From Rhizobium sp. L1K21 (GTDB lineage Bacteria > Pseudomonadota > Alphaproteobacteria > Rhizobiales > Rhizobiaceae): a stretch of DNA of 64,000 nt. Shown in pieces: positions 1 through 64,000 of this stretch. The DNA is taken from contig NZ_JAMXLE010000001.1 of the NCBI RefSeq assembly GCF_024055895.1, positions 2,162,698-2,226,697 of the forward strand, given 5' to 3'. The position numbers were made by a program, and so were the translations under genes. Within the stretch, counting starts at the first letter, position 1. Every line of letters begins with the position of its first letter. Under the pieces are notes generated by a model. The model saw only the letters and a program-made list of their open reading frames with translations, ran no database searches and was not told where the DNA came from.

Positions 1-1
1 C

Positions 2-376
2 GGCGACACCCATGCGGCGCAAGGGGATGGCGAGGTCTGCGGAACGGCGATTGAAAGCCCGATGGATGCGGTGATGACGATTGACCTCATCAAGGGCGCA
101 AACCTGAAGATGCCGCGCTTTTCGACGCCTGGCCCGGTCACCAACCATCTGGACAGCAAGGGTTACGAGGTGACAACCGGCATCGGCCCTGACCTGATGG
201 CGGCAGCGCGGGATGCGGTTTCAGGGATGGTGGACCTCATATCGGCTCAGCACGGGGTCTCTGCCGTCGACGCCTATATGCTGGCGTCTGTGTGTGGCGA
301 TTTGCGGATCAGCGAAATCGTCGACGCGCCGAACTGGGTTATTTCCTTTTACTTTCCGCGCGTCGTCTTTGATTGA
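2..376 (+). CDS. Acetamidase/formamidase family protein, C-terminal part
   Basis: The reading frame is already open at the window edge, so only about the last 124 residues are present. The segment GDTHAAQGDGEVCGTAIE near its start is typical of the FmdA/AmdA family, which hydrolyses formamide or acetamide to ammonia and the acid. It continues through a stretch containing GPDLMAAARDAV and SAVDAYMLASVCGDLRISE, as in the family C-terminus. It converges on the M42 peptidase gene with only three bases between the two stop codons. The substrate cannot be told from this fragment. Confidence 0.85.
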   Translation, partial: GDTHAAQGDGEVCGTAIESPMDAVMTIDLIKGANLKMPRFSTPGPVTNHLDSKGYEVTTGIGPDLMAAARDAVSGMVDLISAQHGVSAVDAYMLASVCGDLRISEIVDAPNWVISFYFPRVVFD

Positions 377-379
377 AAT

Positions 380-1552
380 CTATGACTGCGAGCCAAGCTC
401 CCGGCTCTTGACATCCGCCTTCAGCTCCTGCTCCGCCTCGCTGGTTTTCTGGCGTGTGAAGCCCGCAATGCCTTCCGTGGTCGGCTCGTAATCCTTGGAT
501 ATTTCAACCTTGCTGGCCACATAGACCGTGATCAGCTCGGCCAGCGAACGCAGCGCATGCATGTGGATGCGTTCATAGCCGTGGGACGCGTCCACGCCGA
601 AGGTAATCAATGCTGTGCGCACATCTGCGCCGGCTTCGATAGCGCTTGCCGAATCGGACCGGTAGTAACGGAAAATATCCTTCTGGTAGCGGATATCGTT
701 TTCCTTACAGAGTTCCACAAGCTTCTTCGTCAGGTGATAATCGAAGGGACCGGTCTGGTCCGCCATGGCGACCGTGACGCCGAATTCTGCGGAATTTTGG
801 CCAGGTGCCGAGGTGCCATTGTCAACGGAGACCATGGAAGCGACTTCGGGTGTCAGCACCGAAGATGCCCCAACGCCCACTTCTTCTGCAATGGTGAAGA
901 GGAAATGGATGTCGACCGGCGTGCGGATATTATTGTCCTGCATGGCCTTCAAGGCTGCAAGCGCCACTGCGACGCCGGCCTTGTTGTCCAGGTGTCGCGA
1001 AACGATAAAGCCGTTGTCGATGAATTCGGGGGCCGGATCGATGGCAACGATATCGCCAATTTCAATATCCAGGCGCTCAAGATCTTCGGCATCACGGGCC
1101 AGCGCGTCCACTCGCAACTCCACGAACTCCCAGCCTACAGGCAGGGTGTCCACTTCGTCATTATAGGTGTGGCCGGACGCCTTGAGCGGCAGGATGGTGC
1201 CGCGATAGGAGCCACGGTCGGTGAAGATGGTTGCGCGCGCACCTTCTGCAAATCTGGCAGACCAGTTGCCAATCGGCACGACGGCAAGTCGCCCGTTTGA
1301 TTTCAGATATTTGACCTGCGCACCGAGTGTATCGAGATGGGTGACGATGGCGCGCGCACCCTTGCGGCGCGACCCCTGGCGCACGGCGCGAATGGCACCG
1401 CGCCGGGTCAGCTCCGCATCGAGACCCAGACGCTTTAATTCTTCCGTGACGAAACGAACAATCGTATCGGTGTAACCTGTCGGACTATGAATGGCCAAAA
1501 GCTGAGCCAAAATCGACTGCAGATAATCCGTATCAATTGTAAGCCGCGTCAT
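380..1552 (-). CDS. M42-type peptidase of the NAGGN osmolyte operon
   Basis: This is a 390-residue cytosolic metallopeptidase-like protein of the M42/M20 type, resembling the subfamily found with NAGGN biosynthesis genes. Likely metal-site motifs are THLDTLG (about 71-77), SRHLDNKAG (about residue 190), an AEEVG segment and a later SVDNG. The ATG overlaps the TGA of ngg by four bases (ATGA) and follows a GGAGG-like ribosome binding site, so it is the last gene of the asnO-ngg operon and probably translationally coupled. By context it may trim or turn over the N-acetylglutaminylglutamine amide dipeptide or a precursor. That role is inference and I know of no proven substrate. Confidence 0.85.
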   Translation of the reverse strand: MTRLTIDTDYLQSILAQLLAIHSPTGYTDTIVRFVTEELKRLGLDAELTRRGAIRAVRQGSRRKGARAIVTHLDTLGAQVKYLKSNGRLAVVPIGNWSARFAEGARATIFTDRGSYRGTILPLKASGHTYNDEVDTLPVGWEFVELRVDALARDAEDLERLDIEIGDIVAIDPAPEFIDNGFIVSRHLDNKAGVAVALAALKAMQDNNIRTPVDIHFLFTIAEEVGVGASSVLTPEVASMVSVDNGTSAPGQNSAEFGVTVAMADQTGPFDYHLTKKLVELCKENDIRYQKDIFRYYRSDSASAIEAGADVRTALITFGVDASHGYERIHMHALRSLAELITVYVASKVEISKDYEPTTEGIAGFTRQKTSEAEQELKADVKSRELGSQS

Positions 1553-3300
1553 GTTTCCTCCCGTTCCTTATGGTCCTGATTTTGGCGCAGTCTACGCGCT
1601 GTTGCAGGCATTGAAAGAGGAAAGAGCAAATCAATGAACCGTTCGGCGGTTGGTTGCGGCTCGTGATTGGCAAGACCAGGCCGTTCGTTCGCTTCGATGA
1701 AGGCATAATGTTCAGAGACCGGCGATTTGACCATGAAATCGATGCCAACCACCGGAATATCAATGGCATAGGCGGCATCAATCGCGGCCTGGATGAGTGT
1801 TGGATGAACGATCTCCGTAACATCGTGGATCGTGCCGCCGGTGTGAAGATTGGCCGTTTTTCGCACCGTCAGTTCCTCACCTTCGGCCAGCACGGAGGCC
1901 AAGGTCTTGCCCTTGGCTTCGAGCGTGCGTTTGGTCTCGGCATCGACAGGAATGGACGATTCGCCACCTGTGGCGGCCATTCTGCGGCGGCTTTGGGCCT
2001 CGATCAGCTGTTCAATCGTGCTTTCGCCATCACCCACGACCACGGGCGGGCGACGAATGGCGGCTGCAACGACCTTGAAATTGATGACGACAAGACGCAG
2101 GTCCTGTCCCTCGACCATCTCTTCGATCAACACCTCATCAGCGACCTGTCGCGCATCGGCGATTGCCGCATTGAGCCCCTCCACATCGGTGAGCCCGATG
2201 GATATGCCCCTGCCCTGTTCGCCGCGCGCCGGCTTGACGACCACACGGGGATGTTCCTTCAAAAACGCTTCAAGCTCTTCAGGCTCTGCATTCGCGCCGA
2301 TTTGTTTCGGCACCACGACGCCCGCCCGTTCGACAACACGGCGGGTGACTGCCTTGTCATCACAGATGGACATGGCGACGGCGGTTGTATGTTCAGACAG
2401 CGCCTCGCGGCAGCGAACCGTCACACCGCCTTGAGTGAGACGGAAAAAGCCGCCTGCCGCATCCAGAATATCAACCTGGATGCCGCGGCGGCGCGCTTCG
2501 TTGACGATGATCTCCGCATAGGGGTTCATCTTTTCCTGAATTTCAGGGCCGGTGAAGAGCTTTTCGTTGAAGACATTCTTGCGCTTGACCGTGAACAGCG
2601 GCACCCGGTGAAACCCGAGCTTTTCATAGAGTGCGATCGCCGACTGGTTGTCGTGTAAAACAGAAAGGTCCATGTGCTTGGCATTGCGTGCCACGAAATA
2701 TTCCGCCAACCGGCGCACGAGCATCTCGCCGATGCCACGATGGGCCGCCTGCGGGTCGACCGCCAGGCACCAGAGCGAGGAGCCCTTCTGTGGATCGCCG
2801 AAGGCGCGCTCATGGTCAATTCCGGTCACGGTTCCAACGATCTCGCCGGTGCGTTCATCCTCTGCGACGAAATAGACAAGCGCACGCGCATCACGCTTCG
2901 ACCAGAAGAATTCGGGCGCCACCTGCACCATGGCGCGCGAGGCATAAATGCGATTCATTTCCACCGCATCGTCGCGCGACGTCAGACGGCGGATGAAGAA
3001 GCCCTGCGGTTCCCGATCGTTCGGCTTGTAGTCTTTCAGGTCGAGACGATAGGTGTGCGAGGGATCGAGAAATATCTCCTGCGGCGCACTGGCCAGCAGC
3101 ACATGCGGATCCTGCACATACATTGCAATGTCGCGGCAATCCGGCTTTTCCTCGCGCAAGGCCCCCGTCAATTGTCCGGGGCTATCAAAGGTCTGCCCGA
3201 AGACGACCCGGCCCCAACCGCAATCGAGCGAATAGTTTTCCTTTGCAGCCGGGCTTTCACCTGAAATATCGGCTGCCTGTTCGGTTTTAGGTTCCGCCAT
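1549..3300 (-). CDS. ngg: N-acetylglutaminylglutamine synthetase (GNAT plus ATP-grasp)
   Basis: This two-domain enzyme of 583 residues belongs to the osmolyte NAGGN pathway known from Sinorhizobium meliloti. An N-terminal GNAT acetyltransferase module (about 100-255, with a CLAVDPQAAHRGIGEMLVRRL acetyl-CoA segment) is fused to an ATP-grasp ligase (about 300-580, with VVKPARGEQGRGISI and IDFMVKSP). It is expected to acetylate glutamine and join it to a second glutamine. I chose the ATG giving MAEPKTEQ because GAGGGCGGGAAA lies just before it and only ten bases separate it from the asnO stop. The open frame extends further upstream into asnO, which is unlikely to be used. It overlaps the following peptidase gene by four bases. 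Confidence 0.92.
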   Translation of the reverse strand: MAEPKTEQAADISGESPAAKENYSLDCGWGRVVFGQTFDSPGQLTGALREEKPDCRDIAMYVQDPHVLLASAPQEIFLDPSHTYRLDLKDYKPNDREPQGFFIRRLTSRDDAVEMNRIYASRAMVQVAPEFFWSKRDARALVYFVAEDERTGEIVGTVTGIDHERAFGDPQKGSSLWCLAVDPQAAHRGIGEMLVRRLAEYFVARNAKHMDLSVLHDNQSAIALYEKLGFHRVPLFTVKRKNVFNEKLFTGPEIQEKMNPYAEIIVNEARRRGIQVDILDAAGGFFRLTQGGVTVRCREALSEHTTAVAMSICDDKAVTRRVVERAGVVVPKQIGANAEPEELEAFLKEHPRVVVKPARGEQGRGISIGLTDVEGLNAAIADARQVADEVLIEEMVEGQDLRLVVINFKVVAAAIRRPPVVVGDGESTIEQLIEAQSRRRMAATGGESSIPVDAETKRTLEAKGKTLASVLAEGEELTVRKTANLHTGGTIHDVTEIVHPTLIQAAIDAAYAIDIPVVGIDFMVKSPVSEHYAFIEANERPGLANHEPQPTAERFIDLLFPLSMPATARRLRQNQDHKEREET

Positions 3301-3310
3301 TTTCCCGCCC

Positions 3311-5086
3311 TCAAACTGCGTGCGACTGCAACCACATTTCAAGAAGCGCAGCCTGCCAAAGCTCCGAGCCACGCAGTGGCGTGATGTGATCGGCAGGTGC
3401 AGCAAAAAGCTGGTCCAGCCAGCTTTGCTGAAACAGACCACGCGATTTTGCCTTTTCCGAGGTCAAGGTGTCCTTGACCATCTCCAGGAAGGGGCCTTCG
3501 ATATATTTCAGCTGCGGAACAGGGAAATAGCCCTTCTTGCGGTCAATGACCTCGCTTGGGATGACCTGGCGCGCGGCATCCTTCAAGACACCCTTGCCGC
3601 CATCGTTCAACTTGAATTCCGGCGGTATGGTCGCGGCCAATTCCACCAGTTCATGATCGAGGAAGGGGACGCGGGCCTCAAGCCCCCAGGCCATGGTCAT
3701 GTTGTCCACGCGCTTGACCGGATCATCGACCAGCATCACCTGGCTGTCGAGGCGAAGCGCGCGATCAACCGGCGTTTCGGCATTCGGCATCATCAGATGC
3801 GTTGTCACAAGGTTGAAGCTTTCGTCTTCGTCAGCCATCCATTCCGGTGACAGTTGCGTCGCGAGCTTTGCATGGCTGCGGTCAAAGAAGACCTTGGCGT
3901 AATCGGTTGCCACATCATTGGAATTCATCAGCGGCGGATACCAGTGATAGCCGGCAAACACCTCATCGGCGCCCTGCCCGGACTGCACGACCTTGATATA
4001 TTTCGAGACTTCGCGCGACAGGAGATAAAAACCGATATTGTCGTAGGAGACCATCGGTTCAGACTGCGCATGGATCGTGCCGGGCAGATTTTCCATCAAT
4101 TGGTCGCCGGGGACGAAGATCTTGTGGTGATCGGTGCCGAAATGCTTGGCAATGAGATCGGAATAGACGAATTCGTCGCCCTTTTCACCATTGGCCTCTT
4201 CAAAACCGATGGAGAAGGTCATCAGATCCTTTTGGCCTTCTTCTGCCAGAAGGCCGACGATGACGCTCGAATCAACCCCGCCGGACAGGAGGACGCCGAC
4301 CGGCACATCAGCCACCATGCGGCGGCGCACAGCTGTGCGCAGCGCATCGAGCACGCGGTCGCGCCACTCTTCACGGGTGACGTCCTTGTCTTCGGTGCGG
4401 CGCAGATAAGGCGGCTGCCAGTAGACATGCTCACGCATGCTGCCATCGGCTTCATAGCGGCGGATGGTTGCAGGCGGCAGCTTGCGCACACCTTTGAGAA
4501 TCGTGCGCGGCGGCGGCACGACGGCGTGAAAGCTCATATAATTGTGCAGCGCCGCCCTGTCGATTTCGGTATCCGTGTCACCAGCGGCGAGGACGGCAGG
4601 CAAGGTGGAGGCAAACCGGAAACGCTTGCCATTGTGTGAATAATAGAAGGGTTTGATGCCAAAGCGGTCGCGGGCAATCGTCACCGCGCCGGTTTCGCGC
4701 TCATGGATTGCGAAGGCGAACATGCCATGGAAACGCTCCACGCAGGCCTCGCCCCAATGGTGGAACGCCTTGAGAATCACCTCCGTGTCGCCATGGGAGA
4801 AAAAGCTATAGCCGGCGTCGGTCAGATCTTTGCGCAACTCAGGGTAGTTGTAAATGCAGCCATTGAAAACGATCGTCAGCCCGAGCGCTGGGTCGGCCAT
4901 CGGCTGTGCGGCATTTTCGGAGAGGTCGATGATCTTCAGCCTTCGATGTCCGAATGCAAAGGCTCCCCTGGCCACTATGCCCGTTCCATCGGGGCCTCTG
5001 GGCGCAAGCGCCGCAGTCATTTTTTCAACAGCTGCGCTATCCGCAAACGATCCATCAAATCGGATTTCTCCGGCAATTCCACACAT
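3311..5086 (-). CDS. asnO: N-acetylglutaminylglutamine amidotransferase (asparagine synthase-like)
   Basis: This 591-residue protein resembles asparagine synthetase B. A class II glutaminase domain begins MCGIAGEIRFDG, where Cys2 is the nucleophile, followed by a synthetase domain with the PP-loop SGGVDSS. The start was fixed at this Met because class II amidotransferases need the Cys at position 2; the frame is open 31 codons further upstream. GGTGGAG precedes the ATG. As first gene of asnO-ngg-peptidase it should amidate N-acetylglutaminylglutamine to NAGGN, an osmoprotectant of S. meliloti and some pseudomonads. The 540-base upstream gap presumably holds an osmotically controlled promoter, although I see no defined element. 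Confidence 0.93.
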   Translation of the reverse strand: MCGIAGEIRFDGSFADSAAVEKMTAALAPRGPDGTGIVARGAFAFGHRRLKIIDLSENAAQPMADPALGLTIVFNGCIYNYPELRKDLTDAGYSFFSHGDTEVILKAFHHWGEACVERFHGMFAFAIHERETGAVTIARDRFGIKPFYYSHNGKRFRFASTLPAVLAAGDTDTEIDRAALHNYMSFHAVVPPPRTILKGVRKLPPATIRRYEADGSMREHVYWQPPYLRRTEDKDVTREEWRDRVLDALRTAVRRRMVADVPVGVLLSGGVDSSVIVGLLAEEGQKDLMTFSIGFEEANGEKGDEFVYSDLIAKHFGTDHHKIFVPGDQLMENLPGTIHAQSEPMVSYDNIGFYLLSREVSKYIKVVQSGQGADEVFAGYHWYPPLMNSNDVATDYAKVFFDRSHAKLATQLSPEWMADEDESFNLVTTHLMMPNAETPVDRALRLDSQVMLVDDPVKRVDNMTMAWGLEARVPFLDHELVELAATIPPEFKLNDGGKGVLKDAARQVIPSEVIDRKKGYFPVPQLKYIEGPFLEMVKDTLTSEKAKSRGLFQQSWLDQLFAAPADHITPLRGSELWQAALLEMWLQSHAV

Positions 5087-5628
5087 ATTGGCTCCACCTT
5101 CCACTTCTGCAGGACATGCCATACCCTGCCTTGTTGAAACTAAAATAAAAAAGGCGCGGACAGCGCCGCGCCTCTTCATAATGCCTCACTAACGCAAAAA
5201 GTTCCGCGTTTCAAATTTTCGGGCCGGCAGCGTAAGGCCAGCATATACAAAACCAGCCCTGGGCAAGACGGCGGACGATGCTTTAGCCAGCGTCATCTGG
5301 ATGTGCGACGGGGAAGGATCCGGTTCGAATTCAAAGGCACGCAAAGGGGCCCGGCCTTGTGGCACAACCCCGTAGAGCGCAGCGTTATCCTATTGAAGCG
5401 CCCGCCGCGCCGAAGACCTACCGTGAGAAGACTTCAAGGGAAGTTCAGCCTCGGCATTGAGATCGACGCCGAAATCTGGCCCGTCTCTCTCATCAACTAT
5501 GATCTAGGAAATATCGATGCCGCAGACAAAAAACCGTAATCATCCGACAACCCAATAGGCTTGAATTTGTCGCCTGTGTCTTAGGCAAACTCTGTTACCT
5601 ATGTCTACGGTATGGGCACAAAAGGAAA
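5087..5628. other. Intergenic region upstream of asnO
   Basis: This gap of about 540 bases lies between the asnO start and the tRNA-Ser gene. It should carry the asnO promoter. A 78-codon open frame on the plus strand resembles no family I know. I see no clear hairpin, repeat or operator. Confidence 0.5.
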
Positions 5629-5719
5629 TGGCGGAGAGGAAGGGATTCGAACCCTCGATACCCTTTTGAGGTATACTCCCTTAGCAGGGGAGCGCCTTCG
5701 ACCACTCGGCCACCTCTCC
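5629..5719 (-). tRNA. tRNA-Ser (anticodon GCT)
   Basis: Read on the minus strand this is a complete class II tRNA. The acceptor arm GGAGAGG pairs with CCTCTCC, the D-arm region is GCCGAGTGGTCGAAGGC, and the anticodon stem CTCCC/GGGAG encloses loop CTGCTAA with anticodon GCT. There is a long variable arm TATACC-TCAAAA-GGTATC and a T-arm GAGGG-TTCGAAT-CCCTT. The discriminator G is followed by an encoded CCA. The anticodon and long variable arm identify serine, reading AGC/AGU codons. Confidence 0.97.
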
Positions 5720-6371
5720 GCGTCTTTTGGCGCTGATAAAGAAAAGCTGAGGCTTAATCAACTCCAATTTTCCAGAAATCCGCAATTGCAACGACCTTGA
5801 TGCGTGACGGACAAGAGATGGAATCGTCACAGCCTTCCCCACCAGCGAAACAGGCCCCTTCAAGAAGGCCATCCGGCACGGCGACTTCACACACTTAAAT
5901 GGGCGACTCGCGAGCCCGCCATCGGTGATTCCGTGTCAGTTCGGCACAGCTCAGCCTTCGAATTGACGCCACTGAAGAGACGGATTCGTGGCTTTGGGCG
6001 GGAGCTTTGAAGACAAAGAACCAGTAAAGGCAGCATTTCCAATAAAGGAAGAGGTCTTTGCGCGGCAAATGTCGAAGGTTGCGATGCACGCGCTAAACCA
6101 CTGGAAAAAAACGCATTTATTAACAGAAGGTAAATAAATGAACCGATTGCGTGATGTCTGCGTGACTTTTGCGCAACAGCTTATCGGTAAGAACATCAAA
6201 TTGGCAGCAAGAAATGCGTTTGGCGATTGCGTGACGGAAAGCGTTTTGTATTTTCAGCTTCGGAAGCAGCGGCGGAAACGTACGCCTTCTAAAGAAACGC
6301 TGGGGATGGGCAGGGAATGCTGGCCATCAGCAAATACCCAGACCCAACATAACTTTGACTGGAGGTCACAC
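5720..6371. other. Intergenic region upstream of the porin
   Basis: About 650 bases separate the tRNA from the porin start. The second half is AT-rich and includes TTAACAGAAGGTAAATAAAT, which matches a CtrA box only in its first half. Open frames here lack ribosome binding sites and family resemblance. The porin promoter and a long 5' leader are expected here. Confidence 0.5.
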
Positions 6372-7337
6372 ATGACTATTAAGAGCCTTCTTCTCGGCTC
6401 CGCTGCAGCTCTCGCAGCAGTATCCGGCGCTCAGGCTGCCGACGCTATCGTCGCTGCCGAGCCCGAGCCCATGGAATACGTAAAGGTTTGCGACGCTTAC
6501 GGCGACGGCTACTTCTACATCCCCGGCACCGAAACCTGCCTGGCCATCAGCGGCTTCCTGCGTTACGATGGCGAATACACGTTTGGTCCTAAGGACTACA
6601 CAAGCCAGTTCCGCGCTCGTATCCAGCTCGACGCCAAGAACGACTCCGAGTACGGCACGGTTTACTCCCGCATCCGTTTCGAGCCGCAGAGCACGAACAA
6701 CGGCCGCATGACCGACGCTACCCGCGGTACCCAGGGTTACATGGGCATCGGTGGTCTGGAACTCGGCCTTTATGACCGTCAGTGGCACCGTTTCTTCGGT
6801 TACGGCGGCTACAACACCATTTATGATGGTGCATACGGCTACAACCTCGGCCAGTACGTCAGCTACTCTGCTGACCTCGGCGGCGTTTCCTTCATCGCCA
6901 ACGCTGACTTCACCGGCGTTCCGAACAAGGCTGGCGTTTTCGGCGCTGTTAAGGGTTCCTTCGGTCCTGCTTCTGCAGTATTCGGCGTAGCTTACGACTC
7001 TGCTGTCAAGGCCTTCACCGTAAAGGGCGCTCTCGAAGCTGAATTCAGCCCGGTTACCGCCAAGGTACAGGTTTCTTACACCGACAAGAACGGCAGCCTC
7101 TACCAGGCTGGCTACGGCTTCTTCATCCTCGGCAGCTTGAAGGCCAACGTCACGGACGACGTTGTTGCTTACACGACTGCTACCTGGTCTGAAAAGCCTT
7201 CGAAGAACTACGGCGTTTCCGCTGGTCTGACCTGGAACGTTGCTAGCGGCTTCGCTATCTCCGGTGAATACTCTCACGCTCGTACCGCCGGCGCACACAG
7301 CAACGCTGTTGCTCTCCGCGTACAGCGCTCGTTCTAA
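6372..7337 (+). CDS. Alphaproteobacterial porin (Omp2/RopA type)
   Basis: A 321-residue outer-membrane porin. It has a clear signal peptide (MTIKSLLLGSAAALAAVSGAQA, cleaved before ADA), then the family N-terminus with MEYVKVCDAYGDGYFYIPGTETCLAISG, and ends in Phe (VQRSF), the usual beta-barrel insertion signal. The paired cysteines in VCDAYG and ETCLAI are typical of Rhizobiales porins. GGAGGT six bases before the ATG fixes the start; the frame is open upstream but the signal peptide would then be internal. Codon use is strongly biased, as expected for an abundant protein. It should form a general diffusion pore and is followed by a strong terminator. Confidence 0.93.
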   Translation: MTIKSLLLGSAAALAAVSGAQAADAIVAAEPEPMEYVKVCDAYGDGYFYIPGTETCLAISGFLRYDGEYTFGPKDYTSQFRARIQLDAKNDSEYGTVYSRIRFEPQSTNNGRMTDATRGTQGYMGIGGLELGLYDRQWHRFFGYGGYNTIYDGAYGYNLGQYVSYSADLGGVSFIANADFTGVPNKAGVFGAVKGSFGPASAVFGVAYDSAVKAFTVKGALEAEFSPVTAKVQVSYTDKNGSLYQAGYGFFILGSLKANVTDDVVAYTTATWSEKPSKNYGVSAGLTWNVASGFAISGEYSHARTAGAHSNAVALRVQRSF

Positions 7338-7361
7338 TCTGATTAGAACCTGTTGATTGAG

Positions 7362-7393
7362 TTGGCCCGGTTCACGCCGGGCCAATTTTTTTT
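7362..7393 (+). terminator. Rho-independent terminator of the porin gene
   Basis: A perfect 9-bp stem TTGGCCCGG/CCGGGCCAA with a six-base loop is followed directly by a run of eight T. It begins 24 bases after the porin stop. Confidence 0.93.
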
Positions 7394-7892
7394 GCCTTCG
7401 AAAGCCGGACGAGGATCAGGTTGCTTCTGGTCCTGCGGGATCTTGTCTGTTCGAGGGCAAAATCATGCCCAACGGCAGCGGCGACGAAGGCCAGCTCAAA
7501 CCGTTGCGGTGGTTAGCGGCGGTATTGAGGACCTCAAATCTCGGCCAACTTTGGAGCGTGTGCTCAGGTTCCTCAGGCACCAGGCTTTTGCCGATGCTGT
7601 GTGTGCATCACGGTGTTTCTATTCCATCGGTCAGATCAGCAAGCTATCCGTAAGCGCCTTCAACGCAGCCAGGAGGAATTATGCTTTGCCTTTTGGGTTG
7701 GACAGAAATGCATCCATCTGTTGGAATTGCTGCTGCGACGAAGCGCTGAGCCTTCTCTTGCACCCAACCGTGGGTACCAACAGCCGCAACCGTTTTGCGC
7801 GAACCAAAGTTATCTGTGCTGATTTCCGGGCGAAGTCAGGATGTTTGAATTCGCTGCTTTATCAGCGCGCCGGCGCAAACAATGGCAAGCGC
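7394..7892. other. Intergenic region between porin and caspase-like gene
   Basis: About 500 bases lie between two convergent genes. Several overlapping plus-strand open frames are present but none has a convincing ribosome binding site, signal peptide or family likeness. I see no repeat or RNA structure beyond the porin terminator. Confidence 0.45.
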
Positions 7893-10079
7893 CTAGGGCA
7901 GTCTTTCTTCCAGCGCCTTTAACGTTTCGGGGCCAAGCGCGCCATCCATCTTCCCGTTAAACGCGCCCTTTTCGGCCAGAAGCCTCTGAACCTCGGTCGC
8001 AAATTGATGAGTGAATTCCTGCGGTTCGTCGGTGAGCGCTTGCAACTGTGCTTTTTCGCCGTGTTCAATGGCGCTGAGTGCCCAGCGGGCTGCCTCCTTT
8101 GGATTTGGAGCGATGCCGAGCCCCTTGTCGTAGATCCGCGCTAGTCGGCTCATGGCGTAACTGCTTCCATCCGCAGCCGCCTTTTCATACCAGTAGCGGG
8201 CTTCGGTATAGTCCTGTTTGCCGCCGGAGCCTGCATCGTAAAGATAGCCGAGCACCGCCATGGCATAGGCATCGCCGGCACGAGCAGCTTTTTCATACCA
8301 TTGCCGTGCTGATTCCATGTTTTTCGCAGTCCCCAAGCCCTGCTCATGGGCATAGGCGGTGGCCGTCATGGCGTCCACATCACCGGCTTCCGCTGCCTTG
8401 CGATACCAATTCAACGAGGTGACGTAGTTCTGGTCGACGCCATCGCCTTCGCGGTAGAGAAATCCGAGTGCAGCCATTGCCTTGCCATAAGCCTGTTCCG
8501 CAGCCTGGCGGTACCAGTTGAGGGCCTGTTTCATGTCTTTGTCGAGGCCGGCTTTGCCGTTTCTGTAGGCCCACGCCAAGGATGTCTGAGCGAAAGGATT
8601 GCCGGCTTTCGCGGCTTGCTCAAAGAGCGTGCGGGCACGATTGCCATCGGCATCGACACCGTTTGCATCCAAATGGAGCCAGCCAAGATTGGTCATCGCA
8701 TAAGTGTTGCCGGCTGCGGCTGCCTTCTCATAGGCCTCGCTCGCCTCTTTGGCGTTATTCGATGCTTCATGCGCCCGTGCCAGAAAGTCTATCAACATGC
8801 CATTGTCGGGCTCTTCGTTGACGGCCTGGGCACAGGCCGTCAATGCGCGGCCGGCGTCAATGCGTTTCAAGGCAACACCCGGATAGCCCGGGATTGCGCC
8901 GGGTTCGGCGGCAAGCAGATAACAGTCCCGCCGCGCGGGGCTGATTGATTCTTCATTTGCGCTAGCGCGCGGCACCAGCGCGATGATCTGACTCTCGGCA
9001 GCACGCCGGTGGGCACTGTCGGGATAACGTTCCAGAAAACGCACAAACGCTGCAGCATCTGAAGAGCCGCGAATGGCCTCCCAGGCGATATCGTCGGCCT
9101 TGCCGGCAGTGGACTGGTCCTGTGCATTCAGCATTTCAAGCTTCTTTTCAGCCAGCAGCCGATAGACCGGGTCAGCTCCATGGCGCTCCAGAAAGACCTC
9201 AATCAATTCCTTGTCGGCGAGGTCGCGTATATTTTCCCAATCGGCAGCCGCAGAATTCTCCCCTGCCCCGCTCCCCATGTTGATTGTGGCCTCGTTGATA
9301 TTGAGGATCACCTGAGCTCCGCCGAGTGAACCATAAACAAAGGGCTCCTGCTGACGGTTTGTCAGCTCAATCACATAGTCGCGCACTTTGCCGAGCGCGA
9401 TGCGGATATCGAGGCCGGGTTCGACGAGAAACTTCGACAGGGCCAATGCAAAGGGCGAATTGCCGCTGGAGCCATCAAGCGCGACGGTTCCGGCGCGTGA
9501 TGCAAATGCAACCAGCATATCGGGAGCTTTCGGCTCCACCTTGGCCAAACCCTTTCCGAGCGAGCGGCTGGCGACAGAACGGGTCATGGTATTTGCAAAA
9601 GGATTGTCGCGGCAGGCATCCAATATCACCAGCTTCAGACGGGTGGCACCGTTCAATGCGCGCTCCAGACGTGAGAGAACCAAGGTTTCGTCGGCGACAT
9701 CGCGATCCGACTTGAGGGTCGCATCGACCGGGATGAGATAATTCCTGCCGTTCATTTCCATGCCGTGGCCGGAATAATAAACAAGTGCGACCTCGGCACC
9801 ATCTGCCAGGTCTTCGAAATCGCGCAGCGCCTTCTGCATGCCGCGCAGATCAAGATCGGACGCGATCTCGACGCTTGAAAAGCCGGCCTCTTTCAGCACA
9901 CCGGCCATCAACTCCGCATCATTGCGCGGATTGCTCAGATTGGAGACATTCTCATATGTCTGGTTGCCGATCAGCAGTGCCACGCGGCGGCCCGTTTGTG
10001 CAGACGCAGCGCCATTCATCAATGCCAGCATGAGCAGGCATGCGAGTGTCAGCAATACGGAGCGGCTCAACCGGCGCAT
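7893..10079 (-). CDS. Exported caspase-like (C14) protein with Sel1 repeats and a peptidoglycan-binding-like end
   Basis: A 728-residue protein with three parts. After a signal peptide (about 1-27) comes a metacaspase-like domain with catalytic His105 in YYSGHGME and Cys156 in LDACRDNPF, both kept. Residues of about 470-690 hold roughly six Sel1 repeats (for example YAMAVLGYLYDAG and ARYWYEKAAADG). The last 40 or so residues, with FNGKMDGALGPETLKALEE, resemble a peptidoglycan-binding type 1 domain. I chose the ATG at MRRLSRS because GAGGGGAG precedes it and a signal peptide follows. It is probably periplasmic. Caspase/Sel1 proteins are common in Rhizobiales, but their substrates are unknown to me. 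The neighbouring propeller gene is divergent. Confidence 0.85.
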   Translation of the reverse strand: MRRLSRSVLLTLACLLMLALMNGAASAQTGRRVALLIGNQTYENVSNLSNPRNDAELMAGVLKEAGFSSVEIASDLDLRGMQKALRDFEDLADGAEVALVYYSGHGMEMNGRNYLIPVDATLKSDRDVADETLVLSRLERALNGATRLKLVILDACRDNPFANTMTRSVASRSLGKGLAKVEPKAPDMLVAFASRAGTVALDGSSGNSPFALALSKFLVEPGLDIRIALGKVRDYVIELTNRQQEPFVYGSLGGAQVILNINEATINMGSGAGENSAAADWENIRDLADKELIEVFLERHGADPVYRLLAEKKLEMLNAQDQSTAGKADDIAWEAIRGSSDAAAFVRFLERYPDSAHRRAAESQIIALVPRASANEESISPARRDCYLLAAEPGAIPGYPGVALKRIDAGRALTACAQAVNEEPDNGMLIDFLARAHEASNNAKEASEAYEKAAAAGNTYAMTNLGWLHLDANGVDADGNRARTLFEQAAKAGNPFAQTSLAWAYRNGKAGLDKDMKQALNWYRQAAEQAYGKAMAALGFLYREGDGVDQNYVTSLNWYRKAAEAGDVDAMTATAYAHEQGLGTAKNMESARQWYEKAARAGDAYAMAVLGYLYDAGSGGKQDYTEARYWYEKAAADGSSYAMSRLARIYDKGLGIAPNPKEAARWALSAIEHGEKAQLQALTDEPQEFTHQFATEVQRLLAEKGAFNGKMDGALGPETLKALEERLP

Positions 10080-10230
10080 CGTTTCTCCCCTCTTTTCCAT
10101 AACCAGGATCATTACGGATGAGCGGCGGGGTTTCAATGACGCGCGCCAAACATGCACCTGAAAAACTTGGCGGTTGCAGCCCATAGCGAATTATGTTGAT
10201 ATAAACCTAAATGACATGGGAGAGAGGTTC

Positions 10231-11310
10231 ATGGCAAAACGGGTGTTGCTGCTGGTGGGAACGCGCAAGGGGGCTTTTGTTCTGGAGAGCGACGAAAGCC
10301 GCCTTCAATGGTCGATCAATGGGCCTTATTGCGAGGCCTGGCCGATCAACCATGTCATTGCCGGTGAGGATGGTGCGCTCTATGCGGCGGGCGGCAATGC
10401 ATGGTTTGGCCCGGCGGTGTGGAAATCGACAGATCTCGGTGAGAGCTGGACCCGCTCTGCTGATGGCCTTGCTTATAGCGAGGGCGAAGCGCCGGTGACG
10501 TCGGCCTGGAGCCTTTCCAGCGCACATGGCCGTCTATATGCCGGGGTCGAGCCGGCGGGCCTGTTTGAAAGCACCGATGGCGGCAAGAGCTTCACGCATG
10601 TTTCCGGGCTTCGCGATCACCCTTCGAAGCCTGACTGGATGCCTGGCGCCGGAGGGCTCATTTTGCACAATATCGTGCGTCATCCCGACGATGCGAATCA
10701 GACGTGGATTGCCATTTCAGCCGCCGGCGTGTTTTACACCGCAGACGGGGGCAAGAGCTGGGAGGCGCGCAACAAGGGTACGCGCTGCGACTATTATCCC
10801 GGAGACATGCGCTATCCCGAAACCGGCCAATGCGTGCACTGCATCGTGATGGCTCCAGGACGGCCTGAACGGCTTTATCAGCAAAATCACTGCGGCATGT
10901 ACCGCTGCGACGATGGCGGCAAGAGTTGGAGAAGCGTGGAAAAAGGTCTTCCCTCCAGCTTCGGCTTTCCCGTGGCCGTGCATCCCCATGACGCCGACAC
11001 ACTTTATTATATCCCCCTCAACAGCGACAGCGGCGGGCGTTACGTGCCGGACGGCAAAGCCGCTGTCTGGCGCAGCCGTGATGCGGGTGAAACATGGCAG
11101 GACCTGCGCACCGGTTTGCCACAGGAAAACGCCTATTTCGGCGTGTTGCGGCAGGCTATGGCAACGGACAAGGAAGCAAACGCCGGGATTTACTTCGGCA
11201 CCAATACCGGCAGCCTCTTTGCCAGCAATGATGCAGGCGACAGCTGGCGGGAGATTGCTGCGCACCTGCCGGTGATTCACTCTGTTGAGTCCGTGACGCT
11301 TGATGGCTGA
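10231..11310 (+). CDS. BNR/YVTN-type beta-propeller protein
   Basis: A 359-residue protein built from sialidase-like BNR repeats: STDLGESW, STDGGKSF, TADGGKSW, CDDGGKSW, SRDAGETW and SNDAGDSW occur at regular spacing. It therefore folds as a beta-propeller. There is no signal peptide, so it is probably cytosolic. Cysteines cluster in the middle (RCDYY, QCVHC, NHCGMYRC), which is uncommon for BNR propellers and might bind metal. The ATG at MAKRVLLL follows GGGAGAGAGG. Its stop overlaps the next gene, a MoaD/ThiS-like protein, by eight bases, so the two are coupled. It is not a proven sialidase, since the usual catalytic sialidase residues are not evident. Function is unknown. Confidence 0.8.
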   Translation: MAKRVLLLVGTRKGAFVLESDESRLQWSINGPYCEAWPINHVIAGEDGALYAAGGNAWFGPAVWKSTDLGESWTRSADGLAYSEGEAPVTSAWSLSSAHGRLYAGVEPAGLFESTDGGKSFTHVSGLRDHPSKPDWMPGAGGLILHNIVRHPDDANQTWIAISAAGVFYTADGGKSWEARNKGTRCDYYPGDMRYPETGQCVHCIVMAPGRPERLYQQNHCGMYRCDDGGKSWRSVEKGLPSSFGFPVAVHPHDADTLYYIPLNSDSGGRYVPDGKAAVWRSRDAGETWQDLRTGLPQENAYFGVLRQAMATDKEANAGIYFGTNTGSLFASNDAGDSWREIAAHLPVIHSVESVTLDG

Positions 11311-11578
11311 ATGCAAGGTTCACACGGTCCTGCCTGATGCTCTTGTGCGGCTTTTTCCAGAGGCACCGCGTCGGCTTGATCTGGCTGCAAGCACCGTCGA
11401 TGAGCTGTTTGAGGCGCTTGATTCGCATTTTCCGGGTATGGCCGAATGCCTGCGCGACAACCGGCCGTCCATCCGTAAACACATCAATGTCTTTGTCCGG
11501 GGCGAGCGGGCAGTACTGTCTACACCACTGGAAACAGGCGAGACTGTCTATATTTTGACGGCGATTTCAGGCGGATAA
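11303..11578 (+). CDS. MoaD/ThiS-family ubiquitin-like protein
   Basis: A 91-residue protein ending in ISGG, the diglycine tail that MoaD and ThiS use to carry sulfur as a thiocarboxylate. The segments HINVFVRGERAVLSTPLETGETVYILTAISGG fit a beta-grasp fold, as does the early LVRLFPEAPRRLDL. The ATG lies inside the end of the propeller gene (eight-base overlap). A TTG one codon earlier is possible but less likely. No moaE, thiG or E1-like gene is nearby, so it may serve a pathway other than molybdopterin or thiamine. The tight coupling to the propeller suggests that protein is its partner or target, which is inference. Confidence 0.82.
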   Translation: MAECKVHTVLPDALVRLFPEAPRRLDLAASTVDELFEALDSHFPGMAECLRDNRPSIRKHINVFVRGERAVLSTPLETGETVYILTAISGG

Positions 11579-11683
11579 TCGTCCCAAATCTTGATAAACG
11601 CTAAAATTTGAACAGTTCTGTTTCCCAATCCCTAGTAGAGTGTGTCTATTTTGGCCTGCAGTATAAGCTGGGATAGTGAATTG

Positions 11684-12052
11684 ATGGAACGAGCGACCTA
11701 TTTGGCCCGCGTACCTTCTGAAATGTATGAAAGGCGCTATGAGCGCTTTCCCATCAATCGACCCGGTGAAATTGCCTACCTGGAATCAGGGCTCGGCGGA
11801 CTGCGCAAGATCGGCGTGAAGGTTCTGGACATGTCGCAAGGCGGTGCCGGGCTAGAGCTGCCGCTGTCAATAAAGCTGCCGCAGCACTATTATCTCAGCG
11901 TATTCGGTTTTCCCAACCGCTTCGGCTGTGCCGAGGTTCACCGCAACGGAACACGCATCGGCGTCAAGTTTCTGGGTAACATTGATGGCGAGTTGCTGAG
12001 CAGCATCGTGCGTGCAGATTTCCGCGCCGGTGCCGTCAATCTCCGTCGCTGA
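11684..12052 (+). CDS. PilZ-domain protein (predicted c-di-GMP binding)
   Basis: A 122-residue single-domain PilZ protein. It carries the c-di-GMP signature: an arginine cluster RRYER (about 17-21) and D49-x-S51-x-x-G54 in LDMSQGGAG. Such proteins bind c-di-GMP and act on motility, polysaccharide or surface targets. The ATG at MERATYL was preferred. An upstream GTG would add 14 residues and a Met at residue 14 is also possible, since the ribosome binding site is weak in all cases. It stands about 100 bases after the MoaD-like gene and 65 before the aminotransferase. Its partner is unknown. Confidence 0.85.
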   Translation: MERATYLARVPSEMYERRYERFPINRPGEIAYLESGLGGLRKIGVKVLDMSQGGAGLELPLSIKLPQHYYLSVFGFPNRFGCAEVHRNGTRIGVKFLGNIDGELLSSIVRADFRAGAVNLRR

Positions 12053-12117
12053 ACGGTTACTCTTGCCCGGCGGCAAAATTCTCTTATTGTGGCGCAACTT
12101 CAATTTCGAGGCTCGCC

Positions 12118-13230
12118 ATGTCCATGTTCTCGCGTTTCACGCCCCTCGTCGCATCTCTGCCGGCGACCGTACCGTTTGTTGGCCCCGAAGCCATTGAGCG
12201 GCAGCGTGGTCTCACCGTAATGGCGCGCATCGGCGCGAATGAAAACGGATTCGGTCCAGCGCCGTCCGTGCAGAAAGCGATTGCCGATGCGATCGGCGGT
12301 GTATGGCAATATGGCGATCCCGAGAATTTCGATCTGGCTGCCGCACTTGCCGCGCATTTGGGAACGCAGGCAGACAATATCGCCATTGGTGAAGGTATCG
12401 ACGGTCTTCTAGGCCTGATCGTGCGCATGATCGTTGAACCGGGCGGCGCGGTTGTTACGTCACTTGGCGCATATCCGACCTTCAATTATCACGTCAACGG
12501 CTATGGCGGACGGCTGGTGACTGTACCCTATCGTGATGATCGTGAGGATCTGAACGCATTGCTGGATGCGGTCAGGCGCGAAAATGCACCCCTCGTCTAT
12601 TTTGCCAATCCGGATAATCCGATGGGCAGTTGGCATTCGGCCAGCGATGTCGTTGCATTTGCGAAGGCACTACCGGAAACAACCGCGCTCGTGCTGGATG
12701 AGGCCTATTGCGAAACCGGTCCGGCGGATGCCCTGCCCGCCATCAACGCGCTCATTGATCTGCCAAATGTGATCCGCACCCGTACCTTTTCCAAAGCCTA
12801 TGGTCTGGCCGGTATGCGTGTCGGTTATGCGATTTCGACGGCTGGAACGGCCAATGCATTCAACAAGGTGCGCAATCATTTCGGGCTGAACCGACTGGCT
12901 TCCGTGGCAGCGCTTGCTGCGCTGAAGGACAAGGCCTATCTGGAAACGGTGGTTGAAAACATCCGTGCCTCGCGCCATCGCATTTCAGACATTGCGCGCG
13001 CGAACGGACTTGAACCTCTTCCCTCAGCCACGAATTTCGTTGCCATAGACTGCGGCAAGGATGGCGTTTATGCGAAGGCAATCGTCGATGGCTTGATGGA
13101 ACACGGCGTCTTCATCCGCATGCCCGGTGTTGCGCCGCTCAACCGATGCATCCGGGTGAGTGCCGGCCGCGAGGGGGATATGGCGCTTTTGGAAGCCGCA
13201 CTTCCCAAGGTTTTGAAATCACTTGAATAA
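12118..13230 (+). CDS. PLP-dependent aminotransferase, histidinol-phosphate aminotransferase-like
   Basis: A 370-residue fold type I aminotransferase. The PLP lysine is K226 in RTFSKAYGLAGMRVGY, with NPDNPMG (about 164-170) and LDEAYCE (about 193-199) for cofactor contacts, and the C-terminal arginine lies in NRCIRVSAG. It resembles the HisC/aromatic aminotransferase group. No his gene is adjacent, so it may act on aromatic or related amino acids rather than in histidine synthesis. The start MSMFSRF is the first ATG after a 65-base gap; no strong ribosome binding site is visible. It faces the small Sel1 gene across a shared hairpin. Confidence 0.87.
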   Translation: MSMFSRFTPLVASLPATVPFVGPEAIERQRGLTVMARIGANENGFGPAPSVQKAIADAIGGVWQYGDPENFDLAAALAAHLGTQADNIAIGEGIDGLLGLIVRMIVEPGGAVVTSLGAYPTFNYHVNGYGGRLVTVPYRDDREDLNALLDAVRRENAPLVYFANPDNPMGSWHSASDVVAFAKALPETTALVLDEAYCETGPADALPAINALIDLPNVIRTRTFSKAYGLAGMRVGYAISTAGTANAFNKVRNHFGLNRLASVAALAALKDKAYLETVVENIRASRHRISDIARANGLEPLPSATNFVAIDCGKDGVYAKAIVDGLMEHGVFIRMPGVAPLNRCIRVSAGREGDMALLEAALPKVLKSLE

Positions 13231-13231
13231 A

Positions 13232-13263
13232 GAAAAAACCGCGCTGAATCATCCAGCGCGGTT
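13232..13263 (-). terminator. Intrinsic terminator, minus strand
   Basis: A 10-bp perfect stem AACCGCGCTG/CAGCGCGGTT encloses a seven-base loop. On the minus strand it is followed by TTTTTTC, so it ends transcription from the Sel1 gene; on the plus strand it may also help end the aminotransferase transcript. Confidence 0.8.
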
Positions 13264-13376
13264 CATGTTCTCGAGGCTACTTGCCTCGTGCCATTGTTGT
13301 CCCGTTTGCCGGGCTTCTTGGTCTTGAAATCCTGTGCGGCCTTCATGCCGTCAAACGCTTGCACCGTCGCGTCTTA

Positions 13377-13640
13377 TTAGTGCATCGTCATCCATTCGCG
13401 CGCTTCACGCAGCGCCTGGGCCAGCTGTGCCTTGGTCATGCACTCGACGAGGTCAGCACGAAGGGCAGCTGCGCGTTCACAGCCTTTGATCGCTGCAATG
13501 TTGAGCCACTTGTGCGCCGTCACGAGGTTCATCTCGCATCCACCGCGGCCAGCGGCGTACATCAAACCCATTTCGCAAAGAACATCGGCCTTGGCTTCAC
13601 CGCCCATTGCGCTCATTTCATTCATTTCAAAACGTGCCAT
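13377..13640 (-). CDS. Small Sel1-repeat protein
   Basis: An 87-residue protein with one Sel1 unit (ADVLCEMGLMYAAGRGG followed by LVTAHKWLNIAAIKG) and a helical tail ending REWMTMH, a terminus I recognise from small conserved Sel1 proteins of Rhizobiales. It is cytosolic by the lack of a signal peptide. CAGGGATTAAGAAA before the ATG is a weak ribosome binding site. It is monocistronic and ends with tandem TAA TAA stops. A role in protein-protein contact is likely from the fold, but the process is unknown. Confidence 0.82.
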   Translation of the reverse strand: MARFEMNEMSAMGGEAKADVLCEMGLMYAAGRGGCEMNLVTAHKWLNIAAIKGCERAAALRADLVECMTKAQLAQALREAREWMTMH

Positions 13641-14210
13641 TTTCTTAATCCCTGTTGCCTGTTTTTCAGTTTGCCTGTTTTACCTCTTGAGCCCTGCTGG
13701 CCCTGCCCGTCTTGATGCGGGCTGGGGCCTGCCTGGCTTATGTCTTCAAAACAAATCCGGTCGTTTTTCTCGCCGTCTTTTGCTTTGCGGCCGGGTTGTC
13801 TCCCGTGCTCGTTTTGATGGGTTCAGTATGTGGCAGGGGTTTCAATACTCGCTTAAAATGCATGATTAATTTGAAGCAAACAAAACTCAAACGATTGGTA
13901 AATTTGGGTTTTTGTTAAACATCACAACGCCTGCATTTCTGCAATTTCGCCGAAAATTTTACGAAATATTGAGGCTGTCATTTCAACCAAACGGTAACCA
14001 CGAAAAACGAAGGCATTTTTTCAGATGGTGAAAAACAGGGCGAAGATATCCGGAAAATGACGCGTTTCATCGAGGCCGAGACGCAGAATTTCCTATTTAC
14101 CTTTACGTGCGCGTTAAATATATTCGATGTCATGAAGGCGGGAGGTTGGTTTGGTATAAGGTGCAAACCACACTTGCATGGTTCAGGCCGCAAATTTTGG
14201 AGGATTTCGA
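13641..14210. other. AT-rich intergenic region
   Basis: A 570-base stretch, AT-rich from about 13850 to 14130, lies between the divergent Sel1 and DUF2147-like genes. Both promoters should be here. The open frames inside have no ribosome binding site or recognisable product. I see no repeats. Confidence 0.5.
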
Positions 14211-14552
14211 ATGATAAGAGTGCTTTCGGCCACAGCTTTGGCTATTCTGTTTGTCGCCCCTGCATTCGCTGCTGAGCCGATTGAGGGTACGTGGAAACGT
14301 TCCAACGGCACTCTGATCAAGTATTCAGCCAGCGGCGGGCAGTTCTGCGGAAAGGTTCTGAACGGCGAATACAAGGGCCAGTCCATCGGCTGCATGAAAG
14401 GCAGCGGCGCGGATTACAAGGGCGAGGTCAATAAGCTCGACGAAGGAAAGACCTATTCCGGCAAAGCGAATGTGAGTGGAAACACCATGAAACTCTCCGG
14501 CTGTGCGCTGGGCGGCTTGATCTGCAAGAGCGACAGCCTCGTGCGCCAGTAA
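14211..14552 (+). CDS. Exported DUF2147-like small protein
   Basis: A 113-residue secreted protein with a signal peptide (MIRVLSATALAILFVAPAFA). The mature part starts EPIEGTWKRSNGTLIKYS and ends CALGGLICKSDSLVRQ, a pattern like the DUF2147 lipocalin-like family. Four cysteines in the mature chain could form disulfides in the periplasm. GGAGG six or seven bases before the ATG fixes the start; the frame is open further upstream but unlikely to be used. A strong terminator follows. Function is unknown; DUF2147 proteins are usually small periplasmic barrels. Confidence 0.82.
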   Translation: MIRVLSATALAILFVAPAFAAEPIEGTWKRSNGTLIKYSASGGQFCGKVLNGEYKGQSIGCMKGSGADYKGEVNKLDEGKTYSGKANVSGNTMKLSGCALGGLICKSDSLVRQ

Positions 14553-14576
14553 ATCCAGACAATTTCTCCCTGCTTG

Positions 14577-14603
14577 AGCCCGCGTTTTTCGCGGGCTTTT
14601 TTT
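14577..14603 (+). terminator. Rho-independent terminator
   Basis: The stem AGCCCGCG/CGCGGGCT has a five-T loop and is followed by a run of T, 25 bases after the stop of the DUF2147-like gene. Confidence 0.92.
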
Positions 14604-14713
14604 GTGCCCGCAGAGATGAACAGCGGATGAACGGACGGCTCAGGCTTGGTTCAGTTCAAATGCGCCAAAAAGGCAGCGTGTATTACTGCGTAACCTTTTT
14701 CGGGGACGGAAAA

Positions 14714-14884
14714 ATGGAACCTATTGTTCGCCGCATGGCCCTCATCGCATGTATGAGCATGGCCTTTGCACTCACCTTCTCTGCCATCGTTCAGTCCAAG
14801 CAGGACCATGCTCAGCGCTATCACGCGGGAACCTCGGTCGCCTGCCTGCATCCCGCCAGCACCTTTTGTGTCGATCTACGGTGA
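14714..14884 (+). CDS. Possible small membrane or exported protein
   Basis: A 56-codon frame encodes a basic start (MEPIVRRM), a hydrophobic stretch of about 18 residues (ALIACMSMAFALTFSAIV) and a short polar tail with two cysteines. GGGGACGG stands seven bases before the ATG. It lies between two terminator-like hairpins, which suits a small monocistronic gene. I know no family for it. It could be a single-pass membrane protein or a cleaved signal peptide. Confidence is limited by its length. Confidence 0.42.
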   Translation: MEPIVRRMALIACMSMAFALTFSAIVQSKQDHAQRYHAGTSVACLHPASTFCVDLR

Positions 14885-14890
14885 CCCTTC

Positions 14891-14915
14891 CGAAGGCGGG
14901 TAAATCCCGCCTTCG
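14891..14915 (+). terminator. Hairpin, possible terminator
   Basis: A perfect 10-bp stem CGAAGGCGGG/CCCGCCTTCG with loop TAAAT lies just after the small open frame. No T-run follows, so termination is uncertain. Confidence 0.5.
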
Positions 14916-15029
14916 TCACATGCTTCAGAAATCTGAACGCCAAATGAACGCCCCTCTCAGAGTTGGTTCAGATGCAATCCTGCATAACGGGATCATCGAA
15001 ACGACAGGAACCCACGGGGAGCGAAAACA

Positions 15030-15212
15030 ATGGCCACCAGCATCAAGACATTCTCTGCACGTTACGTCATCCGCGCACTGATCCTTTCTTCCATCTTCAT
15101 GGTGCCGGTCGGTGCCATGGCCTTCAACAACAGCGACGGCATGAACGTCAGCAAGCAGGGTGCCGGTTTTGTTCTTTACGTCAGCCTGCAGCGCAATGCG
15201 ATGGGTGGCTGA
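15030..15212 (+). CDS. Small exported protein of unknown function
   Basis: A 60-residue frame with a signal-peptide-like start (SARYVIRALILSSIFMVPVGAMA) and a mature part of about 32 residues beginning FNNSDGMNVSKQG. GGGGAGCG precedes the ATG. It sits 62 bases upstream of amn on the same strand and could share a transcript with it. No family is recognised. It resembles the many small secreted proteins of Rhizobiales that are seen only by comparison. Confidence 0.5.
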   Translation: MATSIKTFSARYVIRALILSSIFMVPVGAMAFNNSDGMNVSKQGAGFVLYVSLQRNAMGG

Positions 15213-15274
15213 TCTTTGCTTCGACCGACAGTCAGCGCCAATTGCCTGTCACATTGTTTGATCTATAATGGCTT

Positions 15275-16774
15275 ATGGACAAACGAATCTTTTCTTCACA
15301 ACCGCTACCCTTCATTTCCCCCGAACCTGCAGCGCCCCAGGTTTTCGATGATCCGGCCAAAGCCGTCGATGCATTGAAGGCCCTTTACAAGCGCAATACC
15401 GACTTTCTGATCGATGCCTTCGATGCCATGACCAAGGGCGTGACGCCCGGCACGCGTTTCCGCGCGTTCTATCCGCAGGTGAGCATCGAGACCTCCAGCT
15501 TCGGACTGATCGATTCCCGTCTCTCCTACGGGCACGTGACATCACCCGGCGTTTATGCAACGACAATCACACGGCCTGAGCTTTTCCGCTATTATCTCAG
15601 GCAGCAGCTTGATCTCCTGATGAAGAACCACGGTATCAAGGTGACGGTGTCGGAATCGACAACGCCGATCCCGCTGCATTTTGCCTTTGGTGAAGGCGCC
15701 TCGGTGGATGCGCCGGTGGCCGAATTGCAGGACGTGCAATTGCGCGATCTGTTTGATACGCCTGACCTCAACACAACCGATGATGAAATTGCCAATGGCA
15801 ATTATGAGCCGGAGCCCGGCGAGCCGCAGCCGCTGGCGCCCTTCACGGCGCAGCGCATCGATTATTCGCTGGCCCGACTTTCCCACTACACGGCGACCAG
15901 CGCGCGTCATTTCCAGAATTTCGTGCTGTTTACCAACTACCAGTTCTACGTGGACGAATTCTGCAGGTGGGCGCGCGAACAGATGGCTGCCGGTGGCAAC
16001 GGCTATACGGAGTTTGTGGAGCCCGGCAACCTGATCACCCATGCGGGGGAAAGGAACCCGAGTGAGGGCGGACCGCCGCGCCTGCCACAGATGCCGGCCT
16101 ATCACCTGAAGAAAAAAGGGCATGCCGGTATTACCATGGTGAATATCGGCGTTGGCCCGTCGAATGCCAAAACGATCACCGACCATATCGCCGTGTTGCG
16201 CCCGCATGCGTGGCTCATGCTCGGGCACTGCGCAGGTCTGCGCAATTCGCAGCGTCTGGGCGATTATGTTCTGGCGCATGCCTATATGCGCGAAGACCAT
16301 GTTCTGGACGATGATCTGCCCGTGTGGGTACCGATCCCTGCCCTTTCCGAGGTTCAGCTTGCGCTGGAAGATGCAGTGGAAGAGGTGACGGGCCTCCAAG
16401 GCTATGAGTTGAAGCGCATCATGCGCACCGGCACGGTCGCGACGATCGATAACCGGAATTGGGAACTGCGCGACCAGCGGGGTCCGGTGAAGCGACTCAG
16501 CCAGGCGCGGGCCATTGCGCTCGATATGGAATCGGCAACCATTGCCGCCAACGGGTTCCGCTTCCGCGTTCCCTACGGCACGCTGCTTTGCGTATCGGAC
16601 AAGCCGCTGCATGGCGAATTGAAGCTTCCGGGCATGGCAACCGCGTTTTACAAGACGCAGGTGAGCCAACATCTGCAGATCGGCATTCGCGCTGTTCAGA
16701 AGCTGGCAGAGATGCCGCAAGAAAAACTGCATTCACGCAAATTGCGCTCTTTCTTCGAAACCGCCTTCCAATAG
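15275..16774 (+). CDS. amn: AMP nucleosidase
   Basis: This 499-residue protein matches AMP nucleosidase in length and pattern. It cleaves AMP to adenine and ribose 5-phosphate, helping to set adenylate levels. The N-terminal family domain contains FRAFYPQVSIETSSFGLIDSRLSYGHV. The C-terminal nucleoside phosphorylase-like domain contains TMVNIGVGPSNAKTITDHIAVLRPHAWLMLGHCAGLR and the active-site region ALDMESATIAANGFRFRVPYGTLLCVSD. The start MDKRIFSSQ follows a weak ribosome binding site. It is cytosolic and converges on the small gene downstream of gbcB. Confidence 0.95.
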   Translation: MDKRIFSSQPLPFISPEPAAPQVFDDPAKAVDALKALYKRNTDFLIDAFDAMTKGVTPGTRFRAFYPQVSIETSSFGLIDSRLSYGHVTSPGVYATTITRPELFRYYLRQQLDLLMKNHGIKVTVSESTTPIPLHFAFGEGASVDAPVAELQDVQLRDLFDTPDLNTTDDEIANGNYEPEPGEPQPLAPFTAQRIDYSLARLSHYTATSARHFQNFVLFTNYQFYVDEFCRWAREQMAAGGNGYTEFVEPGNLITHAGERNPSEGGPPRLPQMPAYHLKKKGHAGITMVNIGVGPSNAKTITDHIAVLRPHAWLMLGHCAGLRNSQRLGDYVLAHAYMREDHVLDDDLPVWVPIPALSEVQLALEDAVEEVTGLQGYELKRIMRTGTVATIDNRNWELRDQRGPVKRLSQARAIALDMESATIAANGFRFRVPYGTLLCVSDKPLHGELKLPGMATAFYKTQVSQHLQIGIRAVQKLAEMPQEKLHSRKLRSFFETAFQ

Positions 16775-16782
16775 GCGGTTTC
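16757..16782. terminator. Hairpin between convergent genes
   Basis: A perfect 9-bp stem GAAACCGCC/GGCGGTTTC with an eight-base loop overlaps the amn stop and stands between convergent genes. There is no T-run on either side, so its use as a terminator is only likely. Confidence 0.5.
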
Positions 16783-16790
16783 ATTTCCGG

Positions 16791-17024
16791 CTAATGCAGC
16801 GAGCGCACCCTGCGGTCGCGCAGTTCTCTTGGCACCGGCGCCATCTGGCAGAAAAGCTGTTTGAGTTCCTGATCGAGCAACTGCGGTGATTCCAGGCTTT
16901 CGATCCGCTGGATTTCGTCCGAGGCCGCCATGAAAGGGTCCACGTCTATTGGCAGGCTCAAGAGCCAATCCAGAAACATTTCCTTGGCAATCAACTCAAT
17001 CTTGTCCGCGCTCTTCTGATTCAT
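16791..17024 (-). CDS. Small conserved-looking protein in the gbcAB operon
   Basis: A 77-residue hydrophilic helical protein (MNQKSADKIELIAKEMFLDW at its start) with no signal peptide or membrane segment. Its ATG begins one base after the gbcB stop, so it is translated from the gbcA-gbcB transcript. No motif is recognised; a single Cys sits in LFCQM. From position alone it may be an accessory factor for the demethylase or its regulation. An in-frame ATG 18 bases upstream inside gbcB is a less likely start. Confidence 0.68.
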   Translation of the reverse strand: MNQKSADKIELIAKEMFLDWLLSLPIDVDPFMAASDEIQRIESLESPQLLDQELKQLFCQMAPVPRELRDRRVRSLH

Positions 17025-17025
17025 A

Positions 17026-18141
17026 TCAAGCCTCGATTTCAACTGGTCCTAGCGGACGCGAGCAGCAGGCGAGGATATAGCCGTCTTCCAGATCGCTGTC
17101 CGAGATGCCGCCATTGTGCTGAATGTCCACCTCGCCGGAGCGCTTTTTGACCTTGCAGGTACCGCAAAGGCCGCTTTCGCAGGCAGCGGGAATGCGAACG
17201 CCACTTGCGCGCGCCGTCTGCAAAACGGTCTGACCGTCCAGTGCGGTGCCAACCGTGCCTGACGAGAGAAATTCCACGCGATGACCGTCGAGCGCCCCTT
17301 CTGCTTCGGCAATGATTTCGTCGACGGCCATGAGCGGGGTTTTCGCGGCTGGTGCCACCACGAAACTTTCCTGATGGTAGCGGGCCATATCGAAGCCCTC
17401 CGACCTCAGAAGGCTGCTGACGGCGTTCATGAACGGCTCGGGGCCGCAGCAGAACACTTCGCGCTTGAGGAAGTCGGGTGCCAGAATTTTCAGCTTCTGC
17501 AGGTCGATGCGGCCCGTGAAACCGGCCCAGGGCGTGGAGCGGGTGCGGGTTTCGGAAATGAAGCCGAGCTTCAAGTTTTCCATGTGGGTGGACATGAAAT
17601 GCAGCTCGTCGCGGAAAATGATTTCTTCCGGGGTGCGTACCGAGTTGATGAAGGTGATATCTGTTGCCGGTGCACAATCGCTCAGCCAGCGGGTCATCGA
17701 CATCATTGGCGTGATGCCAGAACCGGCCGATATGAAGAGATATCGGCTGGCAAGCTTGCGGCTCAGCGTGAAATGACCATTCGGCCCGTAGGCACGGATG
17801 CGCGAACCGGGGTGAACATTGTCGAAAATCCAGCGCGTTCCAATGCTGTTGGGCTGCGCTTTGATGGTGATCGAAATGGCATAAGGACGCGACGGAGAAG
17901 ACGAAATCGTATAGGTGCGATGCAGGTCTCCGCCCATGGCGCGCAGTTCCAGCGTAATGAACTGGCCCGGCAGATAACGAAACCAGCCGCCCCCCTCCAC
18001 CGCAAAAGTGAAGGTTTTCACATTGGGGGCTTCGTCGGCAACATTCAGACACACCAGCATCTGGCGTGACGAATTCCACGGCTTCATCTCATCGAGATGC
18101 AAGGCTGCGGGAACGGCTCCCGTGAGGGCGACTGCGTTCAT
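17026..18141 (-). CDS. gbcB: Glycine betaine demethylase reductase subunit
   Basis: A 371-residue oxidoreductase with an FAD-binding reductase part (RTYTISSSPS, about 97-106, for flavin), an NAD-binding part (FISAGSGITPMMSM, about 156-169) and a C-terminal plant-type 2Fe-2S ferredoxin domain with CESGLCGTCKVK and a fourth Cys in ILACCS. This is the GbcB layout. It passes electrons from NAD(P)H to the Rieske oxygenase GbcA for removal of a methyl group from glycine betaine. It lies 17 bases after gbcA. GGGAGATAAGCTGAG precedes the ATG. A carnitine or stachydrine demethylase reductase would look alike; the partner decides the call. Confidence 0.9.
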   Translation of the reverse strand: MNAVALTGAVPAALHLDEMKPWNSSRQMLVCLNVADEAPNVKTFTFAVEGGGWFRYLPGQFITLELRAMGGDLHRTYTISSSPSRPYAISITIKAQPNSIGTRWIFDNVHPGSRIRAYGPNGHFTLSRKLASRYLFISAGSGITPMMSMTRWLSDCAPATDITFINSVRTPEEIIFRDELHFMSTHMENLKLGFISETRTRSTPWAGFTGRIDLQKLKILAPDFLKREVFCCGPEPFMNAVSSLLRSEGFDMARYHQESFVVAPAAKTPLMAVDEIIAEAEGALDGHRVEFLSSGTVGTALDGQTVLQTARASGVRIPAACESGLCGTCKVKKRSGEVDIQHNGGISDSDLEDGYILACCSRPLGPVEIEA

Positions 18142-18158
18142 CTCAGCTTATCTCCCAA

Positions 18159-19409
18159 TCAGGCAACAGAGCGCAAGGATGGTTTACCCTCGCCGGACAG
18201 GCGCGATTCCATGAAGCGTGTGTACCACTCCACGAACTGAGCAACGCCGCCTTCATGAACCTCGGAATAAGGACCCGGCTCGTATGCCGGCGAGAGAATG
18301 CCGCGGGCGTTTTCCTCAACGATCTGGCGGTCCTGATCATTTGTTTCGGTCCAGACGTGGGTCAGTTCCTCCAGGCGGTAGTCAATGCCCTCGACGGCGT
18401 CCTTGTGGACCAGCCACTTGGTCGTGACCGCCGTTTCCGTCGCGCTGATCGGCATGACGCGGAAGGTAATCGCGTGGTCGGACAGAACGTGGTTCCAGGT
18501 CGTCGGATAGTGGAACAGAAGCAGGGTTCCGATGCGATCCTGATTGACCTGATCCGAAAGGCGCATGTGCACGGCCTTGCGGCCCGAAATCGTGTAGCTG
18601 ATCGCATCGCGCAGAAGCGGCATGCGGGCTGCGCGGAACTGACCGTCTTCGTCGATCTGGAATTTGCTCGGCAGGCCGATTGCCTCGCATTTGGCCCAAT
18701 GTTCGGCCGTTTCCGGGTCATCGGCCGCACCGCTGACGCCGGAGATTGAGGGGTTCTCCGGATAGGTTTTGCAAAGCTCAGGATGGTTGCCAGCGCAGTG
18801 GTAGCATTCGCGGTTGTTTTCCCAGACGAGCTTCCAGTTGCCCTTCTCAATGATCGTGCTTTCGTAAGCCACTTTGGCCTCACGCAGACGGTGCGGCAGG
18901 AAATAGGGTTCCATCGTCTTGCGGAACGGCTCGAAATTCATCGGTTCGTCGGCGAGCGAAATGAAGATGTAGCCGCCGGCGCTCTCGCAAGCCACCTGTT
19001 TCAGACCGAATTGCGACGGGTCGAAATTATCGCCCATCTGGCGGGCGAACATCAGCGAGCCATCCAGATCATAGGTCCACTGGTGATAGGGACATACAAG
19101 ATTGGCCGCGCTACCGCGATGTTCGGCACAGACGCGCGAACCGCGATGGCGGCAGGAGTTATGCAGTGCGTTGATCTTACCATCGCGACCGCGCACGATG
19201 ATCACGGAATAGGCCCCGACATCGACCGTCATATAGTTGCCGGGGTTGGGCACTTCGCAATCATGACCGACAAAGAGCCAGTCCTTGTACCAGATATTTT
19301 CCAGGTCGACCTGGAAGTAATCGGGATCGTTGTAAAAAGGCCGGTCCAGTGTGTAACCGGGCTTACGGTTACGGAGCCGGGAAAGCATATCAGAGCGAAT
19401 ATCCATCAT
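18159..19409 (-). CDS. gbcA: Glycine betaine demethylase, Rieske oxygenase subunit
   Basis: A 416-residue Rieske non-heme iron oxygenase alpha subunit that closely resembles pseudomonad GbcA, which converts glycine betaine to dimethylglycine and formaldehyde. The Rieske cluster ligands are C86-x-H88 in SCRHRG and C106-x2-H109 in CPYHQW. The mononuclear iron histidines H204 and H209 lie in ENNRECYHCAGNHPE. I chose the ATG giving MMDIRSDM, with GAGGACCAA before it. A second ATG 29 codons upstream is in frame, has AAGGAGCGG directly before it and lies close to the riboswitch, so it may be the regulated start. A cobalamin riboswitch precedes the operon. Confidence 0.9.
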   Translation of the reverse strand: MMDIRSDMLSRLRNRKPGYTLDRPFYNDPDYFQVDLENIWYKDWLFVGHDCEVPNPGNYMTVDVGAYSVIIVRGRDGKINALHNSCRHRGSRVCAEHRGSAANLVCPYHQWTYDLDGSLMFARQMGDNFDPSQFGLKQVACESAGGYIFISLADEPMNFEPFRKTMEPYFLPHRLREAKVAYESTIIEKGNWKLVWENNRECYHCAGNHPELCKTYPENPSISGVSGAADDPETAEHWAKCEAIGLPSKFQIDEDGQFRAARMPLLRDAISYTISGRKAVHMRLSDQVNQDRIGTLLLFHYPTTWNHVLSDHAITFRVMPISATETAVTTKWLVHKDAVEGIDYRLEELTHVWTETNDQDRQIVEENARGILSPAYEPGPYSEVHEGGVAQFVEWYTRFMESRLSGEGKPSLRSVA

Positions 19410-19540
19410 TTGGTCCTCGAAAAAGCAACAAGGACTGGGCCTGTGGACACGATTGGAAACGACCGCCCCGCCCGGAATTCCGGCAAACAGGGTCATCCGC
19501 TCCTTGACCGCCCACCGCGATCAGTCAGATTCAATTTTTC

Positions 19541-19713
19541 CGAGGCTGGTTTCCGGGCTAGAGAATTGTCCTTTCGAACTGCGCGACACCTTCCCAGGCA
19601 TTTGCCCAGTGGCCTCCCGTCGCGCTTTGATCCTCTTACCGTTGCGGGGGCAGCGCCGGACTTTCACCGGCTTCCCAATTCTCTTGAAACATCCACAATG
19701 CTCAAGCACCTCG
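19541..19713 (-). promoter_or_regulatory. Cobalamin (B12) riboswitch upstream of gbcA
   Basis: Read on the minus strand this is a complete AdoCbl-type aptamer. It has the core GCCGGTGAAAGTCCGGC, then GCTGCCCCCGCAACGGTAAG, then the B12 box GCCACTGG and CTGGGAAGG, and a closing pair CGAGG (19709-19713) with CCTCG (19541-19545). The end AGCCCGGAAACCAGCC matches the usual 3' part. Known riboswitches of this class reduce expression when B12 is plentiful. The next gene on the strand is gbcA; a ribosome binding site AAGGAG lies about 40 bases beyond the aptamer, which suits control of translation. Confidence 0.93.
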
Positions 19714-19829
19714 ATTGAACCCATATCACCACAGGATTTTTGCAGTGGCGATATCGTTTGCGACATGAATCTGCCGTTCAAAGAAAAACTTGAAATTTGC
19801 AAAGGGCAATCAGAGGTCTGAGACAGCAC

Positions 19830-20315
19830 CTAGTTTGAAAGCTTCGCGAGAAATGTCTTGAGAAGAGCGTTCAGCGCTTCCCTTTCCTGCTCGCTCAAGG
19901 GCGCAACAAGGGCACGCTGATTCTCCACATGCGCGGCAACGACCTCTTCGATCAGCGCTAAGCCTGCAGGCGTCAGGGTCACGATCATGCTGCGGCGATC
20001 TTGCGGATTCTGCTGGCGCGTTACCAAGCCTGCCTTGACGAGCTGATCAATACGGTTGGTGACCGTACCCGATGTGATCATCATGCTTTCCATCAATTCG
20101 CCGGGCGATAGCTGATAGGGCGAACCGGAGCGGCGCAATGTGGCCAGAACGTCGAAGGATGCGCTGTTCAAACCAAAGCGGCTGAAGATGGCCTCATGAC
20201 GCCGGGCTATAAACTCACGCAGCTGGGCGAGCCGGCCGATGAGCGCCATGGGCTCGACATCCAGGTCGGGCCTTTCACGGTGCCACTGCTCGATGATCTT
20301 GTCGACGTCGTCCAT
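19830..20315 (-). CDS. MarR-family transcriptional regulator
   Basis: A 161-residue MarR-type repressor: helical dimerisation ends flank a winged helix-turn-helix (about 40-120) with ITSGTVTNRIDQLVKAGLV as the recognition region and QNPQDRRSMIVTLTPAG as the wing. The start MDDVDKII was chosen; a GTG five codons upstream is also possible because neither has a strong ribosome binding site. It is divergent from an EamA exporter and the short space between them holds two palindromes that should be its operators, so it probably represses both genes until a ligand binds. The ligand is unknown. Confidence 0.9.
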   Translation of the reverse strand: MDDVDKIIEQWHRERPDLDVEPMALIGRLAQLREFIARRHEAIFSRFGLNSASFDVLATLRRSGSPYQLSPGELMESMMITSGTVTNRIDQLVKAGLVTRQQNPQDRRSMIVTLTPAGLALIEEVVAAHVENQRALVAPLSEQEREALNALLKTFLAKLSN

Positions 20316-20336
20316 AAGAAACCTGAACACGTTAAT

Positions 20337-20352
20337 ATCTTGACGTCAAGAT
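20337..20352. promoter_or_regulatory. MarR operator palindrome 1
   Basis: A perfect 16-bp palindrome ATCTTGACGTCAAGAT lies 22 bases before the chosen marR start. Its core is identical to that of the second palindrome, with centres 26 bp apart. MarR proteins typically bind 16-20 bp palindromes. Confidence 0.8.
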
Positions 20353-20360
20353 TTATTCAT

Positions 20361-20380
20361 TTATCTTGACGTCAAGATAA
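20361..20380. promoter_or_regulatory. MarR operator palindrome 2
   Basis: A perfect 20-bp palindrome TTATCTTGACGTCAAGATAA ends 14 bases before the exporter start. Its position next to the ribosome binding site suggests direct repression of the exporter. Confidence 0.83.
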
Positions 20381-20394
20381 ATTGGAGAGAGACC

Positions 20395-21285
20395 ATGCGA
20401 CATTGGACCGATCTGCTGCTGACGGCATTGGCACCGATGATCTGGGGCAGCACCTATATCGTCACAACCACCTTTCTGCCGGGACTTGACCCGATGCTGG
20501 TTGCGCTGTTGCGGGCCCTGCCTGCCGGGCTCTTGATGCTGTTGTTTGTCAGGCGGTTACCGACCGGGCTCTGGTGGTTGCGCATCTTTGTACTCGGTGC
20601 GCTCAATTTTTCGATTTTCTGGTGGATGCTTTTTCTGGCGGCTTATCGGCTTCCCGGCGGTGTGGCTGCAACAGTCGGCGCGGTGCAGCCGCTGATCGTG
20701 GTTTTCCTCGCGCGCCTTGCCCTGGGGTCGCCGATCCGCAGTGTTTCCCTCATCGCAGCAGTCATGGGGCTGGTTGGTGTTGGCCTGCTCATCCTGACAC
20801 CGGATGCCGCACTTGATACCGTCGGCATCGCAGCCGGTCTTACAGGCGCCGTTTCCATGGCTGCCGGAACGGTGTTGACGCGACGGTGGCGCCCGCCCGT
20901 GCCGCTCTTGACCTTCACCGCGTGGCAATTGACGGCGGGCGGCATCCTCCTTTTGCCGGTGCTCTTCATTGTCGACCTCGCGCATGTCGAATTTACTCTG
21001 GCTGGTCTCGGCGCGATCCTGTACCTCGGGCCCATTGGCGCGGTCGTCACATACTGGGTCTGGTTTCGTGGTATTGCCCGGCTCGACCCAAACCTTGTTT
21101 CGCCGCTGGGTTTCTTAAGCCCGACGGTTGCGGTTCTGCTCGGATGGCTTCTGGCCGGTGAGCATTTCTCGGGCGCACAGATCTTGGGATTTGGGCTGAT
21201 TGCCGTGAGCATTCTGATGGCGCAATGGCGCAGAAAAGAACCGGTGATCGCCTCCACCTTGAAGGCCGCGACGGCGCATCGCTGA
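20395..21285 (+). CDS. EamA/DMT-family inner-membrane transporter
   Basis: A 296-residue protein with about ten hydrophobic segments and the two-fold EamA layout. The first half begins LAPMIWGSTYIVTTTFLPG and the second half carries LYLGPIGAVVTYWVWFRGI and VAVLLGWLLAGEHFS. Such proteins export metabolites or amino acids by drug/metabolite-type exchange. GGAGAGAGACC precedes the ATG. Control by the divergent MarR regulator through the twin palindromes suggests it exports the compound that the regulator senses. The substrate cannot be read from the sequence. Confidence 0.9.
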   Translation: MRHWTDLLLTALAPMIWGSTYIVTTTFLPGLDPMLVALLRALPAGLLMLLFVRRLPTGLWWLRIFVLGALNFSIFWWMLFLAAYRLPGGVAATVGAVQPLIVVFLARLALGSPIRSVSLIAAVMGLVGVGLLILTPDAALDTVGIAAGLTGAVSMAAGTVLTRRWRPPVPLLTFTAWQLTAGGILLLPVLFIVDLAHVEFTLAGLGAILYLGPIGAVVTYWVWFRGIARLDPNLVSPLGFLSPTVAVLLGWLLAGEHFSGAQILGFGLIAVSILMAQWRRKEPVIASTLKAATAHR

Positions 21286-21296
21286 ACCGTCAATGC

Positions 21297-21330
21297 AAAA
21301 CCCCGCCCGGATCGCTCCGGGCGGGGTTTT
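21297..21330. terminator. Bidirectional terminator
   Basis: A 14-bp stem AAAACCCCGCCCGG/CCGGGCGGGGTTTT with a six-base loop has T-runs on both strands. It lies between the convergent exporter and L,D-transpeptidase genes. Confidence 0.93.
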
Positions 21331-21350
21331 CAAGAAACGCGTCGGACCGA

Positions 21351-21965
21351 TCAAGCCTGAAGCACGATCACCTTGGAGCCGGTCGGAACGCGGCTGTAAA
21401 GATCGATCACATCGTGGTTGAGCATGCGGATGCAGCCGGACGACATTGCATAGCCGATGGATTCGGGCTGGTTGGTGCCGTGGATGCGGAAGTTGAGATC
21501 GGAACCGCCACGATAGAGATAGAGCGCGCGGGCACCGAGCGGATTGTTCAGGCCACCTGGAACACCACCAGCATATTTGCGGTTGCGCGGGTCGTTGCGG
21601 ATCATGTTCGCCGTTGGTGTCCAGTTCGGCCATTCAGCCTTGCGGCCCACATAGGCATTGCCGCGAAGCTGCTTGCCTTCCTTGCCAACACTGACGGCAT
21701 AGCGGATGGCCTTGCCATCGCCGAGCACATAATAAAGACGGCGTGCCGGCGTATCGACGATGACGGTACCCGGCTTATGGTTGGTCTCGTAGGCGACTTC
21801 GGTGCGACGGAACTCTTTCTTGATCTTCGAAAGCTCCATCTTCTTCATCGGGAACTTTTCGTCCGGCTTGGCCGCATAGTTTTTCAGCTGATCGGAATAT
21901 TCCGAGCTGCAACCGGCAAGAAGTGCGGTAGCACCAATAAGAAGACCTCGGCGCGAAATCGGCAT
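21351..21965 (-). CDS. L,D-transpeptidase (YkuD domain) lipoprotein
   Basis: A 204-residue exported protein. SRRGLLIGATALLAGC is a twin-arginine-like, lipobox-bearing signal with Cys19 as the lipidation site. The YkuD catalytic domain follows (about 65-203), with H162 in RIHGTNQPESIG and the nucleophile C178 in SSGCIRM. These enzymes form 3-3 peptidoglycan crosslinks or attach proteins to the wall, work that is prominent in polar-growing Rhizobiales. GGGGTCATAAGC before the ATG is a modest ribosome binding site. A TTAA-N7-TTAAC site 53 bases upstream suggests CtrA control. Confidence 0.92.
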   Translation of the reverse strand: MPISRRGLLIGATALLAGCSSEYSDQLKNYAAKPDEKFPMKKMELSKIKKEFRRTEVAYETNHKPGTVIVDTPARRLYYVLGDGKAIRYAVSVGKEGKQLRGNAYVGRKAEWPNWTPTANMIRNDPRNRKYAGGVPGGLNNPLGARALYLYRGGSDLNFRIHGTNQPESIGYAMSSGCIRMLNHDVIDLYSRVPTGSKVIVLQA

Positions 21966-22017
21966 GCTTATGACCCCAGTTAAAGAATTTCGTCGTTCGT
22001 CATTATTACATTTATGG

Positions 22018-22032
22018 TTAATTCATCCTTAA
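22018..22032 (-). promoter_or_regulatory. CtrA-like binding site upstream of the L,D-transpeptidase
   Basis: On the minus strand TTAAGGATGAATTAAC fits TTAA-N7-TTAAC, the CtrA consensus, exactly. It lies 53 bases before the L,D-transpeptidase start, in the same orientation. Confidence 0.55.
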
Positions 22033-22094
22033 AGCCGAGACTATGCCGTATATGCAACAGCCCTTATCTTTCTGCCTGGGACCGGGCTTTAGCC

Positions 22095-22574
22095 TTATCG
22101 ACCTTCCAGCTTTGGCAGCTTGATCGCCCCACCGGTTTTGACCGTCCTGACGGCAAAGTTGGAACGAATGTCGATCACAGATGGAAGGGACAGAAGCTTC
22201 TCCGTCAACAGTGCTTCATAGGCTGCGAGATTTTCCACGACGACCTCGGCTAGAAAATCGGTGTCGCCGGAAATCATGAAGCAGGAAACCACTTCAGGCA
22301 GTTCTTCCAGCGCATCCTGGAGCCTTTGTGCACTCTCGCGATTATGCCGCTCGACCTTGAACTCGACGAAAACCGTCAGTTCAAGCCCAATGGCGGTGCG
22401 GTCTATATTCACACCGTAGCCGCGGATGATACCCGCTTTCTCCATGATCCGGATACGCCGCAAACAGGGCGACGGGGAAAGATTGACGGCTTCGGCTATC
22501 TCGACATTGGTCGCGCGGGCATTCTTCTGCAGTTCACGAAGGATGGCGTGATCATACTTATCTAGTTTTAGCAT
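22095..22574 (-). CDS. Lrp/AsnC-family transcriptional regulator
   Basis: A 159-residue Lrp-type regulator. The N-terminal helix-turn-helix is LRELQKNARATNVEIAEAVNLSPSPCLRRIR (about 12-42), typical of the family including the SPSPCLRRI recognition helix. The C-terminal RAM/ligand domain has VEFKVERH and MISGDTDFLAEVVVENLAAYE. Such proteins sense amino acids. GGTGGATT precedes the ATG. It is divergent from an EamA transporter, the usual arrangement for a regulator of amino-acid export, so that gene is its likely target. Confidence 0.93.
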   Translation of the reverse strand: MLKLDKYDHAILRELQKNARATNVEIAEAVNLSPSPCLRRIRIMEKAGIIRGYGVNIDRTAIGLELTVFVEFKVERHNRESAQRLQDALEELPEVVSCFMISGDTDFLAEVVVENLAAYEALLTEKLLSLPSVIDIRSNFAVRTVKTGGAIKLPKLEGR

Positions 22575-22713
22575 AATCCACCAATTTTGTTCTCTGAACT
22601 TATGAAATCTACCATAAGAGGCTCACATCATGCTATAAAAAGCAAGGACACGCCACGCCTTTTGCCCCTAATATCTCTGCAGATTTCAACAGCGAATTTT
22701 GTGGAACCGGCAC

Positions 22714-23625
22714 ATGGCAATTCCATCAGGCGAAACGGAAATGAGCGCGTCCAGAAAAGCTGCCGGCGTTGCGGCATCGCTGTCGGTCGTGTTCATCTGG
22801 GCGACGTGGCTTGTTTCCACGCGCTATGCCACTGCGACACCCCTGAAGCCGCTTGATCTCAGCCTGTTGCGCTATGGCATTCCCGCACTTGTGCTCGCGC
22901 CGGTCTGGTTAAAAACCGGGCTTTTGCCAAAGGGCGTATCGAAGTGGACAATCCTGCTGATTGTTTTGGGCTCGGGTGCGCCATTTTTCCAGATCGTGGC
23001 CTATGGTGTGAAATTTACGCCAGCCTCTGCAGCCGGCGTGTTGCTGCCAGGGCTCATGCCTTTTTCGGTGGCGATGATCGGTATTCTGTTCATGGGTGAG
23101 CGCCCCGATCTCAGCCGGCGTCTTGGCATGGCAGCCATTCTGCTTGGCGGCCTGATGTTGCTTGCTGAAAGCATGCTGGAAAACAACGGTATCGGGTGGC
23201 AGGGCTTTGTCGTTCTGCCCTTCTGCGGCATTCTTTGGGCGATTTATACGCACAGCTTCCGCAATTCGGGCCTCAACGCCATTGAGGGTGCAGCCCTGAT
23301 CTGCATCTGGTCAACGATATTCAACGTCGCGCTCATTCCATTCCTGGGTCTCCACTACATGGAGGCGACCATCGGTCAGATTGTGCCACAGATGATCGCG
23401 CAGGGAATTCTATCCGGTCTCGGTACAACGCTTCTTTATGGAACCGGGGTGGCCATTCTGGGTGGGACACAGGCGGCAGCCTACACTGCCATTACCCCGG
23501 TGGCGGCAGCCTTCGGAGGCGCACTTGTACTGGGTGAACAACCCGGCCTGATGACGTATGCAGCCGCCTTCGTTACAGGCGCTGGCGTTCTGCTATCAAC
23601 CGGCATTTTCTCTCGCCGGGTTTGA
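22714..23625 (+). CDS. EamA/DMT-family transporter next to an Lrp regulator
   Basis: A 303-residue membrane protein with about ten hydrophobic segments in two EamA repeats (SVVFIWATWLVSTRYATATP near the start; AFGGALVLGEQPGLM near the end). The ATG at MAIPSGETE has GGAACC before it; a Met nine codons later and a TTG five codons earlier are alternatives. It is divergent from the Lrp regulator, which suggests export of an amino acid under Lrp control. The substrate is unknown. Confidence 0.88.
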   Translation: MAIPSGETEMSASRKAAGVAASLSVVFIWATWLVSTRYATATPLKPLDLSLLRYGIPALVLAPVWLKTGLLPKGVSKWTILLIVLGSGAPFFQIVAYGVKFTPASAAGVLLPGLMPFSVAMIGILFMGERPDLSRRLGMAAILLGGLMLLAESMLENNGIGWQGFVVLPFCGILWAIYTHSFRNSGLNAIEGAALICIWSTIFNVALIPFLGLHYMEATIGQIVPQMIAQGILSGLGTTLLYGTGVAILGGTQAAAYTAITPVAAAFGGALVLGEQPGLMTYAAAFVTGAGVLLSTGIFSRRV

Positions 23626-23826
23626 TTTTCTGCAAGAAACTGAGTGTTTTCGGCGATTTTTCTGCTGAATGGCACATTATAAACACTTTGGTTACCATAA
23701 GCGGTCATAATTAATTCATAAGCGATGTTTGGGAACTATTAACCTGCATCGCGAGTGTTCTCGGCGAGCGCCTGTGTTTCAGCTGCTTCGCCGACCCCGT
23801 GTTGCGTAAGTGTGGAAAGCGTTTTT

Positions 23827-24972
23827 ATGGCGTATGCGTATCAGACGTGCTCAGGCGTAATCGGCCGCTCAGCCGGCGGATCGAAACGCCCTCTTCTCTC
23901 CTCCCGACTGGCCAAAGCCGCCATGTTCATCGCTGCCGGAACGGTGACCACCGCTCTGCTGGCCGTGGCGACACTATCGGCAACATCGGTGAGCACGCGC
24001 ACCAATGATGCGCGCCATGGCGGCCTTTCGGCGCTCATGATCAGTTCACCGAAGATCAATGCTGAGATGGCCTCGGCCCGCACCTTCAAGGGCAAGAAAT
24101 TCGATCGTCTCAATCTACCGGTTCATGAGAGCGTCAGCGCACGGTTTGCCTCAGCCGCTGACGCTGCCGTGGGCAAGAACCCGCTCTTGAAGAACTTTGA
24201 AATGGCGCTGGTCACCCAGCCTGCCGTCGAGCCGCCGGTCAATATTGCCAAGGCCGAAGACACGACCAATTCCAGACTTCTGGCGCCTGTCGAAACAGCC
24301 TCCATTCCTGAACCGCAGATTACAGGCAGCATTCCGGTCAAGTCGCAAAACGAGGTGGCGCAGCAACTGGCATTGGCAGAGCCGAAGACCAATCCTTTTG
24401 AAGCGGTTTTGAACGATCCCGATCTGGAAATTCCCCTGCCTGCGTCGCGTCCGCGGGTGAAGGCACAGAAAGCGCCTTCCACCCAGCTTGCCTATGCCGC
24501 GCCGGATGCGGGCATGGATGAGGTACTTCCCGAAGCCAAGGTCGGCCCGAAACTCAGCCGCGGCGTTGCCATCTATGACATTACCGCGCAGAAGGTTTAC
24601 CTGCCCGACGGAACGATTATGGAAGCCCATTCCGGCCTCGGCAACATGCGCGACAACCCGAAATATATCAAAGTGAAGGGTCGCGGCCCCACACCGCCGA
24701 ACCGCTACAAGCTTTCGATGCGCGAAAAGCCTTTCCATGGTGTTCCCGCACTGCGGATGACACCGACGGACTGGTCGAAAATGCATGGCCGAAACGGCAT
24801 TCTGGCCCATACCTATCTGCGCAAACGCCCCGGCGATTCCGCTGGCTGCATCGCCTTCAAGGACTATTACAAGTTCCTCGACTATTACAAAAAGGGCCTT
24901 GTGAAAGAGATTATCGTGGTCGAGCAGATGAACAAGCGTCCGACCTCGCTTGCCTCCCTCTTCGGCGGCTGA
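23827..24972 (+). CDS. DUF2778 (Tlde1-like L,D-transpeptidase) membrane-anchored protein
   Basis: A 381-residue protein with one N-terminal membrane helix (about 31-52), a long Pro/Ala-rich linker (about 60-245) and a C-terminal DUF2778 domain. That domain keeps H328 in ILAHTYL and C341 in DSAGCIAF, matching the L,D-transpeptidase fold named for the type VI effector Tlde1. No secretion system or immunity gene is near and the protein has a membrane anchor, so a housekeeping wall enzyme or structural role is more likely than a toxin. The ATG at MAYAYQTC was preferred to earlier in-frame starts. A terminator follows. Confidence 0.82.
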   Translation: MAYAYQTCSGVIGRSAGGSKRPLLSSRLAKAAMFIAAGTVTTALLAVATLSATSVSTRTNDARHGGLSALMISSPKINAEMASARTFKGKKFDRLNLPVHESVSARFASAADAAVGKNPLLKNFEMALVTQPAVEPPVNIAKAEDTTNSRLLAPVETASIPEPQITGSIPVKSQNEVAQQLALAEPKTNPFEAVLNDPDLEIPLPASRPRVKAQKAPSTQLAYAAPDAGMDEVLPEAKVGPKLSRGVAIYDITAQKVYLPDGTIMEAHSGLGNMRDNPKYIKVKGRGPTPPNRYKLSMREKPFHGVPALRMTPTDWSKMHGRNGILAHTYLRKRPGDSAGCIAFKDYYKFLDYYKKGLVKEIIVVEQMNKRPTSLASLFGG

Positions 24973-24996
24973 TCGAGAAAAATTCACAGGAAAAAC

Positions 24997-25034
24997 AAAC
25001 GCCTGGCCTTACTGGAGCTAGGCGTTTTGTTTTT
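24997..25034. terminator. Terminator between DUF2778 and GNAT genes
   Basis: The stem AAACGCCTGGC/GCTAGGCGTTT (one G-T wobble) has a nine-base loop and is followed by TTTTGTTTTT on the plus strand; a T-run on the minus strand may also stop the GNAT transcript. Confidence 0.88.
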
Positions 25035-25044
25035 GGGGGCATAG

Positions 25045-25554
25045 CTAAAGAATGAACCGCATCGCCACCCGACGCGCAGGGTCCAGTCCTGCTGCGATCT
25101 GACGGTTGAGGATGGCTAAAAGGTATGCCGGGCAAACAGCCGGCTCGACGACTTTAAAACCCAGCGCCGCGTAAAAAGGCATATTGAAAGGCGCCAGCCG
25201 GTCTGTGGTGAGGGTTGCGGATACAAAACCGCGTGTTGCCGCTTCGCTCAAAAGTGCCATCATCAAGCGCCGACCGATACCCTGGCGCTGGAAATCCGGA
25301 TGCACATCCAGCTCTGCGACATAGATTTCGTTTTCCACTATATAGGCGCTTGCATATCCAATCAGTCTTTCGGCATGCGTGAAAGCACCCAGCAGAAAGC
25401 CGTCATTGAAGCAGCGTTCAAGTTCCGCATCGCTGCTTGCCATGGGCGAGCCAAAAACGGCACCTGCCGCTCTCAAGGTCTCGAAAGCGGCAAGTTCCAC
25501 ATTTTGAATGTCTTTGAAATGTTCACGCCCCGCGGGACGGATTGCGATCTGCAT
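25045..25554 (-). CDS. GNAT-family N-acetyltransferase
   Basis: A 169-residue single-domain acetyltransferase. The acetyl-CoA motif is VAELDVHPDFQRQGIGRRLMMALLSEA (about 80-106), followed by FNMPFYAALGFKVVEPA typical of motif B. GGGGAGGGAGC stands just before the ATG. It lies 33 bases after the aminotransferase on the same strand, so the two may be one transcript. The acceptor could be an amino acid, amine or protein and cannot be named from the sequence. Confidence 0.9.
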   Translation of the reverse strand: MQIAIRPAGREHFKDIQNVELAAFETLRAAGAVFGSPMASSDAELERCFNDGFLLGAFTHAERLIGYASAYIVENEIYVAELDVHPDFQRQGIGRRLMMALLSEAATRGFVSATLTTDRLAPFNMPFYAALGFKVVEPAVCPAYLLAILNRQIAAGLDPARRVAMRFIL

Positions 25555-25587
25555 GCTCCCTCCCCGCGGTTTTGAATAACAGCGCGA

Positions 25588-26691
25588 TCAGATGCCTTCG
25601 ATGCTGCGGACCCAGCCGCGCTCATCGTTGGTCTTGCCGCGCTGGATGCCAACGAGCTTGTTGCGGAGTTCTTCCGTCAGAGCGCCCGTTTCGCCGCCGT
25701 TGATGGAGAATTCGCCACCGTTGAACTTCACCGTGCCGATGGCAGCGATGACGGCTGCGGTCCCACAGGCGAACACTTCTGTTACCTTGCCACTTTCGAC
25801 ATCGGCCTTCCATTCGGAGAAGGAGTAGAAGCGCTCTTCAACCGCGTGGCCGCTCTCTTTGGCAAGCTCGATAACCGATGCCCGGGTGATGCCTTCCAGA
25901 ATGTTGCCATTCAACGGCGGGGTGACCAGCGTGCCGTCATCCCTAACGAAAAACACGTTCATACCGCCCAGCTCTTCGATATGCTGCTCGCCGCGGGCAT
26001 CGAGGAAGACCACCTGATCGCAGCCATGTTCATAGGCTTCGGCCTGTGCCTGCAGGCTTGCGGCGTAGTTTCCGCCGCATTTTGCAGCACCCGTTCCGCC
26101 GGGAGCAGCGCGCGTGTAGTTTTCAGAAACCCAGATGGAAACCGGCTTCGCGCCACCCTTGAAGTAGGGACCGACTGGCGAGGCGATGACACAGAAAATG
26201 TAACTCTTGGCCGGGCGAACACCCAGGAACGCCTCGGTGGCGAACATGAAGGGGCGCAGATAAAGGCTCGCATCACCTTCCGGCAACCATGCCGCATCAA
26301 TGCGCACGAGCTGCTCGACAGCTTCCAGGAAAAGCGCTTCCGGCACTTCAGGCATCGCAAGACGCTTGGCAGAGCGGTTGAAGCGCTTGGCATTCTGGTC
26401 AGGACGGAAGAGCACAGCGCGCCCATCGGCAGCGCGGTAGGCCTTCAGACCTTCGAAAATTTCCTGCGCGTAATGGAGAACACTTGCCGCCGGGTCGATT
26501 GCAAAGGGGCCGCGCGCCTTGATTTCAGGCGAATGCCAGCCCTTGCCCTCGGTCCACTGCACCACCGCCATATGGTCGGTGAAGATCCGGCCAAATCCAA
26601 GATCCTCAAACAGTTTTGCACGATCTGCTGCCGAAACCGGCGCAGTGTTGGGATGTATTGCGAATTTGAGTGTTTCCGTCTCGGCCAACAT
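25588..26691 (-). CDS. ilvE: Branched-chain amino acid aminotransferase
   Basis: A 367-residue fold type IV PLP enzyme of the longer BCAT group, of usual length. Landmarks are HYAQEIFEGLKAYR (about 73-86), YLRPFMFATE, the PLP lysine in GTGAAKCGGNYAAS, and FACGTAAVIAAIGTV near the C-terminus. It interconverts leucine, isoleucine and valine with their 2-oxo acids using glutamate. AGAGGTTGCGCC precedes the ATG. An inverted repeat with 8-bp arms lies 24 bases upstream and may be an operator. The neighbouring ETF-ubiquinone oxidoreductase accepts electrons from branched-chain acyl-CoA oxidation, so the neighbourhood fits branched-chain amino acid use. Confidence 0.95.
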   Translation of the reverse strand: MLAETETLKFAIHPNTAPVSAADRAKLFEDLGFGRIFTDHMAVVQWTEGKGWHSPEIKARGPFAIDPAASVLHYAQEIFEGLKAYRAADGRAVLFRPDQNAKRFNRSAKRLAMPEVPEALFLEAVEQLVRIDAAWLPEGDASLYLRPFMFATEAFLGVRPAKSYIFCVIASPVGPYFKGGAKPVSIWVSENYTRAAPGGTGAAKCGGNYAASLQAQAEAYEHGCDQVVFLDARGEQHIEELGGMNVFFVRDDGTLVTPPLNGNILEGITRASVIELAKESGHAVEERFYSFSEWKADVESGKVTEVFACGTAAVIAAIGTVKFNGGEFSINGGETGALTEELRNKLVGIQRGKTNDERGWVRSIEGI

Positions 26692-26714
26692 GGCGCAACC
26701 TCTTTTTTGATTAT

Positions 26715-26733
26715 AGGTCAGTGATACTGACCT
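26715..26733. promoter_or_regulatory. Inverted repeat upstream of ilvE, candidate operator
   Basis: AGGTCAGT-GAT-ACTGACCT is an inverted repeat with perfect 8-bp arms, centred about 33 bases before the ilvE ATG. Its size suits a dimeric repressor. A T-run on each side means a terminator-like reading cannot be excluded. Confidence 0.55.
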
Positions 26734-26864
26734 TTTTTAATCACGTCAAGCCACATTTGCCCCTGCAGTCTCGACACCTTAAGCCGAGCCTTACCGCAAA
26801 GTTGAAACTGCTGCAAAGCCTATATTGGGGTTGAATCCTCGGCTTTTTGACATCAACGGGCAAA

Positions 26865-26891
26865 AAGAAAGGCGGGCAAACCACCCGCCTT
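26865..26891 (-). terminator. Terminator downstream of the ETF-QO repeats
   Basis: The stem AAGGCGGG/CCCGCCTT is followed on the minus strand by TTTCTTTTT. It lies beyond the 74-bp repeats and should end the ETF-QO transcript. Confidence 0.85.
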
Positions 26892-26915
26892 GTCTTAAAC
26901 TAAAGAGCCTCTGCG

Positions 26916-27185
26916 CCCCGTTTCATCCAAACATGACTTGTTCGGATAAACCGGACCTTCGCCGCATTTTCTGACGGAGGTCCGTGCGGCCCCGTTTTAC
27001 CCAAACATGACTTGTTCGGATAAACCGGACCTTCGCCACATTTCCTCACGGAGGTCCGTGCGGCCCCGTTTCATCCAAACATTACATGTTCGGATAGACC
27101 GGACCTTCGCCACATTTCCTCACGGAGGTCCGTGCGGCCCCGTTTCATCCAAACATTACATGTTCGGATAAACCGGACCTTCGCC
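26916..27185 (-). repeat. 74-bp tandem repeat containing copies of the ETF-QO 3' end
   Basis: About 3.65 head-to-tail copies of a 74-bp unit; CCCCG marks recur at 26916, 26990, 27064 and 27138. The first copy includes the last ten codons of the ETF-QO gene (GEGPVYPNM and stop). The two copies nearest the gene end ATGTAATG, while the two distal copies read ACAAGTCATG at that place. Each unit also holds CACGGACCTCCGTG, able to form a short hairpin. Copies touch with no spacers. They lie within the transcript, before the terminator. Confidence 0.95.
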
Positions 27186-28820
27186 TCCTTGTGGCGGCAC
27201 CCAGTTGATGTTCTGGTTCGGGTCCTTGATGTCACAGGTTTTGCAGTGGACGCAGTTTTGGGCGTTGATGACAAATTGCTTCTCGCCGTCTTTCTCCACC
27301 CATTCGTAGACGCCGGCAGGACAGTAGCGCGATGAGGGGCCGGCATAGATTTCCAGCTCGGACGCCTTCTGCAGCGCCGGATCCTTGACCTGCAGGTGGC
27401 AGGGCTGGTCTTCTTCGTGGTTGGTGTTCGACAGGAAGACGGACGACAGACGGTCGAAGGTCAACACGCCATCGGGCTTCGGATAGTCAATCGGCTTGTG
27501 CTTTTCGGCTGGCTCCAGCGAGGCTGCATCTGTCTTTCCATGATGCAGTGTGCCGAAAAGCGAGATGCCGAAGAGCTGGTTCGTCCACATATCGAGGCCA
27601 CCGAGGCCGATGCCGATATAGGTGCCGAACCTGGACCAGAGCGGCTTGACGTTGCGCACGCGCTTCAAGTCCTTGCCGATCGATGTTGCGCGCCATTCGT
27701 TTTCGATTTCGATGGGCTCATCATTGGCACGACCTGCGGCAATGGCTGCGGCGATCTTGTCGGCTGCCAGCATGCCCGAAATCACGGCATTGTGGCTGCC
27801 CTTGATGCGCGGCACGTTCACAAAGCCCGCCGAACAGCCGATCAGAGCGCCGCCGGGGAAGGAAAGCTTCGGCACGGACTGCCAGCCACCTTCGGTAATC
27901 GCACGTGCGCCGTAAGAAATACGCTTGCCGCCTTCGAACGTGTCGCGAATGGCCGAATGGGTCTTGAACCGCTGGAACTCTTCAAACGGGAAGAGATACG
28001 GGTTCTTGTAGTTGAGGTGAACCACGAAACCGACAGCGACGAGATTGTCTTCCAGATGATAGAGGAAGGAGCCCCCGCCTGTGGTGGAATTCAGCGGCCA
28101 GCCGAACGAGTGCTGAACAAGGCCGGGCTTGTGCTTTTCGGGTTTGACTTCCCAGAGCTCCTTGATGCCGATGCCGAATTTCTGCGGATCGCGGCCCTCG
28201 CTAAGCTGGAACCTGGCAATCAGCTGCTTGGCAAGCGAACCACGCACACCTTCGCCGATCAGAACGTATTTGCCGTGCAGTTCCATGCCGCGGGCATAGT
28301 TGGGACCGGGCGTGCCGTCGCGTTCGACACCCATGTCGCCGGTCGCCACGCCGTAGACTGCGCCCTCTTCATTATAGAGCACTTCGGCAGCAGCAAATCC
28401 GGGATAGATCTCGACCCCAAGCTCTTCTGCCTTGGCGGCGAGCCAGCGGCACACATTGCCGAGCGATACAATGTAATTGCCATGATTGTTCATGAGCGGC
28501 GGCATGAGGACATTGGGCAGGCGAACAGAGCCTGCCGGACCCAGCATCAGGAACTGGTCGTCGGTCACCTCGGTCTTGAACGGATGGTCGGGATCATCGC
28601 GCCAGTCGGTCAGCAGGGCATCAACGCCGATCGGATCGACAACAGCGCCAGAAAGGATGTGCGCGCCCACTTCCGCGCCCTTTTCCAGAACAACCACCGT
28701 CAGTTCGGGATTGACTTGTTTCAGACGGATCGCGGCAGATAAACCGGCCGGACCAGCGCCAACGATAACAACGTCGAATTCCATGCTTTCGCGTTCGGGA
28801 AGTTCCATTTCTTCGCTCAT
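27156..28820 (-). CDS. Electron transfer flavoprotein-ubiquinone oxidoreductase
   Basis: A 554-residue membrane-associated flavoprotein of normal length. The FAD fold starts VVIVGAGPAGLSAAIRLKQ (about 18-36). The C-terminal 4Fe-4S domain carries cysteines in RYCPAGVYEW and NCVHCKTCDIKDPNQNINW. The protein ends with PVYPNM, a conserved ending in the family. It moves electrons from ETF, fed by acyl-CoA and dimethylglycine/sarcosine-type dehydrogenases, to ubiquinone. GGAGAGACTGA precedes the ATG. The last codons are the template of the tandem repeat beyond the stop. It could serve the products of the nearby gbcAB and branched-chain pathways, which is inference. Confidence 0.96.
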   Translation of the reverse strand: MSEEMELPERESMEFDVVIVGAGPAGLSAAIRLKQVNPELTVVVLEKGAEVGAHILSGAVVDPIGVDALLTDWRDDPDHPFKTEVTDDQFLMLGPAGSVRLPNVLMPPLMNNHGNYIVSLGNVCRWLAAKAEELGVEIYPGFAAAEVLYNEEGAVYGVATGDMGVERDGTPGPNYARGMELHGKYVLIGEGVRGSLAKQLIARFQLSEGRDPQKFGIGIKELWEVKPEKHKPGLVQHSFGWPLNSTTGGGSFLYHLEDNLVAVGFVVHLNYKNPYLFPFEEFQRFKTHSAIRDTFEGGKRISYGARAITEGGWQSVPKLSFPGGALIGCSAGFVNVPRIKGSHNAVISGMLAADKIAAAIAAGRANDEPIEIENEWRATSIGKDLKRVRNVKPLWSRFGTYIGIGLGGLDMWTNQLFGISLFGTLHHGKTDAASLEPAEKHKPIDYPKPDGVLTFDRLSSVFLSNTNHEEDQPCHLQVKDPALQKASELEIYAGPSSRYCPAGVYEWVEKDGEKQFVINAQNCVHCKTCDIKDPNQNINWVPPQGGEGPVYPNM

Positions 28821-29221
28821 TCAGTCTCTCCGTGTCCCAACCTTGAAGGGCTCTCCTGCCTTCCAGCCTGTTTGGCAAATGTGGTGCCCGGTGTCGAGCC
28901 GGGTTCCGCTATTTGATATCGATTTTGCGAATTTATAACGCAGAATTATATTACGTTTACGTGAACGTCAAACAAAACGCGAAAAGTGGGCCAAATTGCC
29001 ACACCGACAGTGAAAAGCGCCTTAAATTTGCCGATCCAGTTTTGCATTTTGGTTTCGAAGCGATACGATTCAACTGTTTCGCGGAATTTGCTTCGCTAAG
29101 CGTAAAAATTGAAATCCACCTCGCCATCGACAGTGTCCGCTGTTGATGGCTTGTCAGATACAAATTGACCATAGTGCCTGCCAACGAGGCAAAAAACCTT
29201 CAGACACAGAGCGATTTAACA
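28821..29221. other. AT-rich intergenic region
   Basis: About 400 bases lie between the divergent ETF-QO and beta-barrel genes. The middle contains TTACGTTTACGTGAACGTCA, a partly self-complementary stretch that might bind a regulator. No coding frame is convincing. Confidence 0.45.
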
Positions 29222-29881
29222 ATGAGAAGTTCCACTGCAACGCTTGCGCTGACATGCCTCCTGAGCCTTGGTTTGGCGGGTGCGGCTTCTGCAGAAATGC
29301 AGTTTTCTGCCTATAGCGGCTATCAGACCGCACCACATTCGAATGTGCAGGTCAGCGACCAGGCTGATTTCACTGCACGCTGGCTCGGCAAATCCTTCTC
29401 GGCGCCGCCCTATTGGGGTGTGCGCGGCATCTGGTGGATGGAAGAGCTCAATCAACCGAATCTCGGTCTCTCTATCGATTACACGCACAACAAGGTTTAT
29501 GCCGATGGCGCAACGCTTGCCAAAGCCGGCTGGTCGCATTTCGAATTCACCGATGGCCTGAACCTGCTGACGGCGAACCTGCTCTACCGCTTTGCCGAGG
29601 AGAACCGCCCATGGACGCCTTATCTTGGTGCCGGTATCGGCATCAACGTTCCGCATGTGGAGGTCACGCGTGGCACGGCAAACACCTTTGATTATCAGCT
29701 TGGCGGCGTGGCCCTGCAATGGCAGGCCGGTATCGACTATCGGATCAACAAGAACTGGTCGGTTTTCACCGAGTACAAGGGCAGTTATTCCCGCGTTGAT
29801 GTGAAAATCGACAGCGGCGCTCGCATGAAAACCAATTTGCTGACGAACGCCGTCAATTTCGGTGTTTCCTATCACTTCTAG
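29222..29881 (+). CDS. Outer-membrane beta-barrel protein, LpxQ (lipid A oxidase)-like
   Basis: A 219-residue protein with a signal peptide (MRSSTATLALTCLLSLGLAGAASA is the region to about 24) and a barrel ending in YHF. Alternating strands with SAYSGYQTAPHS, YWGVRGIWW, GLSIDYTHNKVYAD and FTEYKGSYS remind me of rhizobial proteins annotated as lipid A oxidase LpxQ, which converts the proximal glucosamine of lipid A to aminogluconate. I cannot confirm active-site residues, so a plain eight-stranded barrel of unknown role is the alternative. The ATG lacks a strong ribosome binding site; an upstream start would hide the signal peptide. Confidence 0.7.
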   Translation: MRSSTATLALTCLLSLGLAGAASAEMQFSAYSGYQTAPHSNVQVSDQADFTARWLGKSFSAPPYWGVRGIWWMEELNQPNLGLSIDYTHNKVYADGATLAKAGWSHFEFTDGLNLLTANLLYRFAEENRPWTPYLGAGIGINVPHVEVTRGTANTFDYQLGGVALQWQAGIDYRINKNWSVFTEYKGSYSRVDVKIDSGARMKTNLLTNAVNFGVSYHF

Positions 29882-30047
29882 GCGTATCGAACTGCAAGGT
29901 TTGGAGGATAGGCGCTCGCTGTCACGCCTTTGGCAAACGACATTATGAAAAGATAACGGGTGCTTAAACCGGCAACCGACCTTGATAAGGGATGCGCCCA
30001 TGCACTAAAACGGTGGTCGACAATCGTTTTAGCAGAGAAAGGCAGTC

Positions 30048-30836
30048 ATGGATCTCGGCATTGGAAGGAAGCGCGCACTGGTGCTTGCAGCATCGCGCGG
30101 ATTGGGGCATGGCATAGCAGTGGCTCTCGCACGCGAAGGCGTGGACGTGCTTTTGTGCGGGCGATCCGAAGACAAGCTTGCCGCCAATTGCGATGCCATC
30201 AATGCGGAAAGCGGTGGCCGGGCCGATTTCGTGGTGGCCGATCTCAATGATCCGGGCTTTGCCGAAATGATGGCCGCCAAGGCGAAAGAGATACTCGGCG
30301 GCGTCGACATTCTCGTCAACAATACGGGCGGCCCCACACCCGGCACAACCGACATGATGTCGCCGGAAAAGCTGGCACAATATTTCCAATCCATGGTCGT
30401 GAGCGTGATTTCGCTGACCAATCTGCTCCTGCCGGAGATGAAAGAGCGCGGCTGGGGACGCATTCTCACCTGCGCCTCGTCCGGCGTGATCGAGCCGATC
30501 CCCAATCTTGCGCTGTCCAACACGCTGCGCGCTTCACTTGCCGGATGGTCGAAGACATTGTCTGCCGAGGTTGCGCAATTTGGCGTGACATCCAACCTCT
30601 TGCTGCCCGGACGCATTCTGACGGACCGCATTCTTGAACTCGACACGGCGAATGCGCAAAAAAGCGGAAAGTCGCTCGAGGCCGTACGTGCTGAATCAGT
30701 CCGCACCATTCCGGCGGGCCGCCTGGGCGACGTGCAGGAATTTGCAGCCACGGCTGCCTTCCTGTGCTCTGAACCGGCAAGCTACATCACCGGTGCCATG
30801 ATCCGCTGCGACGGCGGTGCTTCCAAGTCAATCTAG
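30048..30836 (+). CDS. Atypical short-chain dehydrogenase/reductase
   Basis: A 262-residue SDR with a Rossmann start LVLAASRGLGHGIAVALA, in which the usual TGxxxGxG reads AASRGLGHG, and LVNNTGGPTPG for the NNAG motif. The catalytic serine region is TCASSGVIEP, but the usual YxxxK is replaced by a stretch SNTLRASLAGW: no Tyr stands at the expected place and Arg is where Lys should be. Related proteins with this PIPNLALSNTLR segment occur in other bacteria, so it is a family trait rather than a mutation. Either it uses other residues or it binds NAD(P) without normal catalysis. AGAAAGGC precedes the ATG. A small membrane protein gene follows after 12 bases. Confidence 0.87.
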   Translation: MDLGIGRKRALVLAASRGLGHGIAVALAREGVDVLLCGRSEDKLAANCDAINAESGGRADFVVADLNDPGFAEMMAAKAKEILGGVDILVNNTGGPTPGTTDMMSPEKLAQYFQSMVVSVISLTNLLLPEMKERGWGRILTCASSGVIEPIPNLALSNTLRASLAGWSKTLSAEVAQFGVTSNLLLPGRILTDRILELDTANAQKSGKSLEAVRAESVRTIPAGRLGDVQEFAATAAFLCSEPASYITGAMIRCDGGASKSI

Positions 30837-30848
30837 GAGACCACACAT

Positions 30849-31043
30849 ATGATCAGGCGGGTTCTGTTCTGGGGCGGACTTCTGGCCGTTGTCATAGGCG
30901 CGATCTGGACGGGGCAAGGGAGCGGCTATTTCCCCTACCCGGCGCAAAGCTTCATGATCGATAACAGCCCTTGGGTTACCTATGGAGCGATCGTTGCCAT
31001 CGCAGGGCTGATCGCCATGTGGCTGAGCCGCAGACTGAAGTAA
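30849..31043 (+). CDS. Small two-helix membrane protein
   Basis: A 64-residue protein with two hydrophobic helices (about 4-21 and 44-59) around a short polar loop rich in aromatic residues (GSGYFPYPAQSF), ending in a positive tail SRRLK. GGAGACC stands upstream of the ATG, within 12 bases of the SDR stop, so the two are cotranscribed. No family name comes to mind. By position it may anchor or assist the SDR at the membrane, which is only a guess. Confidence 0.7.
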   Translation: MIRRVLFWGGLLAVVIGAIWTGQGSGYFPYPAQSFMIDNSPWVTYGAIVAIAGLIAMWLSRRLK

Positions 31044-31193
31044 TTTCATCTCGCGCAGCAGATGTTGTTTTCGATTGCCGGGATCAAACCCGGCAATTGC
31101 TTTTCCGGGCCCGTTGTGCGATGAGGCCCGCCCTTCTCATTTATCATTTCAGCGCGTGTCCCATCGCGGCGAGCAATTTACCAGGTATTGACC

Positions 31194-32480
31194 ATGACCT
31201 CCCTCGGCTTCGATTTCGGCACGACCAACACCGTGCTCTCCATAAAATCCGGCAATGGCACCAAATCGCTGAACTTCGTGAGTTCGGGCGGACGTACCGA
31301 CACAATGCGCACGTGTCTGTCTTTCATGAAGGACAAGGACCTCGGCGCTGCAGCGTTGAAGGTGGATGCCGGGGCAGCGGCTATCCGCACCTTTATCGAT
31401 AATCCCGGCGAAAGCCGCTTTCTGCAGTCGATCAAGACCTTTGCAGCAAGCCCGCTTTTTCAGAATACCGCCGTTTTTGGTCGACGCATGGCATTTGAAG
31501 ACCTGATGGAAGCATTTCTGCGTCAGTTGATGGTCTATGCGGGCGACGAATGGCCAAGCAATGTGACACGTATTGTTGCCGGGCGTCCGGTGCGCTTTGC
31601 CGGTATCAACGCCAATGAAGGTCTGGCGCTGGAACGCTATAATGCGGCACTTTCACGTTTCGGCTTTCCGGAGGTTCAGTTTGTTCTGGAGCCTGTCGCG
31701 GCCTCTTTCTATTTTGCCGAAACGCTCACGCAGGATGCCAATGTGCTGGTGGCGGATTTCGGCGGCGGCACATCGGACTATTCCATCATCCGGTTCGAGC
31801 GGATTGCCGGTAAACTTCACGCAACGCCCATCGGCCATTCCGGCGTTGGTGTTGCCGGCGACATGTTCGACTATCGCATCGTTGATCATGTGGTCAGTCC
31901 GCTCATCGGCAAGGGCAGCCATTTCAAGAGCTTCGGCAAACTGCTCGACATACCCTCAAACTACTACGCCAATTTTGCCCGCTGGAACCAGTTGTCCATC
32001 TTCAAGACCACCAGAGACTTTGCAGACCTGCAGGATATCGTGCGCTTTGCCGTCGAGCCGGAAAAGCTGGAGCGCTTTGTCGAGCTGATTGAGGATGACG
32101 AAGGCTATCCGCTCTATCAGGCGGTCGCGAAAACGAAGATGGCGCTTTCGGGGGCCGACGAGACAGAGTTTTACTTTGCACCACTGGGTGCCGACAGCAG
32201 GAAGGTCGTCCGGCGCGCCGATTTTGAAAGCTGGATCGAAGATGATCTTGCACAGATGGCCAACGCCTTGGACGAGGCTGTCGACAATGCCGGGCTGGCG
32301 GCCAGCGACATCGACAAGGTGTTCTTGACCGGCGGGACGTCCTTTGTGCCGGCTGTGCGCCGCATCTTTACCGACCGGTTCGATGCTTCGCGAATTGAAA
32401 GCGGTGGCGAGCTCCTTTCCATTGCGCATGGTCTTGCGCTGATTGGGGAGCGCGACGATGCCACCGCATGGGCAGCGTGA
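31194..32480 (+). CDS. Hsp70-family ATPase, YegD-like
   Basis: A 428-residue protein made almost only of the actin-like Hsp70 ATPase domain. Phosphate loop 1 is GFDFGTTNTVLS (about 4-15), phosphate loop 2 is VADFGGGTSDYSI (about 184-196) and the adenosine motif is FLTGGTSFVPAVRRIF near the C-terminus. It lacks the substrate-binding domain of DnaK, as in Escherichia coli YegD. It is cytosolic and its clients are unknown. I used the ATG at MTSLGFDFG; a TTG two codons earlier is possible. It lies upstream of the UDG-like gene on the same strand. Confidence 0.9.
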   Translation: MTSLGFDFGTTNTVLSIKSGNGTKSLNFVSSGGRTDTMRTCLSFMKDKDLGAAALKVDAGAAAIRTFIDNPGESRFLQSIKTFAASPLFQNTAVFGRRMAFEDLMEAFLRQLMVYAGDEWPSNVTRIVAGRPVRFAGINANEGLALERYNAALSRFGFPEVQFVLEPVAASFYFAETLTQDANVLVADFGGGTSDYSIIRFERIAGKLHATPIGHSGVGVAGDMFDYRIVDHVVSPLIGKGSHFKSFGKLLDIPSNYYANFARWNQLSIFKTTRDFADLQDIVRFAVEPEKLERFVELIEDDEGYPLYQAVAKTKMALSGADETEFYFAPLGADSRKVVRRADFESWIEDDLAQMANALDEAVDNAGLAASDIDKVFLTGGTSFVPAVRRIFTDRFDASRIESGGELLSIAHGLALIGERDDATAWAA

Positions 32481-32543
32481 ATTCGACTGGAAGAGTGGCG
32501 GGAAAGAGTTTCCTCCAGCCGGCGAGACGCCTATAGTAGAAAC

Positions 32544-33380
32544 ATGATGGACGTTCAGGACCTTTCAGCACAGGAACTCGCAGCCCTTCTGCATTTTTAT
32601 GCCGATGCGGGGGTTGATTATCTGCTGGAGGAAGAGGCCGTCGACAGCATTGCCGAATTTGAAGTGCAGAAAGCGCAGCGGCAATCGGGGCGCAAGGATG
32701 TGCGAGAAACCACCCGTGCGCAGAGACAGGTGCCTTCAGCACCGGCCATGCGGCCTTCTGCTCCCCTGCCCGTGCCCGACGATGAAGCCGTGGCTGCGGC
32801 ACGGGCTGCTGCCGCTGCAGCAGAAGACCTCGCTGGTTTGTATGAGGCTGTTGCCGGTTTCGAGGCCTGCAATCTGAAAAATAGCGCCCGCAATCCGGTC
32901 TTTCCCAAAACGGCGGCCGATACCGGTATCCTTATTTTGGGACCGATGCCCTCCTCCGATGATGACCGGGAAGGCTCGGCATTTGCCGGTCGCTATGGCG
33001 AGCTCCTTGAGCGTATGCTTGCCGCCATCAATATCGGGATGCAGGATGTGACGCTGGCGCACTGCATACCCTGGCGTCCGCCCGGCGACCGTCCGCCGAC
33101 ACAGGCTGAGATGGAAATCTGCCGCCCCTTTGCCGAGCGGCTCATAATGCTCAGCCAAGCGCGTATCATCATGTTGATGGGCAATATCAGTGTTCGGTTT
33201 TTCCTCGGGAACGGCGCAACCGTCCATTCCGTCCGGGGAACCTGGCAAAACCTGTCGGTCAACGGCCAGGACATTCCCGCGCTTCCCATGCTGCATCCCC
33301 AGGACCTGATCCTTGCGCCGGCCAGCAAACGCCTGGCCTGGAGCGATCTCTTGAGCTTCGAAGCAGCACTCAAACGCTGA
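32544..33380 (+). CDS. Uracil-DNA glycosylase family 4-like protein with altered motifs
   Basis: A 278-residue protein. The first 100 residues are a charged, Ala-rich extension; the rest resembles family 4 UDG, a 4Fe-4S enzyme that removes uracil from DNA. Recognisable parts are CIPWRPPGDRPPTQAEMEICRPF (about 174-195) and the HP motif H251-P252 in PMLHPQDL. Two key parts differ: the first Cys pair (CxxC) is C109-NL-K112, so one cluster ligand is missing, and the uracil-site motif usually GExPG reads GPMPSSDDDREG. The remaining cysteines C174 and C193 fit the usual ligands. It may be a divergent or inactive glycosylase. ATG ATG at the start follows a 63-base gap after the Hsp70-like gene. Confidence 0.78.
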   Translation: MMDVQDLSAQELAALLHFYADAGVDYLLEEEAVDSIAEFEVQKAQRQSGRKDVRETTRAQRQVPSAPAMRPSAPLPVPDDEAVAAARAAAAAAEDLAGLYEAVAGFEACNLKNSARNPVFPKTAADTGILILGPMPSSDDDREGSAFAGRYGELLERMLAAINIGMQDVTLAHCIPWRPPGDRPPTQAEMEICRPFAERLIMLSQARIIMLMGNISVRFFLGNGATVHSVRGTWQNLSVNGQDIPALPMLHPQDLILAPASKRLAWSDLLSFEAALKR

Positions 33381-33520
33381 TTAGCCCCAAGATGAACAAT
33401 TTATGTAAACAGCTATGCGAAAGGTGCATAGCTGCCTTTCTCGCTCGCGCCTTGCAAAAGCAATGCTGCACTGCAATATCAAATCACGTCTTGGGAGGAA
33501 TCGAATCAGGAACCAAGGCT

Positions 33521-33691
33521 ATGATACAGGAACTCAGAACGAACTTTTCAAACCGCGATATCCTTTATGCCGATGGCATCGTGCGGCATCGCGTAACCCC
33601 CAACAGCCTCAGCAATGTTGCACGGCGCACCATCAGTGGTGCCTGCACGCGGCGTCACGCGCCTGCCTTTGCAGATTTCATTCAACGCTAA
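33521..33691 (+). CDS. Possible small basic protein
   Basis: A 56-codon frame rich in Arg and Asn (MIQELRTNFSNRDILYADG at the start, ending RHAPAFADFIQR). CAGGAACCAAGG lies just upstream. It ends 14 bases before a second small gene with a strong ribosome binding site, suggesting a small operon. No family is recognised. The frame is open further upstream, so the start is uncertain. Confidence 0.42.
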   Translation: MIQELRTNFSNRDILYADGIVRHRVTPNSLSNVARRTISGACTRRHAPAFADFIQR

Positions 33692-33705
33692 GAGGGGAAA
33701 CCAAG

Positions 33706-33852
33706 ATGAAACCGCATGTAAAACGCCCGTTTTCTGCCATTGTTGATACGTATGCAGCTGTGAAAACCGCAGTGTCGGCCTCGCAGGACTATCGCCGCGT
33801 TGCCGAAATGCGCCGTGCTGGCAAGAACGATATTTCCGTTCTGCCGCTTTAA
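33706..33852 (+). CDS. Small basic protein
   Basis: A 48-residue protein (MKPHVKRPFSAIVDTYAAVK at its start) with a basic helix SQDYRRVAEMRRAGKND. The tail is slightly like the DUF1127 type of small rhizobial proteins, but I cannot assign it. AGAGGGGAAACCAAG before the ATG is a strong ribosome binding site, which is the main support. A hairpin that may end the transcript follows. Confidence 0.58.
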   Translation: MKPHVKRPFSAIVDTYAAVKTAVSASQDYRRVAEMRRAGKNDISVLPL

Positions 33853-33883
33853 GACGCCAAACTGACATGATTTTCAGTTTATG

Positions 33884-33912
33884 ACACGTCATCCCTGCGG
33901 GGTGACGTGTTT
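33884..33912 (+). terminator. Terminator hairpin after the small genes
   Basis: A long stem around ACACGTCAtcC/GgggTGACGTGT is followed by TTTT on the plus strand. It overlaps the last codons of the convergent EamA gene. Confidence 0.65.
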
Positions 33913-34830
33913 TCGCATGGATGCGCGCTCCAAGCCCAATTTCCGCTCGCGATAGATGATAAATATGCCCGCGGCCACAACAATGGCCGTCCCCAGCAAC
34001 ATCAACGGCTCGGGAACCTCAGCAAACAGCATGTAGGAAATGATCAGGCTGTAGAGGATCGAAACATATTCGAAGGGCGCAATCGTCGAAATATCGGCAT
34101 GCCGGTAACTTTCCGTGAGGAGAATTTGCGCGACCCCGCCACAAATGCCTGCAATGCCAAGCGACACCAAGGAACCGCTCGACAGGTCAGCCCAGCCGAA
34201 AGGCAACGATGCGGCGGAAAGCACGGATGCCGTGATTGAAAAATACAACACGATCGTTGCCGACTTTTCCGTGGCAACCAGTTTGCGCACCAGGATCATG
34301 GCGGTCGCGCCCAGCGCTGCGGAAAGTATGATTGCGAGGACGCCGAGCGCCTGTGCGCTTTCTGTCAGGTCGCCCTTCAATACGCTGAATTTCGACCATG
34401 AAATGACAAGCACGCCGACAAAACCCGCAACAACTGCGGTCAATCGATAAAGGCGCACCGTCTCCCCCAGAAACACGGCCGCAAATAGAACCGCGAAAAG
34501 CGGCATGGCATAGCCAAGCGCCACGGCATCATGCAGCGGCAGGTTCAAAAGCCCATAAAATCCCAGTGACATGGACACGACACCGACAAGGCCGCGAAAA
34601 AAATGCCCAAATGGGCGGCTTGTCTTCAATGCGGTGGCGAGCTGGCCGCGAAACATCAGATAAACAACAATCGGAAAAATCGCGAATGCCGAACGGTAGA
34701 AGGTTATCTGGCCCGTGGCTATTCCAGGTCCCGCCAGCTTGATCGCCGTTTGCATGCACATGAAACATGTGACAGAGGCAAGTTTCAGCACGATGCCGCG
34801 CAACGGGTTTTCTTCTTGGGAAACAGCCAT
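33889..34830 (-). CDS. EamA/DMT-family transporter
   Basis: A 313-residue membrane protein with about ten hydrophobic helices and two EamA repeats (first half with LHDAVALGYAMPLFAVLFAAVFLGE, second half with ICGGVAQILLTESYRHADISTIAPFEY). The pattern is close to the S-adenosylmethionine/RhaT-like and YojE-like DMT subgroups common in Rhizobiales. It should sit in the inner membrane and exchange small metabolites. No regulator is adjacent and the substrate is unknown. The start MAVSQEENP is the first Met of the frame. Confidence 0.9.
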   Translation of the reverse strand: MAVSQEENPLRGIVLKLASVTCFMCMQTAIKLAGPGIATGQITFYRSAFAIFPIVVYLMFRGQLATALKTSRPFGHFFRGLVGVVSMSLGFYGLLNLPLHDAVALGYAMPLFAVLFAAVFLGETVRLYRLTAVVAGFVGVLVISWSKFSVLKGDLTESAQALGVLAIILSAALGATAMILVRKLVATEKSATIVLYFSITASVLSAASLPFGWADLSSGSLVSLGIAGICGGVAQILLTESYRHADISTIAPFEYVSILYSLIISYMLFAEVPEPLMLLGTAIVVAAGIFIIYRERKLGLERASMRKHVTPQG

Positions 34831-35002
34831 TGTCCTATTTGCGATTCACGCAGAAATTGGAGGTTTCAATCTCCATAGCGCATCTCAGCGGCGAGCGATA
34901 GCGCCAGACAGCCTTTGCTCGGCAAGTATAAATTCGCACCAATCACCTCTTTTCTTGGCCGAAAAGTATCAGCACGAATTTTCATTCAAGATTCTGCAAA
35001 CA

Positions 35003-35018
35003 TTAAGCAAACTTTAAC
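35003..35018 (+). promoter_or_regulatory. CtrA-like binding site upstream of the MCP/Cache gene
   Basis: TTAAGCAAACTTTAAC is an exact TTAA-N7-TTAAC match, in the direction of the MCP/Cache gene and 65 bases before its start. The local sequence is AT-rich, so chance is possible. Confidence 0.55.
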
Positions 35019-35082
35019 CAAAGAACATAAAAATAGCGATAGTTGAAATAATTCAATACTGCACATTTTTTAGGCAAACACC

Positions 35083-36195
35083 TTGAGCACCCCCAAAGAA
35101 CGCATACAATCAACCTCTGACGAAATCCCAGCAACACCGCGTAGTATGCGGGCATTGACGGACACGATTGGTTCAGCCCTCAGCAGATTTGCGACCGACA
35201 ACTCGCACATTGTGCGCCAGATCAGGCTTCTTGCGACAAATGCCTTGATTGAGGCTGCACGGGCGGGCGAAGCTGGGCGCGGTTTTGCGGTTGTCGCCGG
35301 CGAGGTGCGCAGACTCTCGGAAAGCTCCGAGGAAATCGCGGCAGTCTTCCAGAAAAACGTCATGAGCCGGGTCGGCATGAGCCGCGACATTTCCGAAAAG
35401 CTGGTTCATCAGATGGAGGGTATCCGCCTGATCGACCTCAGCCTGACGCTGGTTCAGCTTATCGTACGCAATCTATTTGAGCGGACTGCCGACGTTCGCT
35501 GGTGGGCGACTGATCCCTCGCTGTGGCAGGCGCTGCAAAACCCTGAAAAAGCAACGTTCGACTACGCGGCCTCGCGACTTGGCGAAATCAACAAGTTTTA
35601 TACCGTCTATCTCGATCTGGTGATGGTCGACCGTGAAGGTAAGGTGGTTGCGAGCGCAAATCCCAACTACCGTCGCCCATTGGCAGGCCGTAATCTGGCA
35701 TCGGAAGATTGGGTGCGCGCAGCCTTTGAAACACCCACAGGCGATGATTATTGCGTGGACAAGGTTCGCCAGAGCGAACATCACGAAAAACGCGACGTGC
35801 TCGTCTACGCCACCGGCGTGCGTCGCGGAGGGCAGCCGAAAGGCGAACTCCTGGGCGCTCTTGGTGTCTATTTCGACTGGCAGGATCAGGGCCAGGCCAT
35901 TGTCGAGAAGGAAGCAAATCTCCCGCCGGAAGTTGCAAGCCGAACCACGGTGATGCTGCTCGACCAGAACGGGACGGTGATCGCCAGCAGCCGCAAGGAG
36001 CTGATGTATCGCAGTTTTGCACTCAAAAATCCGCAAAATGCGCCAAGCGGCAGTTATTATGACGGCAACGGGTCCATAGTCGCTTTCGCCAAGACGCTTG
36101 GTTACGAAGATTATGACGGGCTCGGCTGGTATGGTGTGATCGTTCAGAAGACTGAAGACGAACGCGCGGCGCTGGAAATCATCGCAAAGAAGTAG
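35083..36195 (+). CDS. Soluble protein joining an MCP signalling tip to a Cache sensor domain
   Basis: A 370-residue protein whose first 130 residues match the hairpin tip of methyl-accepting chemotaxis proteins ([33 protein letters not shown] at about 47-79, the most conserved region contacting CheA and CheW). The following 230 residues resemble a double Cache/PDC sensor ([49 protein letters not shown]). There is no membrane helix. The order is reversed from normal receptors, where the sensor is N-terminal and periplasmic, so the Cache domain here must be cytosolic. The start is a TTG without a good ribosome binding site; an ATG 21 codons later also keeps the tip. Confidence 0.82.
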
Positions 36196-36216
36196 CGGCT
36201 GGCATTGGCCAGCCGC
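36195..36216. terminator. Hairpin between convergent genes
   Basis: A perfect 9-bp stem GCGGCTGGC/GCCAGCCGC with loop ATTG lies between the stops of the MCP/Cache gene and the CoxL-like gene. No T-run follows on either strand. Confidence 0.5.
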
Positions 36217-36230
36217 CACAACTGAGCCCC

Positions 36231-38534
36231 TTAAGCTGCGTCCTGAATGGCCCGCCAAATCTTTTGCGGTGTGGCGGGCATGTCCAAGGCCTTGATCCCA
36301 TATTCGCGATGCAGTGCATTGATCACGGCATTCATCACGGCAGGCGTCGATCCGATGGTGGCTGCTTCGCCCGCGCCCTTTATGCCGAGCGCATTGTGCG
36401 TTGAGGCGACATGACGGGTATCGAACTTGAAGTTCGGCATCGTATCAGCCCGCGGCATGGTGTAGTCCATGAAACTGGCGCTCAGGAGTTGACCATCAGC
36501 CGAATAGGTCGTGCCTTCCTGCAGGGCCTGACCGATACCTTGAGCTGCTCCACCGTGCACCTGTCCCAGAAGCAGGACGGGGTTCACGGTTACGCCGAAA
36601 TCGTCGACGATCTGATAATTGACGATCTCGGTCGTGCCGGTCTCCGGGTCGATTTCCACTTCCACCACATGCGTGCCGTTCGGGAACGTCGCCTGTTCCT
36701 GTTTGATATCGGCAACGGCCAGCACGGCTTCCGGTGAAGGGGCGGCCTTTGCAATATCGGCAAAACTGACCTGACGGTCGGTGCCGGCAACGCGTGCCAC
36801 ACCATCGACAAGCTCGATATCGGCAGCTGCGGCTTCCAGTTCGTCAGCGGCCATGTCCTTGATCTTGTCGGCAAGATTTTCGCTGGCCGCGATGACGGAG
36901 ACACCACCGAGCGGGATGGAGCGCGAGCCGCCCGTACCGCCGCCTTTGGCGAGCTCATTCGTATCACCCTGGCGCACGATGATCTGATCAAAGGGAATGC
37001 CGAGCTTTTCAGCGACAAACTGGCTATAGGCGGTTGCATGCCCCTGCCCGTTGGTCTGCGTGCCGATGAAAAGCGTCACGGTGCCGTCCTGGTTCAATTG
37101 CAGGTGGGCGGCTTCAGAGCCTGGAAATGCGCAAATCTCGACATAGGTCGAAAGCCCGATGCCACGGATGCGGCCACGGGTCTTGGCCTCGGCTGCACGT
37201 TGTTCAAATCCGTCCCAATCGGCATTTTTCATTGCCTCTTGCAGATGACCGTCAAATTCGCCGTTGTCGTAGAGCGGGCCTCCGGGAGTCTGATATGGCA
37301 TCTGTTCGGGGCGAATGAAATTCTTGCGCCGAACGTCCACGGGCGACATGCCGAGTTCGTAGGCGATGGCGTCCATCAGACGCTCGATGAAATATGCCGC
37401 CTCAGGTCGACCGGCACCGCGATAGGCATCGGTCGGCGTGCAATGGGTATAAACGGCTTCAATCTCGAAATCCGTTGTCTGGATGTCATAGACGCCGGTC
37501 CGCATCAACCCTGTCATGGTGGGAATCATCGGGCCAAACTGGGAGAGATAAGCACCCATATTGGCGAGCACCTTGATTTTCAGCGCTTCAACCCTGCCAT
37601 CGCTGGACACTGCGGCCTTCAGATGCGCGACCGAATCGCGACCTGCCGCATCGGCAGCAAAATGCTCCATACGGCTGGAAAGCCACTTTACCGGCGCGTT
37701 AAGTCGACGTGACGCTTCCATCACCAGCGGATATTCGCGATAATTGATGGCCTTGGTTCCAAACCCGCCACCAACGTCGCCCGTCACCACACGGATCTGG
37801 TCAGGGGACACGCCAAACACATCCGCCGCCAGCGAATTGCGGAGGCTATGAACACCCTGAGAGCCGCAATAGAGCGTCCAGTGCTGTTCATCGCCATTCC
37901 AGTCGGCAATGGCGGAACGGGGCTCAAGAAAGTTCGCGATCAGCCGGTTGTTGACCACCGAAAGCTCAATGACCTTATCGGCCTTCAAAAGGGCGGCATC
38001 CACGCCGGACCGGTCGCCCTTTTGAAAAAGATAGGCGCGGTTGCTGCCAAGTTCGGGCCAGACCTGCGGAGCGTCGGGCTCAAGCGCGGCGTTCGGATCG
38101 ACGATGGCATCCTTCACATCCCAATCGATTTCGATCAGTTCGGCGGCATCTTCGGCCTGGTCCTGCGTTTCAGCAACAACAAAGGCCACCGCATCGCCGG
38201 CATAGCGGGCTCTCCCCTGGCTCAAGACGGGTGTATGGCGCATTTCCTGCGTCGTGCCGTCCGGCTGGGTAACAGGAATCTTGCATTTCACAGGGCCAAG
38301 ATCGGCAAGGTCAGCGGCGGTGAGAACCAATTTCACGCCGGGTGCAGACTTTGCATCTTCTGTTGACAGGATTTCAAACTCGGCGTGCGCATAAGGGGAG
38401 CGCACAACATAACCGAAGAGCTGGCCGGGAAGCGTCCTGTCATCGGTGAACTGGCCTTTCCCGATCAAGAGCGACTGGTCTTCCTTGCGAAGGACCGAAG
38501 CGCCAAGTCCAAACTTCTTGATGGAAACGTTCAT
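36231..38534 (-). CDS. Molybdopterin-binding large subunit, xanthine oxidase/form II CO dehydrogenase type
   Basis: A 767-residue molybdenum hydroxylase large subunit. It keeps GGGFGTK (about 255-261), the active-site loop AYRGAGR (370-376), which marks form II CoxL-like enzymes rather than true form I (AYRCSFR), and GIKGAGEAATIGSTPAV near the C-terminus with the catalytic Glu. The family oxidises CO, purines, aldehydes or N-heterocycles. The FAD subunit (CoxM) and 2Fe-2S subunit (CoxS), normally in the same operon, are not in the window, so this gene is an orphan here. GGGAGAGG before the ATG supports the start. The substrate is unknown; form II members should not be called CO dehydrogenase without assay. 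Confidence 0.9.
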   Translation of the reverse strand: MNVSIKKFGLGASVLRKEDQSLLIGKGQFTDDRTLPGQLFGYVVRSPYAHAEFEILSTEDAKSAPGVKLVLTAADLADLGPVKCKIPVTQPDGTTQEMRHTPVLSQGRARYAGDAVAFVVAETQDQAEDAAELIEIDWDVKDAIVDPNAALEPDAPQVWPELGSNRAYLFQKGDRSGVDAALLKADKVIELSVVNNRLIANFLEPRSAIADWNGDEQHWTLYCGSQGVHSLRNSLAADVFGVSPDQIRVVTGDVGGGFGTKAINYREYPLVMEASRRLNAPVKWLSSRMEHFAADAAGRDSVAHLKAAVSSDGRVEALKIKVLANMGAYLSQFGPMIPTMTGLMRTGVYDIQTTDFEIEAVYTHCTPTDAYRGAGRPEAAYFIERLMDAIAYELGMSPVDVRRKNFIRPEQMPYQTPGGPLYDNGEFDGHLQEAMKNADWDGFEQRAAEAKTRGRIRGIGLSTYVEICAFPGSEAAHLQLNQDGTVTLFIGTQTNGQGHATAYSQFVAEKLGIPFDQIIVRQGDTNELAKGGGTGGSRSIPLGGVSVIAASENLADKIKDMAADELEAAAADIELVDGVARVAGTDRQVSFADIAKAAPSPEAVLAVADIKQEQATFPNGTHVVEVEIDPETGTTEIVNYQIVDDFGVTVNPVLLLGQVHGGAAQGIGQALQEGTTYSADGQLLSASFMDYTMPRADTMPNFKFDTRHVASTHNALGIKGAGEAATIGSTPAVMNAVINALHREYGIKALDMPATPQKIWRAIQDAA

Positions 38535-38666
38535 TGTGCAATCCTCTCCCTTTTGCCGCTGAGACGGCGCTGCCCCTAACAATAGGACGAGATGATGCGC
38601 CTGCAAGATGTTTCGGGGTCGCTTTCGCGAAAAAACTCTATATCATAACAACGTGATATATGCTGC

Positions 38667-39689
38667 GTGACTCGAAATGAAAGACTGCGTCTCATGCTTG
38701 GCAAGTTAATAGCGGCAGTGATCGCCATACCGGTTTTGCTGATTGCCGTGATCTATGGCCTCATCATTTCTCAAGGTCCACAAGAGCGCTTCTCGCCAAG
38801 CGAAACCAGTCGAATGGACTATTCCATTCTTACCAAAGCCGATTTGTCCGGCATGCCGCGGGTCCACAATTTCACGGCACGGGATTCGGCCTTGCTTCCT
38901 TACCGTCTTTATCACGCCGCGTCGAAAGAAAGCCGCAAAATATACCTGCTTCATGATATCGGATGGCACGGCATGGCCCTCCATCGGCTGGCCACATCCA
39001 TTGCCTATACCGGCCTTGGTGACGTGATTGTTCCCGACATGCGCGGGCATGGCGCTTCTCCGGCCAGACGCGGTGCCGTGGACTATCCCGGCCAGCTTGA
39101 AGACGATCTGATGGACCTGATCAAGCAAACATCCGAACCAGGCGACGCGATTGTCATCGTTGGCTATTCCTTCGGCGGCAGCCTTGCCATTCGCTTTGCA
39201 GCCTCACACCAGTCTTCGGTTGACGCACGCTATATCCTGCTCTCACCATTTCTGGGTTTCAACTCCGCCGTGAACCGGGCAGACGCAGACCCTCTGTTGC
39301 ATCCGCTCAGCCGCAGGATCACTGGCCTCGAACTCTTCGACACGGCAGGTCTCCACATCGGAGGCGAAGAGATCGCCTTACAACTTGCCTATCCGGAAAG
39401 CCTTCGCAACGATCCGCTTGGCTACACGGCAACGCCTGATATCACCTGGAACACGCTCTCATCTCTCGACCCGAAAGGGGTTCTTGGCCCCGGACTGAAG
39501 TCAATGAACGAGGGTGTATTGGTCATCGCGGGCCAACAAGACGAGCTGTTCGATGCTTCCAAGTATAAGGATGAAATTTCCAAATATTCCAGCAACGTCG
39601 ATGTCGAGATTATTGGCAATGCAGACCATATAAATTTGGTCAATTCGCCGAAAATTTTAGCAATCATTCAGAATTGGCTGTCAATGTAA
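38667..39689 (+). CDS. Membrane-anchored alpha/beta hydrolase
   Basis: A 340-residue protein with one N-terminal hydrophobic helix (about 12-33) and an alpha/beta hydrolase domain of the serine-aminopeptidase/monoacylglycerol-lipase type. The nucleophile is Ser in VGYSFGGSL (about residue 168), with VPDMRGHGAS earlier, an acidic residue in GQQDELFD and His in NADHINLV. It probably faces the periplasm from its anchor. The GTG start lacks a clear ribosome binding site; an ATG nine codons later would keep the helix. The substrate could be a lipid or ester and is not evident. It is divergent from the CoxL-like gene. Confidence 0.85.
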   Translation: MTRNERLRLMLGKLIAAVIAIPVLLIAVIYGLIISQGPQERFSPSETSRMDYSILTKADLSGMPRVHNFTARDSALLPYRLYHAASKESRKIYLLHDIGWHGMALHRLATSIAYTGLGDVIVPDMRGHGASPARRGAVDYPGQLEDDLMDLIKQTSEPGDAIVIVGYSFGGSLAIRFAASHQSSVDARYILLSPFLGFNSAVNRADADPLLHPLSRRITGLELFDTAGLHIGGEEIALQLAYPESLRNDPLGYTATPDITWNTLSSLDPKGVLGPGLKSMNEGVLVIAGQQDELFDASKYKDEISKYSSNVDVEIIGNADHINLVNSPKILAIIQNWLSM

Positions 39690-39800
39690 TCGCAAGAATG
39701 CGGGTATTTTCTTTGGAAATTTCCGCCATTTCTGCTGCGTTTCGGGCGACGTCAGGACGCGGCGGGCGACTGTAAAAATTGACTGGGAACCAAGCTTCTG

Positions 39801-42449
39801 ATGCGCACTGACACTGGCAAGGCCGTCCACCTTGAGGATTACAAAGAAACTGATTTCGTACTCGAGCGGGTGGACCTGACATTTGAACTGGACCCGAAAG
39901 AGACGAAACTGACGGCCCGTTCGCTTTATCACAGGCGCGAAGGTGCCGGCGCAGATGCACCCCTTGTTCTTGATGGCGACGAACTGAACATGACATCGTT
40001 GCTGCTTGATGGCGTTGAAATGCCCCGCGAGCACTATGAGGAAAACGGCAGGCAGCTCATTATCAGCAACCTGCCGGCGGAAATCGCTTTCGAGATCACC
40101 GTCGAGACGCTTCTTTCGCCATCCACCAACACCGAATTGATGGGGCTTTATCGAAGCAACGGGGTCTATTGCACCCAATGCGAGGCCGAAGGCTTCCGGC
40201 GCATGACCTATGCCTATGACCGTCCGGATTCACTCGGCGTCTATACAACGCATATCATTGCGGACAAGACATCCTGCCCGATCATGTTGTCGAACGGCAA
40301 TTGCCTTGGCGGCGCGCCCTATGGCGGCGACAAGCATTTTGTTTCCTGGTTCGATCCGCATCCAAAACCGTCCTATCTCTTTGCGCTTGTCGCCGGTGAT
40401 CTTGGCGTCGTGGAAGATACATTCACCACCATGACCGGCCGGGAGGTGACACTCAAAATCTACGTCGAGCACGGCAAGGAGCCACGCGCAGCCTATGCCA
40501 TGGATGCGCTGAAACGCTCCATGAAGTGGGACGAAGAGGTGTTTGGCCGCGAATACGACCTCGACATTTTCATGATCGTTGCCGTGTCGGACTTCAACAT
40601 GGGCGCGATGGAGAACAAGGGGCTGAACATATTCAACGACAAATATGTCCTGGCTGATCCCGAAACCGCGACGGATGTGGATTACGCGAATATCGAAGCG
40701 ATCATCGCGCACGAATATTTCCATAACTGGACAGGCAACCGCATCACCTGCCGCGACTGGTTTCAGCTCTGCCTCAAGGAAGGTCTTACAGTCTTTCGCG
40801 ATCACGAATTTTCCGCCGACCAGCGGTCGCGCGCGGTCAAGCGCATTGCCGAGGTGCGCCGGTTGAAGGCCGATCAGTTTCCCGAAGATGGCGGCCCGCT
40901 GGCCCATCCCGTGCGCCCGACGACATACAAGGAAATCAACAATTTCTATACGGCGACCGTTTACGAAAAAGGGGCCGAGGTCACCCGCATGATTTCCGTC
41001 ATTCTGGGGCGGAAGGCTTTCAAGGCGGGTATGGATCTCTATTTCGAACGTCACGACGGTCAGGCGGTGACGATCGAGGATTACATCAAGTGCTTTGAGG
41101 ATGCGTCCGGCGCCGATCTCACGCAGTTTGCGCTTTGGTATCATCAGGCCGGCACGCCGCTGATCTCGGTCTCAACGGATTACGACGCCGGCAAAGGTGT
41201 CTTCACACTCTCGCTCGAACAGATGATCCCGGCAACACCTGGCCAGCCGAACAAGGTGCCGATGCACATTCCGCTGTCCTTCGCGCTGCTGCTGCCCGAT
41301 GGCTCGAAGGCCGAGCCGGAAAGCATTGACGGCGGCGATGTCAGCAAAGGCGTCATACACCTTCGCGAGCGCAAGCAGGTCTTGACCTTCACCGGCTTGC
41401 CGACGCGCCCGGCTCTCTCGCTCAATCGCGGTTTTTCGGCGCCGGTGAATATCCAGTTTGACCAGAATCCTGCCGATCTTGCGCTGATTGCCAATCATGA
41501 CGATGATCTGTTTTCGCGCTGGTATGCCGTGACCGAACTTGCCCTGCCGGAACTGATCATGGCGACCGCGTCCATTCGGGCAAACGGTGCTGCAGATTTC
41601 AGCGACACACTGGTTGATACGCTGGTTTCCGTGGCCGGTGACGAAAAGCTGGAACCGGCATTCCGCTCACAGGTTTTGGCGCTGCCGAGCGAAAGTGACA
41701 TTGCCCGCGAGATTGCAAGGGACACAGACCCCGATGCAATCCATGCCGCCCGCAACGCATTGTTGAAAGCCGTTGCTCTCAAAGGTGCGACCGTTTTCGC
41801 GCAGCTCTTCGATAGGATGAAAACCCCCGACGCATTCAGCCCGGATGCGGAAAGTGCCGGAAAACGAGCGCTGCGCAATGCTGCCCTTTTCTATCTCGCC
41901 CATGCGGAGGACTCCCCCGCCCGTGCATTTTCTGCCTTCGATACAGCAACCAATATGACGGATCTGAGCCAGGCGCTCACCGTGCTCGCGCACGAGTTTC
42001 CCGATTCCGATGAGACAAAGGAAGCGCTGCGGGCTTTCCTAGCACGGTATAGCGATAATGCGCTCGTTCTCGACAAGTGGTTTTCCGTCCAAGCCTCAGC
42101 CCCGGGCCACGGCACACTGGAGCGCGTCAAAGCCTTAATGACGCATCCGCAATTCAATGCGGAAAACCCCAATCGCGTACGTGCGCTTGCAGGCACCTTC
42201 GCCTTTGCCAACCCGACAGGCTTTGCCCGCCCGGATGGGGAAGGCTTCACGTTCCTGGCCGAGCAGGTTCTTGCCATCGACAAGCGCAATCCACAGCTTG
42301 CCGCGCGGCTTCTCACTGCACTTCGCTCGTGGCATTCACTTGAGCAGGGACGCGCATCCCACGCCCGGGCAGCCCTTCTGTCGGTCGAGCAGAATGACAG
42401 CCTCTCCATAGATGTTCGCGATATCGTGGAACGCATGCTGGCGGCTTAG
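39801..42449 (+). CDS. pepN: Aminopeptidase N (M1 family)
   Basis: An 882-residue zinc aminopeptidase of normal PepN length. The exopeptidase motif GAMENKG is at 268-274 and the zinc site HEYFHNW gives H304 and H308, with E327 in CLKEGLT as third ligand. The C-terminal 450 residues match the Ig-like and helical domains of E. coli PepN. It is cytosolic and removes N-terminal residues during peptide turnover. The start MRTDTGKAVHLEDYKETDF agrees with the family N-terminus. It precedes the PleC-type kinase on the same strand, 223 bases apart. Confidence 0.96.
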   Translation: MRTDTGKAVHLEDYKETDFVLERVDLTFELDPKETKLTARSLYHRREGAGADAPLVLDGDELNMTSLLLDGVEMPREHYEENGRQLIISNLPAEIAFEITVETLLSPSTNTELMGLYRSNGVYCTQCEAEGFRRMTYAYDRPDSLGVYTTHIIADKTSCPIMLSNGNCLGGAPYGGDKHFVSWFDPHPKPSYLFALVAGDLGVVEDTFTTMTGREVTLKIYVEHGKEPRAAYAMDALKRSMKWDEEVFGREYDLDIFMIVAVSDFNMGAMENKGLNIFNDKYVLADPETATDVDYANIEAIIAHEYFHNWTGNRITCRDWFQLCLKEGLTVFRDHEFSADQRSRAVKRIAEVRRLKADQFPEDGGPLAHPVRPTTYKEINNFYTATVYEKGAEVTRMISVILGRKAFKAGMDLYFERHDGQAVTIEDYIKCFEDASGADLTQFALWYHQAGTPLISVSTDYDAGKGVFTLSLEQMIPATPGQPNKVPMHIPLSFALLLPDGSKAEPESIDGGDVSKGVIHLRERKQVLTFTGLPTRPALSLNRGFSAPVNIQFDQNPADLALIANHDDDLFSRWYAVTELALPELIMATASIRANGAADFSDTLVDTLVSVAGDEKLEPAFRSQVLALPSESDIAREIARDTDPDAIHAARNALLKAVALKGATVFAQLFDRMKTPDAFSPDAESAGKRALRNAALFYLAHAEDSPARAFSAFDTATNMTDLSQALTVLAHEFPDSDETKEALRAFLARYSDNALVLDKWFSVQASAPGHGTLERVKALMTHPQFNAENPNRVRALAGTFAFANPTGFARPDGEGFTFLAEQVLAIDKRNPQLAARLLTALRSWHSLEQGRASHARAALLSVEQNDSLSIDVRDIVERMLAA

Positions 42450-42564
42450 AGCGAGGCCTTGTCTTAGTGATTTGCAGGCCGGGGGCGTATAAGCGCTCGC
42501 CGGCCGCTTCATTTAGCGCAAACAAATGTAGCTTCGGCAAAAAAATCCGCACGATTAGAATCAG

Positions 42565-42579
42565 TTAAGAAAAACTTAA
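42565..42579 (-). promoter_or_regulatory. CtrA-like binding site upstream of the PleC-type kinase gene
   Basis: TTAAGAAAAACTTAA fits TTAA-N7-TTAA; on the minus strand the full TTAA-N7-TTAAC is present. It lies 94 bases before the kinase start. From memory, Brucella CtrA was shown to bind the pleC promoter, which agrees with this. Confidence 0.6.
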
Positions 42580-42672
42580 ATTTAACAACTGGACAAGGCG
42601 AATCACCTCTGATTCACTCGGATCAGTTCGGCGCTGCGGCGGCACTGAACGGCGGGCATACAGGGTGACAAT

Positions 42673-45018
42673 ATGGCAGAAGCGCAGCGAGGGCGCGCAG
42701 CTGGCGACGGCTTGCAATTGAAGTTCGGCAGGGTTCACGACCTTACCGAAAAATGGGGACAAACCAAACTCAAACTGGTTTCCTTTGCCAGCGATACGCT
42801 CAACAGCGCCGAACCTGCCTTAAAAAAATCCATTCCCATTCTCATCGTGGCTTTTCTGGGTGTTGTAGCCCTCTCCCGGCTTGTCGGCATCGACACCGAG
42901 CGCGAGCGCATGGAATCTGCCGCACAATATTCGGTCTCCATGGCATCCATCACCGCTGCGGCCGCGCTCGATGGTCAGGAAGAACAGTTCAAGGCGCTCA
43001 ACCGCAGCGCGCTGGAAGCCAGACTCGGCAGCTTCATTTCCGAATCCAATCTCACCAATGGCGCTTTCCTGCTGTTCGCCGGACCGGAAGGGCGAATCTT
43101 TGCGAGCACAATCGGCGGCACAGATTATATCGGTCGCACCTTGCTCAGCGTTGCGCCACAGGCATCCTCCATGCGCGCTTTCGGAAGGCGCGCCGGCGTG
43201 ATCCGCGCGGAGATCGATGGCGCACCCTTTTTCGTTTCCTTCGCCAACATAGCCGATAATGCAGGCTTCATACTGTCTGCGGCCCCCATTGCGCCCATCG
43301 AAGACCATTGGCGAAGCGAGATATCGCTCAATGTCACGCTGTTTGCGGGCATTTCATCGATCCTCTTCGTCATCCTCTACGCCTATTACGTACAGGCGCG
43401 GCGGGCGAAGGAAGCCGATCAGATTTTCATCGAGTCAAATCAGCGGGTCGAAACGGCGCTTTCGCGCGGACGCTGCGGGCTATGGGATTTCAATCTGGCG
43501 TCGCGGCAGCTGTTCTGGTCGCGGTCCATGTATGAGATGCTGGGGCTTCCCTCCTCGGCCTCCGTGCTCTCCTTCAACGACGCTGCCCGCCTCATGCACC
43601 CCGACGACGGCAGCATTTATTCACTGGCACGCGCCATCATCCGCGGCAATTCCAACCAGGTCGACCAGATTTTCCGCATGCGCCACGCCGACGGACATTA
43701 TGTGTGGATGCGCGCGCGTGCGCAGATCATCCGCACGACATCCGGTCGCGCCCATCTGATTGGCATTGCCATGGATGTCAGTGAGCAGCACCGGCTGGCC
43801 GAACGTTATGCCGAGGCCGACCAACGCCTCGCGGATGCCATTGAATCAACGTCCGAGGCCTTCGTGCTGTGGGACAAGAATGACCGTCTCGTCATGTGCA
43901 ACAGCATCTTCCAGCAAGCCTATGGCCTGCCGGATCAGGTTCTGGTGCCTGGCACCGAGCGCTCTTCACTGAATGCGGCGGCAGCCCGTCCCGTCATCGT
44001 GCGGCGCATTGCCGATCCCGATCAATCCTCACCGCACTCGCAGACATCGGAAGTTCAGCTTGCAGACGGGCGCTGGCTGCAGATCAACGAGCGGCGCACC
44101 CGCGACGGCGGTCTAGTCTCCGTCGGCACAGACATTACGCTTCTCAAGCGCCATCAGGAGCGCCTGCGCGAATCCGAACGCCGCCAGATGATGACCATCG
44201 GCGATCTTTCTGCATCCCGCCGCATCCTGGAAAAGCAGAAGGCCGAACTTTCCGTTGCCAACACCAAATACCTGGCAGAAAAAGAACGTGCCGAGGCTGC
44301 CAACCGCGCGAAATCCGAATTCCTGGCCAACATGTCGCACGAGTTGAGAACCCCGCTCAACGCCATTCTCGGTTTTTCGGAGATGTTGCTCAACCGCATG
44401 TTCGGGCCGCTGGGCTCGGAAAAATACAACGAATATGCCAAGGATATCCACGACAGCGGAAAGCACCTGCTCAACGTCATCAACGATATTCTCGACATGT
44501 CGAAGATCGAGGCAGGCCATGTGAAGGTCGAATGCGAGACCATCGATCTGCAGCCGCTCATTGACGAGACCTTGCGCTTCATCTCCATTCCGGCCGCCAA
44601 GAAGAATATTCAGGTCACCCAGGATGTTTGTGCCGGCCTCTCGCTGCATGCCGACCGTCGCGCCATGAAACAGATCATGCTGAACCTGTTGTCGAATGCG
44701 GTGAAATTCACCAATGAAGGCGGCGACATCACGCTGCGCGCCCGCAAGGTCGCCGGTTCGGTTACGCTCTCGATCCGCGATACCGGTATCGGCATTCCAA
44801 GATCCGCCTTGCAGAAAATGGGACAGCCCTTCGAACAGGTTCAAAGCCAGTATGCCAAGAGCCAGGGTGGCTCCGGGCTCGGCCTTGCAATATCGCGCTC
44901 GCTCGTGCGCCTTCACGATGGCAAGATGCGCATCTTCTCCAATGAAGGCGAAGGCACCATCATCACGCTGCGCATTCCTTGTAAAGTCTGCGCTGAGAGC
45001 CTCTTGATGTCGGCTTAA
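42673..45018 (+). CDS. pleC: PleC-type sensor histidine kinase
   Basis: A 781-residue membrane kinase. Two membrane helices (about 53-70 and 220-240) enclose a periplasmic region, followed by two PAS domains (about 255-375 and 380-490), a coiled linker, a HisKA domain with H556 in NMSHELRTPLNAILGFSEM, and an ATPase domain (NLLSNAVKF, DTGIGIP, GGSGLGLAIS). The dimerisation helix sequence and overall layout match the PleC/DivJ group that controls DivK and CtrA in alphaproteobacterial division. A CtrA-like site upstream and the neighbour glnE support pleC. A different PdhS-family kinase is the alternative. It overlaps the convergent glnE by four bases. Confidence 0.78.
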   Translation: MAEAQRGRAAGDGLQLKFGRVHDLTEKWGQTKLKLVSFASDTLNSAEPALKKSIPILIVAFLGVVALSRLVGIDTERERMESAAQYSVSMASITAAAALDGQEEQFKALNRSALEARLGSFISESNLTNGAFLLFAGPEGRIFASTIGGTDYIGRTLLSVAPQASSMRAFGRRAGVIRAEIDGAPFFVSFANIADNAGFILSAAPIAPIEDHWRSEISLNVTLFAGISSILFVILYAYYVQARRAKEADQIFIESNQRVETALSRGRCGLWDFNLASRQLFWSRSMYEMLGLPSSASVLSFNDAARLMHPDDGSIYSLARAIIRGNSNQVDQIFRMRHADGHYVWMRARAQIIRTTSGRAHLIGIAMDVSEQHRLAERYAEADQRLADAIESTSEAFVLWDKNDRLVMCNSIFQQAYGLPDQVLVPGTERSSLNAAAARPVIVRRIADPDQSSPHSQTSEVQLADGRWLQINERRTRDGGLVSVGTDITLLKRHQERLRESERRQMMTIGDLSASRRILEKQKAELSVANTKYLAEKERAEAANRAKSEFLANMSHELRTPLNAILGFSEMLLNRMFGPLGSEKYNEYAKDIHDSGKHLLNVINDILDMSKIEAGHVKVECETIDLQPLIDETLRFISIPAAKKNIQVTQDVCAGLSLHADRRAMKQIMLNLLSNAVKFTNEGGDITLRARKVAGSVTLSIRDTGIGIPRSALQKMGQPFEQVQSQYAKSQGGSGLGLAISRSLVRLHDGKMRIFSNEGEGTIITLRIPCKVCAESLLMSA

Positions 45019-47966
45019 GGACCAACAAGCTTGCGGAAAACAGCCCGGACCGACTTGGAGCGGCGCTTGATCTCGCTTTCCAGTGTTTTGATATCCGGGC
45101 ATTCACCTGCGCGGCAAAGCATCTCCACCAGTCCGGCAGGCGCTGTTTGAGGATCGAACTGTTCCTCCGTGCAAAGCCGCGTAACCTGGGACAGACGAGA
45201 GTAAAGACTGAAACTCTCTCTCAATGGCTCAAGATCGTTTGCGTCGAGCGTGTTGGAATAGTTGCCGAGCACCTCGAACGTGCCGGTCAAACCCTCAACC
45301 TCGCTATCGTCTGCTGTCGCCGTCAGCCGCAGAAATTGCGCAACGAATTCAATATCGATCAGGCCACCGGCGATAAGCTTCAGATCCCATATGCTGCCGG
45401 CCGGCTTTTCCTTGTCGATCAGTGTCCGCATCTCGAAAACGTCAGCGGCAATCTTGCCTTTATCCCGTTCGCTCGACAGCACTTGGCCGATCACGGTTTC
45501 AGCCCTTTCACCCAAACCGGCATCGCCACAGATAATGCGCGCGCGCGTCAGTGCCATATGCTCCCAGGTCCAGGCCTCCTCCTTCTGATACTTTTCGAAT
45601 GCGTTGATGCGTGTCGCCACCGGCCCCTGATTGCCGGATGGTCTGAGCCGCATGTCCACTTCATAGAGCACCCCTTCTGCCGTGGGGGCAGAGAGGGCAG
45701 CAATGAGCCGCTGCGTGATGCGGGTAAAATAGCGCGTCGCATCAAGCGGCTTTTCCCCATCACTTTCCAGCGCACCGCTGTCGTGATCGTAAAGCAGAAT
45801 GAGGTCCACATCGGAGCCCGCGGTTAACTCACGGCTTCCGAGTTTACCCATTCCGAGTACGACAATTTCGCCGCCCGGAAATGCGCCATGCGCGGATTGG
45901 ATTTCGCTCTTCACCGCTGTCAGCGCAGCCTCGATCACCAGATCGGCGAGATCGGAAAAGGCGCGCGCGGCATCGTCGGCGTCGATGGCTTCCGTGAGAA
46001 GACGAATACCGATGAGGAAGCGCTGCTCGGCGGCGAAGATGCGCAACCTGTCGAGTGTTTCCTCGTAAAACCGGCTCGCTGATAAGAAGTTTTCAAGCCG
46101 CTCCGACAAATAGGCTCTCGTCGGCATCTCCTGCATCAGGGCGGGATCAAGCATGCCGTCGAACACATGCGGACGCCCGGAAATGGTGGCTGCCAGTCGC
46201 GGCGCAGACGACATGATCAGGACCAACAGAGACAAAAGCGAGGGATTGTTGCCCAGAAGCGAAAACAGCTGAATGCCTGCGGGTAAGCCTTTCAGGAATT
46301 CATCGAAACGCATGATGGCTTCATCGGCGCGTTTGGACTGGCCAAAGACCTCCATCAGCTGCGGCGTGAGTTCCGTCAGTCGCTCGCGTGCTTCTGCCGA
46401 TTGTGTTGCACGGTAGCGTCCCGAGTGCCAAGTGCGCACCACGCGGGCGACATCCTGTGGACGTTCGAACCCCATGGATGCAAGCGTCTCAAGGGTGCCG
46501 GGGTCATCCCGCTGGCCGGTGAAGACCAGATTGCCGGTTTTGGAAGCCAGCGTGCCTTCGTTTTCGAAGAGTTGCGCATAGCGCCGCTCCACAGTGCGCA
46601 ACACCTTCTCCAAGGCGGCGGAAAACGCAGCTACGCTGTCAAAACCGGCCATGAAGGCAATGCGCTTCAGCTCACTCTCCTGCTTGGGCAGAATATGCGT
46701 CTGTTCGTCATGCACCATCTGAATGCGGTGTTCGATATCGCGCAGGAACCAATAGCAGCGGCAAAGCTCGTCAGCCGCCTGCTTGTCGATCCAGTTGGCG
46801 GACGTCAGTGCGTAAAGCGCATCTTCGGTGCGCCGCACGCGCAGATCAGGCAGGCGGCCGGCGGCAATCAATTGCTGCGTTTGTGCGAAGAACTCGATTT
46901 CGCGGATGCCGCCGCGGCCGAGCTTGACATTGTGGCCCTTCACCGCGATCTCGCCGAACCCCTTATGGGCATGGATCTGCCGTTTGATCGAGTGAATATC
47001 GGCAATTGCCGCATAATCCAGATATTTGCGGAAGATAAAAGGGGTGAGTTCCTTGAGGAAGGCTTGTCCGGCCTCGATATCACCGGCAACGGGTTTTGCC
47101 TTGATATAGGCGGCCCGCTCCCAGTTCTGGCCGCGGCTTTCATAATAGATCAGTGCTGCTTCAACCGGTATGGCAAGCGGCGTCGATCCCGGGTCCGGGC
47201 GAAGGCGAAGGTCTGTTCGAAACACGTAACCGTAGGCCGTGCGCTCCTGTAAAATGCGCAACAGTCGACGCGCCATGCGGGCCAAGAGTTCCGGCAAATC
47301 ATAAATGTCGTCGCAAAGCCCGGCTTCGGGCTCGTAGAAAATCACGAGGTCGATATCGGAGGAATAGTTGAGCTCTCCGGCCCCCAGCTTTCCCATTCCA
47401 AGCACAATCAGCCCGGAGCCGAGTGCAGGATTATTTTCATCCTTCAACCGCACCTTGCCGTCCTGAGCAAGAGAATGCAGCAGAAAATCGACTGCGGCGG
47501 CGATACAGGCTTCTGCCAGCCGGCTCAGCCATGCCGTGGTCGCAGAAGCATCGAAAAGCCGCGCCAGGTCAGCAAAGGCAATCAGGAAAGCCGTCTCACG
47601 CTTGATCTGCCGCAGCCGGTTCATCACCTGCGCTTCGGGGCTTTCGCTTGAATTCGGGTCAGCGCGCCACGCGTTCCTTGCTGTGTCAATGAGACTATCC
47701 AGCTGGCTATCAAGCGGCTGAAACAGAGCCTTTTCCAACAGCGCTGGCGTGACCTGGACCGTATCCTTCAAAAAAGGGGAAAGGGAGAGAGCAGCCACAG
47801 CAAAATCCCGCAAGGGCGTTTCGCTTGCCGCAAATTCACCCAGCGCAGGCTCTGCTTTGGCGACATCCCTGATAACGGAAAGGGCCGCGCGCGCCTCAGT
47901 CTTGTTGAGCGGATGAAGCGGATTTTCCGTGAGGAAAGTTGCGATTGTCTTTTCGTTGTCCGGCAC
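45015..47966 (-). CDS. glnE: Bifunctional glutamine synthetase adenylyltransferase/adenylyl-removing enzyme
   Basis: A 983-residue protein of the expected GlnE length with two nucleotidyltransferase halves: GMGKLGAGELNYSSDIDLVIFYE in the N-terminal deadenylylase half and GMGKLGSRELTAGSDVDLILLYD in the adenylyltransferase half. It adds or removes AMP on glutamine synthetase in response to PII, setting nitrogen assimilation. I chose a GTG start because AAGGAGGAGTC stands right before it; an in-frame ATG 17 codons upstream has no such site. It follows the two-component kinase gene by 37 bases and may share its transcript. Confidence 0.95.
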   Translation of the reverse strand: MPDNEKTIATFLTENPLHPLNKTEARAALSVIRDVAKAEPALGEFAASETPLRDFAVAALSLSPFLKDTVQVTPALLEKALFQPLDSQLDSLIDTARNAWRADPNSSESPEAQVMNRLRQIKRETAFLIAFADLARLFDASATTAWLSRLAEACIAAAVDFLLHSLAQDGKVRLKDENNPALGSGLIVLGMGKLGAGELNYSSDIDLVIFYEPEAGLCDDIYDLPELLARMARRLLRILQERTAYGYVFRTDLRLRPDPGSTPLAIPVEAALIYYESRGQNWERAAYIKAKPVAGDIEAGQAFLKELTPFIFRKYLDYAAIADIHSIKRQIHAHKGFGEIAVKGHNVKLGRGGIREIEFFAQTQQLIAAGRLPDLRVRRTEDALYALTSANWIDKQAADELCRCYWFLRDIEHRIQMVHDEQTHILPKQESELKRIAFMAGFDSVAAFSAALEKVLRTVERRYAQLFENEGTLASKTGNLVFTGQRDDPGTLETLASMGFERPQDVARVVRTWHSGRYRATQSAEARERLTELTPQLMEVFGQSKRADEAIMRFDEFLKGLPAGIQLFSLLGNNPSLLSLLVLIMSSAPRLAATISGRPHVFDGMLDPALMQEMPTRAYLSERLENFLSASRFYEETLDRLRIFAAEQRFLIGIRLLTEAIDADDAARAFSDLADLVIEAALTAVKSEIQSAHGAFPGGEIVVLGMGKLGSRELTAGSDVDLILLYDHDSGALESDGEKPLDATRYFTRITQRLIAALSAPTAEGVLYEVDMRLRPSGNQGPVATRINAFEKYQKEEAWTWEHMALTRARIICGDAGLGERAETVIGQVLSSERDKGKIAADVFEMRTLIDKEKPAGSIWDLKLIAGGLIDIEFVAQFLRLTATADDSEVEGLTGTFEVLGNYSNTLDANDLEPLRESFSLYSRLSQVTRLCTEEQFDPQTAPAGLVEMLCRAGECPDIKTLESEIKRRSKSVRAVFRKLVGP

Positions 47967-48003
47967 GACTCCTCCTTCTGCCTTGAGCAGAATGGAGCAG
48001 TGA

Positions 48004-49410
48004 TTAGACCTTCGCAAGCGGAAGAATCAACGATGCCTTCAATCCGCGCCTTTCACTGCCTTCAGTATTGCTGGCTGAAAGCTCCAACCTGCCGCCGTGC
48101 AATTCGGCAACCGCGCTCACCATGGAAAGGCCAAGCCCCGTTCCCGGCTTGGAACGGCTTTCATCCAGCCGTACGAAGCGGCGCACGGCATCCTCATATT
48201 TGTCTTCGGGAATACCATTGCCGTCATCGCTCACGCTCAAAACTGCCATGTCATCCTGTCGCGAAAGCGTTACCCAAACGCGCGTGCCTTCTCCGGATGT
48301 GTATTTGATGGCATTGTCGATCAGATTAAAAAGCGCCTGCCCAACGAGTTCCCGGTTGCCGTCAATGCGCAGGTCCGGCGCGATATCCGCGCTCAGTTCC
48401 AGACCCGCCTCCTCGGCAACGAGTTCATAAAGCTCGGCACCATCGGCAACGATGGCCGAGAGGTTCACTTCGGCGATTTCAGCAGCCGCTGAACCCGCTT
48501 CCACGCGCGAAATCATCAAGAGCGCATTGAATGTGCGGATCAGCTGGTCGGCCTCGCCGATAATGCCCTCCAGCGCTTCGCGGGCTTCTGCCGGTTTTTC
48601 AACCTTGGTCAGCGCATCGCTGGCCTTGTTTCTCAGTCGCGTCAGCGGTGTTTTCAGGTCATGGGCGATATTGTCCGAAACCTGCTTGAGACCCTCATTC
48701 AGCTTCTCAATCCGCGCCAGCATGGTGTTGAGCGATCCCGAAAGCTTGTCAAAATCGTCGCCGGACCCGACGACGGGCAAACGCTGGGAAAGATCCCCAG
48801 CCAGGATGCGGCCACTCGCCTCAGACATGCGCGATATTCGCTTGAGTGCGTTGCGCCCGACACCGAACCAGATCACTACCGCGCCGATGCCCATGACCCC
48901 GAGAGCCAGAAGCAGCGCCTGGCGGATCAATGCACCGAGTCTGCGCGGATCGCCAAGGTCGGTTCCCACCAGCACATGCAAGCCGTTGGGGAGGACGATT
49001 GCGCGCGCTAAAGCGTAATGCATGTCTTCGGTTCGCTCTTCGGTAAAGCGCTGATACTTGAAAGGCGTATCGATCCAGCCGGTCTGGTCCAATATCCCTT
49101 TCTGTATCGAGAGCACATTACCGGCAAGAATGTCGCCTTGTGGGCTTGCGATGATATAAATATTCGTACCCGGCTGACGTGACCGCTGCTCCAGCGTCGC
49201 CAGCAGTCCTTCCATGCCACGTTTGGCGTAGATTCCTTCAACATCGCTGGATTCCTGCATTACTGCCGAGCGTGCCTGATCGCGCAGGAAGCTCTCAAAC
49301 AAACCGCCGACATAAAACACCAGCACAGCCGCACAGAGCGCAAAAAGCAGGATGTAGAGCGCAGAGAGACGAACGGCCGTGTTCTTCAGGAGAACGCGAA
49401 GATGGCTCAT
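48004..49410 (-). CDS. Sensor histidine kinase of a two-component pair
   Basis: A 468-residue EnvZ-like kinase: a membrane helix at about 15-35, a periplasmic domain to about 160, a second helix (about 163-184), a HAMP domain, HisKA with H250 in DNIAHDLKTPLTRLR, and an ATPase domain (NLIDNAIKYT, DDGNGIP, GTGLGLSMV). It begins two bases after the stop of its response regulator. In rhizobia this pair sits beside degP and the cycHJKL genes, so a role in envelope stress is plausible, but the signal is not known to me. Confidence 0.92.
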   Translation of the reverse strand: MSHLRVLLKNTAVRLSALYILLFALCAAVLVFYVGGLFESFLRDQARSAVMQESSDVEGIYAKRGMEGLLATLEQRSRQPGTNIYIIASPQGDILAGNVLSIQKGILDQTGWIDTPFKYQRFTEERTEDMHYALARAIVLPNGLHVLVGTDLGDPRRLGALIRQALLLALGVMGIGAVVIWFGVGRNALKRISRMSEASGRILAGDLSQRLPVVGSGDDFDKLSGSLNTMLARIEKLNEGLKQVSDNIAHDLKTPLTRLRNKASDALTKVEKPAEAREALEGIIGEADQLIRTFNALLMISRVEAGSAAAEIAEVNLSAIVADGAELYELVAEEAGLELSADIAPDLRIDGNRELVGQALFNLIDNAIKYTSGEGTRVWVTLSRQDDMAVLSVSDDGNGIPEDKYEDAVRRFVRLDESRSKPGTGLGLSMVSAVAELHGGRLELSASNTEGSERRGLKASLILPLAKV

Positions 49411-49412
49411 GA

Positions 49413-50090
49413 TCAGCCTTCGTCCTTGATCATGTAACCGGCACCGCGGACGGTTTTCAGAAGCGGTGTTTCAAAGCCTTTTTCGATCTTGGAGCGCAGA
49501 CGTGAGACGTGAACGTCGATCACATTGGTCTGCGGATCAAAATGGTAGTCCCAGACGTTTTCCAGGAGCATGGTGCGGGTCACCACCTGGCCGGCATTCT
49601 TCATCAGATATTCCAGCAGACGGTATTCCCGCGGCTGCAGAAGGATAGGCTGGCCGGATCGTTTGACCTCGTGGGAGAGCCGGTCAAGCTCCAGGTCTCC
49701 AACCCGGTAAGACATTTCCTGTTCGGGTGCGCCGGTGCGTCGGCCAAGCACTTCCACACGCGCCAAAAGCTCAGAAAAGGCGTAGGGTTTCGGCAGGTAG
49801 TCGTCGCCGCCGGCGCGCAGGCCCTTCACCCGGTCATCCACCTGCCCCAGCGCCGACAGTATCAGCACCGGCGTATTGACGTTTTTCTTGCGCAGCTCGG
49901 AAATGACCGAAAGGCCATCGCGCCGCGGCAACATGCGATCGACGACCAGCACATCGTAATTGTTTTCGCTTGCCATGAAGAGACCACTCTCGCCATCGCT
50001 GGCGTGGTCCACAACAATACCCGCTTCCTTGAACGCCTTTGCCAGGTAGGCGGCAGCCTCAAGGTCATCCTCAATAACCAGAATCTTCAT
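49413..50090 (-). CDS. OmpR/PhoB-family response regulator
   Basis: A 225-residue regulator with a receiver domain (phosphate acceptor D51 in VLVVDRMLPRRDG, and acidic D8/D9) and a C-terminal winged helix (about 125-223, with LLQPREYRLLEYLMKNAGQVVTR and IDVHVSRLRSKI). I chose the ATG at MKILVIEDD since the receiver fold begins there; an earlier Met adds four residues. It is the first gene of regulator-kinase(-glnE) and lies 123 bases after degP, separated by a terminator. A likely target is degP or its own operon. Confidence 0.93.
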   Translation of the reverse strand: MKILVIEDDLEAAAYLAKAFKEAGIVVDHASDGESGLFMASENNYDVLVVDRMLPRRDGLSVISELRKKNVNTPVLILSALGQVDDRVKGLRAGGDDYLPKPYAFSELLARVEVLGRRTGAPEQEMSYRVGDLELDRLSHEVKRSGQPILLQPREYRLLEYLMKNAGQVVTRTMLLENVWDYHFDPQTNVIDVHVSRLRSKIEKGFETPLLKTVRGAGYMIKDEG

Positions 50091-50160
50091 ATGTATCATC
50101 ATACAACCTTTGGCGGGATTTCAAACGGTCAGACGCATTTGCGGAAGGCGGGCGTTTGTG

Positions 50161-50192
50161 AAAAGGGCGCCGGATGTTTTCATCCGACGCCC
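50161..50192 (-). terminator. Terminator of degP
   Basis: On the minus strand GGGCGTCGGATG pairs with CATCCGGCGCCC (one G-T wobble) across an AAAA loop and is followed by TTTT. It begins 22 bases after the degP stop. Confidence 0.85.
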
Positions 50193-50213
50193 CCGTTTCA
50201 TTCAGGCCTTTGT

Positions 50214-51752
50214 TCAGCCAACCTTGACAGGAAGCGGAACGAAGCGTGTTCCCTGCTGGGTTTCGATCTGGAACAGCGCCTTGGTGCGGCCCTTGCTGTC
50301 GGCTTCCTTCATCTGCTTCATGATGTCGGCGGCAGACTTCACATCGTTGTTGTTGACCGCAACGATCTTCTGGCCTTCCTGCAGACCGATATCGGCAGCG
50401 TCGGAGTCAGGATCGACCGAGACGATCGTCACACCATTACCATCTTCGGACGGCGCAACGGTAATGCCGAGATTGTCGAGCGCAGTCTGGTCCATCTGGT
50501 CCTGTGCACCCGGCTGCTGGTCATCAATAGATGCCTGCTTTTCCTGCGGCAGTGTGCCAACCTTCAGGTCCAGCGTTTCAGCCTTGCCATCACGCCAGAT
50601 GCTGAGTTCAGTCTTGGTGCCCGGTGCGATTGCACCGATCTTGCGGGCGAGGTCACGTGCATCCTCAACCTTTTCGCCATTGACCGCAGTTACAACGTCG
50701 CCGGACTTGATGCCGGCTGCAGCGCCTGGCGAACCTTCCTGAGGCTCGACAACCAGTGCACCTGCAGCTTCCGAGAGACCAAGCGATTCAGCGATGTCCT
50801 TCGTCACCGGCTGAATCTGAACACCGAGCCAGCCGCGTTCGATTTTGCCGTCCTTGATCAGGTCGTTGACAACGTCCTTGGCGGTCGAGGCAGGAATTGC
50901 AAAGGCAATACCAACGTTGCCGCCTGACGGGGAGAAGATGGCCGTGTTGATACCGACAACCTGACCGTTCAGGTCAAAGGTCGGGCCGCCGGAGTTACCG
51001 TGGTTCACGGCTGCGTCCACCTGAATGTAGTCGTCATAAGGACCAGAACCGATGTCACGACCGCGGGCCGAAACGATACCGGCCGTTACCGTGCCGCCGA
51101 GGCCAAACGGGTTACCAACGGCAACCACCCAGTCGCCCACGCGAACCTTGCTGTCATCAGCCCAGGACACATAGGTGAATTTGCGGTCAGCATTGACCTT
51201 CAGCACGGCCAGGTCAGTGCGGCTGTCGCGGCCAACGAGATCAGCTTTCAGTTCGGTGCCGTCGTTCAAGACAACGGTAAAGGCAGCACCGTCATCCACC
51301 ACGTGGTTGTTGGTCACCAGGTAGCCGTCTTCAGAAATGAAGAAGCCGGAGCCCTGAGCGGTCGGACGCAGACGGCCTTCGCCACGCGGAGCGGGCTTAC
51401 CCTTGGGGCCCTGCTCGCCGAAGGGGCCACCGAATTCACGGAAAAAACGCTTCAGCGGATGGTCGTCGGGGAGATTGTCGAAGCCCGGCCCGCCGAAATT
51501 GAACGAAAAGCCATTGTCAGCAGCAGGCTGGATGCGCGATTCAACGCGAACCGAAACAACTGCGGGCGAAACGGCTTCGACAACATCGGCGAAGCTTGCG
51601 ACCTTGGGTGCATCGAGCTTGACCGCGTCCGCATAAGACTGGCGGACGTGTTCCGGCACACCGGTTGAGAGCAGAACCGCCGCGAGACCCGCGACTGCGG
51701 TGGACTTCAAAACTGTCTTGTAGGAAATGCGGCGTTGAATGTTCATGGACAT
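50214..51752 (-). CDS. degP: Periplasmic serine protease DegP/HtrA
   Basis: A 512-residue Do-type protease/chaperone: a signal region (about 12-32), a trypsin-like domain with the triad H150 (TNNHVV), D180 (RTDLAVL) and S254 (NHGNSGGP), and two PDZ domains (about 310-400 and 420-505). A Gly/Pro-rich loop (about 85-128) replaces the usual LA loop. It degrades or refolds damaged periplasmic proteins. AGAGGAAAAA before the ATG at MSMNIQ fixes the start. It stands between the cytochrome c maturation operon and a two-component system, an arrangement I recall from other rhizobia. Confidence 0.95.
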   Translation of the reverse strand: MSMNIQRRISYKTVLKSTAVAGLAAVLLSTGVPEHVRQSYADAVKLDAPKVASFADVVEAVSPAVVSVRVESRIQPAADNGFSFNFGGPGFDNLPDDHPLKRFFREFGGPFGEQGPKGKPAPRGEGRLRPTAQGSGFFISEDGYLVTNNHVVDDGAAFTVVLNDGTELKADLVGRDSRTDLAVLKVNADRKFTYVSWADDSKVRVGDWVVAVGNPFGLGGTVTAGIVSARGRDIGSGPYDDYIQVDAAVNHGNSGGPTFDLNGQVVGINTAIFSPSGGNVGIAFAIPASTAKDVVNDLIKDGKIERGWLGVQIQPVTKDIAESLGLSEAAGALVVEPQEGSPGAAAGIKSGDVVTAVNGEKVEDARDLARKIGAIAPGTKTELSIWRDGKAETLDLKVGTLPQEKQASIDDQQPGAQDQMDQTALDNLGITVAPSEDGNGVTIVSVDPDSDAADIGLQEGQKIVAVNNNDVKSAADIMKQMKEADSKGRTKALFQIETQQGTRFVPLPVKVG

Positions 51753-51907
51753 ATTTTTCCTCTTCTCACTTTCTCTTGTGCCGAGGGGGAAAGGCACGTT
51801 CGATGGAGTGAGGAATAAAGAATATCACCTTACCGCAAGGTGTAGAGTTTATGAAAATTACGTAATGTTCGAAATAATTGGAACTGCAGCGAAAAAGGTG
51901 CCTCGGT

Positions 51908-52363
51908 TCAGTTTTTCAAAATCTGCTCCAAGGCTGCCTTTTCGGCCTCGCTCAATGGCTTTCCGGAAGGCGATTTTCGACGCTTGATGGAAAAGACGAC
52001 GATGCCGACAAGCCCGACCAGCGCAAGAAACGCCGGCATGCCCCACAGAAGCAGTGTCTGCATCTCGAAACGCGGCTTGAGCAGAACGAACTCGCCGTAA
52101 CGTGAGACGATGTAGTCGATCACCTGTTCGTTGGTTTCGCCTTTCTCAATGCGGTCACGCACCAGCACTCGAAGGTCCTTGGCCAGTTCAGCATTGGAAT
52201 CGTCAATCGACTGATTCTGGCAAACCAGGCAGCGCAGATGGGTTGAAATTTCCCGCGCCCTGGCTTCCAGCGCCGGGTCGGCCAGCATTTCGTCGGGATT
52301 GACCGCAAACGCCGGAAACGCGCTGCACAGAAGTGCAACGATCAGAATGAGCCGTTTGATCAT
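51908..52363 (-). CDS. ccmH: Cytochrome c maturation protein CcmH/CycL
   Basis: A 151-residue thioredoxin-like reductant carrier: signal peptide (about 1-20), the redox motif C45-LV-C48 in LRCLVCQNQ, and one membrane helix (about 102-124) near the C-terminus. It reduces the CXXCH cysteines of apocytochrome c in the periplasm before heme attachment. GGAGGCGGA is immediately before the ATG, which overlaps the ccmF stop by four bases. It is the last gene of the ccmI-ccmE-ccmF-ccmH operon. Confidence 0.95.
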
Positions 52364-54345
52364 TCCGCCGCCTCCAACGCGGGTTTTGCCGAGGAACGGC
52401 GCGACGGTGCGCCGATACGCAAGCGGCGATCCGACAGCGAAACAAAGCCGCCAACCATCATGATGAGCGCACCGAGCCAGATGCAGAGAATGTACGGCTT
52501 CCACCACACGCGCACCACGACACCGCCCGCATCGGTGAGATCGCCGAGCGAGACATAAAGTTGATGTACGCCGAAGGTTCTGATCCCCGCCTCTGTGGTC
52601 GGCATCTTGCGCACGGTGTAAATGCGTTTTGCCGAAGCCACCTGGCCCACATCCGCACCGGCGCGTTTGACGCTGAAGACACCGTTTTCTTCCGTGAAAT
52701 TGGGGCCGCGGCGCTCCTCAATCTTGTCGAAGTGCACGGTGAACGGGCCGGCATCCGCCGTATCGCCCGGCTTCATTTCCAAGACTGTTTCGGTGGCATA
52801 GACACTCACGGCGACAATTCCCAGCACCGTCACGCCAAGGCCAAAATGTGCAAGCGCTGTTCCGAACGCTGAGCGCGGCAGGCCAATCAGGCGGCGGAAC
52901 GCGATGTTGGTTTTCACCCGCCCAAAGCCACCGCGCATCCAAAGGTCCGTCAATGCACCAAGCATGAGATAGAACCCGATGGCCATACCGAGAAGCGAGA
53001 GTATCGGGCCGCCATTATTGGCATAGTAGACGATTGCCGCGACAACCAGTCCGCCAGCTGCAGCAGCCATCAGCCTTTGTGCCGCCCCCAGCAGATCGCC
53101 GCGTTTCCAGGCCAGTAACGGTCCGAAGGGCACTGCCAGCAAAAGCGGCACCATCAAGAGCCCGAAGGTCAGATTGAAGAACGGCGCACCCACGGAAATT
53201 TTCGAGCCCGTCAGCGCTTCGAGAACGGTCGGGTAAAGCGTTCCGGTCAGCACCGTTGCGGTTGAAACGGTGAGAATGAGGTTGTTCAAAACCAGCGCAC
53301 CCTCACGCGAGATCGGCGCAAAAATGCCCCCGGCTCCCAGCCGTTGCACGCGCAGGCCAAAGAGTGTCAGCGCACCGCCGACAAAGAGAACAAGGATTGC
53401 CAGGATGAACACGCCGCGTGTCGGGTCGGACGCAAAGGCATGCACCGATGTCAAAACACCGGAGCGCACCAGGAATGTGCCGAGCAGCGAAAGCGAAAAT
53501 GTCAAAATCGCAAGCAGAATCGTCCAGATCTTCAAGGCCTCGCGCTTTTCCATCACCAAAGCGGAGTGCAGAAGCGCCGTACCGGCAAGCCAGGGCATGA
53601 AGGAGGCATTTTCCACGGGGTCCCAGAACCACCAGCCGCCCCAGCCCAGTTCGTAATAGGCCCAGTATGAGCCCATGGCGATGCCTGCCGTCAGAAATGT
53701 CCAGGCGGCAAGCGTCCAGGGGCGAACCCAGCGTGCCCATGCAGCATCAATACGGCCTTCCAGAAGGGCGGCAACGGCAAAGGAAAAACAGACCGAAAAG
53801 CCGACATAGCCGAGATAGAGAAGCGGCGGATGGATCGCCAGTCCGATATCCTGCAAGACAGGGTTCAGGTCACGCCCCTCCACCGGCGCCGGGTCGAGGC
53901 GCGTAAACGGATTGGAGGTGAGGACAATGAACAGAATGAAAGCACTGGAAATCCAGCCCTGCACGCCAATCACGTTGGCTTTCAGCGTCTCCGGCAGGTT
54001 CCCGCCGAAGATCGCCACAAGTGCGGTAAAGAGGACCAGAATGAACAGCCAGAGCATCATGGAGCCTTCATGATTACCCCAGACGCCTGAAAATTTGAAA
54101 AGCGTCGGCACCAGCGAGTGGGAATTTTCCCACACGTTCTTCACCGAAAAATCAGACGCCATATGCGCCTGAACCAGAACTGCGAAAGAACAGGTCGCCA
54201 GCACGAAGAGCAGCAGGGCCGAATTGTGACCAACCAGCATCAGCGATGCGTCGCGCCGCCAGGCACCGATCATCGGTACGATCGCCATGACCAGCGAAAC
54301 GGCCAGCGACAGAATGAGGAGGTAGTGTCCGAATTCGATAATCAC
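52360..54345 (-). CDS. ccmF: Cytochrome c heme lyase subunit CcmF/CycK
   Basis: A 661-residue polytopic inner-membrane protein with the heme-handling WWD motif ([19 protein letters not shown]) and conserved His regions such as [11 protein letters not shown]. It takes heme from holo-CcmE and, with CcmI and CcmH, attaches it to apocytochrome c. The ATG overlaps the ccmE stop by four bases (ATGA), and its own stop overlaps the ccmH start, showing a translationally coupled operon. Length and order are normal. Confidence 0.96.
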
Positions 54346-54794
54346 TTGATGACCTCCTCACCGCCAAGCTCCACGCCCTGCTCCTTCAAGCGGTCCGCAA
54401 CATCCTTCGGCATATAGGTTTCATCGTGCTTTGCCAGCACGGTATCAGCCACGAACACCTTGCCGTCCGGCCCAAAGGTGCCTTCTGCCACCACGCCCTG
54501 TCCCTCGCGGAACAGGTCAGGCAAAATGCCGGTATAGGTCACGGGGACCGTTGCCAGCGTGTCGGTCACGTCGAAAGTCGATGTCGTTCCCGCGCCGCGC
54601 ACCCAGGAGCCGACCTTCACCAGACCGCCCAGGCGAATGCGTGTGCCTGGCGCAAGCTCGGTCTTCTGTAAATCGGCCGGCACGTAAAAATAGGCCACCG
54701 ACTGGCTGAAGGCAAACATCACCAGAAGTACGGCTGCCACAATGAAGCTCACGCCGCCGGCAATGATTGCCAATCGTTTCTGTTTGCGGCTCAT
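54342..54794 (-). CDS. ccmE: Heme chaperone CcmE/CycJ
   Basis: A 150-residue membrane-anchored periplasmic OB-fold protein: one N-terminal helix (about 9-30), then a beta-barrel, with the heme-binding His123 and Tyr127 in HDETYMP. It binds heme covalently for a time and passes it to CcmF. It overlaps ccmI and ccmF by four bases at each end. Length and motifs are as expected. Confidence 0.96.
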
Positions 54795-55930
54795 GGGTTT
54801 TCTCCCTCAATCGTCAGACCAAGCTCCTTTGCCTGAGCAATGAGAGCCTTGCCTTGATCTTTGTCAGGTGGAAACTGCGCCAGCGCCCGTTTCAGCGCGT
54901 CTTTTGCCTTCGCTTCATCCTTCAACACAACATAAGAACGGATCAGCCGTGTCCACCCTTCGAAATTATCGGGATTTTCTTTCAGCCGTTCGTCGAGGCT
55001 CGCCACCATGGATTTGATCATTTCCTGGCGATCCTGTGCGCTCAGGTTTTGTGCAGCTTCAACATCGGCAGCATCCGGATTGCCTGGCGCTTCGGGATTT
55101 TTCTGCATGCCATCGAGCTCGGCAATGGCACGCTTCACCAGCGGCACCCAGGGTGCGTCGGCGGGCGATTTCTTCAGCAGGGCATCATAGTCGGCACGCG
55201 CTTCCTGCGTATTTCCACTTTGGGCCTTTGCCAGTGCCAGATAGAATTCGGCGCGCGGATTGTTGGGCTGCAGTTCCAGAGACTTGGCAAATGCCGCTTG
55301 CGCGTCTTTGGTCACCTGTCCGCCAGCCTGCGCAATCAGCGTTTCGCCCAGACCGCCATAACGCTCGGCATCGGGCGGCAGCAAACGCACCGCGTTGCGA
55401 TAGGCATTGACGGCGTCATCGTAGCGTTCGAGGCGTGCGTAAACCGGCGCAAGGATCTGCCATCCCTGTCCATCATCCGGGTTTTCGGCAAGATGACGCT
55501 CCATCTTTACCACCAGAAGGGCAATATTATCACCCGGATTGGCGAGCCGCGCCTCCAGCGGTTGGTCCGGCAGGTTCGGCGCGCCCTCTCTCAGATAGAG
55601 GCTCAGACAGATCACCGGCACCATCAGCACGACAGCAACGAGAAGGATATGGTTTGTGCGTGCCGGTTTGGCGCTTTCGCTCACGTCTGCCTTCATCTTT
55701 GCCGAGGCAGACAGAAGACGCCGACCGATTTCGCCGCGCGCATATTCGGCCTGTTCCGATGAAATCAGTCCGTCCTTCTGGTCGCGCTCCAACTCCGCAA
55801 GCTGGTCCTTGTAGACCTCCGCGTCATAAGCAAATCCGTCTGAAACAGGCTTTGAAGCCCGCCTCAACGGCAAAACCAGAACCACTGCCACCAGTGCCGT
55901 CACTACGGCGATTGCTATCCACAAAATCAT
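54791..55930 (-). CDS. ccmI: Cytochrome c maturation protein CcmI/CycH
   Basis: A 379-residue protein with two N-terminal membrane helices (about 3-22 and 86-107) around a cytosolic loop ([16 protein letters not shown]), then a periplasmic TPR domain ([28 protein letters not shown] and later repeats). It holds apocytochrome c for CcmF/CcmH. The ATG at MILWIAIAV was chosen because the first helix begins there; an earlier in-frame start exists. It is the first gene of the operon. Confidence 0.94.
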
Positions 55931-56013
55931 GCCTGCCCCATACCTGAAGCGCCGGCTCAAGCCAACTGCTAACTCCCCGCTCACGTCAATTTGACGCGTC
56001 CCCAGATCTACTA

Positions 56014-57927
56014 TCAGATCGACAGTGAATCAGTCCTTGCACGAAGTGCTTCAATATCGAGATGATCTGGCGCAAGCCCTTGTCTTGCGCGTGTCGCCAT
56101 CGCTTCATAGCCAAGCTCAAGATGGCGGGTGAAGCGCTCGGTATCAAAGAGCGGCCAAAGACGCCTGTTTGATGCAAGACGGTTGCGCACCGTCTCGCGC
56201 ATCGCTGCGTCGCTGGCAAGCCTGACCGCCAGATCGCAATAGCCGTCTGCATCCGTGGCCACCAGTTCAGGTGCGCCGATGGCTGCCAGAAGGCTTTCGG
56301 AGACCCGCCCGGCAAAATGCGTGCCTTTCATCGCCACCACCGGCGTTCCCATCCACAGGATATCGGATGTGGTCGTGTGGCCATTATAGGGAAACGTGTC
56401 GAGCGCGATGTCGACCGCGGCAATTCTTGCCAGAAAACGCAAATAAGGTTCACCCGCAAAAAACAGCAGTTGGGCCGGATCCACACCCTCTTCTGCAAGC
56501 GCCGCGGCAATGTTCTGCCGCGCCGTCGCATCGCTGCACAACAGGTTCAAAACCGCATCAGGAATCCGTTTCAGGATCGCTGCCCACAGGCGCAGGACCT
56601 CGGGCGAGATTTTCGTGGGCGTGTTGAACGAGCCCAGAATGATCTTGTTTTCCGGCAGCCCCAGTTCGGAGCGGCTCAACGGCTGTGGACGCGCCCGGTT
56701 TTTGCTCCCGTTCGACTGATAGCTTTCCGGCAGCCGACAGAATTTTTCTTCATAATACGGCCTGCTGCTTTCAGGTGTGACGATCCGGTCGGTGATCGCA
56801 TAATCGAGGTCGGCACCGCGCACAGGTCCGGGAAATCCAAGATAGGTCGCCTTCACCGGCACCCTGCAGCGACGCACGATGCCAAGCCTTGCGCCCTGCG
56901 TATAACCTTTCAGGTCAACAAGAATATCCACCCCGGCAGCATCAATAGCGTCCGCAGCCTGCTGATCGGACAACGATCCCACCTGCACCACGCTTTGCCG
57001 CAAAATCTCCGGCCAGGCGCGCTGATAGTCGCGTCTGTCCTCATCGGTGTAACAGAAAATCACGATCTCGAACCGGTCGCGGTCGTGCAGCGCCATCACT
57101 TCTTCAAAGAGCCGCATGGTCACATGCTGGTGAAAATCGTTGGAGAGATAGCCGATCTTGATTTTCGTCCCCGGTGGCGAGAAAGCACGCCGTTGTGCCG
57201 GTACCGCACCGCCGGCCAACTGCAGTGCGCGCTCGTCATAGCTCGGCAGGGTCTGATGCGCTTCATCGCTGTTTCGCAACAAGCGGCGGTAGGCCAATTC
57301 ATTTTCCAGGAGCGTCATAGCAAGGGGCGTGGTCGGATCAGCCACCAGCCGGTCAAGTGCCTTCACCGACGGAAAATCACAAATGCTGGCAGCGACCGCA
57401 AACCGCAGGCTCAGAAGGATACCATCGTCGGGCTTTTTCTGGCAGGCATCTTCAAGGAATGTGCTGAATTTCCCCGCCTCACCCAGCGCCGCGCCAAATG
57501 CGTTCAGCATCATGAAATGCGGCGACTGCGAAAAGTCCAGACCAGTAATGAACTCTTTGACCTCAATCAGCCGGCCGGCCTCTTTGCAGGCACTGGCCAG
57601 TTCAAAGAGAAAATCGGGATCGGGCAGCGCCGCTGCAGCCTCCGCAGCGATATCCGCGATCGCGCCATAATCATTTTCATCGCGGTAAAGACCAACGGCA
57701 AATTTGAAGAAAGCGGCGCGCTTTTCCGGCATCATTCTGGCTGCGGCGACAAAGCTGTCGGCTGCCGCGCGCTTGTTGCCCAGCTTCAGATGGATGTTGG
57801 ACAGCAACAAAAGAACCGGCGCTCGCTCCTGCGCGCGGGTCTGCATCAATGCGGCCTTGGCAAGCTTGAGAGCAGCATCAAACCGCTCAGCCTGATAGTG
57901 GGCCAAAGCCTCCTGAATTTTTGCCAT
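56014..57927 (-). CDS. TPR plus GT41 glycosyltransferase (O-GlcNAc transferase-like)
   Basis: A 637-residue protein with N-terminal TPR-like helices (about 1-235) and a C-terminal SPINDLY/OGT-type catalytic region. Segments parallel to human OGT are GYLSNDFHQHVTMRLFEEV (H268 at the active-site His position), FNTPTKISPEVLRLW (K439 at the UDP-contact Lys) and DTFPYNGHTTTSDILWMGTP. It therefore probably transfers a sugar to protein or another acceptor in the cytosol. No flagellin or adhesin gene is nearby, so the target is unknown. It lies 83 bases upstream of ccmI, on the same strand. The start MAKIQEALAHYQ agrees with the first TPR helix. Confidence 0.9.
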   Translation of the reverse strand: MAKIQEALAHYQAERFDAALKLAKAALMQTRAQERAPVLLLLSNIHLKLGNKRAAADSFVAAARMMPEKRAAFFKFAVGLYRDENDYGAIADIAAEAAAALPDPDFLFELASACKEAGRLIEVKEFITGLDFSQSPHFMMLNAFGAALGEAGKFSTFLEDACQKKPDDGILLSLRFAVAASICDFPSVKALDRLVADPTTPLAMTLLENELAYRRLLRNSDEAHQTLPSYDERALQLAGGAVPAQRRAFSPPGTKIKIGYLSNDFHQHVTMRLFEEVMALHDRDRFEIVIFCYTDEDRRDYQRAWPEILRQSVVQVGSLSDQQAADAIDAAGVDILVDLKGYTQGARLGIVRRCRVPVKATYLGFPGPVRGADLDYAITDRIVTPESSRPYYEEKFCRLPESYQSNGSKNRARPQPLSRSELGLPENKIILGSFNTPTKISPEVLRLWAAILKRIPDAVLNLLCSDATARQNIAAALAEEGVDPAQLLFFAGEPYLRFLARIAAVDIALDTFPYNGHTTTSDILWMGTPVVAMKGTHFAGRVSESLLAAIGAPELVATDADGYCDLAVRLASDAAMRETVRNRLASNRRLWPLFDTERFTRHLELGYEAMATRARQGLAPDHLDIEALRARTDSLSI

Positions 57928-58000
57928 TCGGCACTCATCCTCCGCGATATCCGCTAATGGACAAGTTTAATCGGTCAATGCTTGCTTGAAGCTGAAACGG

Positions 58001-58423
58001 TCAGGTCAGCGGTGTCCAGGTCCCGTCACCGTTGCGGCAGGCGGCGCCGCGGGCGACTTCAGAGCGCATGCCCAAGGTCAGCGTATGGGTGTATTGGCGG
58101 CAATTCTGCGAACCGACCTGATAGGGAGCAGCGGCCACCACCTTGCCAGCCACACCGTCACCACCCTGCCATTCCACAGCCTGTCCGCCAGGTGCGGCTT
58201 CAAGCGCCCTATACTCGGCTTCGAGCGCCAGTCTCGAATCGGTGCGGTCAAGCTGAACACCATTGACCCGCGAGACGATGCCGCCATGCAGTGCTTTCAG
58301 ATAGGTGCTTGATCCGCTGGATGAAAAAGCAAGCGGCGCGATTGAACCGCCACCACTGCTCGTGGAGCAACCAGCCAAGGTGATGGAAAGTCCCAAAAGA
58401 AAAATCGATTTCGATATATTCAT
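58001..58423 (-). CDS. Lipoprotein with a surface-antigen-like domain
   Basis: A 140-residue protein with a lipoprotein signal (MNISKSIFLLGLSITLAGC, Cys19 lipidated) and a Gly/Ser linker. The C-terminal part with GVAGKVVAAAPYQVGSQNC, YTHTLTLGMRSEVARGAACR and GTWTPLT resembles the RT0821/Lpp0805 surface protein group. It is expected on the periplasmic face of a membrane. AGGAACGGC precedes the ATG. It lies 115 bases after feuQ and 73 bases before the glycosyltransferase, same strand. Function is unknown. Confidence 0.8.
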   Translation of the reverse strand: MNISKSIFLLGLSITLAGCSTSSGGGSIAPLAFSSSGSSTYLKALHGGIVSRVNGVQLDRTDSRLALEAEYRALEAAPGGQAVEWQGGDGVAGKVVAAAPYQVGSQNCRQYTHTLTLGMRSEVARGAACRNGDGTWTPLT

Positions 58424-58538
58424 GCCGTTCCTGCCTTCTTCGCGCATATTTCCAATGCGCTTGTGGCGTAATTTTGTCCAATTCGCGTTAATAGACTACC
58501 GCTCCCGCAATCGAGCGGCAACAAACAGTTGCGTTAAC

Positions 58539-59960
58539 TCACCGTCGCTCAATCATCACTGCCGGCAAAACAAGCTCTGCTGCCAGCCCGCCGCGGTGCG
58601 AATTTGCAAGCCGGAAACGGCCTTCGTATTCGCTTGCCACCTCTTTGACAATGGACAGTCCAAGTCCCGATCCCGGTTTGCTTTCATCCAGCCTGCGACC
58701 GCGTTTCATGGCTTCCTTCATCTGCTCGGCTGTCAGCCCCGGTCCGTCATCCTCAACTGTAATGCGCACCCAATTGTTCCGGCCTTTCTTCTCGTCCTGT
58801 GGTGCTGCAACAGCGTTCACGCTCACCCAAACGCCAGACCGGGCAAAGCGGGCAGCATTTTCCAAGAGGTTGCCCATGATTTCTTCCAGATCCTGCGCTT
58901 CCACAGCCAGAACAATGCCTGCATCGGCTATATCGAGTTCAAACGCGATTTCCCGGTTCAGCTTGCGCATCACCCGCACCAGCCGTTCCAGAACAGGCTC
59001 GGGCTCGGTGCGCGCCAGCACGGTTCCGCGTTCGGCTGCAATGCGGGCGCGGTTCAAATAGGCCTGAACCTGGTTTTGCATGGCTTCGGCCTGTGCCGCC
59101 ACCAGCGCACCATGGCCTTTGTCCATCACGCGGGCTTCGTTCAGCAAAACAGCAATCGGTGTCTTGAGCGAATGCGCCAGATTACCGACCTGCATGCGCG
59201 CACGCTCCACGACACGGCGATTGTTGTCGATCATGGCGTTCACTTCATTGGCCAGCGGTTCGATTTCACGGGGGAAATTGCCTTCCAGGCGTTCGGCTTC
59301 GCCGCCGCGGATCTTTTCCAGCGCATCGCGCGCCTTGTCCAGCGGTTTCAGGCCCAGCAAAATCGCAATCGCATTGAAGCCGATGCTGCCGATACCAAAT
59401 ATGAAAAGTGCGAGTGTCAGTTTCTGCAGGAAAGCATTGACGGATTCGGCCACGACATCGCGATTGCCGGCCACGCGAAAGCGCACGATATGGCCCTGAT
59501 CGTCAAGAACCACTTCCAGTTCCAGTACCTGCACATCGTTGCCGGCACCGTCCACCATTTCGTAGGAACGCTCATAGGCGGTGGAAAAGGGCACCTGGCT
59601 TTCCGGCATGGGCGGAAGCGCCCTTTCGGCCAGCGACGACGACGACAGCGCCCGTGCTCCAAATTCACCAACAGGCTGGGCCACCCAATACCAGCCGGAA
59701 TTCGGCTGCGAGAAGCGCAAGTCGCCCATTTGCGGGGTCCCGATCAAAACCCCGTCCGGCGATACCGAAATGGAGTTGACCACATTGAAAAGCTGCGCGC
59801 GCAGCAGTTCGCGAAAGCCCTTTTCGACATCACGCCGGTAAATCGTGGAGATCACAATCCCGATCACCAGAAGCGCCAACACCGCCCAGACGGTCCCGAA
59901 GACCAGGACACGGCCCGTCAGCGATTGCGTGCGGCGCTTCTCGGTTGGTTCTTCTGTCAT
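58539..59960 (-). CDS. feuQ: Sensor histidine kinase FeuQ
   Basis: A 473-residue kinase with two membrane helices (about 20-40 and 180-203) enclosing a periplasmic sensor, a HAMP-like region, HisKA with H263 in NLAHSLKTPIAVL, and an ATPase domain (NLLENAARFA, DDGPGLT, GSGLGLSIV). The H-box LAHSLKTP is of the PhoQ type. It starts one base after the feuP stop. In S. meliloti FeuQ with FeuP controls genes such as ndvA for cyclic glucan export and is held in check by the small protein FeuN. The same gene order here supports the call. Confidence 0.88.
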   Translation of the reverse strand: MTEEPTEKRRTQSLTGRVLVFGTVWAVLALLVIGIVISTIYRRDVEKGFRELLRAQLFNVVNSISVSPDGVLIGTPQMGDLRFSQPNSGWYWVAQPVGEFGARALSSSSLAERALPPMPESQVPFSTAYERSYEMVDGAGNDVQVLELEVVLDDQGHIVRFRVAGNRDVVAESVNAFLQKLTLALFIFGIGSIGFNAIAILLGLKPLDKARDALEKIRGGEAERLEGNFPREIEPLANEVNAMIDNNRRVVERARMQVGNLAHSLKTPIAVLLNEARVMDKGHGALVAAQAEAMQNQVQAYLNRARIAAERGTVLARTEPEPVLERLVRVMRKLNREIAFELDIADAGIVLAVEAQDLEEIMGNLLENAARFARSGVWVSVNAVAAPQDEKKGRNNWVRITVEDDGPGLTAEQMKEAMKRGRRLDESKPGSGLGLSIVKEVASEYEGRFRLANSHRGGLAAELVLPAVMIERR

Positions 59961-59961
59961 C

Positions 59962-60621
59962 TCAAGGGGCTTGCATACGGTAGCCGAGGCCGCGGACGGT
60001 TTCGATCAGGTCGCCACCGATCTTCTTGCGGAGACGTCCCACAAACACTTCGATTGTATTGGAATCACGGTCGAAATCCTGATCATACATATGCTCGACC
60101 AGCTCGGTTCGCGACACCACCTCGCCCATGTGATGCATCAGATAGGACAGCAGGCGGAACTCGTGCGAGGTCAGTTTCAGCGCCACACCATCCACACTTG
60201 CCTTGGAGGCTTTCGTGTCGAGCCGAACCGGTCCGCAGACGATATCCGACGAGGCATGACCTGCCGCGCGGCGGATCAGCGCCCGGATGCGCGCCAGCAC
60301 CTCTTCGGTGTGAAACGGCTTGGTCACATAATCATCGGCACCGGCGTCAATGCCGGCCACCTTGTCGCTCCAGCGGTCGCGCGCCGTCAGGATGAGCACC
60401 GGCATATTGCGCCCCGCTTCGCGCCATTTTTCCAGAATGGTGATCCCGTCCATTTCCGGCAAACCGATATCGAGAACAATAGCGTCATACGGTTCGGTAT
60501 CGCCCAGAAAATGCCCTTCCTCACCGTCGAAGGCACGGTCGACAACATAACCTGCTTCCTGCAGCGTTTCGCAAAGCTGCCGGTTCAGGTTTTCATCGTC
60601 TTCAACAACCAGAATGCGCAT
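59962..60621 (-). CDS. feuP: OmpR-family response regulator FeuP
   Basis: A 219-residue PhoP-like regulator. The receiver domain has the acceptor D51 in AIVLDIGLPEMDG, and the winged helix (about 125-217) has LTSHEFRLLSYLMHHMGEVVSR and IEVFVGRLRKKIGGDLIETVRG. It closely resembles what I know of rhizobial FeuP. It is followed at once by feuQ and preceded, 41 bases upstream, by the small feuN-like gene, so the three should form one operon. Confidence 0.9.
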   Translation of the reverse strand: MRILVVEDDENLNRQLCETLQEAGYVVDRAFDGEEGHFLGDTEPYDAIVLDIGLPEMDGITILEKWREAGRNMPVLILTARDRWSDKVAGIDAGADDYVTKPFHTEEVLARIRALIRRAAGHASSDIVCGPVRLDTKASKASVDGVALKLTSHEFRLLSYLMHHMGEVVSRTELVEHMYDQDFDRDSNTIEVFVGRLRKKIGGDLIETVRGLGYRMQAP

Positions 60622-60662
60622 TGATTCTCCCGATTCTCAGTTCAGAATTTCGCCGGAAGCTA

Positions 60663-60911
60663 TCACATCGGCACGCGAACGGTCATCTTCTTGGGCGGGC
60701 CACCTTCGCCCGGCACCAGAACCGTGATCACGCATTCCGCGCCGGAAGGTTGTGCAGAAAGCACCTGCCCGCCGGTCTGGGCGGCAACCTGTGCGGCCGC
60801 GCCGGAGCAGTCGCCTGCCACCGTCATGATTTTAGCGTCAATCCCATTCGCGCTGCCGGCGGAGAGGCCGACGCCTGCGCTCAGGAGGGCGGCCGCGAAA
60901 AGAGTTCCCAT
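60663..60911 (-). CDS. feuN: Small periplasmic protein, FeuN-like inhibitor of FeuQ
   Basis: An 82-residue protein with a short signal peptide (MGTLFAAALLSAGVGLSAGSANG) and a mature domain containing one disulfide-capable pair (GDCSGAAA and GAECVITV). S. meliloti FeuN is a periplasmic protein of nearly the same size, encoded just before feuP, that restrains FeuQ; this gene has the same place and type. The ATG follows GAGGACGAACC; an earlier in-frame start exists but would bury the signal. The mature fold resembles a PepSY-like inhibitor domain, which is a guess. Confidence 0.75.
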   Translation of the reverse strand: MGTLFAAALLSAGVGLSAGSANGIDAKIMTVAGDCSGAAAQVAAQTGGQVLSAQPSGAECVITVLVPGEGGPPKKMTVRVPM

Positions 60912-61025
60912 TGGTTCGTCCTCACATCTGTTACCAATCTTGAGCGGAAGATAACCGTTCAAGTCTGAATGGCAAATGAATGGGAGGACGGATTGAAACG
61001 GAAACGCATTTTCGCGGCCGAAAAA

Positions 61026-61232
61026 TCAGCCGAGGCGCTTGTTCGCCTTCACCCGACCGTAGATCGCGATGAGGCCACCCAGCGCACCGGAAAGCGATAC
61101 CAGATTTGCGGCAATATCGCCCTGGGTCGAAGTATCCACGTGAACACCACCCATTTGGGCAACAGAAGCCAGAATTGCAATCAATGCACCCCACACGGTG
61201 CGGGACTGATACCACAGTTTCAGATCATCCAT
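61026..61232 (-). CDS. Small holin-like membrane protein downstream of GTA genes
   Basis: A 68-residue protein with two hydrophobic stretches (about 12-27 and 45-60), starting MDDLKLWYQSRTVWGALIAI and ending with a basic tail. This pattern matches small phage or GTA-associated holin-like proteins (WYQSRTVWGALI ... IAIYGR). GAAGGAGACGAAA is a strong ribosome binding site. It starts 14 bases after the host-specificity gene, so it belongs to that transcript. In a GTA, such a protein could help lysis and release, which is inference. Confidence 0.75.
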   Translation of the reverse strand: MDDLKLWYQSRTVWGALIAILASVAQMGGVHVDTSTQGDIAANLVSLSGALGGLIAIYGRVKANKRLG

Positions 61233-61246
61233 TTTCGTCTCCTTCT

Positions 61247-64000
61247 TCACAAAATAAAGGTTTTCGTGGCGGCGAGCCCTTGGGCCACGCTCCAGCCAAG
61301 CTGGCGCACGCGCAGCGTCAGTTCGCTCTGCTCCATGCCGAAATCGGCAAGCTCATCTGCCATTGCATAGAAAAATCCGGGCTCATCCGCTTCTGCGCGG
61401 CGCACCACGTTTCCGCCGGACATTACCTCCACGAGGTAGCGCTCTTCCGGCTCGTCGAGCGGTATTTCGTAGGCCGCCCAATTATCGGCGTCCTCGCGCC
61501 CGCGCCGTACCCAATAAAACCGGGTTCCGCCACTTTCACGAAACGCTTTCAGATGGACCGGCGCAAGCGGCGTTTGCGCCCGCACCCCGCCTGTGAACGG
61601 CATCCGTTCGGATTGCTGATCACCCGCCTCACCATACCAGTTGAGCGCCAGACCGGCCTCGCTCTGGTCAAGCCCCAGCGACTTCACCGCCTCGTCCAGC
61701 AGCACGACGGGCGCGCCCTCCAGTGCGCCAGCCACCATCGCATCCTCGGTTCCGCCCTGCCCGCGGATCAATCCGGTCAAGCGCCAGGAACCGCTTTCCA
61801 CCTGCTCGGCATTGATAAAGCTTACGACTTCCCAAACCCCCGTCGATGATTGCACCGCCAGCCGGTTCTTGCCGTTCAGCACCTGCACCTCTTCTGCGGC
61901 GGAAAAGCCACCGGAGGTCACTTGCACATTGAGCGCCTGCGCATGGTCGATGCGGCTTGCGACCCCCGGCTCCAGAGCGGTTTTCAAAACGCCGATCACC
62001 GCCGGCGTCCTCAGCGTCACGCGCGCGGCATAGCCTTCATCGGTCGCACTGGAAAGCAGCGTCAATGCGCGCCAGGGCGCAACAAAGGCCGCCGCACAGG
62101 CAAAGTCCACCGCATTGCCGGTGCCGAGCTTCGGCAGGTCCATCAGGTGAATAACAGGGTCGAACGCCGCCGAAGCCTGTTGGCTTTCAATGCGCCTTGA
62201 GACCGCCTCATAGGTGCTCACGGCATGCGACGGCGTATATTCACCGGCCTCCACCACACGGCTTTCGCCATCCTCAATGCGTGAGACGAGAAACGTACCG
62301 TCCAGTTCGGCCATGTTCAGCGTATCGCCCGGTTCCAGCTCCAGCGCTGTCGGCGGCAGACGAAAGCTGATCGAGCGCCGTTGCACCCGGTGGTCGCGCA
62401 ACAGTTCCTCGGCTGCTGCCGCTGCCGTCGGTTCGGCCAACGCGCCATTCAGCGCCACCCGCAATATCCGGTCGCTGGCCGCACTCACCTTGCGCGAACG
62501 CGCCACCGCACGGTCATAGCCTCCCGCCTCGTCGTAATGGTCCAGAATTGCCTGTCCTGATAAATCGCTCTCCTGCGCCCGCTTTTCCTGCCAAAGCGGC
62601 TCGTCTTCGATGTCCGCCACCACATCGATCACTTGAGCTGAAAGCGAACGCTTTGATCTTGAAAAGAAGGTCAACACACCCGCGCGCTCAGCAACGCCAA
62701 TCTGGAAAGCCTCCATGATCGGCTGCAGCAGTTCACGCGCCGATGTCACATCGCCCTGCACATAGCCGGTCAGGTCACCACTCACGCCGTTGACGTCGAA
62801 ATCTGCGAACCCATGATCCTTGAGGATCGCGGCAATAATTTCCGCCTGCGTACCCGCGCCCAACCGCCCGTTCAGCCAATGGCCCTTGTGCCAGTTCACG
62901 CCGTCGGCAAAGAGGCTTGTATTTTCCGGAAAAGCCGGTGATGGCCGGGCGTCCCATGTCCATAGAAAGACATGACCCGGATCGACCATTCCGGCGGGTG
63001 CCGCCGTCGACGTCCACCAGCCAAGATGTGCGTCCAGAAACCGGCGTTGCTGGCTGTCGTTTCGTGCACCGCCCGAAAAATAGGGATAAGCGCTTTCCGA
63101 TGATTTCGCATCGACAAACACGTTCGGCTGGTTGGCACCGCGATCGATCGCCGGGCAGCCGAGTTCCATGAACCAGATCGGTTTCGCGCGGGCCGTCCAT
63201 GCCGTCGGCGCTGACGCTTCCACCCCGCCCACGCGGTTATAGTGCCGGTTGGACCACCAGCCTTCGATATCCTTGTACCGGTAGACCCACGGTTTACCCG
63301 CCAATCCATCGGTAATCGCGCTGCGCAACCGGCTTTCGCGGTCGGCGGCACTGGCATAATACCAGTCAAACCCCTCACCCGACGTGATCGCTGCCTGCAG
63401 TCCTGCCACATCGTCGGCAGCCGTCATGCCGTCGGGATTGGCCGCGCTCAGGTCATCATCCCGCCAATCGGCAAGCGGCATATAATTGTCGATGCCGACC
63501 GCATCGATGTGGCTGCTGGCCCAGAGCGGATCGAGGTTGAACCACACCTCGCCGGACCCGTCCTGAGGCTGATATCCAAAATATTCGCTCCAATCGGCGG
63601 CATAGGTCACCGCGGTTCCGGACCCCAGAACCGCTCTCACATCGCCCGCCAGCCGCACCAGCCCCTCCACGAAAGGAAAGGCATTTGCCGCATCGCGAAT
63701 ACGCGTCAGCCCACGCAGTTCCGATCCGATCAGGAAACCTTCCACACCTCCAGCCACTGCCGCCAGTTTCGCGTAATGCAGCATCATCCTGCGATAGCTC
63801 TTTTCAGCCCCGGAGTAGTTCACCTCCGTCCCGTTGGTGTTGAAGTCGCCGGGTGCCGCACTTCCCAAAAATGCCTCCACCTGTGCGCGGGCGTCAGCGC
63901 TCTTGTCCGTGCTGCCCGCAATCCCTGCTGCCGGATGACAGGTTATGCGCCCGCGCCAGGGATAGGTCGCCTGCTCGCCAGCGCCATATGGATCAGTTTT
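61247..64000 (-). CDS. GTA/phage host-specificity (baseplate megatron) protein, 5' part beyond the window
   Basis: The frame is open to the window end, so at least 917 residues of a larger protein are present, its N-terminus missing. The first visible residues (YPWRGRITCHPAAG, about ten residues from the edge) and the following TIM-barrel-like domain (GGVEGFLIGSELRGLTRIRDA, YAADWSEYFGYQP, FNLDPLWASSHIDAVGIDNYMPL) are typical of the last large gene of alphaproteobacterial gene transfer agents, R. capsulatus gp15. The C-terminal half contains phage tail tip modules. It would form the fibre-bearing baseplate that binds recipient cells. A related Mu-like or lambdoid tail gene is less likely. No pseudogene sign is seen. 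Confidence 0.9.
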   Translation of the reverse strand, partial: KTDPYGAGEQATYPWRGRITCHPAAGIAGSTDKSADARAQVEAFLGSAAPGDFNTNGTEVNYSGAEKSYRRMMLHYAKLAAVAGGVEGFLIGSELRGLTRIRDAANAFPFVEGLVRLAGDVRAVLGSGTAVTYAADWSEYFGYQPQDGSGEVWFNLDPLWASSHIDAVGIDNYMPLADWRDDDLSAANPDGMTAADDVAGLQAAITSGEGFDWYYASAADRESRLRSAITDGLAGKPWVYRYKDIEGWWSNRHYNRVGGVEASAPTAWTARAKPIWFMELGCPAIDRGANQPNVFVDAKSSESAYPYFSGGARNDSQQRRFLDAHLGWWTSTAAPAGMVDPGHVFLWTWDARPSPAFPENTSLFADGVNWHKGHWLNGRLGAGTQAEIIAAILKDHGFADFDVNGVSGDLTGYVQGDVTSARELLQPIMEAFQIGVAERAGVLTFFSRSKRSLSAQVIDVVADIEDEPLWQEKRAQESDLSGQAILDHYDEAGGYDRAVARSRKVSAASDRILRVALNGALAEPTAAAAAEELLRDHRVQRRSISFRLPPTALELEPGDTLNMAELDGTFLVSRIEDGESRVVEAGEYTPSHAVSTYEAVSRRIESQQASAAFDPVIHLMDLPKLGTGNAVDFACAAAFVAPWRALTLLSSATDEGYAARVTLRTPAVIGVLKTALEPGVASRIDHAQALNVQVTSGGFSAAEEVQVLNGKNRLAVQSSTGVWEVVSFINAEQVESGSWRLTGLIRGQGGTEDAMVAGALEGAPVVLLDEAVKSLGLDQSEAGLALNWYGEAGDQQSERMPFTGGVRAQTPLAPVHLKAFRESGGTRFYWVRRGREDADNWAAYEIPLDEPEERYLVEVMSGGNVVRRAEADEPGFFYAMADELADFGMEQSELTLRVRQLGWSVAQGLAATKTFIL

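Follow-up and report, generated by a model that had tools for sequence, protein, structure and literature searches.

In Rhizobium sp. L1K21, a cobalamin riboswitch leads a gbcA-gbcB-like operon, and we consider it likely that this operon is part of an isozyme switch in which GbcAB, needing no B12, stands in for the B12-dependent betaine demethylase MtgBCD. Across related bacteria, the riboswitch is nearly confined to genomes that also encode a B12-dependent demethylase of this type, and hence looks like a switch for a B12-free backup: an MttB-family (PF06253) protein was found in 55/56 genomes with the riboswitch before gbcA and in 8/41 genomes without it (Fisher counts, which ignore relatedness), and the genome of strain L1K21 itself carries the MttB cluster that would be the B12-dependent counterpart. 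A riboswitch that tracks MttB fits the known rule, described in passages of PMC2211319, PMC3766115 and PMC9600662, that cobalamin riboswitches repress the B12-independent isozymes of B12-dependent enzymes.

The stretch analyzed, hereafter the window, comprises 64,000 nt of a 4.34 Mb genome in 11 contigs (G000). From sequence inspection, the initial annotation had described a complete B12 aptamer directly ahead of gbcA-gbcB and a small gene, with B12 genes absent between them and a target outside B12 metabolism. A covariance-model scan of the minus strand bore this out, with an Rfam match (19728-19527) that spanned the whole RF00174 model at 110.5 bits versus a gathering score of 31.5 (E 8.2e-27), the sole riboswitch over threshold in the whole window, and the aptamer core is conserved in an alignment of 21 cobalamin riboswitches. 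On the minus strand, this genuine B12 riboswitch is followed by the Rieske oxygenase alpha subunit, the FAD/2Fe-2S reductase and a small ORF, and the interval between riboswitch and gbcA is free of B12 genes. The genome holds four cobalamin riboswitches, and the other three lie next to ORFs for a CbiM-type cobalt uptake protein, for CobU and for a nitroreductase-family protein, which we take to be BluB; judged from these neighbors, gbcAB is apparently the only target outside B12/cobalt metabolism. The small ORF had no Pfam or NCBIfam matches, and no tblastn matches in 80 named loci (E<=1e-8, half length).

Table 1. Features of the riboswitch-gbcAB locus (window coordinates) and of the mtg-like cluster elsewhere in the genome.
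Feature	Position	Strand	Basis or remark
Cobalamin riboswitch aptamer, RF00174	19527..19728	-	Rfam match, model positions 1-189
P13 hairpin, expression platform	19506..19522	-	loop L13 GCGGTGGGC at 19518-19510
CAAGGA element, possible antisequestor	19501..19506	-	directly 3' of P13; may pair with TCCTTG of the SD hairpin
SD hairpin, GTCCTTG (19435-19429) / CGAGGAC (19419-19413)	19413..19435	-	holds the gbcA Shine-Dalgarno (SD) sequence
gbcA-like Rieske oxygenase alpha subunit, 415 aa from ATG 19406	18159..19406	-	domains, NCBIfam, structure matches
gbcB-like FAD/NAD/2Fe-2S reductase, 371 aa	17026..18141	-	domains, NCBIfam
Small ORF, 83 aa as listed (shorter from ATG 17024)	16791..17042	-	sits at the gbcB stop
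mtg-like cluster	G000 C7:1.262-1.274 Mb (L072)		mtgB/C/D/E-like, RACo, DUF1638

The placement recurs in other genomes, and it recurs together with MttB. An order-wide sample of 397 genomes contained 46 with a gbcA-like gene at E<=1e-130 and 125 with MttB; Rfam scans placed the riboswitch before gbcA in 25 of the 46, all 25 of which had MttB, and the 21 riboswitch-less genomes comprised 13 without MttB (stated completeness 92-100%) and 8 with it. Among 80 named close homologs, a string detector, which agreed with Rfam on 63/63 and 20/20 loci, found the riboswitch in 59. The MttB search covered the genomes of 49 of these 80 loci, 30 riboswitch-positive loci being left out, and found MttB in 0/21 genomes without the riboswitch and in 27/28 with it. 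Pooled over 97 genomes, 55 had both, 33 neither, 8 MttB only and 1 the riboswitch only. For these counts, duplicates were removed (L142 = L013, L131 = L043), L134 was left out, G254 and G377 (with paralogs) and G150 (with a second copy) each counted once at the genome level, and L176, a broken gene, stayed outside the tree and the genome-level count yet was a row in the row-level tallies.

The lone riboswitch without MttB, that of Rhizobium sp. Leaf371 (L151), was the weakest of the 12 in its Rfam set (57.9 bits, the next being 79.3) and its leader has an altered L13, so that it looks like a switch decaying after the loss of its partner. In eight genomes, MttB occurred with a gbcA-like gene that lacks the riboswitch, and seven of these eight belong to the more distant rows; across the 23 rows below 61% identity, which include Stc2-branch relatives, 6 had both, 8 neither and 9 MttB only, an association that was not significant (p=0.058). 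Riboswitch and MttB were both present in four of the five congeners examined, and in the fifth (G397) MttB was present, the gbcA copy was broken and the riboswitch was absent.

Downstream of the aptamer, the leader supplies the kissing-loop partner that an RF00174 aptamer uses, as the L13 loop is complementary to aptamer L5 (GCCCCCGC). This L5 octamer was exact in 57/58 riboswitch rows counted, and the P13 loop was exact as GCGG[T/C]GGGC in 81/89 riboswitch-bearing leaders. Over 24 aligned leaders, chosen among close relatives, all P13 cells were paired and 3 of the 4 P13 pairs were invariant; 94% of SD hairpin cells were paired, and the two hairpins were jointly 96.2% paired versus 27-52% when slid. 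Two pairs of the SD hairpin changed on both sides, a number within the chance of shuffles, and the hairpin differs in leaders from other branches. The CAAGGA/TCCTTG pairing held in 79.9% of cells over the 24 leaders versus 19-69% when slid, weakly suggesting that CAAGGA, by pairing with the 5' arm of the SD hairpin, may be one way of coupling P13 docking to that hairpin. The SD hairpin lies ~70 nt beyond P13, and the P13-to-start distance of ~100 nt weighs against the isozyme-switch mechanism, which does not explain it.

The conserved gbcA start is ATG 19406, with ATG 19409 also possible. A start at 19496, which would give an N-terminally extended GbcA with a strong SD just after P13, is in frame in the window and some relatives and is not conserved; an in-frame stop between P13 and the aligned start in 36/89 riboswitch-bearing leaders argues for 19406/19409. 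Base pairing between the 3' strand of P1 and the SD, seen in the window fold, was likewise set aside, since by eye it was not conserved in the leader alignment and the fold was no better than shuffles (z -0.10 for the leader stretch folded alone). A scan of 19350-19900 contained no intrinsic terminator pattern, and this absence together with the kept SD hairpin favors translational control through SD masking as the putative mechanism. With cobalamin plentiful, the leader would bind it, the L5-L13 kissing loop would form and gbcA-gbcB expression would be turned off, most probably because the SD hairpin blocks translation. Large cobalamin aptamers with a kissing loop as a rule belong to the adenosylcobalamin class, and the ligand, judged from this architecture, is probably adenosylcobalamin.

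The gbcA-like product combines a Rieske domain with a ring-hydroxylase catalytic domain and the partner reductase carries FAD, NAD and 2Fe-2S domains, a make-up shared with GbcAB of Pseudomonas and Chromohalobacter. The best NCBIfam models of the two subunits are likewise GbcA (518.5 bits, cut-off 670) and GbcB (373.9 bits, cut-off 500), so that the names gbcA and gbcB given initially hold at the family level and not at the equivalog level. With both scores below these cut-offs, the substrate was assigned from gene context. A GbcA ortholog in Paracoccus versutus, 70% identical and without the riboswitch by the string detector, is flanked by a GbdR-like regulator (188 bits, cut-off 480) and an annotated glutathione-independent formaldehyde dehydrogenase, in a cluster with a BCCT transporter (626 bits on the NCBIfam glycine betaine model, cut-off 650), ETF genes, folD and an FAD oxidoreductase that we read as dimethylglycine-dehydrogenase (DMGDH)-like; its GbcA and GbcB also fall below the NCBIfam cut-offs (535.3 and 366.9 bits). 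Homologs of the P. versutus oxidoreductase (80%) and regulator (64-71%) lie near the gbcA-like gene in two more distant, riboswitch-less genomes (G119, G116), and identities among gbcA homologs of the order sample fall stepwise (63-71%, 52-58%, and 48% or less). The related P. versutus operon with its GbdR-like regulator adds to the likeness to the Pseudomonas and Chromohalobacter operons, from which the window pair differs in scoring below the equivalog cut-offs and in being led by a B12 riboswitch. The gbcAB-like pair is very probably a betaine-type demethylase, with glycine betaine its likeliest substrate.

The window genome has one MttB-family gene, surrounded by genes for an MtgC-like corrinoid protein, a pterin-binding MtgD-like protein, a RACo activase, a DUF1638 protein, an MTHFR-like protein and a homocysteine methyltransferase, and the cluster adjoins CobB/CobQ-like and cobU genes. 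The parts are of the same kinds as those of MtgBCDE, the betaine demethylase/methionine synthase of Ruegeria pomeroyi and Sinorhizobium meliloti, and the layout, with cobalamin genes adjoining, is that of S. meliloti, where mtgBCDE, reductive modules and a cobalamin operon are colocalised according to the excerpted text of Mausz et al. 2025 (PMC12478193). MtgC is the best NCBIfam model for the corrinoid protein, at scores below the cut-offs (205.1 vs 370; 166.6 vs 310). Compared with solved structures, the MttB of the window genome scored 1009 bits with 4yyc (titled putative trimethylamine methyltransferase), 427 with 2qne, 427 with the glycine betaine methyltransferase 9yce and 127 with characterised trimethylamine methyltransferases. 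The genome also has a gene bearing dimethylglycine-dehydrogenase-like domains. None of its four cobalamin riboswitches precedes the mtg genes, and a riboswitch ahead of the B12-independent member only is found in the window genome, G254 and G377.

The two enzymes might share a quaternary amine other than glycine betaine, for instance proline betaine or carnitine, a reading left room by the scores below the GbcA, GbcB and MtgC cut-offs and by the structure matches. Among solved structures, 3n0q (536 bits) scores highest with the gbcA product, followed by 3vca (525 bits), the latter aligned almost over the full length (residues 9-403) with a score about equal to that of the GbcA model; 3vca we take to be Stc2, the proline-betaine (stachydrine) demethylase, whose S. 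meliloti gene (L177) lies in another branch of the gene tree than the window gbcA. MttB-family members act on several substrates, and the presence of a PF06253 protein is not substrate-specific. Against such a substrate stand the betaine-catabolic neighborhood of the P. versutus ortholog and, among the named structures, an MttB closer to the glycine betaine methyltransferase than to trimethylamine methyltransferases. We therefore regard another quaternary amine as rather unlikely.

In some genomes, the genes of the two routes are physical neighbors. G254 and G377 carry the riboswitch-gbcAB operon in divergent orientation to mtgC (81%), DUF1638 (49%), mtgD (88%) and RACo (66%; identities to the window-genome proteins), with the riboswitch on the gbcA side only by Rfam, and in G044 it adjoins a DMGDH-like gene and an MttB gene. 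Other neighborhoods bring in methionine synthase: in G050, gbcA-gbcB and a following metH share a strand (domains seen), as they do in G087 by tblastn matches only, and a second, divergent riboswitch in G061 leads toward a LysR gene and a split metH. These genes, and the homocysteine methyltransferase of the mtg cluster in the window genome, keep alive a reading in which the partner is MetH and not MtgB: methionine synthase would stall without B12, methyl-tetrahydrofolate would accumulate, and formaldehyde from GbcAB would be an alternative one-carbon source that relieves the methyl trap. We consider this relief function unlikely, as it does not predict the MttB link unless the same genomes lack MetH.

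The initial annotation had offered another rationale, namely that B12 shortage turns on betaine demethylation to feed corrin synthesis, with glycine as precursor of 5-aminolevulinate and with methyl groups. The riboswitch is real (RF00174), and according to the excerpted text of PMC8123684, betaine increases B12 yields in industry; under this rationale, however, the riboswitch should follow corrin synthesis. With cbiC as the marker in 66 genome entries (65 distinct genomes, G406 = G023), cbiC was present in 63 and missing in G063, G427 and G432. Two of these, Mesorhizobium sp. J18 (G427) and Aquibium carbonis (G432), keep both MttB and the riboswitch before gbcA, confirmed by Rfam (L104, L127), while G063 has neither cbiC nor that riboswitch, and cbiC was present in 34/35 entries without the riboswitch before gbcA. 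This pattern is the reverse of the prediction, to be read with caution as the genomes lacking cbiC but keeping the riboswitch are drafts. None of the 66 entries lacked a B12 riboswitch altogether; 65 exceeded the family cut-off and G063 fell below it, and with 2 to 7 matches elsewhere (G063 apart), the entries without a gbcA riboswitch have not lost B12 riboswitches generally. As the riboswitch tracks MttB and not cbiC, and the MttB link is left unexplained by corrin supply, we rejected this very unlikely rationale.

A gbcA protein tree of 105 rows requires no fewer than 10 changes of the riboswitch and no fewer than 9 of MttB. Six supported independent pairs differed in the riboswitch, of which on average 4.2 changed MttB the same way, 0 the opposite way and 1.9 showed no difference, a result that is suggestive only, as the sign test did not reach significance (median p 0.125, range 0.031-0.5); the reverse test gave 7 pairs, with 4.2 the same, 0 opposite and 2.8 without difference. 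A Pagel-type likelihood test favored dependent evolution, with LR 25.3 (p=4.4e-5) for 100 rows and LR 21.1 (p=3.0e-4) for a close clade of 77 rows, p-values that are rough because a gene tree was used for a genome trait, and it estimated riboswitch loss to be far faster when MttB is absent. An inert passenger, inherited with gbcA by descent and associated with MttB through shared ancestry only, would suit the few independent events and the non-significant pairs test, but is the least credible reading given the likelihood test, the joint presence or absence of riboswitch and MttB within genus g2 (both in G396; neither in G023, G187, G281 and G385), the weak riboswitch of the lone exception and the near-invariant L13.

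The isozyme switch between GbcAB and MtgBCD would work as follows. When B12 is replete, betaine would be demethylated by MtgB-MtgC-MtgD and its methyl group saved as methyl-tetrahydrofolate. When B12 is short, the corrinoid route would fail, the riboswitch would release, gbcAB would presumably be switched on, and the O2- and NADH-dependent Rieske enzyme would take over, converting betaine to dimethylglycine and formaldehyde without B12. In the nrdAB/NrdJ pair, a cobalamin riboswitch stands before nrdAB, and the present arrangement resembles both this pair and MetE/MetH in having the B12 riboswitch on the B12-independent member and the B12-dependent counterpart in the same genome. By contrast, the gbcAB/mtg pair belongs to catabolism, it unites enzymes of unrelated domains and chemistry (Rieske oxygenase versus corrinoid methyltransferase), and the switch would also trade O2/NADH use for methyl conservation.

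The observation may in part have been made before. In 2003, Rodionov et al. reportedly placed a hypothetical ring-hydroxylating oxygenase and ferredoxin-type pair, ardX-frdX, under B12 elements in alphaproteobacteria, reportedly without a betaine-demethylase function, and this pair may be the gbcA-gbcB operon of the window. Among the papers listed in our literature search, conducted mostly outside subscription journals, none was seen to describe a B12 riboswitch ahead of gbcA or a betaine demethylase as a B12-switched isozyme. In its excerpted text, PMC12478193 names GbcAB bacteria as lacking MtgBCDE, does not describe both together under a riboswitch, and mentions a riboswitch only in a reference title on the glycine riboswitch. 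What appears to be new is the pairing of riboswitch-gbcAB with MtgBCD, together with its comparative support.

Taking these observations together, we lean toward a broader rule, somewhat less firmly held than the switch itself, in which B12 riboswitches choose between a Rieske demethylase and a corrinoid methyltransferase for betaine and disappear shortly after the corrinoid route does, so that a riboswitch before a gbcA-like gene would predict an MtgBCD-type route in the same genome. The gene-content pattern thereby offers riboswitch placement as a means to assign MttB-family partners. If true, the switch would make the fate of an osmolyte that is very abundant in plants and in the sea depend on B12 supply, and would extend the known B12 isozyme switches, metE and nrdAB, by a catabolic pair. 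It would also define which route is used by rhizobia that have both a GbcAB-like and an MtgBCD-like one.

Most riboswitch-gbcA leaders have a spacing of ~130 nt between the two elements, whereas three Mesorhizobium leaders (L099, L105, and L112) have a spacing of 231-234 nt, ~100 nt longer. Additional cobalamin riboswitches were also located near gbcA loci. In L075, the riboswitch-gbcA locus of genome G061, the second riboswitch outscored the one preceding gbcA, was divergent from it, and pointed towards both a LysR gene and a metH that is split. In L080 of genome G189, the riboswitch-gbcA operon was preceded, within a distance of 8 kb, by two additional cobalamin riboswitches.

Additional features at gbcA loci
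Feature	Locus	Position	Strand	Remark
Second cobalamin riboswitch	L075 (G061)	9413-9617	minus	136 bits
Additional cobalamin riboswitch	L080 (G189)	1683-1890	plus	
Additional cobalamin riboswitch	L080 (G189)	4904-5103	plus	
gbcA-like gene, broken	L176	G397:C4:3464455-3465405		two in-frame TGA
83-aa ORF	window	16791-17042	minus	at gbcB stop codon

The small ORF following gbcB matched nothing in Pfam and NCBIfam searches or in tblastn over the 80 named close homolog loci of the window gbcA.

In the gbcA protein tree, the copy of Sinorhizobium fredii USDA 205 (L092, contig49), 82% identical to that of the window, clustered with the genus of the window together with Rhizobium sp. G21, apart from L132 and L137, the rows from Ensifer and Sinorhizobium, and may reflect transfer or contamination. 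In the congener G397, the gbcA match was restricted to residues 1-318 and no riboswitch was present at this broken copy; despite this, the genome retained its MttB-family methyltransferase gene.

Downstream of gbcA-gbcB, a same-strand metH was identified in L074 (G050), where its domains were shown, and in L082 (G087), where it was represented by tblastn matches only. The metH product is B12-dependent, although the gene borders a proposed B12-repressed operon in both loci.
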